A DNA stretch of 46,522 bases from Deltaproteobacteria bacterium (GTDB lineage: Bacteria; Bdellovibrionota; Bacteriovoracia; Bacteriovoracales; Bacteriovoracaceae): positions 1 to 46,522 of the forward strand of contig SBGE01000150.1 of NCBI GenBank assembly GCA_006226755.1, written 5' to 3'. Position numbers and translations under genes: made by a program. The notes under the pieces are model-generated. The model was not told the DNA's origin. It saw only the letters and a list, made by a program, of their open reading frames with translations, and did not search any database. Below are positions 1 to 46,522 of this stretch, piece by piece. Within the stretch, counting starts at the first letter, position 1; every line of letters starts with the position of its first letter.

Positions 1-6
1 AGGGAA

Positions 7-240
7 ATGCTTGAAGACCGTTTTAGTGAAAATGTAGTTCACATAAGTGTTTCTCATGAAACTTGGGTTAAATACTATAAACTCATGGATTATCTCCAAG
101 GGGATGATGCTGATTTTGAGCCGTATTTTAATGAAGCCTTGGAAAATTATGTTTCAGACTATCGTGAAAGTAGAGATGATGAAATCAACAGACTTCTAGG
201 AAAGAAACAAACAAAGAAGAAAACTCGAACTAAGAAATAA
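7..240 (+). CDS. Small hypothetical protein, 77 aa (start uncertain)
   Basis: I do not recognise a family. The N-terminal two thirds are mixed-charge and probably helical with acidic patches, and the last dozen residues are almost all Lys, Thr and Arg. The reading frame is open to the window edge, so the true start may lie outside; an AGGGA sits only one base before the ATG at 7, which is close for a ribosome site. It converges on the AAA+ ATPase gene with two bases between the stop codons. Cytoplasmic by sequence, with no signal peptide or membrane segment. Confidence 0.55.
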   Translation: MLEDRFSENVVHISVSHETWVKYYKLMDYLQGDDADFEPYFNEALENYVSDYRESRDDEINRLLGKKQTKKKTRTKK

Positions 241-242
241 AT

Positions 243-1067
243 TTAAGCTGAGCAGGCTTTCAAGTCTTCAAATGTTCCGTTATCTGTTGGATCCACTGTG
301 ACATCGGAATAAATTATTTGTAAAAGGCTTTCTCTTGTGAATTTCGTTTCCATAGAAAGCCTATAATCTTGCTGAAATGAAATCCGTTCAACCAGATTTC
401 TTACCTCACCACCATTCATACACTCCGTTTCATGCAATCTTCTAATTTCTTCTTTCGCCAGCTCTTCAGCTTTCTTTTCGATCCGCCAACCTCTCTCATT
501 ACAAAGCATATCAAATACTTCGTAGAGCTGATCGATTGAAAGATCTTCAAATTCAATTCGATTAGAAATTCTTCTTTTGAGTCCTGAATTTGCCATATAA
601 AGCTCCCCCATTTCCATACTATATCCAGCCAAGATCACCATGAAATGTTCTCGATAATCTTCCATCGCTTTTACAATTAAGTTTAATGCATGTTGGCCGA
701 AAGTATCGTTCTCTCCTTGATAAATTGAATAAGCTTCATCAATAAAAAGAATGCCACCCAATGCAGTTTGAATTACTTTGTCAGTTTTGATCTCTGTTTC
801 ACCTTGATAGCGACCTACAAGATCTGATCGACTAACCTCAACAATGTGTCCACATGATAGGACACCTATATCTTTCAATCTTTTCGCCATCAACCTAGCA
901 AAAGTTGTCTTCCCCGTTCCCGGTGCACCAATCAGAGCTGTATGAAGAGAGTTCTTTTTTACCTCCAGGCCATTTTTCAATCTAATTTTATCAACCTTAG
1001 CCTTGGCCACAATCTGCTCCAAATACACTTTCGCTCTATCCTGTCCTATCAATACTTCCATATTCAC
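243..1067 (-). CDS. CbbX/SpoVK-like AAA+ ATPase
   Basis: Single-module AAA+ protein, 274 aa. Walker A is GAPGTGKTT at residues 47-55. Walker B is ILFIDEA with D110 and E111. A CbbX-type pore-loop region, LVGRYQGE, lies at 83-90, and a KRR arginine-finger candidate at 164-166. The rest is an all-helical lid domain ending in a conserved-looking GGEVRNLVER stretch. The family (CbbX, SpoVK, EccA N-terminal modules) remodels partner proteins using ATP. Here there is no Rubisco or sporulation context, so the substrate is unknown. The gene stands alone on the minus strand, divergent from a membrane-anchored protein that could be a partner, though nothing in the sequence proves that. Confidence 0.85.
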   Translation of the reverse strand: MNMEVLIGQDRAKVYLEQIVAKAKVDKIRLKNGLEVKKNSLHTALIGAPGTGKTTFARLMAKRLKDIGVLSCGHIVEVSRSDLVGRYQGETEIKTDKVIQTALGGILFIDEAYSIYQGENDTFGQHALNLIVKAMEDYREHFMVILAGYSMEMGELYMANSGLKRRISNRIEFEDLSIDQLYEVFDMLCNERGWRIEKKAEELAKEEIRRLHETECMNGGEVRNLVERISFQQDYRLSMETKFTRESLLQIIYSDVTVDPTDNGTFEDLKACSA

Positions 1068-1128
1068 CTACACATATACTTACTCATATACACACGATAA
1101 CACATCGCGCAATAAAAATCAAGCACCA

Positions 1129-1156
1129 TTGGTCAATATTTTCAAATACTTATATA
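1129..1156 (+). promoter_or_regulatory. Possible sigma70-type promoter for the 1203 gene
   Basis: TTGGTC (1129-1134) and TATATA (1151-1156) are 16 bases apart in the divergent gap between the AAA+ gene and the membrane protein gene. The start at 1203 has GGAG six bases before the ATG. Weak evidence, from pattern only. Confidence 0.3.
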
Positions 1157-1202
1157 GCTAAATGTCGATCGTTTTTAAACCGATCAGTGTATTGGAGTAT
1201 TT

Positions 1203-2414
1203 ATGTGTAGTGATACAAATAGGGCCTTTCAAGAATCTCCAAAAAAGGATTCAAAGCCCATTAAATTCAATTGGAATGGACTAGGATCTCTCGTTAAGGG
1301 ATCGAATCTTTCCGTATGCCTAAGTGTTCCTACTTCTGAAGTGAAGAATCTTATTCGAAAAGCAAGAATCAAGAGGTCGGAAGCAAGTTCGCAATACGTA
1401 AACTTGAAGTTTGATAATCTTGTTCATAAGTTCCCTCACTTTCACAGGAACTTTTTAATTCGAATTGAATCAGTGTTTTCATCTCTGTTTAAACTCGATG
1501 TCAATTTTAATTTTAAAGGTCATTATGTAGTTCTCTCTCAAGATATGTTCTTGGATCAAACTATTGACCATGTTGAGATTTTTCTAGAATTTCAAAATTT
1601 CACATTGGAAGAAGCTGATGTTTCCATTGTTGGTTCTCAAATCGAAAATTTCCTTCAAGGTTTTAATGAATTTGATGTAAAAATCCTCAATGCTTTTCAC
1701 TATACTCCGAGATTTTTTTTCAGGAACATAAGTGAAGTTCATCATCTTGAGTCCGATGAAAGACATTTTGCGCTACTTTCAGCCTTTCTTCACTACAAAG
1801 ATAGAATGATTGATGATACGGACTTTGGAATTGGAAAATCCAAACTCTGGCAAGAGTTGAACAGTGAAAATAAAAATCTCGCAAATGAAACAATTTTTAA
1901 AATTACAAAGTACTTCAATGTTCTTGAGTCCATTTTCCTGATCTATCATTTTGGTAAGAGTAAAGACTCTGATATCGATATTATTGCTGACAAAATCGAA
2001 GATGAATTAGATTTTGAGAAGAGATTCCAATCAATCTCCAGTACTTTTGATAAAATGTCTGTCTTCTTTGAACAACGTTCTGATAAAGATACGACAGAGC
2101 ATGCAGAGGGAGAAAGACATCGAGACATCTGGATGAGTGTCTTTGCTGGCATTGCTGGCGTCACGGGATTTATCTTGGGTCTGGAAAAAGACTCACTGAT
2201 GCTTGATCCGAATCATACGGGCTCTGCTCTAAGTGTCCTCTCTGAAAAAATCCTAAGTAACGACTTTGTCTGGCTTCCCTTTATCGGAGTTGGTGTAGGT
2301 GTACTATTTTATATGTTCGTAAGGAATATGAAGAGAGATAAACTCACAAAAGCTACGGCTCCATCCCGTTCGAAGTTATCGAGCAAGTCAGGAAGTAATT
2401 CTAATTCAAACTAA
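1203..2414 (+). CDS. Hypothetical protein with C-terminal two-helix membrane anchor
   Basis: 403 aa with no family I recognise. The first 300 residues are soluble and mixed-charge, with a Phe-rich central region. They are followed by two hydrophobic segments at about 308-329 and 354-375, then a Lys/Ser-rich tail ending in a Ser-Asn repeat. With no signal peptide, the large domain is probably cytoplasmic and held to the inner membrane by the C-terminal hairpin. The ATG has a GGAG ribosome site. The 3' end overlaps the convergent GNAT gene by four bases. It is divergent from the AAA+ ATPase, sharing a 135-base control region. Confidence 0.8.
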   Translation: MCSDTNRAFQESPKKDSKPIKFNWNGLGSLVKGSNLSVCLSVPTSEVKNLIRKARIKRSEASSQYVNLKFDNLVHKFPHFHRNFLIRIESVFSSLFKLDVNFNFKGHYVVLSQDMFLDQTIDHVEIFLEFQNFTLEEADVSIVGSQIENFLQGFNEFDVKILNAFHYTPRFFFRNISEVHHLESDERHFALLSAFLHYKDRMIDDTDFGIGKSKLWQELNSENKNLANETIFKITKYFNVLESIFLIYHFGKSKDSDIDIIADKIEDELDFEKRFQSISSTFDKMSVFFEQRSDKDTTEHAEGERHRDIWMSVFAGIAGVTGFILGLEKDSLMLDPNHTGSALSVLSEKILSNDFVWLPFIGVGVGVLFYMFVRNMKRDKLTKATAPSRSKLSSKSGSNSNSN

Positions 2415-2965
2415 TTCCACTCAGATTTTAAAATTGAATACTGATTGTGATCAAAAAACTTTCCATGAAGTTTTTGATTCTGCCGCTTAATTCCTTCGAG
2501 TTTGAATCCCAGACGTTCAGCGACAGCACATGACGGTTGATTATCTATACAGGCAAGGATCTCAATTCTATTCATATCAAGTTCAGAAAAAGCATAATCA
2601 ATAATCGTTTTACAATAGCTGGTGATTATCCCTTTCCCATTGTGACCTTCAGCTAACCAATAGCCGATTGATGTTTTATTCTGGCTCCAGGTTAACGTGT
2701 GGAATCCACCATTTCCTACCATCTCATCTTCATAGAAGATTCCATGAATCAGACTTTTAGATTCATTGAAAGATTCTAGAGTTACTTTAATAAAGTCTTC
2801 AGAATGCTTAACTTCAGTGTTGTAATCAAGCCATGGAAGCCACTCCCCAAGAAAGTCTCGATTAGAGTCAACAAGAGCGAAAAGTTCAGGCGCATCGGCG
2901 GTAGTAAGAACTCTTGAAGTTATTTTATCTGTAATTTTAAATTCTGATTTAAGCTGAATGCTCAT
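2411..2965 (-). CDS. GNAT acetyltransferase, RimL/YdaF-like
   Basis: 184 aa GNAT-fold N-acetyltransferase of the RimJ/RimL (B. subtilis YdaF-like) group, which moves an acetyl group from acetyl-CoA to an amine, often a protein N-terminus. Visible signs are FLGEWLPWLD near the N-terminus, the beta-bulge region IGYWLAEGHNGKGI carrying the acetyl-CoA pyrophosphate loop, and the C-terminal NQPSCAVAERLGFKLEG motif typical of the family. I chose the ATG at 2965, whose ATGA overlaps the stop of the upstream antiporter gene and suggests translational coupling. An upstream in-frame ATG at 2983 would overlap that gene further. Substrate unknown. Confidence 0.85.
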   Translation of the reverse strand: MSIQLKSEFKITDKITSRVLTTADAPELFALVDSNRDFLGEWLPWLDYNTEVKHSEDFIKVTLESFNESKSLIHGIFYEDEMVGNGGFHTLTWSQNKTSIGYWLAEGHNGKGIITSYCKTIIDYAFSELDMNRIEILACIDNQPSCAVAERLGFKLEGIKRQNQKLHGKFFDHNQYSILKSEWN

Positions 2966-3900
2966 GGCGCTTTCGCTATCCAATAATAAACAGCACCTAT
3001 GTAACCTGAGAGAAAAAGGGCTCCAGGAATTTTTCCAAAATTTCTCTTCATAAAAGATAATCCAGCCAGAAAGAGAGAGGCAAAAATGAGGAGAATAAGT
3101 TCGACTTTATAAGTTGAGTCAAATTTGATGCTGTAAGGAAATAAGGACATCATGACAAAGGAGACATTGAAAATGTTTGAGCCGATAATGTTTCCTGTGA
3201 TCAAGTCGGTGTTTTTCTTTTTCACACAAGCTAGGATCGCAGTCACGAGTTCTGGAAAAGAAGTTCCAAAAGCAACAAAGACGGCAGAGATTACGTAAGG
3301 AGAGACTCCCATCAACTCACCCAGGTTTGTTCCAGAATAAACCAAAAGTTCCCCACCACCGTAGAGAAGAGCAAAACCAACGACAAGAAGTCCTATCGTG
3401 ATCAACTCGATGGCCTCTTTTTCACTCTCTTCATCTTCTCTCAAGTGTCGATCTCGCTTCATTTCACGGAAAGTATTCCAAAGATAGAAAACAAAGAATG
3501 CGAAAAGCATAAGAGCAGTCCACCACAGCAATCCCGTTTGAAAGAGTGTGATGGTCAAAATCAGAGTGAGTACAATGTGGACAAGAAGCTGACTCTTAAT
3601 CGCGTCACTCGTAATATAAAGTCTAGTCATCACCCCAGACACGCCAAGAATCAAAAAGAGATTGGCGACGTTCGAGCCAACAATATTTCCAAGGGCCATA
3701 GGACTCTGGCCTCTTGCACTCGCCAATTGCGAAACAAAAAATTCAGGAAGAGAAGTTCCAAAGCCAACAATCAAAAGACCTATTACCAAAGGAGAGAGAC
3801 CGAAAAACCGACCAATCTTCTCAGCAGATTCCAAAGCAAACTCAGCTCCGTAATAAAGAGCGATAATGGAAATAACAAGGAGCAAAACTTGCAGTAACAT
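2962..3900 (-). CDS. CaCA-family Ca2+/cation antiporter (YrbG-like)
   Basis: 312 aa inner-membrane protein with about ten hydrophobic segments and the two alpha repeats that define the Ca2+:cation antiporter family. The first has GFGTSLPE (46-53) and GNIVGSN (71-77). The second has AFGTSFPE (210-217) and GNIIGSN (236-242). The Glu of each TS-x-PE motif is the expected ion ligand. A charged cytoplasmic loop lies at about 147-163. Length matches the bacterial YrbG type. The family exchanges Ca2+ (or Na+) across the membrane; direction and co-ion cannot be read from sequence. It is first in a two-gene unit with the GNAT gene, and its start faces the plus-strand membrane protein. Confidence 0.9.
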   Translation of the reverse strand: MLLQVLLLVISIIALYYGAEFALESAEKIGRFFGLSPLVIGLLIVGFGTSLPEFFVSQLASARGQSPMALGNIVGSNVANLFLILGVSGVMTRLYITSDAIKSQLLVHIVLTLILTITLFQTGLLWWTALMLFAFFVFYLWNTFREMKRDRHLREDEESEKEAIELITIGLLVVGFALLYGGGELLVYSGTNLGELMGVSPYVISAVFVAFGTSFPELVTAILACVKKKNTDLITGNIIGSNIFNVSFVMMSLFPYSIKFDSTYKVELILLIFASLFLAGLSFMKRNFGKIPGALFLSGYIGAVYYWIAKAP

Positions 3901-3953
3901 TGAACCTGCCCGATAATAAAAAAGAGTTTAAAAACCTTAAGAGTAATTTACCT

Positions 3954-4451
3954 ATGAAGTCACTTTATTCCAAGTTTTCAGAAGAATCATTTAAGATCGT
4001 CTCAATTATTCTCATGTTGTTGGGAGATTTTGTGGTTTGCCGCTGGCTTTGGGTCAAGTTTGTGCACAATCCCAATCTTGAGTACATGATCCGTTTTCAA
4101 GTCAAACTCCTCAAAAAGAATCCTGGCTTCCAAAACATTGATATACCACCAGATTTTCATGAGCAGATCATCGCAACTCTCCAAAAAGGTCTGATCATAA
4201 CGTTTATACTTGTAGTCGGATTTCACCTTTTAAACTACTTAGGACTTTGGACGAATAAAGTCCTCGCCTTTTATTATTTACGCTTCATGGCCTGGACTGC
4301 GGGACTCGGTACACTGATCATTGGTTTGACTTCATTTGGAGAACTAGGAGCTTTGGCTGGAGCCCTGACTTTTGTAGGACTCGCCTATTTTTTCGTCGCC
4401 ATTGGTTTTATTTATTTTCCTATGAAGAAAAATGAGGAATCAAAAATTTAG
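3954..4451 (+). CDS. Hypothetical four-helix membrane protein
   Basis: 165 aa with hydrophobic segments at about 14-34, 78-97, 103-125 and 129-152. The loop between the first two is basic and Phe-rich, and a Lys/Glu tail closes the protein. No family recognised. I start at the ATG at 3954, preceded by AAGAG ten bases upstream. An in-frame TTG at 3900 would add 18 polar residues but would begin on the start codon of the divergent antiporter gene. The 3' end overlaps the next minus-strand gene by 32 bases. Confidence 0.7.
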   Translation: MKSLYSKFSEESFKIVSIILMLLGDFVVCRWLWVKFVHNPNLEYMIRFQVKLLKKNPGFQNIDIPPDFHEQIIATLQKGLIITFILVVGFHLLNYLGLWTNKVLAFYYLRFMAWTAGLGTLIIGLTSFGELGALAGALTFVGLAYFFVAIGFIYFPMKKNEESKI

Positions 4452-5370
4452 TTCGATCAGGAAGTGACCAATCGGGAAGTTTTCGATTTTGTCCAAGTTG
4501 TGAATTCTGTCCAATCACTGAAAGTATAAATGATTCGAATGCCCTGGGGTTTTTCACCAAAATTTCAAGATCGTGATCATAGATAAAAATATCAAGAGCA
4601 TCTTCAATTTTTTCAATAATATCGAGTCTTGCTTCGACCACCTCTTCGAGGTCTGAAAGACCCTGAATGTCTTTATTTTGAATGATTCCAGATCTCAAAA
4701 GTTCAATCAAAGCAATTTGATAATTCCCCTCGAAAAGCTCAAGACTTGATGGGAAATGAGAACGTAAATAATCAAACCTAAATTGATTCAAAAGAGATGT
4801 ATTTCCGAATGAATCGTATGAGACATTAAAAAGATCAAGAAGCTGATCGTAATAATACATCCAAATGTAAAAATCGATTGTTCGATTCCAATAAGGAACA
4901 AATCCTTTTTTCAATTTTCTTTTAAATGATCTGGTCAAAATATGTACATGAGGTTCTTTGGCCATGATGTCTTTATGAAAATCAAAAATGTCATCTAGGT
5001 TTCTCTCCTGCTCATAGCGCTTGGGATTGGAAACTCTTCTTCTTTCGTCTTCATCGAGAAGTTGCTGCATCTTCGAGCGAACTTTAGCCACACACTCTTT
5101 TTCTTTTTTAAGATTGACGGTGGTTTGCTCATGATAGGCCGGATAACTCAAGGGAACATCGACTACAAGTTGCTTGAGGTGAAATTTATCAATCCAGATT
5201 CGAATGGCATCATCACCATCCAGATCTTTTTCATCTCTTACTTGTAGAAGTGATTTAAGGAACCAGCGTTTTTGATCTTCAAAGTATTCAAGTAAGCAGA
5301 AGAAGAACTGATCTTTTCGACCACCCTTCAAACTCATTCCTGCAATACTTTTGCTGTCTTGATCGACCAT
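4420..5370 (-). CDS. Hypothetical protein, faint RNase H-fold (DUF429-like) resemblance
   Basis: 316 aa, no signal peptide or membrane segment. The opening AGMSLKGGRKDQFFFC followed by a strand ending in LVVDVPLSYP (D71) loosely resembles the two acidic strands of DUF429-type RNase H-fold proteins, and the basic SFKRKLKKG stretch further on also fits that layout. However, the first strand has no Asp where the catalytic acid is expected, so the match is weak and activity doubtful. It lies 11 bases behind the GHMP kinase gene and is probably the last gene of the tdk-hpt-kinase unit. A CTCTC-TTA-GAGAG hairpin sits between the two genes. Confidence 0.6.
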   Translation of the reverse strand: MVDQDSKSIAGMSLKGGRKDQFFFCLLEYFEDQKRWFLKSLLQVRDEKDLDGDDAIRIWIDKFHLKQLVVDVPLSYPAYHEQTTVNLKKEKECVAKVRSKMQQLLDEDERRRVSNPKRYEQERNLDDIFDFHKDIMAKEPHVHILTRSFKRKLKKGFVPYWNRTIDFYIWMYYYDQLLDLFNVSYDSFGNTSLLNQFRFDYLRSHFPSSLELFEGNYQIALIELLRSGIIQNKDIQGLSDLEEVVEARLDIIEKIEDALDIFIYDHDLEILVKNPRAFESFILSVIGQNSQLGQNRKLPDWSLPDRTKFLIPHFSS

Positions 5371-5381
5371 AACCAGCTCTC

Positions 5382-6392
5382 TTAGAGAGGAGGCAAAATC
5401 TCGAATGGTAGAACCGTCATCCCGCCTTCATTGACGAGTGCTTCGACTTGATCCGATTGCCCCTCTTCGTGGATGAGAAGAAAACATCCTCCTCCTCCAG
5501 CTCCACAGACTTTCATCCCAAGGTTTGGAACAGAAGCCTTTATCTTATTATACAGGTTTTCCATTCCATCCGAAACGATTCCGGGGAAAAGATCATCTCT
5601 AAGTTGACCTTCAGTCGCCATAAGATCGGGTAAAAGCTCAAATTCTTGATTTTTGATGGCCTGATAGGCCTTCCAAGAGACTTCTGCAATTCCAGACAAA
5701 CCTTTTCTCGTGGACTGATCTTTATCGAAAAATTTCTTATAAACTTCCCAATTGTTGATTCCGCTCAATCGGGATTCTCCTGAATAAACTAATGTCACTC
5801 GCTTGGCGAGAAAGTCAGAAAGTTCTTGTGAGTAAAGCTGATCGACTTTCACTTTTCCTGGCTTTGCGACCAAACCAAGAATTCCTCCATAAAGAGCTGG
5901 GTGATAATCTTGGTATCCAGCTGGACCTGAGTCTAAAATCTTGCCCTCAAGACCATTGACGATCTTGATGGCCTCATCGCGATCAAGGGCCACACTTGTG
6001 TATTCAGCTAATGCTTTATAAAGAGTCACTCCCATCGCAGAAGAACCACCGAGGCCACTTCCTGTTGGAGCATCTGATTCCATAGTGACCTTAAGACCAC
6101 CGGAAAAAATAAAAAGATTAATGATTTCAACAACGAATGAAAGTTCTTCGAAATATCCTGAAGCCAATTTCTCAGGACTCAGATCTTCTTTCTTGAAAGT
6201 TTTTGTCGAATTGTAATCTCTAGAATGGATAACAATCTCATCAGACTCTAATGACTCAATCTCGACTCTCGCTTGAAGAGAAGTCGCAAGATTCAAGGTC
6301 ACAACTTTAGGAATCACCAAATTGATTGGATTCAGATCCAGTGTTCCCCCAAGTAAATCAACTCGAACAGAACCGGAACTAGAAATCTTCAC
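5382..6392 (-). CDS. GHMP-family kinase, HddA-like (sugar kinase)
   Basis: Small-molecule kinase of the GHMP superfamily. The phosphate-binding loop PTGSGLGGSSAMG is at residues 109-121, and the C-terminal motif KVCGAGGGGCFLL is also present. DSGPAGYQDYHPALYGG matches the D-x-x-x-G-x-Q-D-x-x-x-A-x-x-GG signature of D-glycero-D-manno-heptose 7-phosphate kinase (HddA) and fucokinase-like relatives. The likely role is ATP-dependent phosphorylation of a sugar or sugar phosphate. I use the GTG at 6392, which overlaps the end of hpt by 14 bases; a TTG further upstream would bury 74 bases in hpt. No clear Shine-Dalgarno is seen, so translation may be coupled to hpt. No heptose pathway neighbours are in the window, so the substrate is open. 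Confidence 0.82.
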   Translation of the reverse strand: MKISSSGSVRVDLLGGTLDLNPINLVIPKVVTLNLATSLQARVEIESLESDEIVIHSRDYNSTKTFKKEDLSPEKLASGYFEELSFVVEIINLFIFSGGLKVTMESDAPTGSGLGGSSAMGVTLYKALAEYTSVALDRDEAIKIVNGLEGKILDSGPAGYQDYHPALYGGILGLVAKPGKVKVDQLYSQELSDFLAKRVTLVYSGESRLSGINNWEVYKKFFDKDQSTRKGLSGIAEVSWKAYQAIKNQEFELLPDLMATEGQLRDDLFPGIVSDGMENLYNKIKASVPNLGMKVCGAGGGGCFLLIHEEGQSDQVEALVNEGGMTVLPFEILPPL

Positions 6393-6900
6393 TATAGACA
6401 CCGATAAAAGGCAGTTCTCTGTATTTGCCGGCGTAGTCGAGACCGTAACCAATCACAAACTTGTCCTCAATTTCAAAACCAAGATAATCGATATTTACTT
6501 TGTGCTGACAACGAGCAGGTTTGAAAAGAAGTGAAGCAAGCTTGAGGTTTTTTGGATCTCTTTGTTTAAAATCTTCCAAAAGGCCAGTCAGGGTCAAGCC
6601 AGTGTCGACGATGTCTTCAACAACAAGTACGTTTTTCCCTTTGATGTCTTTTTGAATATCGAGAGTGATATCAACTTTTCCTTTAGAAACAGTTCCATCA
6701 CCATATGAAGATGCTTTGATAAACTCCATCACAACAGGAAGATCCATGGCACGAATGAGGTCAGCAACAAACATGAAAGCGCCGTTGAGAACACCAACAA
6801 CTGTTACTTCTTCTCCGTTAAAGTCTTTTGTGATTTGCTCACCAAGTTCTTTGATACGGGCCTGGATTTTTTCTTCAGAGATATAAACATCTACTGCCAT
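6379..6900 (-). CDS. hpt: Hypoxanthine phosphoribosyltransferase
   Basis: 173 aa purine-salvage enzyme that joins hypoxanthine (and usually guanine) to PRPP. The PRPP-binding signature VVEDIVDTGLT is at residues 93-103. SSYGDGT at about 64-70 forms the flexible loop seen in the family, and KFVIGYGLDYAGKYR near the C-terminus fits the base-binding region. The ATG at 6900 has AGGAG seven bases upstream. It lies 56 bases behind tdk and overlaps the GHMP kinase, so the three are probably one transcript for salvage of nucleosides and bases. Confidence 0.95.
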   Translation of the reverse strand: MAVDVYISEEKIQARIKELGEQITKDFNGEEVTVVGVLNGAFMFVADLIRAMDLPVVMEFIKASSYGDGTVSKGKVDITLDIQKDIKGKNVLVVEDIVDTGLTLTGLLEDFKQRDPKNLKLASLLFKPARCQHKVNIDYLGFEIEDKFVIGYGLDYAGKYRELPFIGVYSEDF

Positions 6901-6956
6901 ATGTCGCTCCTGTGGTTGGAAAGCGACACTCTAGCATAGAAATTTAACTTGTTGAA

Positions 6957-7598
6957 TCAAAGATTGAGTTCGCCTTGTTCATCAGACTTAATCGCCACAG
7001 TGAAGGCCAAAAGTTCCTCTTCACCCTCTGCCACATAATCAAAATGGGTGCGACAACGGGCCTCATAGACATCTGTTTCACCAACAAGAACCTGATTTTC
7101 ATCAGTTGTGATCTTTCTAAATGATTTGGTGGCCGGAGAGCCACAAACAGTACAGATGGCACTCACTTTATTGACCATATCTGCGATGCACAAAAGCTCA
7201 GGCATCGGACCGAAGGCCCTGCCCCGATAGTCTTGGTCAAGACCGGCGCAAATGACTCTGATTCCTCTTCTCGCTAACTTTTGAACCACAGCTATAATGT
7301 TTTCGTCAAAGAACTGAACCTCATCAATAGCGACAATTCTGGTGGTGTCGTAAAGCTTTTTGAGAATATCAATGGAGGAACCCACTGCAACTGCTTCCAC
7401 CTCAAGACTTGAGTGGGAAACCACATTTGTATCATGGTAACGATCATCAATTGCAGGTTTGAAAATCTGGACTTTTTGTCTGGCAATCTGAGCTCTTCTC
7501 ACTCTACGAATAAGTTCTTCTGTCTTGCCCGAAAACATCGGACCGCATACGACTTCGATGCTCCCTGAAAAAAACTGGTGGGAAGGATAGTTGCCCAT
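6957..7598 (-). CDS. tdk: Thymidine kinase (type II, TK1-like)
   Basis: 213 aa. The ATP loop GPMFSGKT is at residues 19-26. DEVQFF at 92-97 holds the catalytic Glu93. A structural zinc site is formed by C149, C152, C182 and H185. It phosphorylates thymidine (and deoxyuridine) to the monophosphate. The ATG at 7598 has AGGAGA a few bases upstream. Leads the tdk-hpt-kinase cluster; its 170-base leader contains two adjacent hairpins. Salvage of thymidine makes sense for a bacterium that consumes other cells' DNA, though the enzyme is widespread. Confidence 0.96.
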   Translation of the reverse strand: MGNYPSHQFFSGSIEVVCGPMFSGKTEELIRRVRRAQIARQKVQIFKPAIDDRYHDTNVVSHSSLEVEAVAVGSSIDILKKLYDTTRIVAIDEVQFFDENIIAVVQKLARRGIRVICAGLDQDYRGRAFGPMPELLCIADMVNKVSAICTVCGSPATKSFRKITTDENQVLVGETDVYEARCRTHFDYVAEGEEELLAFTVAIKSDEQGELNL

Positions 7599-7638
7599 TG
7601 TCTCTCCTAATACTCATGTGTGTTGTGTGTGTCGAAAA

Positions 7639-7680
7639 GGAATCATTCCAGATTCCTGCGAGGCCGTAAAGAACCCCGCA
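7639..7680 (-). terminator. Two back-to-back hairpins in the tdk leader; weak terminator
   Basis: Read on the minus strand, TGCGGGG pairs with CCTCGCA (7-bp stem with one G-U) and is followed directly by GGAATC-TGGAAT-GATTCC and TTTT. This lies between the YIP1-like gene and tdk. It could end the upstream operon or attenuate read-through into tdk. The short U run makes it a weak terminator. Confidence 0.35.
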
Positions 7681-7768
7681 AGACTATTCTCTCACGTCCT
7701 AAAGGATTATCAATATGTTGGATTTTTAAAATTTTCTTACGGCCACATTGCGACAAAGAATACGCGCA

Positions 7769-8467
7769 TCAAAAAAGACCGATCATGACCATGAAAGTCA
7801 AAAAAACCATTAAGGCCGAAATCATAAAAAGGATAAGTGGTGAAATGATCACCAAAAGTGATTGGAGATTATTAAATCCTAGATTCTTTTTAAGTCCTGC
7901 AAAGATCAAGAAAAGAGAGGAAACATGTTTTCCAAGTTCTCCAAAAATAGGAATGAGGTAAAAGAAATGACTACTCAGTGAATAGTTCACAACCTGACGA
8001 AGTCCTTCTTCACTATTGGGTGTTTCAAACAAGTTAGTAAAGAACCGAATAATCACCGACCAAAATTTGACGTAGATCCAAACAAAAACAGGAAACAAAG
8101 CAACTTCAAGTAAGATGATAAAGAGAGAAAGCTTCTGACTTCCAACTTGAATACCTGGCAGGATTATTTTTTTAAATTCGGCATGCTCTCCCAGGTAAGA
8201 GAAAAAATGAATACCGATATGAATGAAGAAAAAAGAATAGACAGTTTTGATCATCATGAAGACCCAGCTTACGCCAAGGGCCTCTGTGAATGTCACTTCT
8301 CCACTTTCCGCCTCATCCAATACAACTGTCCCTCTGGAAAACTCCGTGCCTCCGACCATCGAAAGCACGTGACCATGGTCCATATTGTTTCTTTTTTGCC
8401 TTAGCTCATCGTGAGAGATGAAAGGATGAAAAAAGATATTAATGTATTTATGAAAGAGTTCTTTCAA
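7769..8467 (-). CDS. YIP1-like integral membrane protein
   Basis: 232 aa with a soluble 60-residue N-terminus and about four hydrophobic segments at roughly 68-90, 113-135, 166-185 and 207-231. The GLRQVVNYSLSSHFFYLIP stretch followed by a Leu/Ile-rich helix pair resembles YIP1-family membrane proteins. The start is TTG at 8467, with AAGGA nine bases upstream inside the end of the DUF4340 gene, five bases after which this gene begins. It is therefore the last gene of the Gld-like ABC operon. Function unknown; the link to the transporter comes from position. Confidence 0.72.
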   Translation of the reverse strand: MKELFHKYINIFFHPFISHDELRQKRNNMDHGHVLSMVGGTEFSRGTVVLDEAESGEVTFTEALGVSWVFMMIKTVYSFFFIHIGIHFFSYLGEHAEFKKIILPGIQVGSQKLSLFIILLEVALFPVFVWIYVKFWSVIIRFFTNLFETPNSEEGLRQVVNYSLSSHFFYLIPIFGELGKHVSSLFLIFAGLKKNLGFNNLQSLLVIISPLILFMISALMVFLTFMVMIGLF

Positions 8468-8472
8468 CTAAT

Positions 8473-9861
8473 TCATTCCTTATGTCCCACCAACAATTTA
8501 TGCATTTCGAAAGCAAATGGCAGATTGTAGGTATTCTTATAATGATATTTTAACTTTTTCTGGGCTTTACTCACAATTAATTCTGTCTTTTTTCTGATCA
8601 AACTTATCTTTTCCCCGGCCAAATCAAGATTGAGTATAAGTTGAGAAATTCCCTCTTCTTGGGCTCCATTATCTTCTGAAACATAATCAGCATCTTTTGA
8701 AAGGAAATCAATCAGCTTTAGCATCTCTCTATTATCAAGTTCGACTCCAGGTGTAATCGTTTTCGCCTGGAAGCCTTTGTTGTTGATAAGTTTGAAGTCA
8801 ACTTTCTTACCTCTTGGAAAAGTTATGCTGGAAATTCCACTGTCATTCAATATGATATTTTTATCTGCAGGCTTTCTATTCCAAAATTTTTGAACATTTT
8901 CGAAGAAGAGGGCTGAGGTATCTTTGGTTAGTTTGAAAATGTTGTCTTTATAGCGAAGGAAGTAGCCTTCTTTTCCTTGATACTTTCCGTAAAGGGCCAA
9001 GGCCTTTCTTTGTCCATCTTCCAAAGTCATATTCAAAGTTGATTTGAGATCATCCAGGTTTGCTTCTTTGGTATCAAAAAGGATTTCTTCAGCCTTGATC
9101 TTTAAAAGTTTGTTCATAAAAACATCAAAGGCTTGGCTATTGACTCCAATGTCTGCAATTGGAGCGGGCCTGGTCGCACCACCATGAAAAAGTAGTTTGA
9201 ATTTTTTATTTCTGAAGTTATCAAGTTCAAGCTCTACAATTTTTTGAATTTTAATTTTGTCCTCAACCTGAAAAATTGAGAGATCGTAAAACCAAGAATC
9301 TTTAAGATAAAATAGCGTAAGGAAGCGCTTGTACTTGGTATCATCACGCCAAGCTTCTTCTTGATTGTAAATAGTAGTTACCTTACCCGTATCATGAGCA
9401 ATGACTATATCTTTCTTATTACCTTGAATGACTTCCAGATAAAAAGATTGATCGGTGTCTAACTTCTTTCCTAACCTAAATCCCACTTCACCGTTTTCAA
9501 AAGTAAAAGTCATAACAGCGACGTCAGTAGGAAACATTGTTTTTCGATCAATGTCTTTCACTTCTTCATCGGAAAGAATTCTTTTAGCCCTAATCCCTGT
9601 CAAAACTTCAAAGAATTTTTGTAGTTTAACAGGATCTACCGGCCAGTTATGTTTGACAGCATGACTGGCTCCACCGGCCAGGATTTTGATTTCAGCCTCG
9701 GGAGATTTAAATGATTTAACCTCTCCATATTTTTTCATATCAAACAGATTCGTACGTTTTTCTTCTTCTGCTGTCTGCTTTCTCCCCCCAAGCTCTTCAA
9801 AAATATAAGCTCCGAGAATCAAGGCAGATAATGTCAGCAAAAGAATCGCATTCTGTCTCAT
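8473..9861 (-). CDS. DUF4340-domain protein
   Basis: 462 aa with one N-terminal hydrophobic segment (about 4-20) that acts as signal or anchor, followed by a long periplasmic domain. The spacing of paired beta repeats (for example FTFENGEVGFRLGK and the later KALALYGKYQGKEG) is typical of DUF4340 proteins, which very often follow GldG-type genes. Its ATG overlaps the stop of the GldG-like gene by four bases. It probably works with the ABC complex at the cell envelope; molecular role unknown. Confidence 0.82.
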   Translation of the reverse strand: MRQNAILLLTLSALILGAYIFEELGGRKQTAEEEKRTNLFDMKKYGEVKSFKSPEAEIKILAGGASHAVKHNWPVDPVKLQKFFEVLTGIRAKRILSDEEVKDIDRKTMFPTDVAVMTFTFENGEVGFRLGKKLDTDQSFYLEVIQGNKKDIVIAHDTGKVTTIYNQEEAWRDDTKYKRFLTLFYLKDSWFYDLSIFQVEDKIKIQKIVELELDNFRNKKFKLLFHGGATRPAPIADIGVNSQAFDVFMNKLLKIKAEEILFDTKEANLDDLKSTLNMTLEDGQRKALALYGKYQGKEGYFLRYKDNIFKLTKDTSALFFENVQKFWNRKPADKNIILNDSGISSITFPRGKKVDFKLINNKGFQAKTITPGVELDNREMLKLIDFLSKDADYVSEDNGAQEEGISQLILNLDLAGEKISLIRKKTELIVSKAQKKLKYHYKNTYNLPFAFEMHKLLVGHKE

Positions 9862-11381
9862 AGAACTGCACGTCTCCTATAAAACATGAACGCCAAGCCG
9901 AACATGGTCAATGGAGCAACAATCACCGAAAAATAGAAAATAATTCCGAGTTGTGGTTTTGAGATGAAGACCGGCTCTTGTTTAACAACTGGAAGATTAA
10001 AGCTGATAAGAACATCCTGCTCTATCGTCCAATTGAGTGCATTTGAAAAGAAAATGAAGTTCTCTCCGAATTTTTTATATGTATTTATCAGAAAAGTTGA
10101 GTTTCCAAAAACGGAGACTCTAGATGACTGACCTTCCCATGTTGCGGCCAAGGTAATCGGACCGGGAGTATCTTTTCCCTGAGTGAAGACAACTTTTCCT
10201 TCAATCACTTCAGCGTTGGACTTTTCGGCCCAAGAAGCAGGGAAAGGCATTGAGCTGACTACGGTCGTGAATGTTCCTTCCAATTCCCCTTTGACTTTCG
10301 AAATGGAAGAGACCAAAGGAAAGAAAATGGGTCCTCTGAATTCTTTAACGATAGGACTCGTACTATTAAATCGATCAACCATAGGAACTGTTCCATTACT
10401 ACCATTCACATGCTTGAGACGATCAACGACGAGATCATTACTGACATAAATCCCGCGTTTCAAAAGAATATTTTTAAGTTCAGGAAACTTCTCACCGTTC
10501 AAGTCGGGATCAAATGCAATGATAAGATTTCCTCCAGCAGCTACCCATTCATCAATTCTTTGGACTTCATCTTTTCTAAACCCCTGACGAGGTCCCCAGA
10601 TGACCAATGCTTCAGCCTCTTGAGGGATATTTTTGGTGGTCGCTGTATTCATTTGAACGACGTTGTAATTGGAATTTTTCAGGATTCCGCCTAAGTGGGA
10701 GATTCCTTCATTTTCTTCACTCTCTAAACTTGCTTCACCATGACCAGTCGTAAAAACAATCATCGGAAGCTTACCAAGACTTAATTTTTTTATGGCATTG
10801 GTAATACTGAGCTCGTTCAAAACCGTTACGTGCTCTCTTCTTCCTTGGTATTCAACGATGATGGTTGGAGATTTCAAAACATTATTCGATGAGACTAAGT
10901 CAGGTCTGGTTTCAACATCAATATATTCACGGTGAATATTGTTTTTTTCGAAGAAGTAGAGATCGGTCAAAGTTTTGATTTGATTGAACTCGACTCTCTT
11001 TGCAAAAACCAAAAAGCGCATGTCTTCTTTGGCGTTCTTTACAATCTTGATAGTTTGATCAGTCAGAGTATAAGTATTATTACCAGTTACATCCCATTGA
11101 ATAGGATTTTTCCAAGCAAAATAATTGAGCATTCCGAGGATTCCAAACAACAGAATTCCTGCAGTAAAGGCCTGTGCAAAATTCGTAAATTGACTGCTTT
11201 CATAAATCACTGCTAATCGCTCTCTGTCCAATACAACCATTACGATTGTTAGAATCAAAGTAACAACTGTAATTGAAAGACAAAGCTTCAACTCATCAGG
11301 TATCGAAATCCAAAGAGCAATGACCACCAAATAAAGAATTGCATTAATGATCCAACCCAAAATTTTCAATCCACTCATCAT
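9858..11381 (-). CDS. GldG-like ABC transporter auxiliary protein
   Basis: 507 aa. Hydrophobic segments lie at about 8-26, 33-50 and 70-90, then comes a long periplasmic region, then one C-terminal helix ending in YRRR. The segment with IVFTTGHGEASLE and VIWGPRQGFRKDEVQRIDEW is the ABC_transp_aux (PF09822-type) domain. In Flavobacterium, GldA, GldF and GldG form an ABC complex needed for gliding; in other bacteria the role is unclear. It follows the permease gene by seven bases and overlaps the DUF4340 gene by four, so the operon is tightly coupled. Confidence 0.85.
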   Translation of the reverse strand: MMSGLKILGWIINAILYLVVIALWISIPDELKLCLSITVVTLILTIVMVVLDRERLAVIYESSQFTNFAQAFTAGILLFGILGMLNYFAWKNPIQWDVTGNNTYTLTDQTIKIVKNAKEDMRFLVFAKRVEFNQIKTLTDLYFFEKNNIHREYIDVETRPDLVSSNNVLKSPTIIVEYQGRREHVTVLNELSITNAIKKLSLGKLPMIVFTTGHGEASLESEENEGISHLGGILKNSNYNVVQMNTATTKNIPQEAEALVIWGPRQGFRKDEVQRIDEWVAAGGNLIIAFDPDLNGEKFPELKNILLKRGIYVSNDLVVDRLKHVNGSNGTVPMVDRFNSTSPIVKEFRGPIFFPLVSSISKVKGELEGTFTTVVSSMPFPASWAEKSNAEVIEGKVVFTQGKDTPGPITLAATWEGQSSRVSVFGNSTFLINTYKKFGENFIFFSNALNWTIEQDVLISFNLPVVKQEPVFISKPQLGIIFYFSVIVAPLTMFGLAFMFYRRRAVL

Positions 11382-11388
11382 CTCACAC

Positions 11389-12135
11389 CTACCATTTTCT
11401 CGAGTTGAGGGATTTTTCCGTTAAGAACATGAAAAATCCTACGAATGAAAGAAAATATACAAAGTTGAAACTTCGAACAGTTCCACGAACGAAGTTTTCA
11501 AAGTGAAAACTTTCAGAGAAATATCTGAGTATTAGTCCGACAATATAGTTGTCTGTATTACCGGCAGACAGAACCATGAACCACATCCCCAGCATCATAA
11601 AAATGGCAAGAATCAAACAGATCACATAGTTACTGCTGAGAGATGAAGCAAAAAGACCAAGACTAATATAGGCTGCACTTAAAAAGACTAAGCCAGCATA
11701 ACCAGACACCACTACTCCCCAATCGCTATATCCGGAAATCCCCAGGATGACAGGAAACAAGATAGTAAGTCCCAGCATGAACAGTACGATAGTCATACTT
11801 GAAAAGAATTTTGAAAGAACAATTTGTGTATTCCCTAGATCAGAAAGAAAAAGAAGTTCAATTGTATGGTTCTTTTTCTCTTCACTCAACAATCGCATCG
11901 TCAGCAATGGGCAGATGATCATCAAGATAAATCGATACAAAGAAAAACTTGGTATCAAAACTGAAGCCGTTAAAGTGGCCTCCGTCGCATTCTTTGAAGC
12001 GATCAACAAAGAAAAAAAGACCCAGCCTCCAAGTGCGATGAACAGTCCAGAAAGAATATAAACAAATGGAGAAAGAAAAGCGTCCTTAATTTCCTTCTTA
12101 TACAATAATGAAATTCCTCTAAGCCATGCTTTCAT
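11389..12135 (-). CDS. ABC-2 type permease, GldF-like
   Basis: 248 aa inner-membrane protein with about six helices. The N-terminal KEIKDAFLSPFVYILSGLF and the loop RLLSEEKKNHTIELLFLS are classic for ABC-2/GldF permeases. Its start overlaps the stop of the ATPase gene by four bases. It would form the membrane pore or anchor of the complex with the GldA-like ATPase and the GldG-like protein. Confidence 0.88.
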   Translation of the reverse strand: MKAWLRGISLLYKKEIKDAFLSPFVYILSGLFIALGGWVFFSLLIASKNATEATLTASVLIPSFSLYRFILMIICPLLTMRLLSEEKKNHTIELLFLSDLGNTQIVLSKFFSSMTIVLFMLGLTILFPVILGISGYSDWGVVVSGYAGLVFLSAAYISLGLFASSLSSNYVICLILAIFMMLGMWFMVLSAGNTDNYIVGLILRYFSESFHFENFVRGTVRSFNFVYFLSFVGFFMFLTEKSLNSRKW

Positions 12136-13088
12136 TGAAATCTCCCCTTACCTTCTTCTTCTGTGGCATTTTTGAACAAATTTTCAACATCCACAGTCTG
12201 CTTAGTAAGTCCTAAGAGCTGGCAGTTCTGTTTCACGAGAATGTCAGAGATCCAAGCACGATAATCATCTTTTCCTTTCAGTTTGAAAGTAAGCTTGGTG
12301 AAATCATCTTTAGTTTGAACATGAAGATCTTCCAACGGGAGATCTCTAAAAAGAATCGGTTTGATTTCATCACGCCAGCTCATGACCTCTGCTTGTATAA
12401 GTTGAGTTTCTTCAGATCCGGACTGTAGTTCATGAATAGGCCCGGAATTCATTATCCGACCTCTGTTGATGATCGTAATATGATCACAAATCAAATTCAC
12501 TTCATGCAAAATATGAGTCGACAGAAGAATGGTATGCTTTTCACGTAAGGAGTAGATCAACTCCCTAATCTCAACTATGGCAGTTGGATCTAGACCGACT
12601 GTCGGTTCATCCAAAATGACAATATCAGGTCGACCGATTAGTGCTTGAGCAATAGCGACTCTTTGACGGTAACCTTTAGAAAGATTTTTTATCAATCGAT
12701 GTGAAACATCTTTAAGTCCACAAAGTTCCAAAGTCTCATCAAAGTCATCATGTGTGACAGTACTTCTGAGAGAATTAATGGCCTGTACAAATTTGAGGTA
12801 TTCCTCGACTTTCATCGTCCCATACAAAGGAGCATGCTCGGGAAGAAAACCTATTCGTCTTTTGGTTTTTTCAGGATGTTCAAGAACATCTTCACCAAAA
12901 ACTTTCACTGTTCCCCCACTAGGAGGAATAAGTCCGGTGATAATATTCATGGTTGTGGATTTGCCAGCTCCGTTGGGACCCAAAAATCCATGGACGGAAC
13001 CTTTCTTGACTGAAAAAGTCACATCACTCAGTGCAGTCACACCGGGATAAGATTTTGAGACATTGATAAGCTCAATTGCTCGTTCCAA
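12132..13088 (-). CDS. ABC transporter ATPase, GldA-like
   Basis: 318 aa nucleotide-binding subunit. Walker A GPNGAGKST is at 37-45, signature LSKGYRQR at 136-143, Walker B and catalytic Glu in ILDEP at 158-162, and the H-loop in STHIL. The final hundred residues are the extra C-terminal domain seen in GldA and ABC-2 ATPases. Start is TTG at 13088, chosen because GGAGG lies seven bases upstream; a nearby ATG at 13093 is out of frame. First gene of a five-gene unit. Its ribosome site falls inside an inverted repeat, described separately. Confidence 0.9.
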   Translation of the reverse strand: MERAIELINVSKSYPGVTALSDVTFSVKKGSVHGFLGPNGAGKSTTMNIITGLIPPSGGTVKVFGEDVLEHPEKTKRRIGFLPEHAPLYGTMKVEEYLKFVQAINSLRSTVTHDDFDETLELCGLKDVSHRLIKNLSKGYRQRVAIAQALIGRPDIVILDEPTVGLDPTAIVEIRELIYSLREKHTILLSTHILHEVNLICDHITIINRGRIMNSGPIHELQSGSEETQLIQAEVMSWRDEIKPILFRDLPLEDLHVQTKDDFTKLTFKLKGKDDYRAWISDILVKQNCQLLGLTKQTVDVENLFKNATEEEGKGRFQ

Positions 13089-13092
13089 TTCA

Positions 13093-13141
13093 TGACCTCC
13101 GTGTCATCTCTTTATACCGAGAAATGATATCAAAGAGGTCA
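13093..13141 (-). promoter_or_regulatory. Inverted repeat covering the GldA-like gene's ribosome site
   Basis: TGACCTC (13093-13099) and GAGGTCA (13135-13141) are exact inverted copies, with a weaker nested pairing (TCAT...ATGA) between them. On the minus strand the second arm contains the GGAGG used by the TTG start at 13088. If the transcript starts upstream of 13141 the ribosome site would be sequestered. If it starts within the loop, the repeat is more likely an operator. Confidence 0.4.
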
Positions 13142-13208
13142 AGAGATCGACAATTATTGGTGAACAGTCACATCTAAACTTTCGTGGCTAAGATACCGAA
13201 AATAAACC

Positions 13209-14198
13209 ATGCGCATGATAGAAAGATTCAAAAGCCTGACTAAAAAGGCCAAGAATATCGTCATTACCACTCATATTCACCCCGATGCGGACGGCATTGG
13301 AAGTGAAATTGCCCTTTGCATGGCCCTTAAGGCCTTTGGAAAAAATGCTATTTGCGTCAATGAAGTGGAATTACTAGATCGCTACAAGTACCTTGATGCC
13401 GGTGGCGTTGTGATGAGTTTCGATGATTTTAGAAAAAATCATAAGGATCTCGAGATCGACCTTTTCATCGTAACAGATACCAACTCTTTGAACCGAATTG
13501 GCAGCAATGTTCAAAAACTGGTGACTGAATCGAGAGATCTACTTTTTATCGATCATCACCCATGCCCTCGAGAGCTCGCGAAAATTCATTGTATTGATAC
13601 TTCAATGGCAGCAACAGGAGAACTGGTAGGTGCCTTGATTGAAAGTATCGGCGTTAAATTCACCAAAGAAATGGCGCTTCCTCTTTATACTTCCATCTTG
13701 ATTGATACCAGCAGCTTTAGATATCCGACAGTAACTGGAAACACTCATCGCCTGATTGGTAAATTGATGGACACTGGAGTTCAACCTCCAGAGGCCTACA
13801 ATGCTATTTATGGAACAAAGAAAATCACTTATATGCAAATGCTTGGAGTCGTTCTTTCTTCTGCCAGAACTACTGATGATGAAAAGATAGCCTGGCTAAG
13901 ACTTACAGAAAAAGAATTAGAAAGATACGATGTGGATACTGAAGATACTCATGGGTTCATTAACCACCTTTTGATCCTGGACAACATCAAAGTAGCTTGT
14001 ATGTTCAGACAAATAGACTCCAAAGTAAAAATTTCACTCCGCTCTGCTGGAGATATCGACGTAGGCGTCATGGCCCAAGCTCTTGGGGGCGGTGGACACA
14101 ATCACTCAGCAGCCACCATAGTTGAAGGACAAATAGGAGAAGTCATCAAAGAGACTATTCCTAAAATTCAAATGATGTTGGATGAAAACGACGACTAA
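13209..14198 (+). CDS. DHH-family phosphoesterase, NrnA-like
   Basis: 329 aa, DHH plus DHHA1 domains. Metal-binding motif HIHPDADG is at 22-29, the DHH itself at 115-117 (FIDHHP), and the substrate-binding GGGGH motif at about 293-297. The family member NrnA degrades very short RNA oligonucleotides and dephosphorylates pAp in bacteria lacking Orn; the length fits. Start ATG at 13209 (or 13215) has no strong ribosome site. It is divergent from the GldA-like gene and its stop overlaps the convergent 14195 gene by four bases. Confidence 0.9.
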   Translation: MRMIERFKSLTKKAKNIVITTHIHPDADGIGSEIALCMALKAFGKNAICVNEVELLDRYKYLDAGGVVMSFDDFRKNHKDLEIDLFIVTDTNSLNRIGSNVQKLVTESRDLLFIDHHPCPRELAKIHCIDTSMAATGELVGALIESIGVKFTKEMALPLYTSILIDTSSFRYPTVTGNTHRLIGKLMDTGVQPPEAYNAIYGTKKITYMQMLGVVLSSARTTDDEKIAWLRLTEKELERYDVDTEDTHGFINHLLILDNIKVACMFRQIDSKVKISLRSAGDIDVGVMAQALGGGGHNHSAATIVEGQIGEVIKETIPKIQMMLDENDD

Positions 14199-14689
14199 GA
14201 CTGTCCTGCCAGAATCTTATCTAGTACAGACCTTTCCTTTTCATTGAAAGTAAAAGCACCATTAGAGAGTACTTGTTTCAATTTTTCCTGAGTCTCAGGA
14301 GCTTTTGGATCATTAGCTGCAATATCTGAATTAAGAACATGACCCTCGCCTGCTTGAACATGCTCACCTTCAGCAGATTCAGAGGCTGGAGCAGCACCTT
14401 CAGCTTGTGGCTTGGGCTTATCTGGAACAATTCGACTGCGAGGATCTTCATTCATATATGAATTACCTTGAAGTCTTCTTTCATTCATTTTTTTTGCACG
14501 TTCAAATTTTTGCGTATGAGTTTCTTTTTTTAATTCTTCCATTCGCTCACGAATATCAGAACTCGACATGCGTGGTGGACGCTTCCCGGGAATGATTTCT
14601 CTCTCGACTACACCACTCTTCTTTGGAGTCTCTGAAGAGACTTCTTGTTTTACAGGTGGTGAATGGGTTCTATTATTGAACACGCGCAT
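14195..14689 (-). CDS. Hypothetical disordered, charged protein
   Basis: 164 aa, mostly disordered. It has a Pro/Lys/Glu-rich N-terminus, a basic helix at about 42-75 (RERMEELKKE onward), an Ala/Glu/Gln-rich linker, and a short C-terminal helix pair ending in ERSVLDKILAGQS. The C-terminal layout is loosely like FlgM-type anti-sigma factors, but I would not assign that without a profile search. No Shine-Dalgarno is visible before the ATG. No neighbour suggests a role. Confidence 0.65.
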   Translation of the reverse strand: MRVFNNRTHSPPVKQEVSSETPKKSGVVEREIIPGKRPPRMSSSDIRERMEELKKETHTQKFERAKKMNERRLQGNSYMNEDPRSRIVPDKPKPQAEGAAPASESAEGEHVQAGEGHVLNSDIAANDPKAPETQEKLKQVLSNGAFTFNEKERSVLDKILAGQS

Positions 14690-14906
14690 AGATATATTCT
14701 ACAAAAAACCCACGATAAATGTAGGCCGGACATCAATTCCCATCAATATTGTTGAACCCTATAAAAGCAATCGTTTACAAGAGTGTGACAACCCCATTGG
14801 GCGGACAGAATTAGTCTGTTGCCAACTATTAGTGGAGAGCACCAAACCGACTTTCTCGGTCGATTTCACAATAAGTGATGAATTTAAAAGAAAAATGAAA
14901 TCCTAA
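14676..14906 (+). CDS. Possible small protein, 76 aa (TTG start)
   Basis: An open frame runs from a TTG at 14676 to TAA at 14906 and mostly lies outside the neighbouring genes. The predicted protein looks protein-like (two adjacent Cys in ELVCCQLLVE, a charged C-terminus FKRKMKS) but has no ATG and no good ribosome site. In its favour, the strongest terminator in this part of the window faces the same way 67 bases downstream. The alternative is a non-coding RNA from the same stretch. Confidence 0.35.
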   Translation: MNTRIDIFYKKPTINVGRTSIPINIVEPYKSNRLQECDNPIGRTELVCCQLLVESTKPTFSVDFTISDEFKRKMKS

Positions 14907-14972
14907 CATTGTTTTTTTAAAGCTTAGGAAATTTTTGCCGATTTTTAACTTGAGCAGAATTTTGAAACTGAT

Positions 14973-15016
14973 ACGCTAGGTGCCGCATGGTAGTGGACCT
15001 AGCGTTTTGTGTTTTT
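14973..15016 (+). terminator. Strong intrinsic terminator, plus strand
   Basis: ACGCTAGGT (14973-14981) pairs exactly with ACCTAGCGT (14997-15005). An inner CCGC/GTGG stem closes a hexaloop. TTTTGTGTTTTT follows at once. No comparable T run exists for the minus strand. It needs a plus-strand transcript starting between about 14690 and 14960. Confidence 0.75.
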
Positions 15017-15107
15017 AAACTTAAAAATTTGATAAAAACGCTTTTAAAACCTGAATTTGTTGTACGTCTTTTCTCATCGGTACGTTTCTTCTAAAAGGTT
15101 TGTGAAG

Positions 15108-15129
15108 CAAAAGAACTACGGTTCTTTTG
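15108..15129 (+). promoter_or_regulatory. Leader hairpin with C(UACG)G tetraloop
   Basis: CAAAAGAAC (15108-15116) and GTTCTTTTG (15121-15129) form a perfect 9-bp stem closed by the loop TACG, giving the exceptionally stable C(UNCG)G tetraloop in RNA. The ribosome site GAGAG (15131-15135) begins two bases after the stem and the ATG is at 15142. It has no U run, so it is not a terminator; mRNA stabilisation or translational control is likely. Confidence 0.6.
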
Positions 15130-15141
15130 AGAGAGTGAACT

Positions 15142-15792
15142 ATGAATCTTACAACTATGAAAAAAACGAAAAATGGAATCATCCTTGGTCTTTTCCTTCT
15201 TGTCTCGGCCATTACAACTTCTTGTGGTGACGGATCAGATGGAAGAAACATTCAAATCCCAGGAGTTGACGGACCAACCGTAACTCTTAATCAAGACAAT
15301 GTTCTCATCGCAATGGTATTCGAAAATATCCAACTCGATGGTGGACTACGTTATCCGGTACCAAAGTACCCGAACTCTTACATCGAAGTTTCACCACACC
15401 TTCAATCAGGTGGAACAATGATGGCCGTTTCAATTTCTCTAGATGACGTCTTTAATGGCGATCTACAAAGACTTGATCCTCAAGCTCTTCCTGGTGGTAG
15501 ACCACTTCCAGGTGTTCCTTCAGGATCACTTCCTGCCATCGCTTTCTCAATTGAGAAATTTTATGGAATGGGATTCTATATTGGTAAATCAGTTTTCGGT
15601 CTTTTCGTACCTATCAAAGGACTTGGAATTGGTAACTCTGTTGTGACTGCAAGATTTTACTCTTCAGGATCAAGAGTTGGTAACATCTCTCTAGTTGGTG
15701 AAGACACTAACGGTGAGAACTCAGGTATTCTCTTGATGCTTGATCTAGGTAAGTACAAGAGCAAACTTAAGAAACTTGCAAAAAGATACTAA
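15142..15792 (+). CDS. Predicted lipoprotein of unknown function
   Basis: 216 aa. The N-terminus has a basic start, a hydrophobic stretch at about 12-24 and TTSC with Cys28, so it is probably lipid-anchored, though Thr at -3 is not the usual lipobox residue. The mature part is Gly/Pro-rich with beta-like strands and a basic tail (KYKSKLKKLAKR). Either the ATG at 15142 or the one at 15157 could be used; the first fits the GAGAG spacing. Tandem terminators follow directly and a stable hairpin precedes it, which suggests a single-gene, well-expressed transcript. No family recognised. Confidence 0.8.
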   Translation: MNLTTMKKTKNGIILGLFLLVSAITTSCGDGSDGRNIQIPGVDGPTVTLNQDNVLIAMVFENIQLDGGLRYPVPKYPNSYIEVSPHLQSGGTMMAVSISLDDVFNGDLQRLDPQALPGGRPLPGVPSGSLPAIAFSIEKFYGMGFYIGKSVFGLFVPIKGLGIGNSVVTARFYSSGSRVGNISLVGEDTNGENSGILLMLDLGKYKSKLKKLAKRY

Positions 15793-15815
15793 GCGAAAAC
15801 CCGCTTAATATTTTT
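15791..15815 (+). terminator. First terminator after the 15142 lipoprotein gene
   Basis: AAGCG (15791-15795) pairs with CGCTT (15802-15806), followed by AATATTTTT. It overlaps the stop codon of the lipoprotein gene. A short stem, so probably partial on its own. Confidence 0.5.
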
Positions 15816-15826
15816 CCTTGAGTTAT

Positions 15827-15854
15827 AGGCCCCATCCTCAGGATGGGGCTTTTT
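15827..15854 (+). terminator. Main terminator after the 15142 lipoprotein gene
   Basis: GCCCCATCC (15829-15837) pairs with GGATGGGGC (15841-15849) around the loop TCA, followed by TTTTT. The U run abuts the stop codon of the convergent minus-strand gene. No good T run on the minus side. Confidence 0.85.
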
Positions 15855-17517
15855 AATTTTCAGGCTTTTCAGCTTTCTTGTTTTTGGATCTTTTTTTCTT
15901 TTTCTTCTTTTTCTTTTCGTCGCTTTTCTTTTTCAATGCTTCCCAATTGTCATCAAGAACAACAATCTGCCATTTGTGATTGGTCGAAGCATCGTTTCTA
16001 AGCTCACAGTAAACAGCTCGCATGTCACCATCAATATCATTGATAACCCAGAACCTCTCGCCCAGAATTGCGACGATATTGTAGAGGCCTTTATGGAAGT
16101 TATGATCAATCAAGTACTTCAAGAAGACTAATCTTACTGGCTCACGTTTAGTCCCCAAGTAATCATAAGTTCTCATATCTATCAGGGCCTGTCTGGTCTG
16201 ATAGGCCTTCAAAGGTCTCTCAAGTACTTTCAACATCTCTGGAGTAAAGACAAAATCACCTTTGAGCTCATCCATATTGACTGAAATCTCAGGAAGTTTT
16301 GATTCTCTTTGTTCTCGTACCGCTTTTGCAAATGCACTTTCCTTCGGCGTCGGTGTTGGAGACGGCGTAGGTGTCGGTGTAGGCGTCGGCGTCGGTGACG
16401 GTGTAGGCGTCGGCGTCGGCGTTGGCGTTGGTGACGGCGTAGGAGTCGGTGTTGGAGTTGCCGTAGGTTTTGGTGTTGGAGTTGGGGTTGGATCAAATAA
16501 TGACCACTCCAAACCTTTCTCATCAAATTCTCTTAGAGCACCAGGAAGAAAAAGATCACCTTGAATATATGCCGTTTTGGATTTTGCCAGACGGTCAAAA
16601 ACAAGTTTGAAAAGAACGGGTAATTGATTAAACTCCCTCTCTCTCGTTTGAAAAAGCTCTACATATCTTTCCAAGCATCTTTTTCCAGAACCGGACTTAT
16701 CCAAAATGTTCATGACGTTCGATTTCATCAAGATATCGACAACATTAGCAACATTCGACAAACCATAGAGGTCATCCGTTTCATTACAAACGGCTTCCAT
16801 CAACTGAAGATCGTTACTACACATTGACTGAAGTGACTCTTCGAGGTCCTGCTTTTCAAGGTCGGAACAATTCTTGCCTTCTTCTTTACACCACTCTCTG
16901 ACTCTGAGGACCGCAATATCATCGCCTTTGCCAGCAAGAAATCCTTGCATCCACTGAGCTGTTTCTCCACCAGAAAGCTTCTTCAGCTGTAAATCTTGTT
17001 TGCTGAATTTTTGACGTACTCTGGTAAGAAATTTTTTCATGTCATCTGTTTGAGGACGACATTTATTCAGCGTTTTATTCCAGTCGACTGGACATGCTTG
17101 ATAGTTCAACCCTAAAGAGTAGAGCGTTTTATGAGCTGACTTCAATCCTTCGTATAGATAACTCAATGTCACCAATCTGAAGAGGTATCGAATATACTTG
17201 ATATTCTTGTTTAGAAAGTAGTCGGGACATTTTGACTTATGCGGGAGTTCGACCATCCACATATGACCAAGACGATAAATTTCTTCTTCAAAATAACCAT
17301 TCAAAAAATTGTCATAATAATCAGAATCTATGAATTTTAGTTCACCTGTTACAGTATCAAAACGATAAGAAGGATCGTAAGGTCCATGATACTCACCAAA
17401 TTCTTTTTCACCGAGATAAAACTGGTCGTAATAATCATTTGAAGATGACCATGCCACTGATGTCACCAAAAGCGAACAAATCAAACTTAATGTTGAAATG
17501 AACTTACTAACCTTCAA
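15853..17517 (-). CDS. Secreted protein with Pro-Thr linker and Lys-rich tail
   Basis: 554 aa. A signal peptide (about 1-25) is followed by a Cys-containing N-terminal domain to about 340, a low-complexity Pro-Thr tract at 343-391, a C-terminal domain (about 394-530), and a tail dominated by Lys. The layout of two folded domains on a stiff Pro-Thr linker is usual for exported proteins that work in or beyond the cell wall; the domains match nothing I recognise. Start is TTG at 17517 with AGAGGGG seven to ten bases upstream. It begins 22 bases after dctM and is probably the fifth gene of the TRAP operon. Confidence 0.8.
   Translation of the reverse strand: MKVSKFISTLSLICSLLVTSVAWSSSNDYYDQFYLGEKEFGEYHGPYDPSYRFDTVTGELKFIDSDYYDNFLNGYFEEEIYRLGHMWMVELPHKSKCPDYFLNKNIKYIRYLFRLVTLSYLYEGLKSAHKTLYSLGLNYQACPVDWNKTLNKCRPQTDDMKKFLTRVRQKFSKQDLQLKKLSGGETAQWMQGFLAGKGDDIAVLRVREWCKEEGKNCSDLEKQDLEESLQSMCSNDLQLMEAVCNETDDLYGLSNVANVVDILMKSNVMNILDKSGSGKRCLERYVELFQTREREFNQLPVLFKLVFDRLAKSKTAYIQGDLFLPGALREFDEKGLEWSLFDPTPTPTPKPTATPTPTPTPSPTPTPTPTPTPSPTPTPTPTPTPSPTPTPKESAFAKAVREQRESKLPEISVNMDELKGDFVFTPEMLKVLERPLKAYQTRQALIDMRTYDYLGTKREPVRLVFLKYLIDHNFHKGLYNIVAILGERFWVINDIDGDMRAVYCELRNDASTNHKWQIVVLDDNWEALKKKSDEKKKKKKKKRSKNKKAEKPEN
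16345..16491 (-). repeat. Pro-Thr coding repeat, 6-base unit with 36-base period
   Basis: About 49 codons of alternating Pro and Thr, with Ser replacing Thr every 12 residues (three times), so the DNA has a 6-base period and a 36-base higher-order period. Codons vary between CCG, CCA and CCT, so units are not identical. Confidence 0.9.
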
Positions 17518-17539
17518 AAATGATCCCCTCTAATCCAAG

Positions 17540-18802
17540 CTACTCTGTCATCCACAAACTCAGCGCAGGTACATAGGTGATGATTGCCAATGCAACCAGT
17601 AGCAGGATGAGATACGGAAAGGATGCCCTGTAAAGCTCAGTCACTGGCTTCTTAAACCGGAAACTTGAGATAAACAGATTGATACCAACCGGAGGAGTAA
17701 TATATCCAATTTCAAGGTTGGTAAGAAATATAATTGCCAAGTGGATTGGATGTACTCCAAAATCTTCAGCGATTGGTGTAATCAAAGGTACAACAACAAT
17801 GATGGCCGAAAAGATATCCATCATGGCACCAACAATCAGCAGAAAGATATTCAAGAACAACAAGAATGAGTACTTGTTGGTCAAAAACTTTCTCATGAAC
17901 TCAAGAATTTGCATTGGAATTTCTTCATCAACCAAAAAGTTTGTCAGGCCAAGAGCACAGCAAAGAATCAAGAGAATTCCACCAACAAGTGACATGGAAT
18001 CGAGAATCACTCTAGGAATATCTTTAGTCAGATGAAGATCTTTATAAACAAAACATTCAATAATTAAGATATAGAAAGCAGTGAAGGCAGCTGCTTCAGA
18101 AGCAGTTGTGAAGCCACCATAAATACCGACGAGAACACCAACAGGAAGTAAAGCTTCAAAAAAACTTCCTTTGAATGCCGCAACCAGTTCCTGAGAGTCA
18201 AATTTCTTACGAACTCCCCCCGCTTGTCCGTTATAAACAGACCAGGCAGAAAGAATGACGATCAAGAGAATTCCTGGAATAACTCCAGCTAGAAAAAGCT
18301 TATCGATATCAACCTTCGCAACTAGTCCATAAAGAATGATTGGAAGAGAAGGAGGGAACAATAATCCCAATGAGCCAGAAGTAGTTATCAATCCAAGTGA
18401 AAACTTCTCAGTATAACCTTCATTTTTCAAAATTGGATAAAGAAGACCGCCAAGAGCGATAATCGTCACCCCACTGGCACCAGTGAAGGCCGTAAAGAAA
18501 GCACAGATCACCAATGAAACAATGGCGACACCACCCGGTAACCATCCAAGAGCGGCTTCAGCCAAACGTAAAAGTCTTTTTGGAGATCCACTTTCTGCCA
18601 TCATATAACCAGCGAAAGTAAAAAGAGGGATTGTCAAAAGAGTAGGAGCAGAACTGATACGATATATCTCAACTGCAACAGCTGAACTTTCAACATCAGA
18701 AAAAGCAAAGGCGACCAAGGCGGCCAACCCCATAATGATAAAAAGAGGTGTTCCAATAATGGCCAGGAGTAAAACTCCTAGAAACGCTAAAGCTTCCATC
18801 AA
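17540..18802 (-). CDS. dctM: TRAP transporter large permease, DctM
   Basis: 420 aa with about twelve hydrophobic segments. The opening EALAFLGVLLLAIIGTPLF, the GLLFPPSLPIILYG segment and the C-terminal LEIGYITPPVGINLF are characteristic of the DctM family. It carries the ion-coupled transport path for solute delivered by DctP. Its ATG overlaps the stop of dctQ by four bases. As elsewhere in TRAP systems, Na+ is the likely driving ion, which would suit a marine host, but that is inference. Confidence 0.94.
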   Translation of the reverse strand: MMEALAFLGVLLLAIIGTPLFIIMGLAALVAFAFSDVESSAVAVEIYRISSAPTLLTIPLFTFAGYMMAESGSPKRLLRLAEAALGWLPGGVAIVSLVICAFFTAFTGASGVTIIALGGLLYPILKNEGYTEKFSLGLITTSGSLGLLFPPSLPIILYGLVAKVDIDKLFLAGVIPGILLIVILSAWSVYNGQAGGVRKKFDSQELVAAFKGSFFEALLPVGVLVGIYGGFTTASEAAAFTAFYILIIECFVYKDLHLTKDIPRVILDSMSLVGGILLILCCALGLTNFLVDEEIPMQILEFMRKFLTNKYSFLLFLNIFLLIVGAMMDIFSAIIVVVPLITPIAEDFGVHPIHLAIIFLTNLEIGYITPPVGINLFISSFRFKKPVTELYRASFPYLILLLVALAIITYVPALSLWMTE

Positions 18803-19308
18803 TGTCCCTCCTTGAGAATTTTCTCACCCATGAAAGAACCTACAAACAGCCAGAAGAAGCGATAGGCAATCAGACCAAAACCAAAAGGAATAATTCCCAC
18901 CAAATATCCAGATGGGATTCCCCAAAAAACAGGCTTTCCATATTTAAGCTCGACGATCATAAAGTTTTTACTAGCATCCATAAGCCAGATCAAAGTACCA
19001 AATGATGCAAGAGCGATGACTCTTTGAATCCATATAGAAACATCGGCTTTCCCTTTGGACTCAAGCCATTTTCCAATGATATCGATTCCAATATGTGTTC
19101 CCCTACCTGTGGCAAGTACTCCACCAAGAAAAGTCGACATGAAAACGAGGTGTCTGACGAAAGGTTCAGACCAATGAATCGAAGTTGAAAACCATCTAAG
19201 AACGATGGACAGGACACTTATTGAAAGCATTCCGAAGACACAAAAAACCAAACCCCATGAACTAAGTTTTTCAATTAATTCGTCTATACCCTTCAGAATT
19301 GCTTTCAA
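18799..19308 (-). CDS. dctQ: TRAP transporter small permease, DctQ
   Basis: 169 aa with four hydrophobic segments. The FLGGVLATGRGTHIGIDI stretch after the second helix is the DctQ hallmark. It pairs with DctM in the membrane. It lies 15 bases behind dctP and overlaps dctM by four bases. Confidence 0.92.
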   Translation of the reverse strand: MKAILKGIDELIEKLSSWGLVFCVFGMLSISVLSIVLRWFSTSIHWSEPFVRHLVFMSTFLGGVLATGRGTHIGIDIIGKWLESKGKADVSIWIQRVIALASFGTLIWLMDASKNFMIVELKYGKPVFWGIPSGYLVGIIPFGFGLIAYRFFWLFVGSFMGEKILKEGH

Positions 19309-19323
19309 TACGTCATCCTTGAA

Positions 19324-20286
19324 TTAGAGTTTACTGTTTAATTTATCCCAAGCTTCAGAAGTAAAAAGATCACCCTTCAACTTCTTGATGATCTCTGCAC
19401 GAAACTTTTTCGCCAGTTCAACATCTTTATCTGGGAACTTCAGAAACTTGACTCCCATACTTTTGATGGCGGCCAAAGCTTCTTCGTTATCCTTTATATT
19501 ACCAGCATTTACCTTTCCTATGTATTTTGCAGAAATTTCCTGAATGACTTTTTTGTGCTCAGGCTTAACTTTGTCCCAAGACTTTTTGGAAATGAGCATC
19601 GCCCCAGTAGAATAGGCCAAAGGGAAATCAACCAAGTATTTTATTTTGGTATTCCACTGCAATGAAACGATCCCAAGAGGTGGAGCATATGCAGCTTGAA
19701 CGATTCCTGTAGATAGTGAAGAAAGAACGTCTGGTAATGGAAGAGGTACTGAAACCAGATCCATTGCTGAAATCATGGAGCTAACTAATTTGTCACCTTC
19801 CCATGACCAAATTTTCAAACCTTTCAAACTATTCAAACTTGGAGTCTCTACTTGAGAAACAAAGTAAACCATTCCTAGTTCAAAGAATCCCAGATTGTGG
19901 AACTCAGCTTTTTCAAAACCTTTATTAATAAAAGGAGCCATTTCATACATGGTCTTCAGAGCTTTTTCTCTGTCTCCACCAAATGTGAAAGGTACTTCCA
20001 TTACTCTAGCGTTACCGTTGATATCACCAAGTGTTTTTCCAGTGAAAATTCCACCTTGGAGTTGTCCAATTCTCACTTTTCTAAGAACATCCGGCTCATC
20101 CCCTTGCGACCCACCAAAGTAAATTTTCAATTTAACTTTGTTGTCAGTGGCCTTCTTGATTTCTTTTGCCATGGCCTTCAAATTCTTTGCCCAATTTGTT
20201 CCCTCTGGAGCGAGTACACCAACCTTCAAAGTTTGGGCCTGAACAGAGAAAGAAATAAAACACAATAATGTCAGTAGTAGTTTCAT
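19324..20286 (-). CDS. dctP: TRAP transporter substrate-binding protein, DctP family
   Basis: 320 aa periplasmic binding protein. Signal peptide is 1-17 (cut after VQA). LKVGVLAPEGTNWAKNLK opens the first lobe, and the LKGLKIWSWEGDK segment lies near 154-166. In most DctP proteins the residue after GLKI is an Arg that grips the ligand carboxylate; here it is Trp160. DVLSSLSTGIVQAAYAPP matches the second-lobe motif. ATG at 20286 has AAGGA seven bases upstream. It lies 15 bases behind the TatT gene. The ligand may not be a simple carboxylic acid. Confidence 0.92.
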   Translation of the reverse strand: MKLLLTLLCFISFSVQAQTLKVGVLAPEGTNWAKNLKAMAKEIKKATDNKVKLKIYFGGSQGDEPDVLRKVRIGQLQGGIFTGKTLGDINGNARVMEVPFTFGGDREKALKTMYEMAPFINKGFEKAEFHNLGFFELGMVYFVSQVETPSLNSLKGLKIWSWEGDKLVSSMISAMDLVSVPLPLPDVLSSLSTGIVQAAYAPPLGIVSLQWNTKIKYLVDFPLAYSTGAMLISKKSWDKVKPEHKKVIQEISAKYIGKVNAGNIKDNEEALAAIKSMGVKFLKFPDKDVELAKKFRAEIIKKLKGDLFTSEAWDKLNSKL

Positions 20287-20301
20287 AATAGGTTCCTTAT
20301 C

Positions 20302-21282
20302 TTAGAAAAGATCTTTTTCATGTTTCTTGATATATTCAAATCTTTTGATTGCTAGTGTTTGATAAACTCTCATCATGTCCTCTCCAAATGCAGGGTCAGC
20401 CGCAGCTTTGTTTTCAGGCATCCAGATTTTTTGTTTTCGATGAAGCTCAGTAAACTTTTCCAGGTGAAATTTTTGAGAGTTGTACTCACCATCTTCTGAT
20501 TGAGGAATAACATAGAACTGAATGTAAGCGACTCTGACCAACCAATTGTGTGGTTGTTTTTGGATCAGTTTAAGAAAGATCTCTTTACCTTTTTCAGGAT
20601 TACCGCCCAACATGGAAGGTCTTCCCGCTTCATAAGAAGCAAAAAAGATATCACAGGCCCCATAATGAATATCAGGCTTTTTTGAACATACCCAATCAAA
20701 CATTCCCTTGGCGATAGGTAGCTGACTCACAAGAGTCATATTATCTTTTTGAAGATTGATCATACTTGCCAGAGATTGGGCCGTAAAAAGAACAACTTCA
20801 AGATCCCTCATATCGTCATCCATTTTATCTTCAAGAATGCCAACGACTCCTTCTTTATCACTCACAGATTTTTGTAGCATCTGATAAGTCAGACCTTCTT
20901 TTGCCAAATACTGAAGTCCGTAATCCATTGCCTTCGAATAATTCACAACTGCTGCATCTTTATGAACAGACTTGTCTTTTTCAGCATAGAGATCATCGAG
21001 AAAATAAGTTTCATTCACAGCAAACGCATAACCGGCATAGCCCTTGGTTAAAGTTGCCAAAAAGTTCATGTCTCCTGGCTTCAAGCTGAGAAGACCTTCA
21101 GTAAGCATCAAAGTTCCAAGAACTGATTTTTCAAAATTCTCAAAATCATTCTGGGCCTGCATTCCATTTGAGGCCTTATAAAAAATAGGAGAAGTCGTTC
21201 CGATTCCAATTCGCTGAATAAACCCACAGGAAGAAAGTAGAATCGAAATTGCCAACAACATGAGCATCTTGGACCAAGACAT
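20302..21282 (-). CDS. TatT-like lipoprotein, TRAP-associated TPR component
   Basis: 326 aa. Lipoprotein signal with LSSC and Cys19, followed by a helical repeat protein resembling the TRAP transporter TatT family (known from Treponema Tp0956). Landmarks are LLSLKPGDMNFLATLTKGYAGYA, the long helix pairs, and the LGGNPEKGKEIFLKLIQ segment near the C-terminus. TatT trimers bind the DctP partner (TatP) and may pass a ligand to it. I start at the ATG at 21282, which has GGGAG eight bases upstream; a TTG at 21297 is less likely. First gene of the operon. Confidence 0.87.
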   Translation of the reverse strand: MSWSKMLMLLAISILLSSCGFIQRIGIGTTSPIFYKASNGMQAQNDFENFEKSVLGTLMLTEGLLSLKPGDMNFLATLTKGYAGYAFAVNETYFLDDLYAEKDKSVHKDAAVVNYSKAMDYGLQYLAKEGLTYQMLQKSVSDKEGVVGILEDKMDDDMRDLEVVLFTAQSLASMINLQKDNMTLVSQLPIAKGMFDWVCSKKPDIHYGACDIFFASYEAGRPSMLGGNPEKGKEIFLKLIQKQPHNWLVRVAYIQFYVIPQSEDGEYNSQKFHLEKFTELHRKQKIWMPENKAAADPAFGEDMMRVYQTLAIKRFEYIKKHEKDLF

Positions 21283-21329
21283 AGATGAAACTCCCAATAT
21301 AGCGTGTGAATTGTAAATACTAGCTCCCT

Positions 21330-21357
21330 AGTTTACCTACCAATTTCCTATTTTCAA
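21330..21357 (-). promoter_or_regulatory. Predicted promoter of the TPAT operon
   Basis: On the minus strand, TTGAAA (21357-21352) and TAAACT (21335-21330) are 16 bases apart, placing the start of transcription about 40 bases before the TatT ATG. Good match to sigma70-type elements, pattern only. Confidence 0.42.
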
Positions 21358-21592
21358 TGGCTTAGAGTGTCGGTAAGAGATGCCGGTCAGGCCCTCTTGT
21401 GGTGGACCGCATTATCATGCTAGAATCCTGTGATATAGGAAACTTATCCTGTTGAGAGTCAAGATTTAGCCGATTTCTGCCGTAAAGAATTTACGCTAAG
21501 TTTTACTCCAGCTCTTTTAAGGAGTATCTATTGAAGTCGTTTTGTACTTTAGCAAAAGCAATGACACTCCCTTCTTTTTGATCTAGTCGTCA

Positions 21593-21629
21593 CTAAGTAG
21601 GGTATGTCGAAACATTAACCCTAACTTAG
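21593..21629 (+). promoter_or_regulatory. Extended leader hairpin before the 66-aa gene
   Basis: CTAAGT pairs with ACTTAG, AGGGT with ACCCT and ATGT with ACAT around the loop CGAA, giving 15 pairs with small bulges. GAGG follows at 21633. No U run, so it is more likely a control or stability element than a terminator. Confidence 0.5.
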
Positions 21630-21641
21630 AATGAGGACATG

Positions 21642-21842
21642 ATGAAGACTCAAAACACAGCTGACACTTCAAAGAACGATGAAATCGTAACTTTGAAAGT
21701 CGTGCGTCGTGGGGTCAGACTCCCTGAGAACGCTGCTTCGAAAAGATTTTCAATGAAGCCAAGCAAGTCACTGGTCAAGATGAAATCTGTAAGACCATTG
21801 GCAGTTGCTAAAATGTTTTCAGGAATTAAAGAGTCTGAGTGA
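21642..21842 (+). CDS. Small basic hypothetical protein, 66 aa
   Basis: Short, Lys/Arg-rich and Cys-free, with a basic core (VVRRGVRLPENAASKRF) and a MKPSKSLVKMKSVRP segment. GAGG at 21633 is five bases from the ATG at 21642, which I prefer to the adjacent ATG at 21639. Codon choice looks like that of real genes nearby. A 66-codon frame on the opposite strand overlaps almost fully, but lacks a comparable ribosome site. The stop is four bases from that of the convergent 21847 gene. Function unknown; a nucleic-acid-binding role would suit the charge but is only a guess. Confidence 0.55.
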   Translation: MKTQNTADTSKNDEIVTLKVVRRGVRLPENAASKRFSMKPSKSLVKMKSVRPLAVAKMFSGIKESE

Positions 21843-21846
21843 TCAA

Positions 21847-22356
21847 TCACCGACGACTATTCTTACTATCACTTGGAGCGAAGCTTGATTGCAAGCTATC
21901 GATGGCTTCTTTTCGAGCTTCCATAAGTTCAGCAATTCTTCTTTCATGAAGAAAGTCCAAATACCTTTTTCTCGCTAGAAACATGTAATTGATATAAGTC
22001 GTTTGAAGAGCTTTCATCTCGCGAAAGCAGAGTTTTCTTTCTTCTACTGAAAGCTTATTGGTCTTTGCCGTTTTACTTTCCGCCCCTTCTGTCAGAATGA
22101 TCGTGGAAAACTCTCCGTTACAAACGCGTTTTTTATGTTCGAAGTATTTTTCAATACTCTCACGATAGCGATCAATATTTTTAAAGAACTTGTCTGCTGG
22201 AAGATCTTTAACTTCTTCAATTTCTTTTTGAATCTTTTTTGTATATTCGAAAGTCGAAGCATAGGTTGTAAGATCCGCCTGATCTCTATTTTGTTCCTGT
22301 GCTTCAGAATATGTCTGAATAAAAAATAGTGCTAGAAAAGCAAAGAGTAATTTCAC
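21847..22356 (-). CDS. Small secreted hypothetical protein
   Basis: 169 aa. Starting from the GTG at 22356 the protein opens with a clean signal peptide (VKLLFAFLALFFIQTYSEAQ). The rest is helical and charged, with two Cys (in RVCNGE and KLCFRE) that could form a disulfide. GGAG lies eight bases before the GTG. The gene begins one base after the YggU stop; the longer upstream frame only overlaps that gene and is not used. No family recognised. Confidence 0.72.
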   Translation of the reverse strand: MKLLFAFLALFFIQTYSEAQEQNRDQADLTTYASTFEYTKKIQKEIEEVKDLPADKFFKNIDRYRESIEKYFEHKKRVCNGEFSTIILTEGAESKTAKTNKLSVEERKLCFREMKALQTTYINYMFLARKRYLDFLHERRIAELMEARKEAIDSLQSSFAPSDSKNSRR

Positions 22357-22357
22357 T

Positions 22358-22726
22358 CTATGAACTCCACTTTTTAATAATAGAGATATAGTAATCGACG
22401 CTCTTATTGTCTGTAAAAACATATCGAATATTGAACTTTTTAAAACGTGATTTCCCTCCCTTATCCAGCTCGATTTGAGAGGGAGATGGTCCGAGCCAGT
22501 GTGATAACGCTTTGGACAGGGCCTTATTGGCCTTGCCTTCGACCGGCTTTTCCTTGATATGAACAATCAATTCACCTTCACTCCCAATGGCTATCTTTTC
22601 AACTTTGGAACCAGGCTTTGCCCAAATTTTCATAGAGAACTGTACTTCACCTTCTGAAGCCTTTACATTGCTGAGTTCGATACCTGAATTTTTTAGTGCT
22701 TGAATAAGAGGGTGAGAATCAGTCAT
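22358..22726 (-). CDS. DUF167 / YggU family protein
   Basis: 122 aa. The KIWAKPGSKVEKI stretch and VEGKANKALSKALSHWLG followed by GGKSRFKKF define the DUF167 (YggU) fold. Members are conserved small proteins of unknown role. I use the ATG at 22726 (GGAG eleven bases upstream), overlapping maf by eight bases; an ATG 75 bases earlier would lie well inside maf. Third gene of the FecR-maf-yggU-secreted protein unit. Confidence 0.82.
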   Translation of the reverse strand: MTDSHPLIQALKNSGIELSNVKASEGEVQFSMKIWAKPGSKVEKIAIGSEGELIVHIKEKPVEGKANKALSKALSHWLGPSPSQIELDKGGKSRFKKFNIRYVFTDNKSVDYYISIIKKWSS

Positions 22727-23387
22727 GAAAAAGGTTTCTCCACTCACCTTTATCATCTCGAGATGATGTGAGAAGAGCTTTAAGTTCTTTGATGAACTCA
22801 TTTAAAGGAAAACCTACGACATTTGAATAAGACCCATGAACAGATTTAATAAAAGTAAGACTTGGTCCTTGAATCCCATAAGATCCAGCTTTATCGAGAG
22901 AATCTCCAGTTTGAAGATATTCTTCAAGAACATCCTCGGAGATCTGATCAAACTCAACATCAGTAGTAGAACTGAAAACTACAGACTTCTCTTTACCATC
23001 TCTCGGATCAACAAGAATAATGTAAACACCTGTGACAACAGTGTGTAATCTTCCTGCTAATTCCTTCAACATGGCCCTAGCTTCATTCACGTCACCAGGT
23101 TTGCCCATGATTTTAGTGTCGAGGCAAACAATCGTATCTGAAGAAACAACACATGGAAAAAAAGTTTTTCCAAATCCTTCTCGAGAGCGAAGTTGGCGAT
23201 AGGCTTCATCACCTTTTTGAACAGCAATATCTTCAGCTACCTCTTGAGGAGAAGTAAGGCTGCTCTTTTCCAAAATATCAACTGGGAATTGTTCAAATGG
23301 AATACCAACCCATCCTAGAAGTTCTTTTCTTCTTGGACTCTGACTGGCAAGAATGAGGCTCAAACGATTTGTATTATCTGATTCCAT
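22719..23387 (-). CDS. maf: Maf-family nucleotide pyrophosphatase
   Basis: 222 aa house-cleaning enzyme that hydrolyses modified or mispaired nucleoside triphosphates. LILASQSPRRKELL near the N-terminus is the Maf signature. SSDTIVCLDTKIMGKP carries the catalytic Asp, and DKAGSYGIQG near 169-178 is the second conserved block. Two to three dozen residues longer than the usual 190-200 aa because of a C-terminal extension. GAGGAT before the ATG lies inside the end of the FecR-domain gene, a 14-base overlap. Confidence 0.93.
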   Translation of the reverse strand: MESDNTNRLSLILASQSPRRKELLGWVGIPFEQFPVDILEKSSLTSPQEVAEDIAVQKGDEAYRQLRSREGFGKTFFPCVVSSDTIVCLDTKIMGKPGDVNEARAMLKELAGRLHTVVTGVYIILVDPRDGKEKSVVFSSTTDVEFDQISEDVLEEYLQTGDSLDKAGSYGIQGPSLTFIKSVHGSYSNVVGFPLNEFIKELKALLTSSRDDKGEWRNLFHD

Positions 23388-24768
23388 TTATCCTCTTCCA
23401 GAGTGGTTTGGTTGTACTGTTGAGAATTTCTCGATCTGTATTATCCTGAGAAGTATTCTCTTCTCTCCTAATATAATAATTGAATGCTGTCTTGTAAAAC
23501 CGATTCGAGTACTCAAAACGTTTAACATCATCACCGCGTTGTTCAACTTTCTTCACGAATTGATTTGCAGCTAGAAGATTGGAAGTTTCAATTCTACGGG
23601 TATACTCATGCAAATAATTCAACCTTTTTTGTAGGTCATCTTTCTTGTCTTCTCCAAGTTCCCCCCACATTCGATAGCCGTGCTCCAGGGCCAAAACATT
23701 AGGATCAGTTTCGTTGTAAAATGGAAGGCTGTAATTTTTCATCATTAATTCTCTGGCCACCATGATTGACCACGGCCTTTTAGAAAGAATTTCACCGAAT
23801 GAAAAAAGCTCAGGTTTCTCTGCCGGTCGTATTGATCTCCCCGAAACATCAATCTCCTGCCAATTTCCAACATCCATTGGATAGTTTTGATTGTTTTCAA
23901 ATCCTCTAAAGTAAAACAATCCCGCTTCGTCTTTTTGTTCAGCCAGCCCTTGCCATTCTGAAGCTCTTTGTTTGATGTAAGATCGATTTCCGAGAAGAAC
24001 AATCATCTCCACATTCAAATCATATCCGGTAAGAGTTCCGTTAGGCATAACCAGGAAATTGAAGGTTTTTTTGTCAGAAATATTCTCATTATTTTCTTTA
24101 ATCAGTTGGTTCAATCTACGAACATTTATGAGTTTGTTTTCAGAATCATCAAGTAGTGCAAATAAATTGTCTTCATTGACTTCAACTGTTCCTGAAATAG
24201 GATTGGCTTCATAAAATTCCAACGGAAGAAAGATCTGATCTGTTTCCCTGTCGGTCACTTCTTTCAGAGGAGAACGACTTCTATTCATATATACAACATT
24301 TCCACTATTCACTCGAATATGAACGAAAAATTCTTTTTTCCCAACGTTGAATTCCTTGAATGTCACACTAGTATCAGGGGAGACTCGAACCAAAGTTCCA
24401 TCCATCAAAAAAATCCAGGCGTAACTGTCACCCAAAGTTATAAGCTCATCCCCTTCTCTGATTGAAGAACGATAGTTCGTGCTATTAAAGCCACGACCTC
24501 GAAACAACCTACAGTCGCCAACACACTCAACCACTCGCCCCATGATTTCCCGAAGTCGTTTCTCCTGAAGAATGGTCTCCCATTTAGGGACTTCGTCTTT
24601 CAATTTGCTGGCCTTTTTCCAGTAATCAAAATTCAGCCAATCGCTTGGCTCCAAGGATTCCCAACGAGTCATGCTGCGCTTCTGATCCTTGAAGTAGACA
24701 TCCGAAGCCGCCCTGAGATTCAGGTTCACCATGATCAGGATAATCAGAGTTGAAATAAGTTTATTCAT
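23374..24768 (-). CDS. Secreted FecR-domain protein
   Basis: 464 aa. Signal peptide is about 1-20 (NLRA before ASD). A FecR-like beta domain at about 77-170 includes SSIREGDELITLGDSYAWI and GTLVRVSPDTSVTFKE; such domains sense or display rather than catalyse. The remainder is charged and probably helical, with LEHGYRMWGELGEDKKDDLQ and a Tyr/Arg-rich C-terminus. No TonB-type or sigma-factor partner is nearby. No good Shine-Dalgarno before the ATG. First gene of its unit. Confidence 0.82.
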   Translation of the reverse strand: MNKLISTLIILIMVNLNLRAASDVYFKDQKRSMTRWESLEPSDWLNFDYWKKASKLKDEVPKWETILQEKRLREIMGRVVECVGDCRLFRGRGFNSTNYRSSIREGDELITLGDSYAWIFLMDGTLVRVSPDTSVTFKEFNVGKKEFFVHIRVNSGNVVYMNRSRSPLKEVTDRETDQIFLPLEFYEANPISGTVEVNEDNLFALLDDSENKLINVRRLNQLIKENNENISDKKTFNFLVMPNGTLTGYDLNVEMIVLLGNRSYIKQRASEWQGLAEQKDEAGLFYFRGFENNQNYPMDVGNWQEIDVSGRSIRPAEKPELFSFGEILSKRPWSIMVARELMMKNYSLPFYNETDPNVLALEHGYRMWGELGEDKKDDLQKRLNYLHEYTRRIETSNLLAANQFVKKVEQRGDDVKRFEYSNRFYKTAFNYYIRREENTSQDNTDREILNSTTKPLWKRINGIR

Positions 24769-24938
24769 AGATGACTTTTCGGAGGGTTATCTCTTTTGAC
24801 TAAAAGCCTCGGGATTGTTCGACACAGAGGGGAAAAAATCTCCAAAAAGCCCTTGAATTCCAGCCGTTAGCCCTTACCATATTCTGCTAAAGGTGCTACA
24901 TTGCGCGCTTGCTATAAAGGTATAAAAGGGGAACACCA

Positions 24939-27900
24939 GTGACGGACCAAAAGCAAACAACGACGGAAGCCAATTCAGAGCAGTTTTCCTTCGTGGAAAC
25001 TGAGCTTAAAACTCTTGATTTTTGGAAAACCAAGGACATTTTTAAAAAGTCTCTTGAGAAAACCAAAAGTGGGAAGCCGTACATTTTTTACGATGGTCCT
25101 CCATTTGCCACAGGTCTTCCTCACCATGGACACCTGGTGGCCTCGACTTTAAAAGACATCATCCCACGTTACTTCACCATGAAAGGGCGTTACGTTGAAA
25201 GACGTTTCGGTTGGGATTGTCACGGTCTTCCGATCGAACACGAAATCGACAAGAAACTTGGCATGTCAGCTCAAGACGCCGTCGCCAAACTTGGGATCAA
25301 AGGCTACAACGATGAATGCCGTGGAATCGTTGATCGCTATACTACTGAGTGGGAAAAAACAATTTCCCGTCTCGGTCGTTGGGTTGATTTTGAAAACGAC
25401 TACAAAACCATGGACACTTCATTCATGCAGTCGGTGTGGTGGGTTTTCAAACAACTTTGGGACAAAAACCTCATTTATCAAGGGACACGAGTCGTACCTT
25501 TTTCAACGGCGTTAGGAACTGTTCTTTCAAACTTCGAAGCTGGACAGAACTATCAAGACGTTCAAGATCCGGCGGTAACAGTTCTTTTCAAATTGAAAGA
25601 TGAAGATGCTTATATCGCTGCTTGGACCACTACACCTTGGACACTTCCATCCAACTTATGCCTATGTGCTGGTGCAGATATCGATTATCTGAAGGTTAAA
25701 GATGAAGATCTTGGAAAAGTTTTCTATATCGCCAAAGACAGACTTGAAGCTTACTCCAAGAAAAGAAACTTCACGACACTTGAAGAACTCAAGGGAAGTT
25801 CACTTAAAGGTAAGCGTTATGAACCTCTCTTCAATTATTTTGCAGGCCTTGAAAGTGAAGGTGCTTTCCAAGTATTGAATGACGACTATGTCACAACTGA
25901 TGCCGGTACAGGTGTTGTTCATATCGCCCCTGGTTTTGGTGAAGACGACAACAGAGTGATGAAAGAAGCCGGTATGGCCGAAGTATTCGCTTGTCCAGTG
26001 GATGATGCAGGCAAATTCACCAAAGAAGTTTCTGACTATGTTGGCGTCCATGTGAAAGAAGCTGACAAAGAAATCATCAAAAGACTCAAAGACGAAGGGA
26101 AACTTTACGAGCAAGGTGTTCTGGTTCACAGTTACCCATTCTGTTACCGTTCAGATACTCCTTTGATCTATAAAGCAATTCCATCTTGGTATGTGAAAGT
26201 CGAAGAGATCAAAGAAAGACTTCTTGCTTCGAATGCCCAAATCAACTGGGTCCCTGATCACATCAAAGACGGACGTTTTGGAAAGTGGCTTGAAGGTGCA
26301 AGGGACTGGTCAATTTCCAGAAACAGAATCTGGGGAACACCTCTTCCGATCTGGCAAAATGATGAGACAGGAAACTTCATCTGTATTGGTTCAATCGAAG
26401 AATTGAAAAAATATACAGGTGTTGTGGTTGATGATCTTCATAGAGAAAATGTCGACGTCCTTGACTTCAAAGTTGATGGAGAGGAAGGAACATATAAGAG
26501 AATCACTGAAGTTCTCGACTGTTGGTTTGAGTCTGGTTCCATGCCGTACGCTCAACTTCACTACCCATTTGAGAATCAGGAAGTTTTTAAAGAAGGTTTT
26601 CCTGCTGAGTTTATTGCCGAAGGTCTCGATCAGACCAGAGGTTGGTTTTATACTCTGACAATTCTTTCGACTGCTCTTTTTGACAAGCCAGCGTTCAAAA
26701 ACGTTATCGTTAACGGGATGGTTCTCGCTGAAGACGGAAAGAAAATGTCCAAGCGTTTAAAGAACTATACTCCACCTGATGAGTTGATGGCCTCTTATGG
26801 TGCTGATGCCCTAAGACTTTATTTGATCAACTCAGGTCTTGTGAAAGCAGAAGAACAAAGATTTACTGATAGCGGTGTTAAAGACATGACCAGAAGAGCT
26901 CTTCTTCCGTGGTATAACGCTTTCAAATTTTTCTCTACTTATGCACAAGTTGATGGTTGGAATACAAAAGATCATTTCAGAAGAGGCGATAACATCCTCG
27001 ACAGATGGATTCTTTCAAACCTACAGACTTTGAAGAAAAACATCGCTACAGAAATGGAAGCATACAAGCTTTATAACGTGGTTCCTGCACTCTTTACTTT
27101 CATTGAAGATTTGACCAATTGGTACATCCGTCTCAACAGATCACGATTCTGGGGAGAAGGAATGAGCGAAGATAAAATGGCTGCCTATTCAACTCTATTC
27201 ACAGCAGTGAAGGAATTGTCGCAATCAATGGCTCCATTCTCTCCTTACCTATCTGAATATGTTTATCAGGAACTTGGCCAATTTGAAGGAGCCGACAGAG
27301 AAGAATCTGTTCACCTCTGTGATTACCCAATGTCAGATGAAACTTTGGTGAACCCACTTCTTGAAGACGCTGTAGGAAGACTTCAACAATTGATTCTTCT
27401 TGGACGTCAAAAAAGAAATCAGGTTCAAATCAAAGTCAAAACTCCAATGGCAAGACTGAGTGTCATTCATCATGATCAAAAGATTCTTGATGAAATCAAA
27501 AAACTTGAAGACTACATCAAGACGGAACTTAACGTGAAAACTGTTGAGTACAGCACTGAGGAAGGCAAATATATTGATTTTTATGCCAAACCAAATGCTC
27601 CTGTTCTAGGTAAACAGCTTGGAAAAGAGTTTGGAAAGTTCACGAAGCTGATTAAAGAACTCAGCAGTGACCAACTCACAAAGATGGAAGCTGAAGGTTC
27701 TATCGAAATCGAAGGGCGTACTTTCCAAAATACAGACATCCTTCTTTTCAGAGAGGCAAAAGAGGGAACTCAGGCCCTCTCTAACAGGTACATCTCCATC
27801 GACATGGACTGCAACCTGACGGATGAACTTGTGGCCGAAGGTTTGGCGAGAGAAGTAGTGAATAGAATCCAAAAAACCAGAAAAGATCTGAACTTCAACG

Positions 27901-28082
27901 TAGAAGATCGAATCAAAGTGGTCTTTTCAGGTTCTGACGATCTGGTTGAGGCCATCAAGGCACACAAAGATTATATCTCTGGTGAGACCCTTGCGGTGGC
28001 GCTTGAAATGGGATCTCCAAATGAGGCGATCAATTTCAAAGTTGAAAAACACGATCTCAATCTCGAAATTACAAGAGTTTAA
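24939..28082 (+). CDS. ileS: Isoleucyl-tRNA synthetase, eukaryotic-type
   Basis: 1047 aa class I synthetase that charges tRNA-Ile. ATP-site motif HHGH is at 62-65 and KMSKR at 602-606. The editing domain (starting near 190) and the WFYTLTILSTALF block before KMSKS are clear. The length, the absence of a C-terminal Cys4 zinc finger and the PPFATGLPHHGHL wording place it in the eukaryote-like clade (IleS2), many of whose bacterial members tolerate mupirocin. Start is GTG at 24939 with AAGGGG upstream. Divergent from the FecR gene. Confidence 0.96.
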   Translation: MTDQKQTTTEANSEQFSFVETELKTLDFWKTKDIFKKSLEKTKSGKPYIFYDGPPFATGLPHHGHLVASTLKDIIPRYFTMKGRYVERRFGWDCHGLPIEHEIDKKLGMSAQDAVAKLGIKGYNDECRGIVDRYTTEWEKTISRLGRWVDFENDYKTMDTSFMQSVWWVFKQLWDKNLIYQGTRVVPFSTALGTVLSNFEAGQNYQDVQDPAVTVLFKLKDEDAYIAAWTTTPWTLPSNLCLCAGADIDYLKVKDEDLGKVFYIAKDRLEAYSKKRNFTTLEELKGSSLKGKRYEPLFNYFAGLESEGAFQVLNDDYVTTDAGTGVVHIAPGFGEDDNRVMKEAGMAEVFACPVDDAGKFTKEVSDYVGVHVKEADKEIIKRLKDEGKLYEQGVLVHSYPFCYRSDTPLIYKAIPSWYVKVEEIKERLLASNAQINWVPDHIKDGRFGKWLEGARDWSISRNRIWGTPLPIWQNDETGNFICIGSIEELKKYTGVVVDDLHRENVDVLDFKVDGEEGTYKRITEVLDCWFESGSMPYAQLHYPFENQEVFKEGFPAEFIAEGLDQTRGWFYTLTILSTALFDKPAFKNVIVNGMVLAEDGKKMSKRLKNYTPPDELMASYGADALRLYLINSGLVKAEEQRFTDSGVKDMTRRALLPWYNAFKFFSTYAQVDGWNTKDHFRRGDNILDRWILSNLQTLKKNIATEMEAYKLYNVVPALFTFIEDLTNWYIRLNRSRFWGEGMSEDKMAAYSTLFTAVKELSQSMAPFSPYLSEYVYQELGQFEGADREESVHLCDYPMSDETLVNPLLEDAVGRLQQLILLGRQKRNQVQIKVKTPMARLSVIHHDQKILDEIKKLEDYIKTELNVKTVEYSTEEGKYIDFYAKPNAPVLGKQLGKEFGKFTKLIKELSSDQLTKMEAEGSIEIEGRTFQNTDILLFREAKEGTQALSNRYISIDMDCNLTDELVAEGLAREVVNRIQKTRKDLNFNVEDRIKVVFSGSDDLVEAIKAHKDYISGETLAVALEMGSPNEAINFKVEKHDLNLEITRV

Positions 28083-28085
28083 CTC

Positions 28086-28125
28086 TCCGGCTAAATCTTT
28101 ATGGTTTGGCCGGAATTCCTTAATT
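28086..28125 (+). terminator. Terminator-like hairpin after ileS
   Basis: TCCGGCTAAA (28086-28095) pairs with TTTGGCCGGA (28105-28114) with one G-U pair. Downstream is ATTCCTTAATTTC, T-rich but not a clean run, so termination may be incomplete. Confidence 0.5.
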
Positions 28126-28131
28126 TCATTG

Positions 28132-28137
28132 TATAAT
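28132..28137 (+). promoter_or_regulatory. Perfect TATAAT -10 element before the 28184 gene
   Basis: TATAAT lies 46 bases before the ATG at 28184. No good -35 at normal spacing is visible (the best, TTGGCC, is 20 bases away), so it may need an activator. Confidence 0.4.
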
Positions 28138-28183
28138 AGTCCGATATGTAAATACTTATTCAACCTCTCATCAAGGATGAACA

Positions 28184-28735
28184 ATGTCTGCATTTGTTAA
28201 AGGAACTATTGAATTTATCTCCTCTGATCATCATAGCAAGTACAGCTATAAATTGACCCCCAGAGAACATGAAATGGCCGACACCTTAATGGTGAACTTT
28301 AAAAAATATGGCTTCAATCCTGATGAGAAAAAGACCTTATGCCAGACGTCCAGAAAGAATATTCTAAGCTTTACTAACCTAGAAGCTGATGACCTCTACA
28401 CTCAGGCCATGGCACTTGTGAGAAGAGCAAAAAGAATCAACTCCAAGAAAGTAGAAATAAAGGCCGAAGGACAAGGTGCCTTCATTTGCTTAGTGGCCAT
28501 TTACTCCGGAGAACTTCCTCCAAATAAGCAGTATTTCTTCACTTTGAATTCAGTTCCTCTGAAACTTATGAAGAAAGAATTTCTAAAAAAGAAATCAAAA
28601 CCGGGTTCAGTGAATATCGATTTGCGCTATACCAAAGACTGTTGGCTGACTCCCTTGCAGAGTCTCCACCAATGTCCGAGGTTTCTAGACATCTACGACG
28701 ACAGTCAATTCGATAATTGGGTTGATGCCGCCTGA
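28184..28735 (+). CDS. Hypothetical cytoplasmic protein
   Basis: 183 aa with no recognised family, no signal peptide and no membrane segment. The middle is Lys-rich with RRAKRINSKKVEIKAEGQG, and a Cys/Trp-containing C-terminus follows (KDCWLTPLQSLHQCPRF). AAGGA lies six bases before the ATG. Placed between ileS and a secreted protein gene with its own -10 element upstream; nothing in the context suggests a role. Confidence 0.72.
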   Translation: MSAFVKGTIEFISSDHHSKYSYKLTPREHEMADTLMVNFKKYGFNPDEKKTLCQTSRKNILSFTNLEADDLYTQAMALVRRAKRINSKKVEIKAEGQGAFICLVAIYSGELPPNKQYFFTLNSVPLKLMKKEFLKKKSKPGSVNIDLRYTKDCWLTPLQSLHQCPRFLDIYDDSQFDNWVDAA

Positions 28736-28751
28736 CAAAGGCAACCCATCG

Positions 28752-28780
28752 TTGACAGCCTCCAATTCAGAACCGATCAT
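28752..28780 (+). promoter_or_regulatory. Promoter immediately before the 28787 GTG
   Basis: TTGACA (28752-28757) and GATCAT (28775-28780) are exactly 17 bases apart. Transcription would start about 28787, on the GTG itself, which would give a leaderless mRNA. Confidence 0.45.
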
Positions 28781-28786
28781 TAGAGA

Positions 28787-29647
28787 GTGAAAGTCATTCT
28801 CGCTACCCTATTTATGCTGTTCTCAACGACATCTTCTGCCAACACAGCTGGAGAAATGAGTGTCAGTTATCCTTATTTTCATTTGAAAAAAGAAGACATC
28901 GATATCAATCGAGCTGTTTTTCTCAGATATGTACGACCACAGCTCAAATCCATTGTGAAAGAATATTTTCACATTCTAAAAAAACTTGAACCTTCACAAG
29001 AAAACCTCATTGAGCTTTGGTCGAATGTTCAAACTCTGAATGATCTCTGGGTAAAATGGAAACTTGAGTGTCCTGTCAGTAGTGAAGAAGTTTGTCGAGA
29101 TACACTTAAAGAAATCTACAAAGAATCGAGAAAACTCGACTTGGTGACACTCGACTTCCATAAGAATCATCTGGGCTACAGGGGAAGAAGTGGTGATTAC
29201 ATAGACAATGTTATCAAGCTCTCCAACAGTCTGGATAATATTCACAATATGAATTACAGAGTTATGCATATTATTGAAGAGGCCATGCTGATCAGAGGAA
29301 CTCCCTATAATCCAAACGCACTCGTCAATGAATCGCTAACCTCTCTTTTGCACGAAATGTTGGTTGACTCTGAACTGATCCTCTCTTCTCTCCTTGAAAA
29401 GGATTTTCGTCCCATTTTTGATTTGGTTTGGGCAAGTTTCATCAAGAGAATTGAAAGACAAATTTTATTCAAAGACGACAAAGATTTCCTAGTAGAACAT
29501 CTTGGAAACTTGAATCTTGCTTGGAATACTTTTCACATGAAAGTCAGCAAATCTGATCTGAGACTTCCTAAGGCCCAACTTCAAATTGTGACTATCATGC
29601 ACAATCGTTGGAACTCTGTTTTGAAAGTCATGCTCCGTCGAAACTAA
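28787..29647 (+). CDS. Secreted hypothetical protein
   Basis: 286 aa. A signal peptide (VKVILATLFMLFSTTSSANT) is followed by an almost entirely helical mature protein with amphipathic stretches and one closely spaced Cys pair (ECPVSSEEVC). GTG start; there is no convincing ribosome site, and the promoter position suggests a leaderless transcript. No family recognised. Confidence 0.75.
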   Translation: MKVILATLFMLFSTTSSANTAGEMSVSYPYFHLKKEDIDINRAVFLRYVRPQLKSIVKEYFHILKKLEPSQENLIELWSNVQTLNDLWVKWKLECPVSSEEVCRDTLKEIYKESRKLDLVTLDFHKNHLGYRGRSGDYIDNVIKLSNSLDNIHNMNYRVMHIIEEAMLIRGTPYNPNALVNESLTSLLHEMLVDSELILSSLLEKDFRPIFDLVWASFIKRIERQILFKDDKDFLVEHLGNLNLAWNTFHMKVSKSDLRLPKAQLQIVTIMHNRWNSVLKVMLRRN

Positions 29648-29660
29648 TTTCACATTCTAA

Positions 29661-29697
29661 TTCTAAAAATAAAAGGCCCAGCATAAAGCCGGGCCTT
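29661..29697 (-). terminator. Intrinsic terminator of rpsU
   Basis: AAGGCCC (29673-29679) pairs with GGGCCTT (29691-29697), with an inner GC/GC stem. On the minus strand it is followed by TTTTATTTTT. It may also slow plus-strand transcription from the 28787 gene, but the U run favours rpsU. Confidence 0.82.
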
Positions 29698-29735
29698 GAT
29701 AGTCTTTTGCTTTTGATAAAGAACTAAAATCTAAA

Positions 29736-29963
29736 TTAGATTTTACCACCTCTTCTTGAACGGAAAGATGTCTTAGCTCTTCTCTTGGCTGCTGCGGCAG
29801 TTTTTTCTTTCATAAGAACAGAAGGTTTTTTGTATTCTTGCCTTTTTCTGTACTCACGTACAACACCGTAGGACTCACAAAGTCTCTTAAACTTTTTTAG
29901 AGATCTTTCAACACCAAGTTTGTCATCAACTTTGATATAGACTGAAGATTTTTGAGTCGTCAT
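29736..29963 (-). CDS. rpsU: 30S ribosomal protein bS21
   Basis: 75 aa, highly basic. VYIKVDDKLGVERSLKKFKR, then ESYGVVREYRKRQEYKKPS, match bS21, which binds the 30S platform near the mRNA exit. I use the ATG at 29963 because the strong GGAAGGGGGTG site lies nine bases upstream; an ATG at 29996 would bury that site in the coding region. A terminator follows. Divergent from rarA. Confidence 0.93.
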   Translation of the reverse strand: MTTQKSSVYIKVDDKLGVERSLKKFKRLCESYGVVREYRKRQEYKKPSVLMKEKTAAAAKRRAKTSFRSRRGGKI

Positions 29964-30104
29964 AACGGAATTCACCCCCTTCCAAGCAGCATTCAAAAAG
30001 CTCCTTTAACGAAGCTTGTTTTAGTGATAAAAAGTTCACCTAACTTACGGGAGCCAGTGCTAGAAGTCAATTCAGACGTTTAGCTCTTTTGAGGTCAGTT
30101 AACT

Positions 30105-31394
30105 ATGCAAAATCAGATGGGTTTATTCGACAGTGAAACGCCAAAAGCGGTCAAATCAGAGACCATCTCTTCGAAATCGCCTTTGGCCTATCGCATAAGG
30201 CCTAATTCAATTGAAGATTACTTCGGACAAGAAGAAGTTTTTAAACGCTACCCTAGACTTAAAGACGGCCATTTTCAAAACCTGATTTTGTGGGGACCTC
30301 CTGGTGTTGGTAAAACAACTCTTGCTCAAATCATTGCTAATAAAAGTGGAAAAGAACTTTATCGCTTCAATGCGGTACTTGGTGGTGTAGCCGATCTTAA
30401 AAAACTCATCTCGTCTGCGATGGAGATGAAAGAAAAACACGCTATTGAATCCATCATCTTCATTGATGAAATTCATCGCTTCAACAAGGCCCAGCAAGAT
30501 GCCCTTTTACCGTACGTGGAAAAAGGTGACTTTGGTTTGATAGGAGCGACGACAGAAAATCCAAGATCGAGTATCAACCGCGCCCTACTTTCTCGAGTAG
30601 GAATTGTTGAACTTAAGGCACTGACTCAGGAAAATATCAAAAGTATTCTTGAAAGAGCTCTAGAAAAACTTTCAATCAAAGTGAGTGAAGAAGTACTCGA
30701 CTTCATTTCTGATCATTCTTCAGGAGATGCCAGACGAGCACTCAACATGCTTGAGATTGTTGAAAAGGAATATGCTCTTTCCGGAGAAGAAATGGCATTT
30801 GATCAACTCAAGGCCCAAATTCTCGAGAACGCTAGAAATTACGATAGAAATCAAGACAGACATTACGATGTTATCTCTGCTTTTATCAAATCAATGAGAG
30901 GCAGTGATCCCGATGCGGCTATTACATGGCTAGCCGTTATGCTTGATGGTGGAGAAGATCCAGTTTTCATTGCTAGACGTCTGGTGATCTTTGCTTCTGA
31001 AGATGTAGGGAACGCCGACCCAAGTGCGCTTCCTCTTGCCGTGGCAGCGCTGTCTGCTGTTCAAAGTATTGGCATGCCAGAAGCCAGAATTAATCTGGCC
31101 CAAGCTGTGACATATCTGGCAGCCACAGTGAAATCCAATGCTGCTTATCAGGCCATTGGTTCTGCAATGAGCTGGGTTACAGAACAAAGTACGGTTGAAG
31201 TACCCGATCATCTCAAAAATTTTCCACCACAAGGAAGCAAGAAATATCTCTATCCTCATTCTTACGAAGGACATTTCGTTCCTCAAGATTATGTGAAGAC
31301 AAAAGACAAACAAGTCTTTTACGAACCGACTGAAATTGGTAGAGAAAAAAATATCAGAGAGAGACTTAAAGGACTGTGGCCAGATCGTTACTGA
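30105..31394 (+). CDS. rarA: Replication-associated recombination protein A
   Basis: 429 aa AAA+ protein (RarA/MgsA) that acts at stalled replication forks. Walker A GPPGVGKTT is at 64-72, Walker B IIFIDEIHR has D121 and E122, and sensor 1 reads GATTENP. The C-terminal MgsA region contains DPDAAITWLAVMLDGGEDP and ASEDVGNADPSALP. Normal length. GAGG lies eleven bases before the ATG. Its 3' end overlaps the convergent LysM gene by seven bases. Confidence 0.95.
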   Translation: MQNQMGLFDSETPKAVKSETISSKSPLAYRIRPNSIEDYFGQEEVFKRYPRLKDGHFQNLILWGPPGVGKTTLAQIIANKSGKELYRFNAVLGGVADLKKLISSAMEMKEKHAIESIIFIDEIHRFNKAQQDALLPYVEKGDFGLIGATTENPRSSINRALLSRVGIVELKALTQENIKSILERALEKLSIKVSEEVLDFISDHSSGDARRALNMLEIVEKEYALSGEEMAFDQLKAQILENARNYDRNQDRHYDVISAFIKSMRGSDPDAAITWLAVMLDGGEDPVFIARRLVIFASEDVGNADPSALPLAVAALSAVQSIGMPEARINLAQAVTYLAATVKSNAAYQAIGSAMSWVTEQSTVEVPDHLKNFPPQGSKKYLYPHSYEGHFVPQDYVKTKDKQVFYEPTEIGREKNIRERLKGLWPDRY

Positions 31395-32065
31395 AGATCG
31401 TTTTTTGTAGCAGGAACCGCTTGGTCTTCATGTTGAACAAAAACGGGTCTGGTATCGACTGAAGATGGTTTTCTTCCCTTGTAATACTTCTTGTCCATAT
31501 AGAACAAAGTAAACCCAGGAAATATAAGACTTGGATCTCGAACGACTCTTTTGTTGTTCTCATACAAGAAGGGCCAATAGCGAACTTTATTATAGAGTTT
31601 TTTGGAGATGTGTCCTAATGTTTCATTTCTTGAAATCAAATAGGCCTTACCTTGAGGTAGAGCGAATTTATTATCAGTAGGCTTGTAATAAATTTTTGTT
31701 CCGGCCTTGATTTTATTTCCAAGCACTACGTTTTCGTTCCAATCTTTAATGTCTTTCCATTTTCTATAGTCGCCATAAATCTTGAAGGCCACCAACATCA
31801 ACGTATCATTTTTTTGAACTTCGTATTCGAGATAATAATCAGTAAGAACATCAACATTCTTATCAGTGATTTCAACAGAAGCCAGCTCTCTTGAATTTTC
31901 TTCGAGACTCTCACCGACTTCTTTCATGATCTTGTCATCAATGGGTTTCCAATTTTTGACACCCGTCAGGTCGATATTATCCACCACCAGGTTATTGCCC
32001 TGATCATTTCCGCCGCAAGATATGAATGTGGCGCCCATTAAGAGCAAAAGAAGACAGTTCTTCAT
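31388..32065 (-). CDS. Lipoprotein with two LysM-type domains
   Basis: 225 aa. Lipobox FISC with Cys17. After an acidic linker come two LysM-like modules: one around EVQKNDTLMLVAFKIYGD to AGTKIYYKP, the second around LISRNETLGHISKKLYN to FPGFTLFYMD. LysM binds peptidoglycan glycan, so the protein probably links the outer or inner membrane to the cell wall. No catalytic domain, so it is likely structural or an adaptor. Divergent from the giant lipoprotein gene with which it shares a 216-base control region. Confidence 0.85.
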   Translation of the reverse strand: MKNCLLLLLMGATFISCGGNDQGNNLVVDNIDLTGVKNWKPIDDKIMKEVGESLEENSRELASVEITDKNVDVLTDYYLEYEVQKNDTLMLVAFKIYGDYRKWKDIKDWNENVVLGNKIKAGTKIYYKPTDNKFALPQGKAYLISRNETLGHISKKLYNKVRYWPFLYENNKRVVRDPSLIFPGFTLFYMDKKYYKGRKPSSVDTRPVFVQHEDQAVPATKNDLQ

Positions 32066-32115
32066 AATCAGCTAATCGGTTGAGATCTTCCAATAGTTTA
32101 GCACGACACTCGGGT

Positions 32116-32132
32116 ATCAATATTGATCAATA
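32116..32132. promoter_or_regulatory. Overlapping palindromes in the LysM/giant lipoprotein control region
   Basis: ATCAATATTGAT (32116-32127) and TATTGATCAATA (32121-32132) are both perfect palindromes and overlap by seven bases. TTGATC within them could serve as a -35 with TAGGAT 18 bases on. An operator shared by the divergent genes is possible. Confidence 0.35.
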
Positions 32133-32281
32133 AAATCAGTGCTTTATAGGATAAGTTCCACTGACTGTTTTTCGTGTCAGATAATTCTTAAATATAGAGA
32201 AGAGAGGGTATCTAACTTACCGTAAATACATAAATCTTAGATTCAACTTTATAATTGAGTGACCCGATAGGTTATTGAATT

Positions 32282-35200
32282 ATGAAAAATTGGCTCGCAC
32301 TCATTCCATTACTATCAATGCTTTTGTTGTCCTCGTGTTTGGACAAGAAGGGCTACATTGACGGTGAGTTCGCACTTGATGGTTTTACTTTTGATGTCGT
32401 CGCTCCAGATTTCACTTTGATGACTTCAACACCAGGATACAGAAACTCTACTTCTATTAATTTAAGTTTTAATATGGGCCCTGGAAAAATAAACTGCGAA
32501 AGTTTTGTTTCCTTTGCTATCACTGAAAGCTCATCAACTCCTTCTGACTCTGCCTTCTCAAGAACTTGTCGAACAAGTGGCATTCAGATTGAGAACTTTA
32601 TCCTCGATCCAACAGAAGGGAGTAAAACTATTTATGTTTTTGCAAAAAGTTCCCAAGGACAAATCTCTGCACCAAAAACAGTACAATTCATACTCGACAC
32701 AACGAACCCAACTGTAAGCCTCGTTGATGTAACAGGTCTCAAAAGAGGAACAAGCCTAGAGTCCCTCTCATTCACTCTGTTTGATACAAATGATTTTTCA
32801 AATATCATGCTTGAATATTTTAATGGAACTTCCTGGTCTCTTATCGCTTCATTGACGTCATCGGATTCCAACTTTTCATACAACTATCCAGCGGATGATA
32901 TTCCTAATGCGCAATTCAGGCTGACCGGGACAGACAGGGCCGGAAATACAACAGTCAGCACGACATCAAACTTTATTGTAGACTCAACTCCTCCTACTAT
33001 TAGTTTTACAACTCCCCCTTTATTGTTAAGAGGTGGGAACTCACAGAATTTATTTTTCACAGCGAGCGATTTAAATGGACTCGGAAATAGTTCAGTGGAA
33101 TTCAATCCTTCAAAAGGCAGCTCTAGTTTTGGTTCTGGAATCGCAAATCCGAGCTCTCCTTACGCGTGGACCGTTCCTTCAATAGACACTACAGATGCTG
33201 CATTTAGATATACAGTTTATGATGCCGCAGGAAATGTGAGCATTGTTGATACAACTGCAGCCAGTATTGTAATTGATTCAACTCCTCCTGTGGTATCTCT
33301 AGATCCTATCCCAGCTCTACTTCAAGGTGGAGATAGTCAAACCCTGAATTTTAGCGCTACAGATATTGGAGGAAGTGGAATTTTCTCGGCAATCCTTGAG
33401 TACTCTCAAGATGGAATCATCTATTCCACAATTCAACCTAACCCATCAGCACCATTTCCATGGACAATACCTACTGACGATACAACAACGGCCAGAGTTA
33501 GATATAGCGCGACTGACGTTGCAGGAAATACTACGACGGTAATAAGTAACGTATTTACTATAGATTCAACACCTCCATCTCCTCCACCTGTAACACTGGT
33601 GAGTGCTGCTATTACAAATTCGACAACGACTACGATTACAGTAAACGATTGTACTGATAGACCTTTTGTTCTACTCAACATGGCTGCACAGCCACTCAAG
33701 ACAGATGTAGCATGGGTCCCATGTTCTACCGTGGTCGGAAGTTATAGTTACACAATTCCAAGCACTGAAACTACACACACAGTCAGAGTCTGGGCAAAGG
33801 ATGCCGCAGGAAACGTCTCAGCCACTTCATCAAATTTGAACGTGATCTATGATGTAACTCTGCCTACGATTAGTATCGCTGACATGAATTCTATTCTCCG
33901 CGGAGGAGCTTCTGAAAATATCACTTTCAGTACATCTGATTTAAATGGAGTCGCTTCATACACAGTAAGCTACGCAGCTGACGGGACAAATTTTTCACCA
34001 CAGTTCACATCTCCGACTGGGAGTCCATACAGTTGGACAGTTCCAAGTGAAGATAATCCTGCGAGCAGACTTAGAATTACTGCTTTAGATAATGCTGGTA
34101 ATTCAAACACTGCAACGACAACGAGCTTCATTGTCGATTCGACTCCTCCATCAGTTACTCTTGATCCCATTCCTGTTTTGTTAAAAGGCGGTAACAATTT
34201 AAATATTAATTTCACTCAGTCTGATACAAATGGGATTAGTTCAACGGTATTAGAATATGCAGCCGATGGTAGTACCTATTCAACTATTGTAAATGATCCA
34301 ACTTCTCCATATGCTTGGTCAATCCCAACAGATGACACGACTACTGCCAGAGTTAGATACACTGTTATCGACAATGCAGGAAATTCAACTCAAATCGTCA
34401 GTAATGTTTTTGAGGTTGACTCTACTCCTCCACCTGCTCCTCCAGCAACACTGGCCAGTTCAATTATCACAAACTCTACAAGTACTTTTGTAACTGTTTC
34501 AGACTGCACAGACAGACCTTCTGTACTTCTCAATATGGGAACTCAGCCACTTGATAATGATGTTGCCTGGGAAGCTTGCTCGACAGCCATTGCAAATTAT
34601 AACTATATTATCCCTGCAGTAGAAACCACTCACACAATAAAAGTCTGGGCGAAAGATGCTGCTGGAAACGTTTCCTTAACTTCAACTGATTTGACTGTAA
34701 CCTATGACGTAACTCCTCCAACAGTTAGTGTCACCGATATGCTTGCTATGCTAAGAGGTGGAGCTTCTGAGAGTATCGTATTCAGTACTTCAGATTTAAA
34801 TGGGATATCCACTTACACCGTAAGTTACGCTGCAGATGGTACAAATTTTTCTTCACTTTTCACTTCACCTACAGCTAGTCCATATTCTTGGACTGTTCCA
34901 AGTGAAGACAATCCAGCCAGTAGGATTCGAATTACTTCTATCGATAATGCAGGGAATTCTAATATTGCAACGACTGCTGCTTTCGTAGTTGATTCAACTC
35001 CGCCAAGTATTACCTTGGGAGCTATTCCAATTCTCCTGAAAGGTGGAAATACTCAAGGTATCTCATTTACGAAATCAGATCTCAATGGAATAGCATCCTC
35101 TTTAATTGAGTACGCTCCTGACGGAGTTACTTACAGTACTCTGGTAACAGATCCTGCTTCCAGCCCATGGAGTTGGACTATTCCTTCTTCAGACACTTTT

Positions 35201-38200
35201 TCAAGCCGGATTAGATTCACAGTTGTTGATAATGTCGGGAATTCATCACAACTTGTTTCCAATGCTTTTGATATCGACTCTTCAGCTCCTGTTATAGCTT
35301 GGCCATCATTTCCTGCTTCTTATTTGGCCTACACTTTCGCAGCTGTTAACTGGCAAATCACGGAGCCTCATTCTGTAAACACAGAGAATATGACATTGGA
35401 AATTTGGAATGGTTCAACTTGGACACTACTTAGCACACAGGCCGCAGCAAATGGTTCTATGACAAATGCTCCTTATACTTATTCTTATAACTTCCCTTAT
35501 GCTCAAACTTCTGGATATAAATTCAGACTCACATTGAATGACGTACTTGGGCACCAAGTAGTCTCTGAATCACCTGTATTCAACGTCAGAAGTGCAACTC
35601 TTGGTAATGATGGCAACATCACATTCCCAGATACATTGAACAAATCGATTAGTGCAATTTCAACATTAACAATTACAAATAATGGAGACGCTCCAACCAT
35701 TGGATGTACCGCTCCTTCACTGGCCGATGCGACTCACTTTACGATTGTCACAGACAACTGTGGGACGGCTCCTCTGGCCGCTCTTGCTTCCTGTACAGTT
35801 GATGTTAGATTCACCCCGCAAACCAAAGGAAATGGTAAGACAACATCTCTTAATTACAATTGTACAAACTCATCAACCAGCCTTTCACTAACAGGAAACT
35901 CACTCAATAATGCTCCTACATTTGCTTCAGGAACGACTGTGATCGTTAACGAAGATACTGTTATTTCTTTTGATGTAAATCCTGCGACTGATATAGATGG
36001 AGACCCCATTACATATACATTGATAAATGACACGACAAACGGTTCGCGTACTAACTGCCTAACTGTAGCAAATGATACAGACCTAAGTTGTATCTACCAA
36101 GGAAACCTTCATTATTTTGGAGGAGATTCATTCACTGTCAGAGCAAATGATGGGACAGCAAATTCACCGACAGACGCAACAGTTAGCATCACTGTAAATT
36201 CCGTCAACGATTTACCACTCACTGGAGCTGATCAATCTTTCAGTGCTGTTGATGGTGTCGCTCTCAATTTTACACTTAATATTGGTAGCGATGTTGAAAC
36301 CGCTGCAGGCTCACTAACTTATAAACTCATCTCTGGACCAGCAGTAGGAACTTTAACAAATTGTATAACAACTGGTGGATACACAACGGATAGAACTTGT
36401 ACCTACACAGCTCCGGTGAACACCTCTGGAACATATTCTTTTACCTATCTTGTGAATGATGGAATTGCAGATTCCGTAAGTACTGCATCTGTGACGATCA
36501 CAGTATCTGACCAGACACCAACGACTCCAAATCTTTCTCCGGCAAACTTCGCTTCTGCGACATCTACCAGCAATAATCCAATAACCCTCACGGCCGCGAG
36601 CTGTACAGATATTGCCTTTATAATGATACAAGAGTCTTCGACAGCTCCAACAGTTGGCTCACCAGGTTGGCAAGCTTGTACAACAGCTATTGGTGGACAC
36701 ACATTCGATCCAAGTATTACCAACCAACAGGGCTTTAGAACCCTTCGTATTTATGGTCGAGACCCTAGTAACAATATTTCTTCTGCTCAATTGGTAAACT
36801 TTATCTATGACTCTCAAGCTCCATTAATGGTGTTCGAGAATCAACCAACCCTCCCAAATGCAATCACATGGACCATTAATTGGACTCTAACAGAAGCTAC
36901 AATTCTAGCATCAGATAATATGACACTAGAATATACCCTCGATAGCGGCTCCACCTGGAACCCGATCGTGACTATACCAGTAGGAACAAATGGTCCACAC
37001 TCATCAAAACCTTATAGTGCGAACTGGACTGTTCCAGGGGGATCTTACAATAACACAGCAAGATTTAGACTTACTCTTACTGACGGTACTGGCTTGACCG
37101 GGGTTAGCACCTCGAATCTTTTTAGTATTGTTGCAGATACTGTTCCACCTGTACTCAATGCCGGCGGGATGAAAGTCAACGGAAGTGCGACTCCCCCAAT
37201 CACACCTTATAAGTATGTCGATGTCTCAATCAACTCTACAGATGCACTGACTAATGTGACTCATTTCTGTTTGAAAACAGTGAATTCAGCTCCTTTAGGA
37301 TCTGATGATTGCTGGGTCGCCGTAAATGCACCCAACCCAGGGCTCACTCCTGCACTAACTTTGAACCTAGTCAATTTCCCAATGCTTCTCGGATTCGTAC
37401 CAGGACCATATACAGTTTATGCATGGACCAGAGACTTAAAAGGAAACATTTCTACAAATACAGGAACAGTTGGCAAAGATATCGTGAACATCACCTATGA
37501 CAACGATGCTCCTCCTGAAATTACTAATTTCTTCGCAGCTAATACTTCTGCGCCCAGTAACCCATTGCTTGAAACAGAAACTAGATTTCTAAACCTAGAT
37601 ACTGTTTACATTAAATGGAGGGCCACTGATGACAATGCTCTTCCAGCACAAATCAATCTTTCCTATACTACGGATGATATTAACTATACTGACTTCGCTA
37701 CCGGACTTTCAAATGGTATAAATAACTGTGCTGTTTTAAATGATCCAGGCTCAACTTTGGATGATAACTCTACAGGTTGTTATGAATGGCCATTCCCTGC
37801 GGCAGATAATCAGTACTTCAGAATCAAAATTGAAGTTGTTGATAGTGCCAATCAAGGAACATCAGTGACTTCTGTTCCAATGAACTCTTCTACATTTAGA
37901 GTTCTTGCAGGGAACGTCTCTCAAGGTTTAAATTCCTCTGCAAAATCTGCACTATTTGCACCTAGAGGTGCAACTTATCTCTACTCACTAGCAGTTGCTA
38001 GTGATGGTAAAATCTTTTTCGTAGATTCAAATTTAGATCTCGTCTACGTCAACCCGCAAACTGGTATTGTTGAGCAACTCCTCGATCAAACAGGAAGCTA
38101 CTCTGGGGACAGTGGACCTGTCAGATCTGCCACAGCTAAATACATCTATAAGATAACGATGGATTATCAAGACAGACTTATCATCTGGGATTACGATAGA

Positions 38201-40027
38201 ATCCGACGGGTTGATACCAGAACTGAACCAATGCAAATTGAAACAATTATTGGTGGTTACAATAATGGAGCAGTTGGTACTCAGACAACTGACATCGTTT
38301 CCAATCCTGCTGACTTGAAAGTTTACCCAGGTCCAGGAAATGCTGACCTTCTTCAACCTCTACCAAACGGAGACATTTGGTTCCAAGCAGGACCTTATGG
38401 AACCACAGAAAATGCTGGAAATACTCTTAGGATTTATAGAGGAAGTCTCCCTACCCCTGATATCCAAACTATCCATGTCTCAGGAACTGGAGCTTACGGC
38501 ATCTATAATGGTCCAGATAGTGGCTATGTTGATGTAGTCATGGATCTAGAAAACAACACAATCAGAGGATATTATCCAGTTTTTGATGTCAACACATCTT
38601 CCATTCAAAAACTGATGGTCACCCTTCAACATCCTCACACCGGTTGTTCTTGGTACACAATGGCCAATGTTAATACGACAACCTATGTCTCAGAAGGACC
38701 TCACCCTCCAACCTTCAACAATACTTGTGGTGACTACTACACAAGAGTTGGACTTGATGGACAGGTTTATCGATTCAATAACAACGTGGCTTGGCCAAAC
38801 ATGGTTAAGCGTTACAATATGAATGATACTTATTCTCTGGTGATCGGTACTGGTAACACTGGTTGGAATGGTTACTGTGCTGATGGAACTCCAATTACAA
38901 CATGTAAGACCAATGTGACTGATGTTTTTGTCACTCCTGCAGGACAAATCTTTTTCGTAGATAACGGAGTTATCAGGGTTGTCGATGAGTCAGGCAATGT
39001 TCAAACACTTTATGGTCAAACTAAAACATATGGAGATGGTGGTCTAGCTCAGGATGCGAGATTCGATAACCCTCACTATATCGATCATGGTGTTGGTGAC
39101 AATGTGATTCTCTATGACTCAGGACAAATCGTAATGAGAGAAATCCGTCCAAATGAACTTGTTGCTCAGGTTGTAAAACTTGCTGGTAACGGTGAGTCTG
39201 GGGGAATCAATTTCGGAGGCATTCTCGCTAAAGACCAATTAATGAATGGAGCCAGTTGGAACCAACCTGGGTCTTTTGTCACAGATCCTGCGACAGGAGA
39301 TGTCTATTTCACCTGTATTTGGGGTGGGATTTGTAAGCTCAATCGTGCAACAGGATACTGGGAACAATACACTGGTCTAGGTGGAGGTGTTCATTACTCC
39401 ACAACAGGTACCACTGATGGCAGCACAATGGTCAATGGTGGATATGCCATAGGTATTCTCTTTGGAAAGAATGGAAAGCTCGTTACTGGACATTACGAAT
39501 GGTCAGGGTCCGCTCCTCAGTATTCGACATTGAGAGAATTTGATATTGCCTCCAAACAGTCGACTTTCATGGCAGGAAAATATGAAGTAGACGGCGCATC
39601 TGGTTGTCCTGATGGAACAGGTGATGGCTGTAATCTCAATGCCAATAGAAGTACAGGAAGAGCAGGAACCTATCATGATACCAATGGAACCTGGCTATAT
39701 GAGCACAACAATAACCAAATTAAATCTTTATCAGTAAGTGGAGCAACCGGTGCGATATCGCTCTTCGACACAATCTCAGATGGTGTCCAATCCATGGTAT
39801 GGGTGGATTCTCAAAGCGTTCTCTATTATTGTAATAACTCTGGACGAATCAAAAAGAGAGAGTATCCATCACTCACCACAACACAGCTGAATTTTCCAAC
39901 ATCAACAATATCCTGTTATGGACAAAAACTACTCTATAAACCAGCTTCAGGACTTAAGCCCCACAGGCTTGTTTTCCCTTTCAGTCAGAATGGGATGAAA
40001 GGTGTGGCTGAGTACTATCTCCCATAA
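32282..40027 (+). CDS. Giant repeat lipoprotein (2581 aa), Ig-like arrays plus C-terminal propeller-like region
   Basis: Lipoprotein signal with LSSC, Cys19. Residues about 140-1000 are Ig-like modules, most beginning DSTPP, in the order A-B-C repeated. Residues about 1100-1205 form a choice-of-anchor-D-like domain (TLTITNNGD to SLTGN). About 1210-1410 are two cadherin-like modules (VNEDTVISFDVNPATDIDGD). About 1410-1890 hold more divergent Ig-like modules. About 1890-2581 contain NHL/propeller-like repeats (GKIFFVDS, LVYVNPQTG, GQIFFVDNG). The protein is probably displayed on the outer membrane and adhesive. No protease or sugar-cleaving motif is seen. One uninterrupted frame; only a weak AGG precedes the ATG. 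Confidence 0.9.
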   Translation: MKNWLALIPLLSMLLLSSCLDKKGYIDGEFALDGFTFDVVAPDFTLMTSTPGYRNSTSINLSFNMGPGKINCESFVSFAITESSSTPSDSAFSRTCRTSGIQIENFILDPTEGSKTIYVFAKSSQGQISAPKTVQFILDTTNPTVSLVDVTGLKRGTSLESLSFTLFDTNDFSNIMLEYFNGTSWSLIASLTSSDSNFSYNYPADDIPNAQFRLTGTDRAGNTTVSTTSNFIVDSTPPTISFTTPPLLLRGGNSQNLFFTASDLNGLGNSSVEFNPSKGSSSFGSGIANPSSPYAWTVPSIDTTDAAFRYTVYDAAGNVSIVDTTAASIVIDSTPPVVSLDPIPALLQGGDSQTLNFSATDIGGSGIFSAILEYSQDGIIYSTIQPNPSAPFPWTIPTDDTTTARVRYSATDVAGNTTTVISNVFTIDSTPPSPPPVTLVSAAITNSTTTTITVNDCTDRPFVLLNMAAQPLKTDVAWVPCSTVVGSYSYTIPSTETTHTVRVWAKDAAGNVSATSSNLNVIYDVTLPTISIADMNSILRGGASENITFSTSDLNGVASYTVSYAADGTNFSPQFTSPTGSPYSWTVPSEDNPASRLRITALDNAGNSNTATTTSFIVDSTPPSVTLDPIPVLLKGGNNLNINFTQSDTNGISSTVLEYAADGSTYSTIVNDPTSPYAWSIPTDDTTTARVRYTVIDNAGNSTQIVSNVFEVDSTPPPAPPATLASSIITNSTSTFVTVSDCTDRPSVLLNMGTQPLDNDVAWEACSTAIANYNYIIPAVETTHTIKVWAKDAAGNVSLTSTDLTVTYDVTPPTVSVTDMLAMLRGGASESIVFSTSDLNGISTYTVSYAADGTNFSSLFTSPTASPYSWTVPSEDNPASRIRITSIDNAGNSNIATTAAFVVDSTPPSITLGAIPILLKGGNTQGISFTKSDLNGIASSLIEYAPDGVTYSTLVTDPASSPWSWTIPSSDTFSSRIRFTVVDNVGNSSQLVSNAFDIDSSAPVIAWPSFPASYLAYTFAAVNWQITEPHSVNTENMTLEIWNGSTWTLLSTQAAANGSMTNAPYTYSYNFPYAQTSGYKFRLTLNDVLGHQVVSESPVFNVRSATLGNDGNITFPDTLNKSISAISTLTITNNGDAPTIGCTAPSLADATHFTIVTDNCGTAPLAALASCTVDVRFTPQTKGNGKTTSLNYNCTNSSTSLSLTGNSLNNAPTFASGTTVIVNEDTVISFDVNPATDIDGDPITYTLINDTTNGSRTNCLTVANDTDLSCIYQGNLHYFGGDSFTVRANDGTANSPTDATVSITVNSVNDLPLTGADQSFSAVDGVALNFTLNIGSDVETAAGSLTYKLISGPAVGTLTNCITTGGYTTDRTCTYTAPVNTSGTYSFTYLVNDGIADSVSTASVTITVSDQTPTTPNLSPANFASATSTSNNPITLTAASCTDIAFIMIQESSTAPTVGSPGWQACTTAIGGHTFDPSITNQQGFRTLRIYGRDPSNNISSAQLVNFIYDSQAPLMVFENQPTLPNAITWTINWTLTEATILASDNMTLEYTLDSGSTWNPIVTIPVGTNGPHSSKPYSANWTVPGGSYNNTARFRLTLTDGTGLTGVSTSNLFSIVADTVPPVLNAGGMKVNGSATPPITPYKYVDVSINSTDALTNVTHFCLKTVNSAPLGSDDCWVAVNAPNPGLTPALTLNLVNFPMLLGFVPGPYTVYAWTRDLKGNISTNTGTVGKDIVNITYDNDAPPEITNFFAANTSAPSNPLLETETRFLNLDTVYIKWRATDDNALPAQINLSYTTDDINYTDFATGLSNGINNCAVLNDPGSTLDDNSTGCYEWPFPAADNQYFRIKIEVVDSANQGTSVTSVPMNSSTFRVLAGNVSQGLNSSAKSALFAPRGATYLYSLAVASDGKIFFVDSNLDLVYVNPQTGIVEQLLDQTGSYSGDSGPVRSATAKYIYKITMDYQDRLIIWDYDRIRRVDTRTEPMQIETIIGGYNNGAVGTQTTDIVSNPADLKVYPGPGNADLLQPLPNGDIWFQAGPYGTTENAGNTLRIYRGSLPTPDIQTIHVSGTGAYGIYNGPDSGYVDVVMDLENNTIRGYYPVFDVNTSSIQKLMVTLQHPHTGCSWYTMANVNTTTYVSEGPHPPTFNNTCGDYYTRVGLDGQVYRFNNNVAWPNMVKRYNMNDTYSLVIGTGNTGWNGYCADGTPITTCKTNVTDVFVTPAGQIFFVDNGVIRVVDESGNVQTLYGQTKTYGDGGLAQDARFDNPHYIDHGVGDNVILYDSGQIVMREIRPNELVAQVVKLAGNGESGGINFGGILAKDQLMNGASWNQPGSFVTDPATGDVYFTCIWGGICKLNRATGYWEQYTGLGGGVHYSTTGTTDGSTMVNGGYAIGILFGKNGKLVTGHYEWSGSAPQYSTLREFDIASKQSTFMAGKYEVDGASGCPDGTGDGCNLNANRSTGRAGTYHDTNGTWLYEHNNNQIKSLSVSGATGAISLFDTISDGVQSMVWVDSQSVLYYCNNSGRIKKREYPSLTTTQLNFPTSTISCYGQKLLYKPASGLKPHRLVFPFSQNGMKGVAEYYLP
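32985..35285 (+). repeat. Super-repeat of about 858 bases inside the giant lipoprotein gene
   Basis: Three module types recur in order. A (LRGGASE, SDLNG) begins at about 32985, 33850 and 34710. B (DSTPP, LLKGG or LLQGG) begins at about 33282, 34140 and 35000. C (CTDRP-x-VLLNM, QPL-x-x-DVAW) begins at about 33570 and 34425. Spacing of equivalent modules is 855-865 bases. Copies differ at many silent and some coding positions, so the duplication is not recent. Confidence 0.8.
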
Positions 40028-40080
40028 TGTAATCCTTTCAATTCAAGGACTTTTCAGCTCAATCAATGTAAAAGCGCTAA

Positions 40081-40527
40081 ATGCGAACCCTTTTCTTTAT
40101 TTGCCTCTTTTTCAGCACCATGGTGCAGGCCGGATCTGATTGCCAGCAGTATCTCGATGATTGCGAGTACTACAGCTGTATTGAGGTCCAAAAGCAATGT
40201 GGTGAAGATGGCTACCCTATAGGCTTTGGCCGAAAATACTGCATGCGATTTGAGGAAAGAAGGGCCAATCTAAGTCCTGAAGGTCAGGAGTGGATGAAGC
40301 GAGTTCGATCTTGTTTGATTGCAGGTATGGAAGAATCCAGTGACGAGCTCACTTGTCGTGAGTTTAAAAGTTCGGCCGTTAAGCTTCATGTTCCTTGCTA
40401 TGTAGACTCTGGCTATTGCCAACTCTCCAAAAAAGACAAAAAAGCTGTGATCAAGATGATTCGCTGGTCGATGTGGCGCCCCTCTCTATTGAGCGCCGGT
40501 ATTCAAGTTCTGAGGTCCTGCAAATAA
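40081..40527 (+). CDS. Secreted Cys-rich hypothetical protein
   Basis: 148 aa. Signal peptide is 1-18 (cut after VQA). The mature 130 residues hold ten Cys, an even number that suggests five disulfides (for example DCQQYLDDCEYYSC at its start and the terminal RSCK). Small, stable and exported; function unknown. Begins 54 bases after the giant lipoprotein stop, on the same strand, with no terminator between, so the two may share a transcript. No clear ribosome site. Confidence 0.75.
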   Translation: MRTLFFICLFFSTMVQAGSDCQQYLDDCEYYSCIEVQKQCGEDGYPIGFGRKYCMRFEERRANLSPEGQEWMKRVRSCLIAGMEESSDELTCREFKSSAVKLHVPCYVDSGYCQLSKKDKKAVIKMIRWSMWRPSLLSAGIQVLRSCK

Positions 40528-40558
40528 AAAAGGCCTCCTGAGGGGGGTGGAGGCCTTT
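40521..40558 (-). terminator. Terminator shared by two convergent genes
   Basis: AAAGGCCTCC (40529-40538) pairs exactly with GGAGGCCTTT (40549-40558). On the minus strand it is followed by a six-T run and TATTTG, ending the 40584 gene. On the plus strand the T run is short, so that side is weaker. Confidence 0.85.
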
Positions 40559-40583
40559 GAAATATGCTAATTTTATCTAGAGA

Positions 40584-40988
40584 TTAATCCCAGCGATAAA
40601 AGTTAACAGTAGCGTGATTGAGGTAATCTTCATGAATAATGAAGTACCCTAGATTTGACTGAACCAGACAGACTTGGATGTCTCTTCTGTTGTTGTCAAA
40701 GTACTTACATGAGTTGTGAATTCTTCCTTGTGGTCCCCAACCAAAATTAATGGCCTTTGGTGAACAACCAATATCATCAAGAAGTTCACGAACAACTCTA
40801 ATGGACTTTGCAAGAATGTCAGTCCCGTAATCTCTCATTTGAATATCATCAAGATCAATAACGTATGAACTTCTATCTGCTCTGAAATTATTAAGGAGAC
40901 GTTGCTTACATTCAACAACGTCATTTGCTTCAGCTTTAATTGAAGCTGCAAAAATAATCATTAATAGTACTACTAATAATTTCTTCAT
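40584..40988 (-). CDS. Small secreted hypothetical protein
   Basis: 134 aa. Signal peptide is about 1-20 (KAEA before ND). The mature part has four Cys, probably two disulfides, and an aromatic C-terminus (NHATVNFYRWD). GAGGAAG lies a few bases before the ATG. Own terminator. Family unknown. The adjacent 234-base gap to the nuclease gene holds no other gene I can support; it has a GCATTT/AAATGC stem near 41018. Confidence 0.75.
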   Translation of the reverse strand: MKKLLVVLLMIIFAASIKAEANDVVECKQRLLNNFRADRSSYVIDLDDIQMRDYGTDILAKSIRVVRELLDDIGCSPKAINFGWGPQGRIHNSCKYFDNNRRDIQVCLVQSNLGYFIIHEDYLNHATVNFYRWD

Positions 40989-41222
40989 TTATCTCTTCCT
41001 CAGGGCATTTCTTAAAATGCGCAATGCGTAAAATCATGTGTGCTAGTAGAGTCTTATATCTTTGGTCAACTAAACTGTCCAAGAAATTATTGAAATGACG
41101 AGCATTCAAGGGCTTTTCCGTGTGTCAAAACCAAATCCTGACGGAAGTATTAAGCCAACCTTAAAAAAACTATTAGCAAAACTGATAATTTATTTGTATA
41201 ACCCTTTTACAATAAAAGCGGG

Positions 41223-42038
41223 ATGGGGAAATTGAAAACACTACTTGCACTAGCTCTATTGATTCCTACACTGGCCTGGGCCGATCTAACTTATTATCCA
41301 AAAGACATTCAAACGAATCTTGAAAGAGGTATGCTTAAGAACGACGTTCTAAAGGAAACACTTTTTAGAGTTCTTTCTGAAGATCACACCAGAAAGAACG
41401 GAAGAAATGATGAACTTGGATGTAAATCAAGTGGGACATGTTACAGACATAAATCACTTGGTTACCGAGGAGCGAGAAAAGTTCTTTTCGGTAAGATCCA
41501 TCTTGAAGAAGATTCAAGAGGATACTTTGTGAAGGACGTTTACTGTCGAAAAGAATTCACAAGAAGCCAGACGAACGTTGGACCAAACATCATCCCAAAC
41601 AGCAACGTTCTTAACTGTGAACACACATGGCCTCAATCAAAGTTCACAGGACGTTTCGATAAAGAATTACAAAAATCAGATCTTCACCACCTTTACCCTA
41701 CAGATTCAAGAGCCAACAGTATCAGAGGAAATCATAATTTTGCTGAAGTTGATGGTTACAGTGCATACGATGGTTGTGAAGCTTCTCAAAATGGTGGAGA
41801 CAAGTTCGAACCACCAACAGAACACAAAGGTAACGTTGCCAGAGCTCTTTTTTACTTCTCTATCAGATATCAAATTCAGATTCCTGATAGCGAAGAAAAA
41901 TTCCTAAGAGAGTGGAATGAACAAGATCCAGTTGATGCTGAAGAAAGAGAGAGAAACGAGTGGATTCAAAAGATCCAAGGAAACAGAAATCCTTTCATCG
42001 ATTATCCTCACCTAGCGGATAGCATCCAAAACTTCTAA
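41223..42038 (+). CDS. Secreted endonuclease I (EndA/NucM family)
   Basis: 271 aa. Signal peptide is 1-20 (LAWA before DLTYY). Catalytic core NCEHTWPQS is at 131-139 (H134 expected metal or base residue), DLHHLYPTD at 153-161, then SRANSIRGNHNF. Five Cys in the mature protein suggest disulfides. The family cuts double- and single-stranded DNA outside the cytoplasm; in a predator it could digest prey DNA. ATG at 41223 has its ribosome site very close; the TTG at 41232, with GGGG upstream, is an alternative that keeps the signal peptide. A strong terminator follows. Confidence 0.92.
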   Translation: MGKLKTLLALALLIPTLAWADLTYYPKDIQTNLERGMLKNDVLKETLFRVLSEDHTRKNGRNDELGCKSSGTCYRHKSLGYRGARKVLFGKIHLEEDSRGYFVKDVYCRKEFTRSQTNVGPNIIPNSNVLNCEHTWPQSKFTGRFDKELQKSDLHHLYPTDSRANSIRGNHNFAEVDGYSAYDGCEASQNGGDKFEPPTEHKGNVARALFYFSIRYQIQIPDSEEKFLREWNEQDPVDAEERERNEWIQKIQGNRNPFIDYPHLADSIQNF

Positions 42039-42064
42039 TCAAAATTAAAATTGATTTAAATATG

Positions 42065-42090
42065 AAGGCTTCCTACGGGAAGCCTTTTTT
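42065..42090 (+). terminator. Terminator of the endonuclease gene, C(UACG)G tetraloop
   Basis: AAGGCTTCC (42065-42073) pairs with GGAAGCCTT (42078-42086) around TACG and is followed by TTTT. The loop is the same ultra-stable C(UNCG)G type as at 15108. Confidence 0.9.
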
Positions 42091-42106
42091 ATGTCCAGAA
42101 TCTGGG

Positions 42107-42133
42107 CAAAAAAAAGCCCCGATAAACGGGGCT
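42107..42133 (-). terminator. Terminator of the lpdA-E2 operon
   Basis: AGCCCCG (42115-42121) pairs with CGGGGCT (42127-42133). On the minus strand a run of about eight T follows. It lies 26 bases past the E2 stop. Confidence 0.88.
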
Positions 42134-42158
42134 CTCAATTGTTTTTTGGTCTTAAGTC

Positions 42159-43493
42159 TTAGAACAAAGCTGATGGATCCATGTTCTCAAGATTGTGCTT
42201 AACGCTCGCTAGGAAGCGACCACCAAGCTCACCGTCGATCAGTCTGTGATCGTAAGTGTGAGTTGAGTACATCATATGTCTGATCGCGATAGCATCGTCT
42301 TCAGTAACGATTGGTCTTTTCTTAATCACACCTGAAGCAAAGATTCCAAGTTGTGGCTGAAGAATAACTGGAGTGGCCATCAAAGTTCCAAATGATCCAA
42401 CGTTAGTGAAAGTAAATGTTCCACCTGAAAGCTCATCTAGAGTCAGTTTTCTATTTCTTGCCTTAGCTGCAAGCTCATTCACTTTTCTGGCGATACCAGT
42501 GATATTCAGTGAGTCAGCAGATTTGATGACTGGAACCACAAGTCCGTTTCCAGGAACTGCAACAGCGCATCCAAGGTTGATATCCTTTTTAACCACAATG
42601 TTTGTCCCATCAATTGAAGCATTCACCATAGGATGCTCTCTCAGGGCCTGAACAAGGGCATAGAGGATGAAGTGAGTATAAGTTAGGCTGAATCCTTCCT
42701 GTCTTTTGAATTCGTTTTTAAAGCCTTCTCTGAACTTCACAAGCTTGGTCATGTCGATTTCATCAAGCGAGTTGACGTGTGGAGAAGTTAGTTTGGATTC
42801 AACCATGTTCTTGGCGATGGCCTTTCTCATGTTATCCATTGGAATGATTTCGACTCTCTCCCCTGTCGCAAGTGTCTGAGCGACGCCACCAGCAGGAACT
42901 GATGTTGGAGCTGGAGCTGCCGGAGCAGGAGCTGTTCTGGCTGCAGGAGCAGCGGCTGGAGCACCGGCTCCTCTATTTTGAAGATAGCTCATGAAATCTT
43001 CTTTATTTACTCTTCCGCCGGCCCCGGTACCAACGATGTTGGCCAATTCACCAAGATCAACACCATTTTCTTTGGCGAGAGCTTTAACCAGTGGAGTGTA
43101 GAATCTACGTCCGGCTTCAACTTGAGCATTTGACGTTTCAACTTCAGCTAAAGCTACAGCTGTTCCGCCTCCGTTTTGTTCTACGGCAACCTCAACTTTT
43201 GCAGGAGCTGCTGAAGTCGATGAAGATGATCCACCTGAAAATGGAACAGAAAGGTCGTCTTCAAGAACAGCTATCTTGATGCCGACATCTACTGTGTCAC
43301 CTTCAGGAAAAAGAATCTCTTCAATTCTTCCTTCAAAAGGAGAAGGGATTTCAGATTCCACTTTATCAGTAGAGATCTCAAGAAGGATCTCATCGATTTG
43401 AATGGTATCGCCTGGTTGCTTGTGCCATTTGGTGATCGTTCCGTTTGTGATCGACTCACCCATTTGTGGCATTACGATTTCTTGCTTGGCCAT
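42159..43493 (-). CDS. Dihydrolipoamide acyltransferase (E2) of a 2-oxo acid dehydrogenase
   Basis: 444 aa. Lipoyl domain at 1-80 with the lipoylated Lys44 (EISTDKVE), then a Thr/Ala/Gly linker. An E3-binding domain follows at about 131-170 (YTPLVKALAKENG to GRVNKEDF), then an Ala-Pro linker. The catalytic domain has SVGSFG and HTYDHRLIDG (catalytic His and Asp). It transfers the acyl group to CoA. The type (2-oxoglutarate or branched-chain) cannot be fixed, since no E1 gene is in the window; pyruvate is less likely from the single lipoyl domain. It lies nine bases behind lpdA and ends at a strong terminator. Confidence 0.93.
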   Translation of the reverse strand: MAKQEIVMPQMGESITNGTITKWHKQPGDTIQIDEILLEISTDKVESEIPSPFEGRIEEILFPEGDTVDVGIKIAVLEDDLSVPFSGGSSSSTSAAPAKVEVAVEQNGGGTAVALAEVETSNAQVEAGRRFYTPLVKALAKENGVDLGELANIVGTGAGGRVNKEDFMSYLQNRGAGAPAAAPAARTAPAPAAPAPTSVPAGGVAQTLATGERVEIIPMDNMRKAIAKNMVESKLTSPHVNSLDEIDMTKLVKFREGFKNEFKRQEGFSLTYTHFILYALVQALREHPMVNASIDGTNIVVKKDINLGCAVAVPGNGLVVPVIKSADSLNITGIARKVNELAAKARNRKLTLDELSGGTFTFTNVGSFGTLMATPVILQPQLGIFASGVIKKRPIVTEDDAIAIRHMMYSTHTYDHRLIDGELGGRFLASVKHNLENMDPSALF

Positions 43494-43502
43494 ATTTTAC
43501 TC

Positions 43503-44891
43503 CTAAAAGTTAAGCGCTCTGTTTCTAGCGGCCATCACTGACTCCGCCAACCACTCTCCCAAAGTTGGGTGTGGGTGAACAGTTGCAAAAATTTCTTCAT
43601 CAATTCCTTCCATTTGTCTGAAAAGAACGTATTCGTGGATTAACTCAGTTGCGTGTGTTCCCACGATGTGAGCTCCAAGAAGCTCTCCATGTTTTCCAAG
43701 AAGTGTCTTAACAAATCCATCCTTCTCATTTGAAGCTACGGCTTTACCGTTAGCTGTGAAAGGAAGTTTACCAACACTGTATTCAATCCCCTGCTCTTTA
43801 AGAGCTCTTTCGGTGTAACCAACACTGGCAACCTGAGGCTGACAGTAAGTACATCCAGGGATATTCATTTTGTCGATTTTATGGGGATGAGCTCCAGAGA
43901 TATGCTCGGCAGCCACAACACCTTCGTGAGAAGCAGCGTGAGCAAGTAGTGGAGGTCCAGCAACATCACCAATTGCGTAGATGTTTGGAACATTCGTCTG
44001 GTACATATCGTTAACTTGAATGAAGCCACGATCAGTTTTGATGCCTACAGCTTCAAGTCCGATATTCTCGATATTTCCTGTCATTCCAACTGCGATCAGA
44101 CCCATGTCGAATTTGTAATCGACGGCCTTTCCACCTTCAACAGTTGAGATAGTCACATCATTACCATTGTTCTTAGCAGAAACTTTTTCCACACCAAGAC
44201 TCATCTTGATGCCATATTTTTTATAAGCTTTTTCAACTTCAACTGATGAGTCTGTGTCTTCAATTGGAAGAAGATGTTTTTGAAGTTCAAAGATATGAAC
44301 ATCGACACCAAAGGCATTCCAAAAGTAAGCGAACTCAACACCGATTGCTCCGGCTCCGATAATACCGATAGACTTTGGAAGTTCTTCCATCTTGATGGCT
44401 TCCCAAGCACCAATCAGTCTTTTTCCATCGTGCTCAAGTCCTGGGAAAGATCGATATTTAGCGCCAGTGGCGAGAATAATATTCTTGGCATTAACTGTAT
44501 CAACATGACCTTTGTTGGATTTCACTTCAATTTGAGTAGCAGACTTAAGTGTTCCATAGCCTTCGAAAACTTCGATATTGTTTTTCTTCATCAAGAAAGA
44601 AACACCTTTGGAGATACGATCAGAAATTCCTTTCGCTCTTTTTACAGCAGTTTCTCCACTTAGACCTTTAAGCTCGACATCAATTCCTAGAGATTTAAAG
44701 TCTTTGAGTTCATGTACTGAGTGAGCAGACTTAAGAACAGCTTTCGTTGGGATACAGCCTCTGTTGAGACAAACGCCTCCCATTTTATCTACTTCAATAA
44801 TGGCAGTTTTTTTTCCGAGTTGGCTGGCGCGAATGGCAGCAACATATCCACCAGGTCCACTTCCGAGTACGACGACATCAAAGCTTTTCAT
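43503..44891 (-). CDS. lpdA: Dihydrolipoamide dehydrogenase (E3)
   Basis: 462 aa flavoprotein that reoxidises the lipoyl group of E2 with NAD+. FAD loop GSGPGG is at 10-15, redox disulfide CLNRGC has C41 and C46, and a second dinucleotide loop reads GAGAIGVE. The catalytic pair is in HPHPTLGEW at the C-terminus. I use the ATG at 44891 with AAGGA upstream; the longer TTG start at 44945 adds 18 residues before the FAD fold and is unlikely. Forms an operon with the E2 gene. Confidence 0.96.
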   Translation of the reverse strand: MKSFDVVVLGSGPGGYVAAIRASQLGKKTAIIEVDKMGGVCLNRGCIPTKAVLKSAHSVHELKDFKSLGIDVELKGLSGETAVKRAKGISDRISKGVSFLMKKNNIEVFEGYGTLKSATQIEVKSNKGHVDTVNAKNIILATGAKYRSFPGLEHDGKRLIGAWEAIKMEELPKSIGIIGAGAIGVEFAYFWNAFGVDVHIFELQKHLLPIEDTDSSVEVEKAYKKYGIKMSLGVEKVSAKNNGNDVTISTVEGGKAVDYKFDMGLIAVGMTGNIENIGLEAVGIKTDRGFIQVNDMYQTNVPNIYAIGDVAGPPLLAHAASHEGVVAAEHISGAHPHKIDKMNIPGCTYCQPQVASVGYTERALKEQGIEYSVGKLPFTANGKAVASNEKDGFVKTLLGKHGELLGAHIVGTHATELIHEYVLFRQMEGIDEEIFATVHPHPTLGEWLAESVMAARNRALNF

Positions 44892-45003
44892 ATTGAAAAA
44901 ATCCTTATAGGGTTTGGCGAACCTTCGTGGTTCGAAAGAAGCCAAAAACTTCGTGATTATTAACAGTTACAAACTAGCCACTTTTTAATTTCAGCAGACG
45001 AGT

Positions 45004-45930
45004 ATGTCAACAAAACCAGATTCTAGAGCGATGCCCAAATTCGACAAAGTTCTTGCAGAAGAATTGCTGAAAGCCTTTCCTGATGGGGTTGTCGGGCTAG
45101 ACCTTGAAACCACCGGACTTTCACCTTTAGTTGATAAAATAATAGAGATTTCTGCTGTCAAACTAACACCTGGCGGCATCAGCTATTTTGACCAATTGGT
45201 CGACCCTAGTTTAGACATTCCGCAAAAAACAATAGACATCCATGGAATCACCAACGAAATGGTGAAAGACTCTCCTAAAATCGAAGATGTTCTTCCTCAA
45301 TTTTTTGAGTTCACTGAAGGTCTCCCCTTGGTGGCCCACAATGCACAATTTGATTTGGGATTTCTTGTTTTCAATTTACACCAACTCAAATTGAAAGTTC
45401 AAAATCATGAAATTTTTTGTTCGTGTAAATATGCTCGCTCAAGTCTTAAAAACCGAGAAAGTTATAAACTCTCAAGACTCGCCGAAGAGCTTGGGATCAA
45501 TCTTGAAAATGCTCACCGAGCACTTGACGATGCAATAGCAGGTCTCGAAGTTTTCGGTCACTCCATTCAAGAGAGAAATAATCGCGATGAAAAACTCGCT
45601 TTATTTTCGGCCAAAATTTTTGAGCTCAAAGATTTTTCTCATCCTGAAGAAATGCAACTTCCTGAACATATTCAACCCATGATTCCTTTTGTTGCCGATC
45701 AAGAATTGATTGTCATGCGCTACAAAGGCGGAACTCATAAAAATAAATGGCGCCCAGTTCAGCCAATCGCTCTGCTTCCGCTTCCGAACGGAAACATCCT
45801 GTATGGAAAATGTCTGATAGCTGATCTTTACAAGTCTTTTGCGCTAAGCAAAATAAAAGACTGGAGACGCCCAACTGACCAAGATGAGGTAGAAAGGCTC
45901 ATTCATGAACGTCGAGCAGAGCTTATCTAA
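45004..45930 (+). CDS. DnaQ-like 3'-5' exonuclease with extra C-terminal domain
   Basis: 308 aa. DEDDh exonuclease core: DLETT (D33, E35), HNAQFD (112-117, D117) and HRALDDA (H171, D176). It could act in proofreading or RNA/DNA trimming. Residues about 215-308 form a second, basic domain (RYKGGTHKNKWRPVQP to KDWRRP) that loosely resembles a WYL-type fold but is unassigned. Not DnaE-linked here. No strong ribosome site; starts at ATG 45004 or possibly 45031. Divergent from lpdA. Confidence 0.88.
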   Translation: MSTKPDSRAMPKFDKVLAEELLKAFPDGVVGLDLETTGLSPLVDKIIEISAVKLTPGGISYFDQLVDPSLDIPQKTIDIHGITNEMVKDSPKIEDVLPQFFEFTEGLPLVAHNAQFDLGFLVFNLHQLKLKVQNHEIFCSCKYARSSLKNRESYKLSRLAEELGINLENAHRALDDAIAGLEVFGHSIQERNNRDEKLALFSAKIFELKDFSHPEEMQLPEHIQPMIPFVADQELIVMRYKGGTHKNKWRPVQPIALLPLPNGNILYGKCLIADLYKSFALSKIKDWRRPTDQDEVERLIHERRAELI

Positions 45931-45986
45931 CCGCTTTTAGGCCTTTTTCCTTTGGGCTTTCGCGTCACCTTTGATATACAAGGCCC

Positions 45987-46229
45987 ATGAACACTTTGAT
46001 CAACAAGCACAATCTGGCCTACAGACTTCAACAGCTTCTCATTCTTGTTTTGCATCTTATCCTTCTTAAATGGATGATGTACGCCTTGAATAATTCTGGA
46101 AAGTACACCACCACTGAAGTGATGTTCCACTTTACTGGCATGGCGATTTACGGAGCTCTTTTGATTCGCGGATGTGCTTGGTGGGCCAAACGTCGTTACC
46201 TGAAAGAAACAGGTAAAACTTCACTCTAA
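45987..46229 (+). CDS. Small two-helix membrane protein
   Basis: 80 aa. Hydrophobic segments are at about 14-33 and 46-66, with a basic cytoplasmic tail (WAKRRYLKETGK). AAGG lies a few bases before the ATG. Its stop (TAA at 46227-46229) touches the ATG of the next gene, so the two are likely translated together. No family recognised. Confidence 0.7.
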   Translation: MNTLINKHNLAYRLQQLLILVLHLILLKWMMYALNNSGKYTTTEVMFHFTGMAIYGALLIRGCAWWAKRRYLKETGKTSL

Positions 46230-46522
46230 ATGAACTCATCAATCTGGAAAGATAAAATGAAATCAGCTCTTCGATCTACGAAAGAGTTGAATTCTTTTTT
46301 TAATTTCAAGTTTCCTAAAACTCCGTTTCCTATTTTTCTACCGATTGACTTGGCCGAAAGAATTAAAGAGTACGGAATAGAGTCTGCTCTTGGAAAACAG
46401 TTTCTTCCTCATTTGAAAGAGAATAATACTGATGGTCTTTTTGATCCAATTGGTGATGAAATTCATAGTCCAATTGCAGGACTTGTTCATCGCTATGGAA
46501 ACAGAGCTCTCTACTTTCCTAC
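46230..46522 (+). CDS. KamA-family radical SAM aminomutase, 5' part only
   Basis: The gene is cut by the window edge after 97 codons. The translated part contains LPIDLAERIKEYG, LGKQFLPHLKEN, and DPIGDEIHSPIAGLVHRYGN followed by RALYFP. This is the run that precedes the CxxxCxxC iron-sulfur motif in lysine 2,3-aminomutase (KamA) and EpmB, including the conserved HRYGNRAL type segment. Catalytic motif lies outside the window. If EpmB-like, it would modify Lys on elongation factor P; a general lysine aminomutase is also possible. Confidence 0.82.
   Translation, partial: MNSSIWKDKMKSALRSTKELNSFFNFKFPKTPFPIFLPIDLAERIKEYGIESALGKQFLPHLKENNTDGLFDPIGDEIHSPIAGLVHRYGNRALYFP

Follow-up and report, generated by a model that had tools for sequence, protein, structure and literature searches.

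We identified a gene cluster in a Bacteriovorax-like bacterium, on a window of 46,522 nt (the whole stretch of DNA analysed, in whose positions all coordinates are given), in which genes for TatT, DctP, DctQ, DctM and then a gene here called F follow one another in a single direction. Its features are as follows.

20302..21297, minus strand: TatT lipoprotein, the T component (PF16811, E 4.1e-29)
19324..20286, minus strand: DctP/TatP binding protein of 320 aa, of the Trp class defined below (PF03480, E 1e-33)
18799..19308, minus strand: DctQ, small membrane subunit (PF04290, E 4.2e-16)
17540..18802, minus strand: DctM, large membrane subunit (PF06808, E 4.1e-82)
15853..17517, minus strand: gene F, starting 22 bp after DctM and read from sequence as a secreted 554-aa protein with a Pro/Thr-rich linker
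15827..15851, no strand assigned: terminator-like GC-rich hairpin of 11 pairs directly past gene F (consensus scan only)
21330..21357, minus strand: promoter-like site before TatT (9/12 consensus matches)

DctQ and DctM are encoded by separate genes and are not fused, and DctP, TatT and DctM each match once in the genome of the window. TatT is a predicted lipoprotein, with a lipobox LSSC read in its translation (motif only), and its likely start is the in-frame ATG at 21282. TatT adjoins a DctP-family gene, DctQ and DctM are both present and TatT carries a lipobox, which together are the hallmarks, at the level of sequence, of a TatT-associated TRAP transporter (TPAT). The T-P-Q-M order was found in 71/80 named loci (the best 80 of 272 relatives), the remaining 9 being at contig ends or split, and a loose lipobox pattern, again as a motif only, in 118/133 TatTs. 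The hairpin was listed on the plus strand by the scan, and its stem is near-palindromic. The promoter scan ran at chance level, with 13 sites in the region against 13.2 in shuffles, so that the site before TatT is no evidence by itself.

Secreted-looking proteins with no significant Pfam family flank the cluster at 15142-15792 (plus strand) and 21847-22566 (minus strand), and clusters that by eye seem related to them occur in 30 and 48, respectively, of the 80 named loci (best 80 of 272). A short ORF at 21642-21842 (plus strand), opposite in direction to the cluster, carries the basic motif SMKPSKSLVKMKSVRP, and two other loci (L377 and L381) have short ORFs near the same place that resemble it by eye.

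The DctP protein carries a signal peptide, no lipobox was seen in its sequence, and it scores 250 bits against NCBIfam TRAP_S1. Its AlphaFold2 model (95 sequences, pLDDT 93.9) matches TRAP binding proteins in both Foldseek and VIA searches, among them Tp0957 of Treponema (3u65_A; Foldseek E 1.3e-20; VIA Z 32.8, rmsd 2.6, 301 aligned). Profiles and model together place it in the DctP/SBP_bac_7 family with a predicted bilobal TRAP binding-protein fold. The motif around residue 160 reads GLKIWSWEGD, and the first-pass annotation had proposed that its Trp stands where an Arg that grips the carboxylate of the ligand is expected.

19807..19809, minus strand: Trp160 codon, at the conserved Arg site of the family (read from the DNA; alignments)

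This was confirmed, with an Arg under the Trp in 23/23 HMMER alignments, these being the printed alignments that span residue 160. They cover 14 PDB entries of TRAP structures (4p47, 4pf8, 4n15, 4ln5, 4nn3, 4xfe, 4ng7, 4x04, 4pdh, 4pfr, 4mhf, 4mij, 4p9k and 4p1l), and the queries were this DctP, the profile A2, and three relatives, whole or in fragments. The Arg lies under Trp160 even in 4nn3, although the motif there reads KGQSFR; a one-residue gap falls right after Trp160 in the alignments, with varying placement. Residue 160 belongs to strand 158-161 of the model, and the conserved TRAP Arg has been described as sitting in beta-strand 6 and pointing into the cavity (PMC5812351). Alignments and model together place Trp160 on the strand, and in the alignment column, that the carboxylate-binding Arg of the family occupies, with a presumed cleft geometry, and we equate the site with Arg147 of SiaP on the strength of the published descriptions. 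As aligned, this position holds Trp instead of Arg, and we therefore do not file the protein as a DctP of the carboxylate-clamp type.

We investigated the distribution of this substitution by searching named genome contigs with the patterns FTGKTLG[DE]I and QW[NHQ][TS]K[IV]KY, which exclude the residue-160 motif. The scan gave 272 relatives, of which the best 80 were kept, most being titled Bacteriovorax-like or Bdellovibrionota. Trp160 was present in 80/80 of those kept, and since they were chosen without this motif, the residue is neither a chance occurrence nor a one-off. Adding TatT-anchored loci from the genomes of the phylum to the 80 named loci yielded 143 unique DctPs, comprising 120 with Trp, 18 with Arg and 5 partial sequences that were left out (one shows Arg, and four end before the site); nothing other than Trp or Arg was found at residue 160 among the 138 retained. 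TatT lies in the locus of 117 of the 120 Trp-class DctPs, the other 3 coming from loci truncated where the contig stops. Among the 219 TatT-anchored loci, some of them overlapping, 60 have no DctP in the stretch, and these comprise weak TatT-like relatives, contig ends, split operons and places where DctP is missing. An Arg occupies the site in 32/32 DctPs selected as top scorers of the Pfam model; TatT is present in the locus of 16 of them, and L349, counted among the 16 without it, sits at a contig end beside TatT.

Across the phylum of the window, to which all class counts apply, TatT matches were found in 167/368 genomes and DctP matches in 156/368. A profile of the Trp class (E 1e-60) matches 122/368 genomes, namely 107/129 in the family of the window and 15 in four other families, so that the class is present in five family-level groups; this count is by score and not by residue 160, and one secondary match (G095:C83) is of the Arg type (L350). 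Some genomes, such as G087, contain both the Trp and Arg types. Trp-class DctPs also lie away from TatT in the split operons of L306, L307 and L311, and a lone paralogue in G058 (L384, 2743-3717, minus strand) has no TatT, DctQ or DctM within 6.5 kb; it retains Trp160, Trp162 and Tyr200, but has Asn201. Among plasmids, the DctP queries match annotated TRAP binding proteins and no TatT match was obtained, and no relative was found among viral contigs.

The classes were sorted by residue 160, so that Trp at this site in 120/120 is by construction, and the other positions are independent of the sorting. Three further sites separate the Trp class from the 18 TatT-linked Arg-class sequences.

19801..19803, minus strand: Trp162 codon, the second Trp of the class (Trp in 120/120, against Gln in 18/18 of the Arg class)
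19867..19869, minus strand: Val140 codon (Val in 107 and Ile in 13 of 120, against Arg in 18/18)
19684..19689, minus strand: Tyr200-Ala201 codons (Tyr in 120/120 and Ala in 107/120, against Asp and Asn in 18/18)

Counting residue 160, 14 positions distinguish the two sets at a level of 90% or more in each. Residue 201 of the Trp class is otherwise Ser (7), Gly (3), Ile (2) or Val (1), and Glu-Asn lies opposite Tyr200-Ala201 in the alignment to 4p47. The 32 best Pfam-model DctPs have Arg (28), Gln (3) or Lys (1) at position 140, and Asn in 24 at position 201. Arg127 and Asn187 of SiaP likewise contact the ligand, and on that basis much of the clamp would be gone. The comparison supports the view that Trp160 is accompanied by changes at neighbouring positions of the clamp type. 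That the substitution is instead neutral, or reflects the decay of a protein losing its function, as might be argued from relatives that keep the flanking genes yet lack the TPAT genes, is disfavoured by this conservation, and we regard it as very improbable: Trp160 is found in 80/80 named relatives (best 80 of 272), and Trp162 and Tyr200 in 120/120 unique sequences from five family-level groups.

The lineage-wide change to bulky aromatic residues suggests, on sequence grounds, that oily rather than acidic molecules are moved. Basic residues typical of the class point against a hydrophobic cargo, however, namely Arg94 (119/120; Asp/Asn in the Arg class), Lys214 (111/120; Ala/Gly in the Arg class) and, in the near group, Lys84 (100/105). 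A cargo might accordingly keep a carboxylate or phosphate, as would a fatty acid or lysolipid, with Lys84, Arg94 or Lys214 binding the anion and the Trp/Tyr residues accommodating the hydrophobic portion. Within the family of the window itself Lys84 hardly varies, but it is absent from 15/15 far-family sequences that otherwise share the signature (Val 13, Asn 1, Met 1), and in the lone paralogue L384 position 214 is Leu and position 84 is Arg; we consider this arrangement unlikely, if worth serious attention.

The same aromatic residues could alternatively form, as Trp160, Trp162, Tyr200 and Trp211, a cage for a cation such as a quaternary ammonium or an amine, with Asp165 or Asp186 as the counter-charge. 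Asp165 is present in 120/120 of the Trp class and is Lys, Gln or Ile in the Arg class, and an Arg-less TRAP protein, Csal_0678, is described as binding ethanolamine (PMC4646407). Such a cage seems improbable to us, as Trp211 is common to the Arg class (16/18), Asp186 has a Glu as its counterpart there, and TatT would be left without a role.

We compared the histories of the two soluble components. In the DctP tree (34 Trp rows, 10 Arg rows with TatT and 14 Arg rows labelled as without it), the 34 sampled Trp-class rows form one clade (100/100), which lies beside the 10 TatT-linked Arg rows and 2 others of the Arg type labelled as without TatT; these 46 rows stand apart from the 12 other DctPs (99/98). 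The tree is midpoint-rooted and has three long rows, and the root position is therefore not a result. A tree of TatT, built from 51 of the 133 rows (32 and 19), splits into the same two classes (100/100). Since both trees split alike, the two proteins seem to have diverged together, pair by pair, and the cluster is, judging from its residues and trees, a subclass of TPAT without the usual carboxylate clamp.

The first-pass annotation had gone on to combine Trp160 with the presence of TatT into a case for a non-carboxylate or lipid-like substrate of use to a predator. This interpretation stands in part: the Arg site does carry Trp160 and the clamp-type positions are changed, but neither its argument from TatT nor its predator role was supported. 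TatT also pairs with DctPs of the Arg type, 18 unique TatT-linked DctPs retaining the Arg; TatT is thus not independent evidence of a non-carboxylate ligand, and loss of the Arg does not define all TPATs. The reasoning is weakened further in that Arg loss in TPATs was already published, as Ala in Treponema Tp0957.

A hydrophobic or amphipathic cargo is nonetheless our leading inference from this analysis. Uptake of such molecules is favoured by three published observations: loss of Arg147 in SiaP is reported to destroy high-affinity carboxylate binding (PMC4646407), a hydrophobic TatT pore has been described as aligned with a hydrophobic TatP cleft in Treponema (PMC5812351, PMC4646407), and BstC, a protein of the TatT superfamily, is reported to bind methylsterols (PMC10942540). 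The Arg is given as lacking in 3% of 6142 DctPs, Phe being the commonest replacement (PMC4646407). Under this reading, the TatT lipoprotein would receive a hydrophobic or amphipathic molecule and hand it through its pore to the aromatic-lined cleft of DctP, where Trp160, Trp162 and Tyr200 would pack against it in place of a salt bridge, and DctQM would take it in by ion symport. We lean, by a little over even chances, towards a distinct Trp-class TPAT that carries hydrophobic or amphipathic cargo by way of a TatT pore, an aromatic DctP cleft and DctQM symport. A narrower form, which we hold only tentatively and at less than even chances, is that the class, distributed across the phylum, imports a lipid (a fatty acid, isoprenoid, sterol-like molecule or lysolipid) through the TatT pore and an aromatic DctP cleft free of salt bridges, and that it arose once, with its own TatT, from a carboxylate-binding TPAT of the Arg type. 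Besides the basic residues, the pairing of TatT with Arg-type DctPs, the lone L384 without TatT, DctQ or DctM and the occurrence of BstC without a TRAP partner point against the hydrophobic reading.

We additionally identified losses of the system. Six relatives (L372-L377) keep the flanking genes with the TPAT genes missing at the syntenic place, and one of their genomes (G104) is a single contig that is 98% complete. No DctP match at all was found in these six genomes, and each has one TatT-family match elsewhere. The TPAT is thus dispensable in these relatives. Given this absence from six close relatives and the occurrence of the class beyond the family of the window, in 15 genomes belonging to four other groups of family rank, a role particular to predation is not borne out, and the proposed link of the TPAT to predation is unspecific.

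Gene F was found in 72/80 named loci (best 80 of 272 relatives), in 111/129 genomes of the family of the window and in 112/368 of the phylum, the extra one being a weak match. Across 67 aligned relatives, six of its cysteines (C97, C142, C153, C233, C244 and C281) are each conserved in 66 or more. The window copy has no Pfam family, and with its model (pLDDT 87.8) neither Foldseek at E 0.001 (best 0.24) nor VIA at Z 5 or more (best 4.1) found a match, which does not show a new fold. The gene stays by TatT where DctPQM are elsewhere or missing (L250, L260, L261, L252, L381 and L382), and L372-L377 hold it with no TatT, DctP, DctQ or DctM within 7-9 kb. We considered it as a fifth part of the transporter and rejected this, since F is kept where the TPAT is missing and the Trp-class TPATs of other families lack it; because it survives such losses, its membership in the transport system is doubtful.

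Split and reduced arrangements take several forms. TatT and F occur with no adjoining DctPQM in the six loci just named (L250 to L382), TatT-DctP-F without DctQM in L061, L126, L128 and L191, and TatT alone in L233. DctM lies elsewhere in the genome in G020, G042, G060, G061, G120, G121 and G122 and is in pieces in G059, and no DctP or DctM match was found in G082 (81% complete). In L185, L187, L192, L246, L265 and L275, TatT-family genes have unrelated neighbours and the stretch covered contains no DctP. As such genes occur without DctP, TatT-like proteins may be able to act without TRAP transporters.

The cargo of TPATs was given as still undetermined in PMC10942540 (2024). The paired Trp and Arg classes, at times in one genome, offer a natural before-and-after comparison, through which it can be tested directly which residues change the specificity of a carboxylate binder and what cargo TatT carries. 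Our literature searches on TPAT and TatT did not find the Trp class, the Trp-Trp signature or paired Arg-type TPATs, and no paper joining Bacteriovorax and a TRAP transporter was found among the papers searched. Arg-less TPAT binding proteins are already published.

Canonical DctP-TRAP systems (4p47, SiaP and others) share the fold and the DctQM partners, but have Arg at the clamp site, and TatT is an addition here. The Arg-type TPATs of the same phylum (e.g. L050 and L021) have the same TatT-DctP-DctQ-DctM order, differing in having Arg, Arg, Gln and Asp-Asn at 140, 160, 162 and 200-201 and in forming their own clade for both DctP and TatT. BstC of Methylococcus capsulatus shares the TatT superfamily, and its sterol ligand suggests lipid handling; its partners are described as BstA and BstB, of other families, with no TRAP permease (PMC10942540). 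In the TPAT described from Treponema pallidum (TatT Tp0956, TatP Tp0957 and TatQM), as here, TatT adjoins an Arg-less protein of the DctP family, and the predicted fold of our DctP is that of Tp0957 (3u65_A). The two systems differ in that the Arg site is Ala in Tp0957 as published (PMC4646407, PMC5812351) and Trp here, that Treponema is described as having one tatQM gene (PMC5812351) in place of separate DctQ and DctM, and that the published account gives both Treponema proteins as lipoproteins, whereas the DctP of the window has a signal peptide with no lipobox seen.
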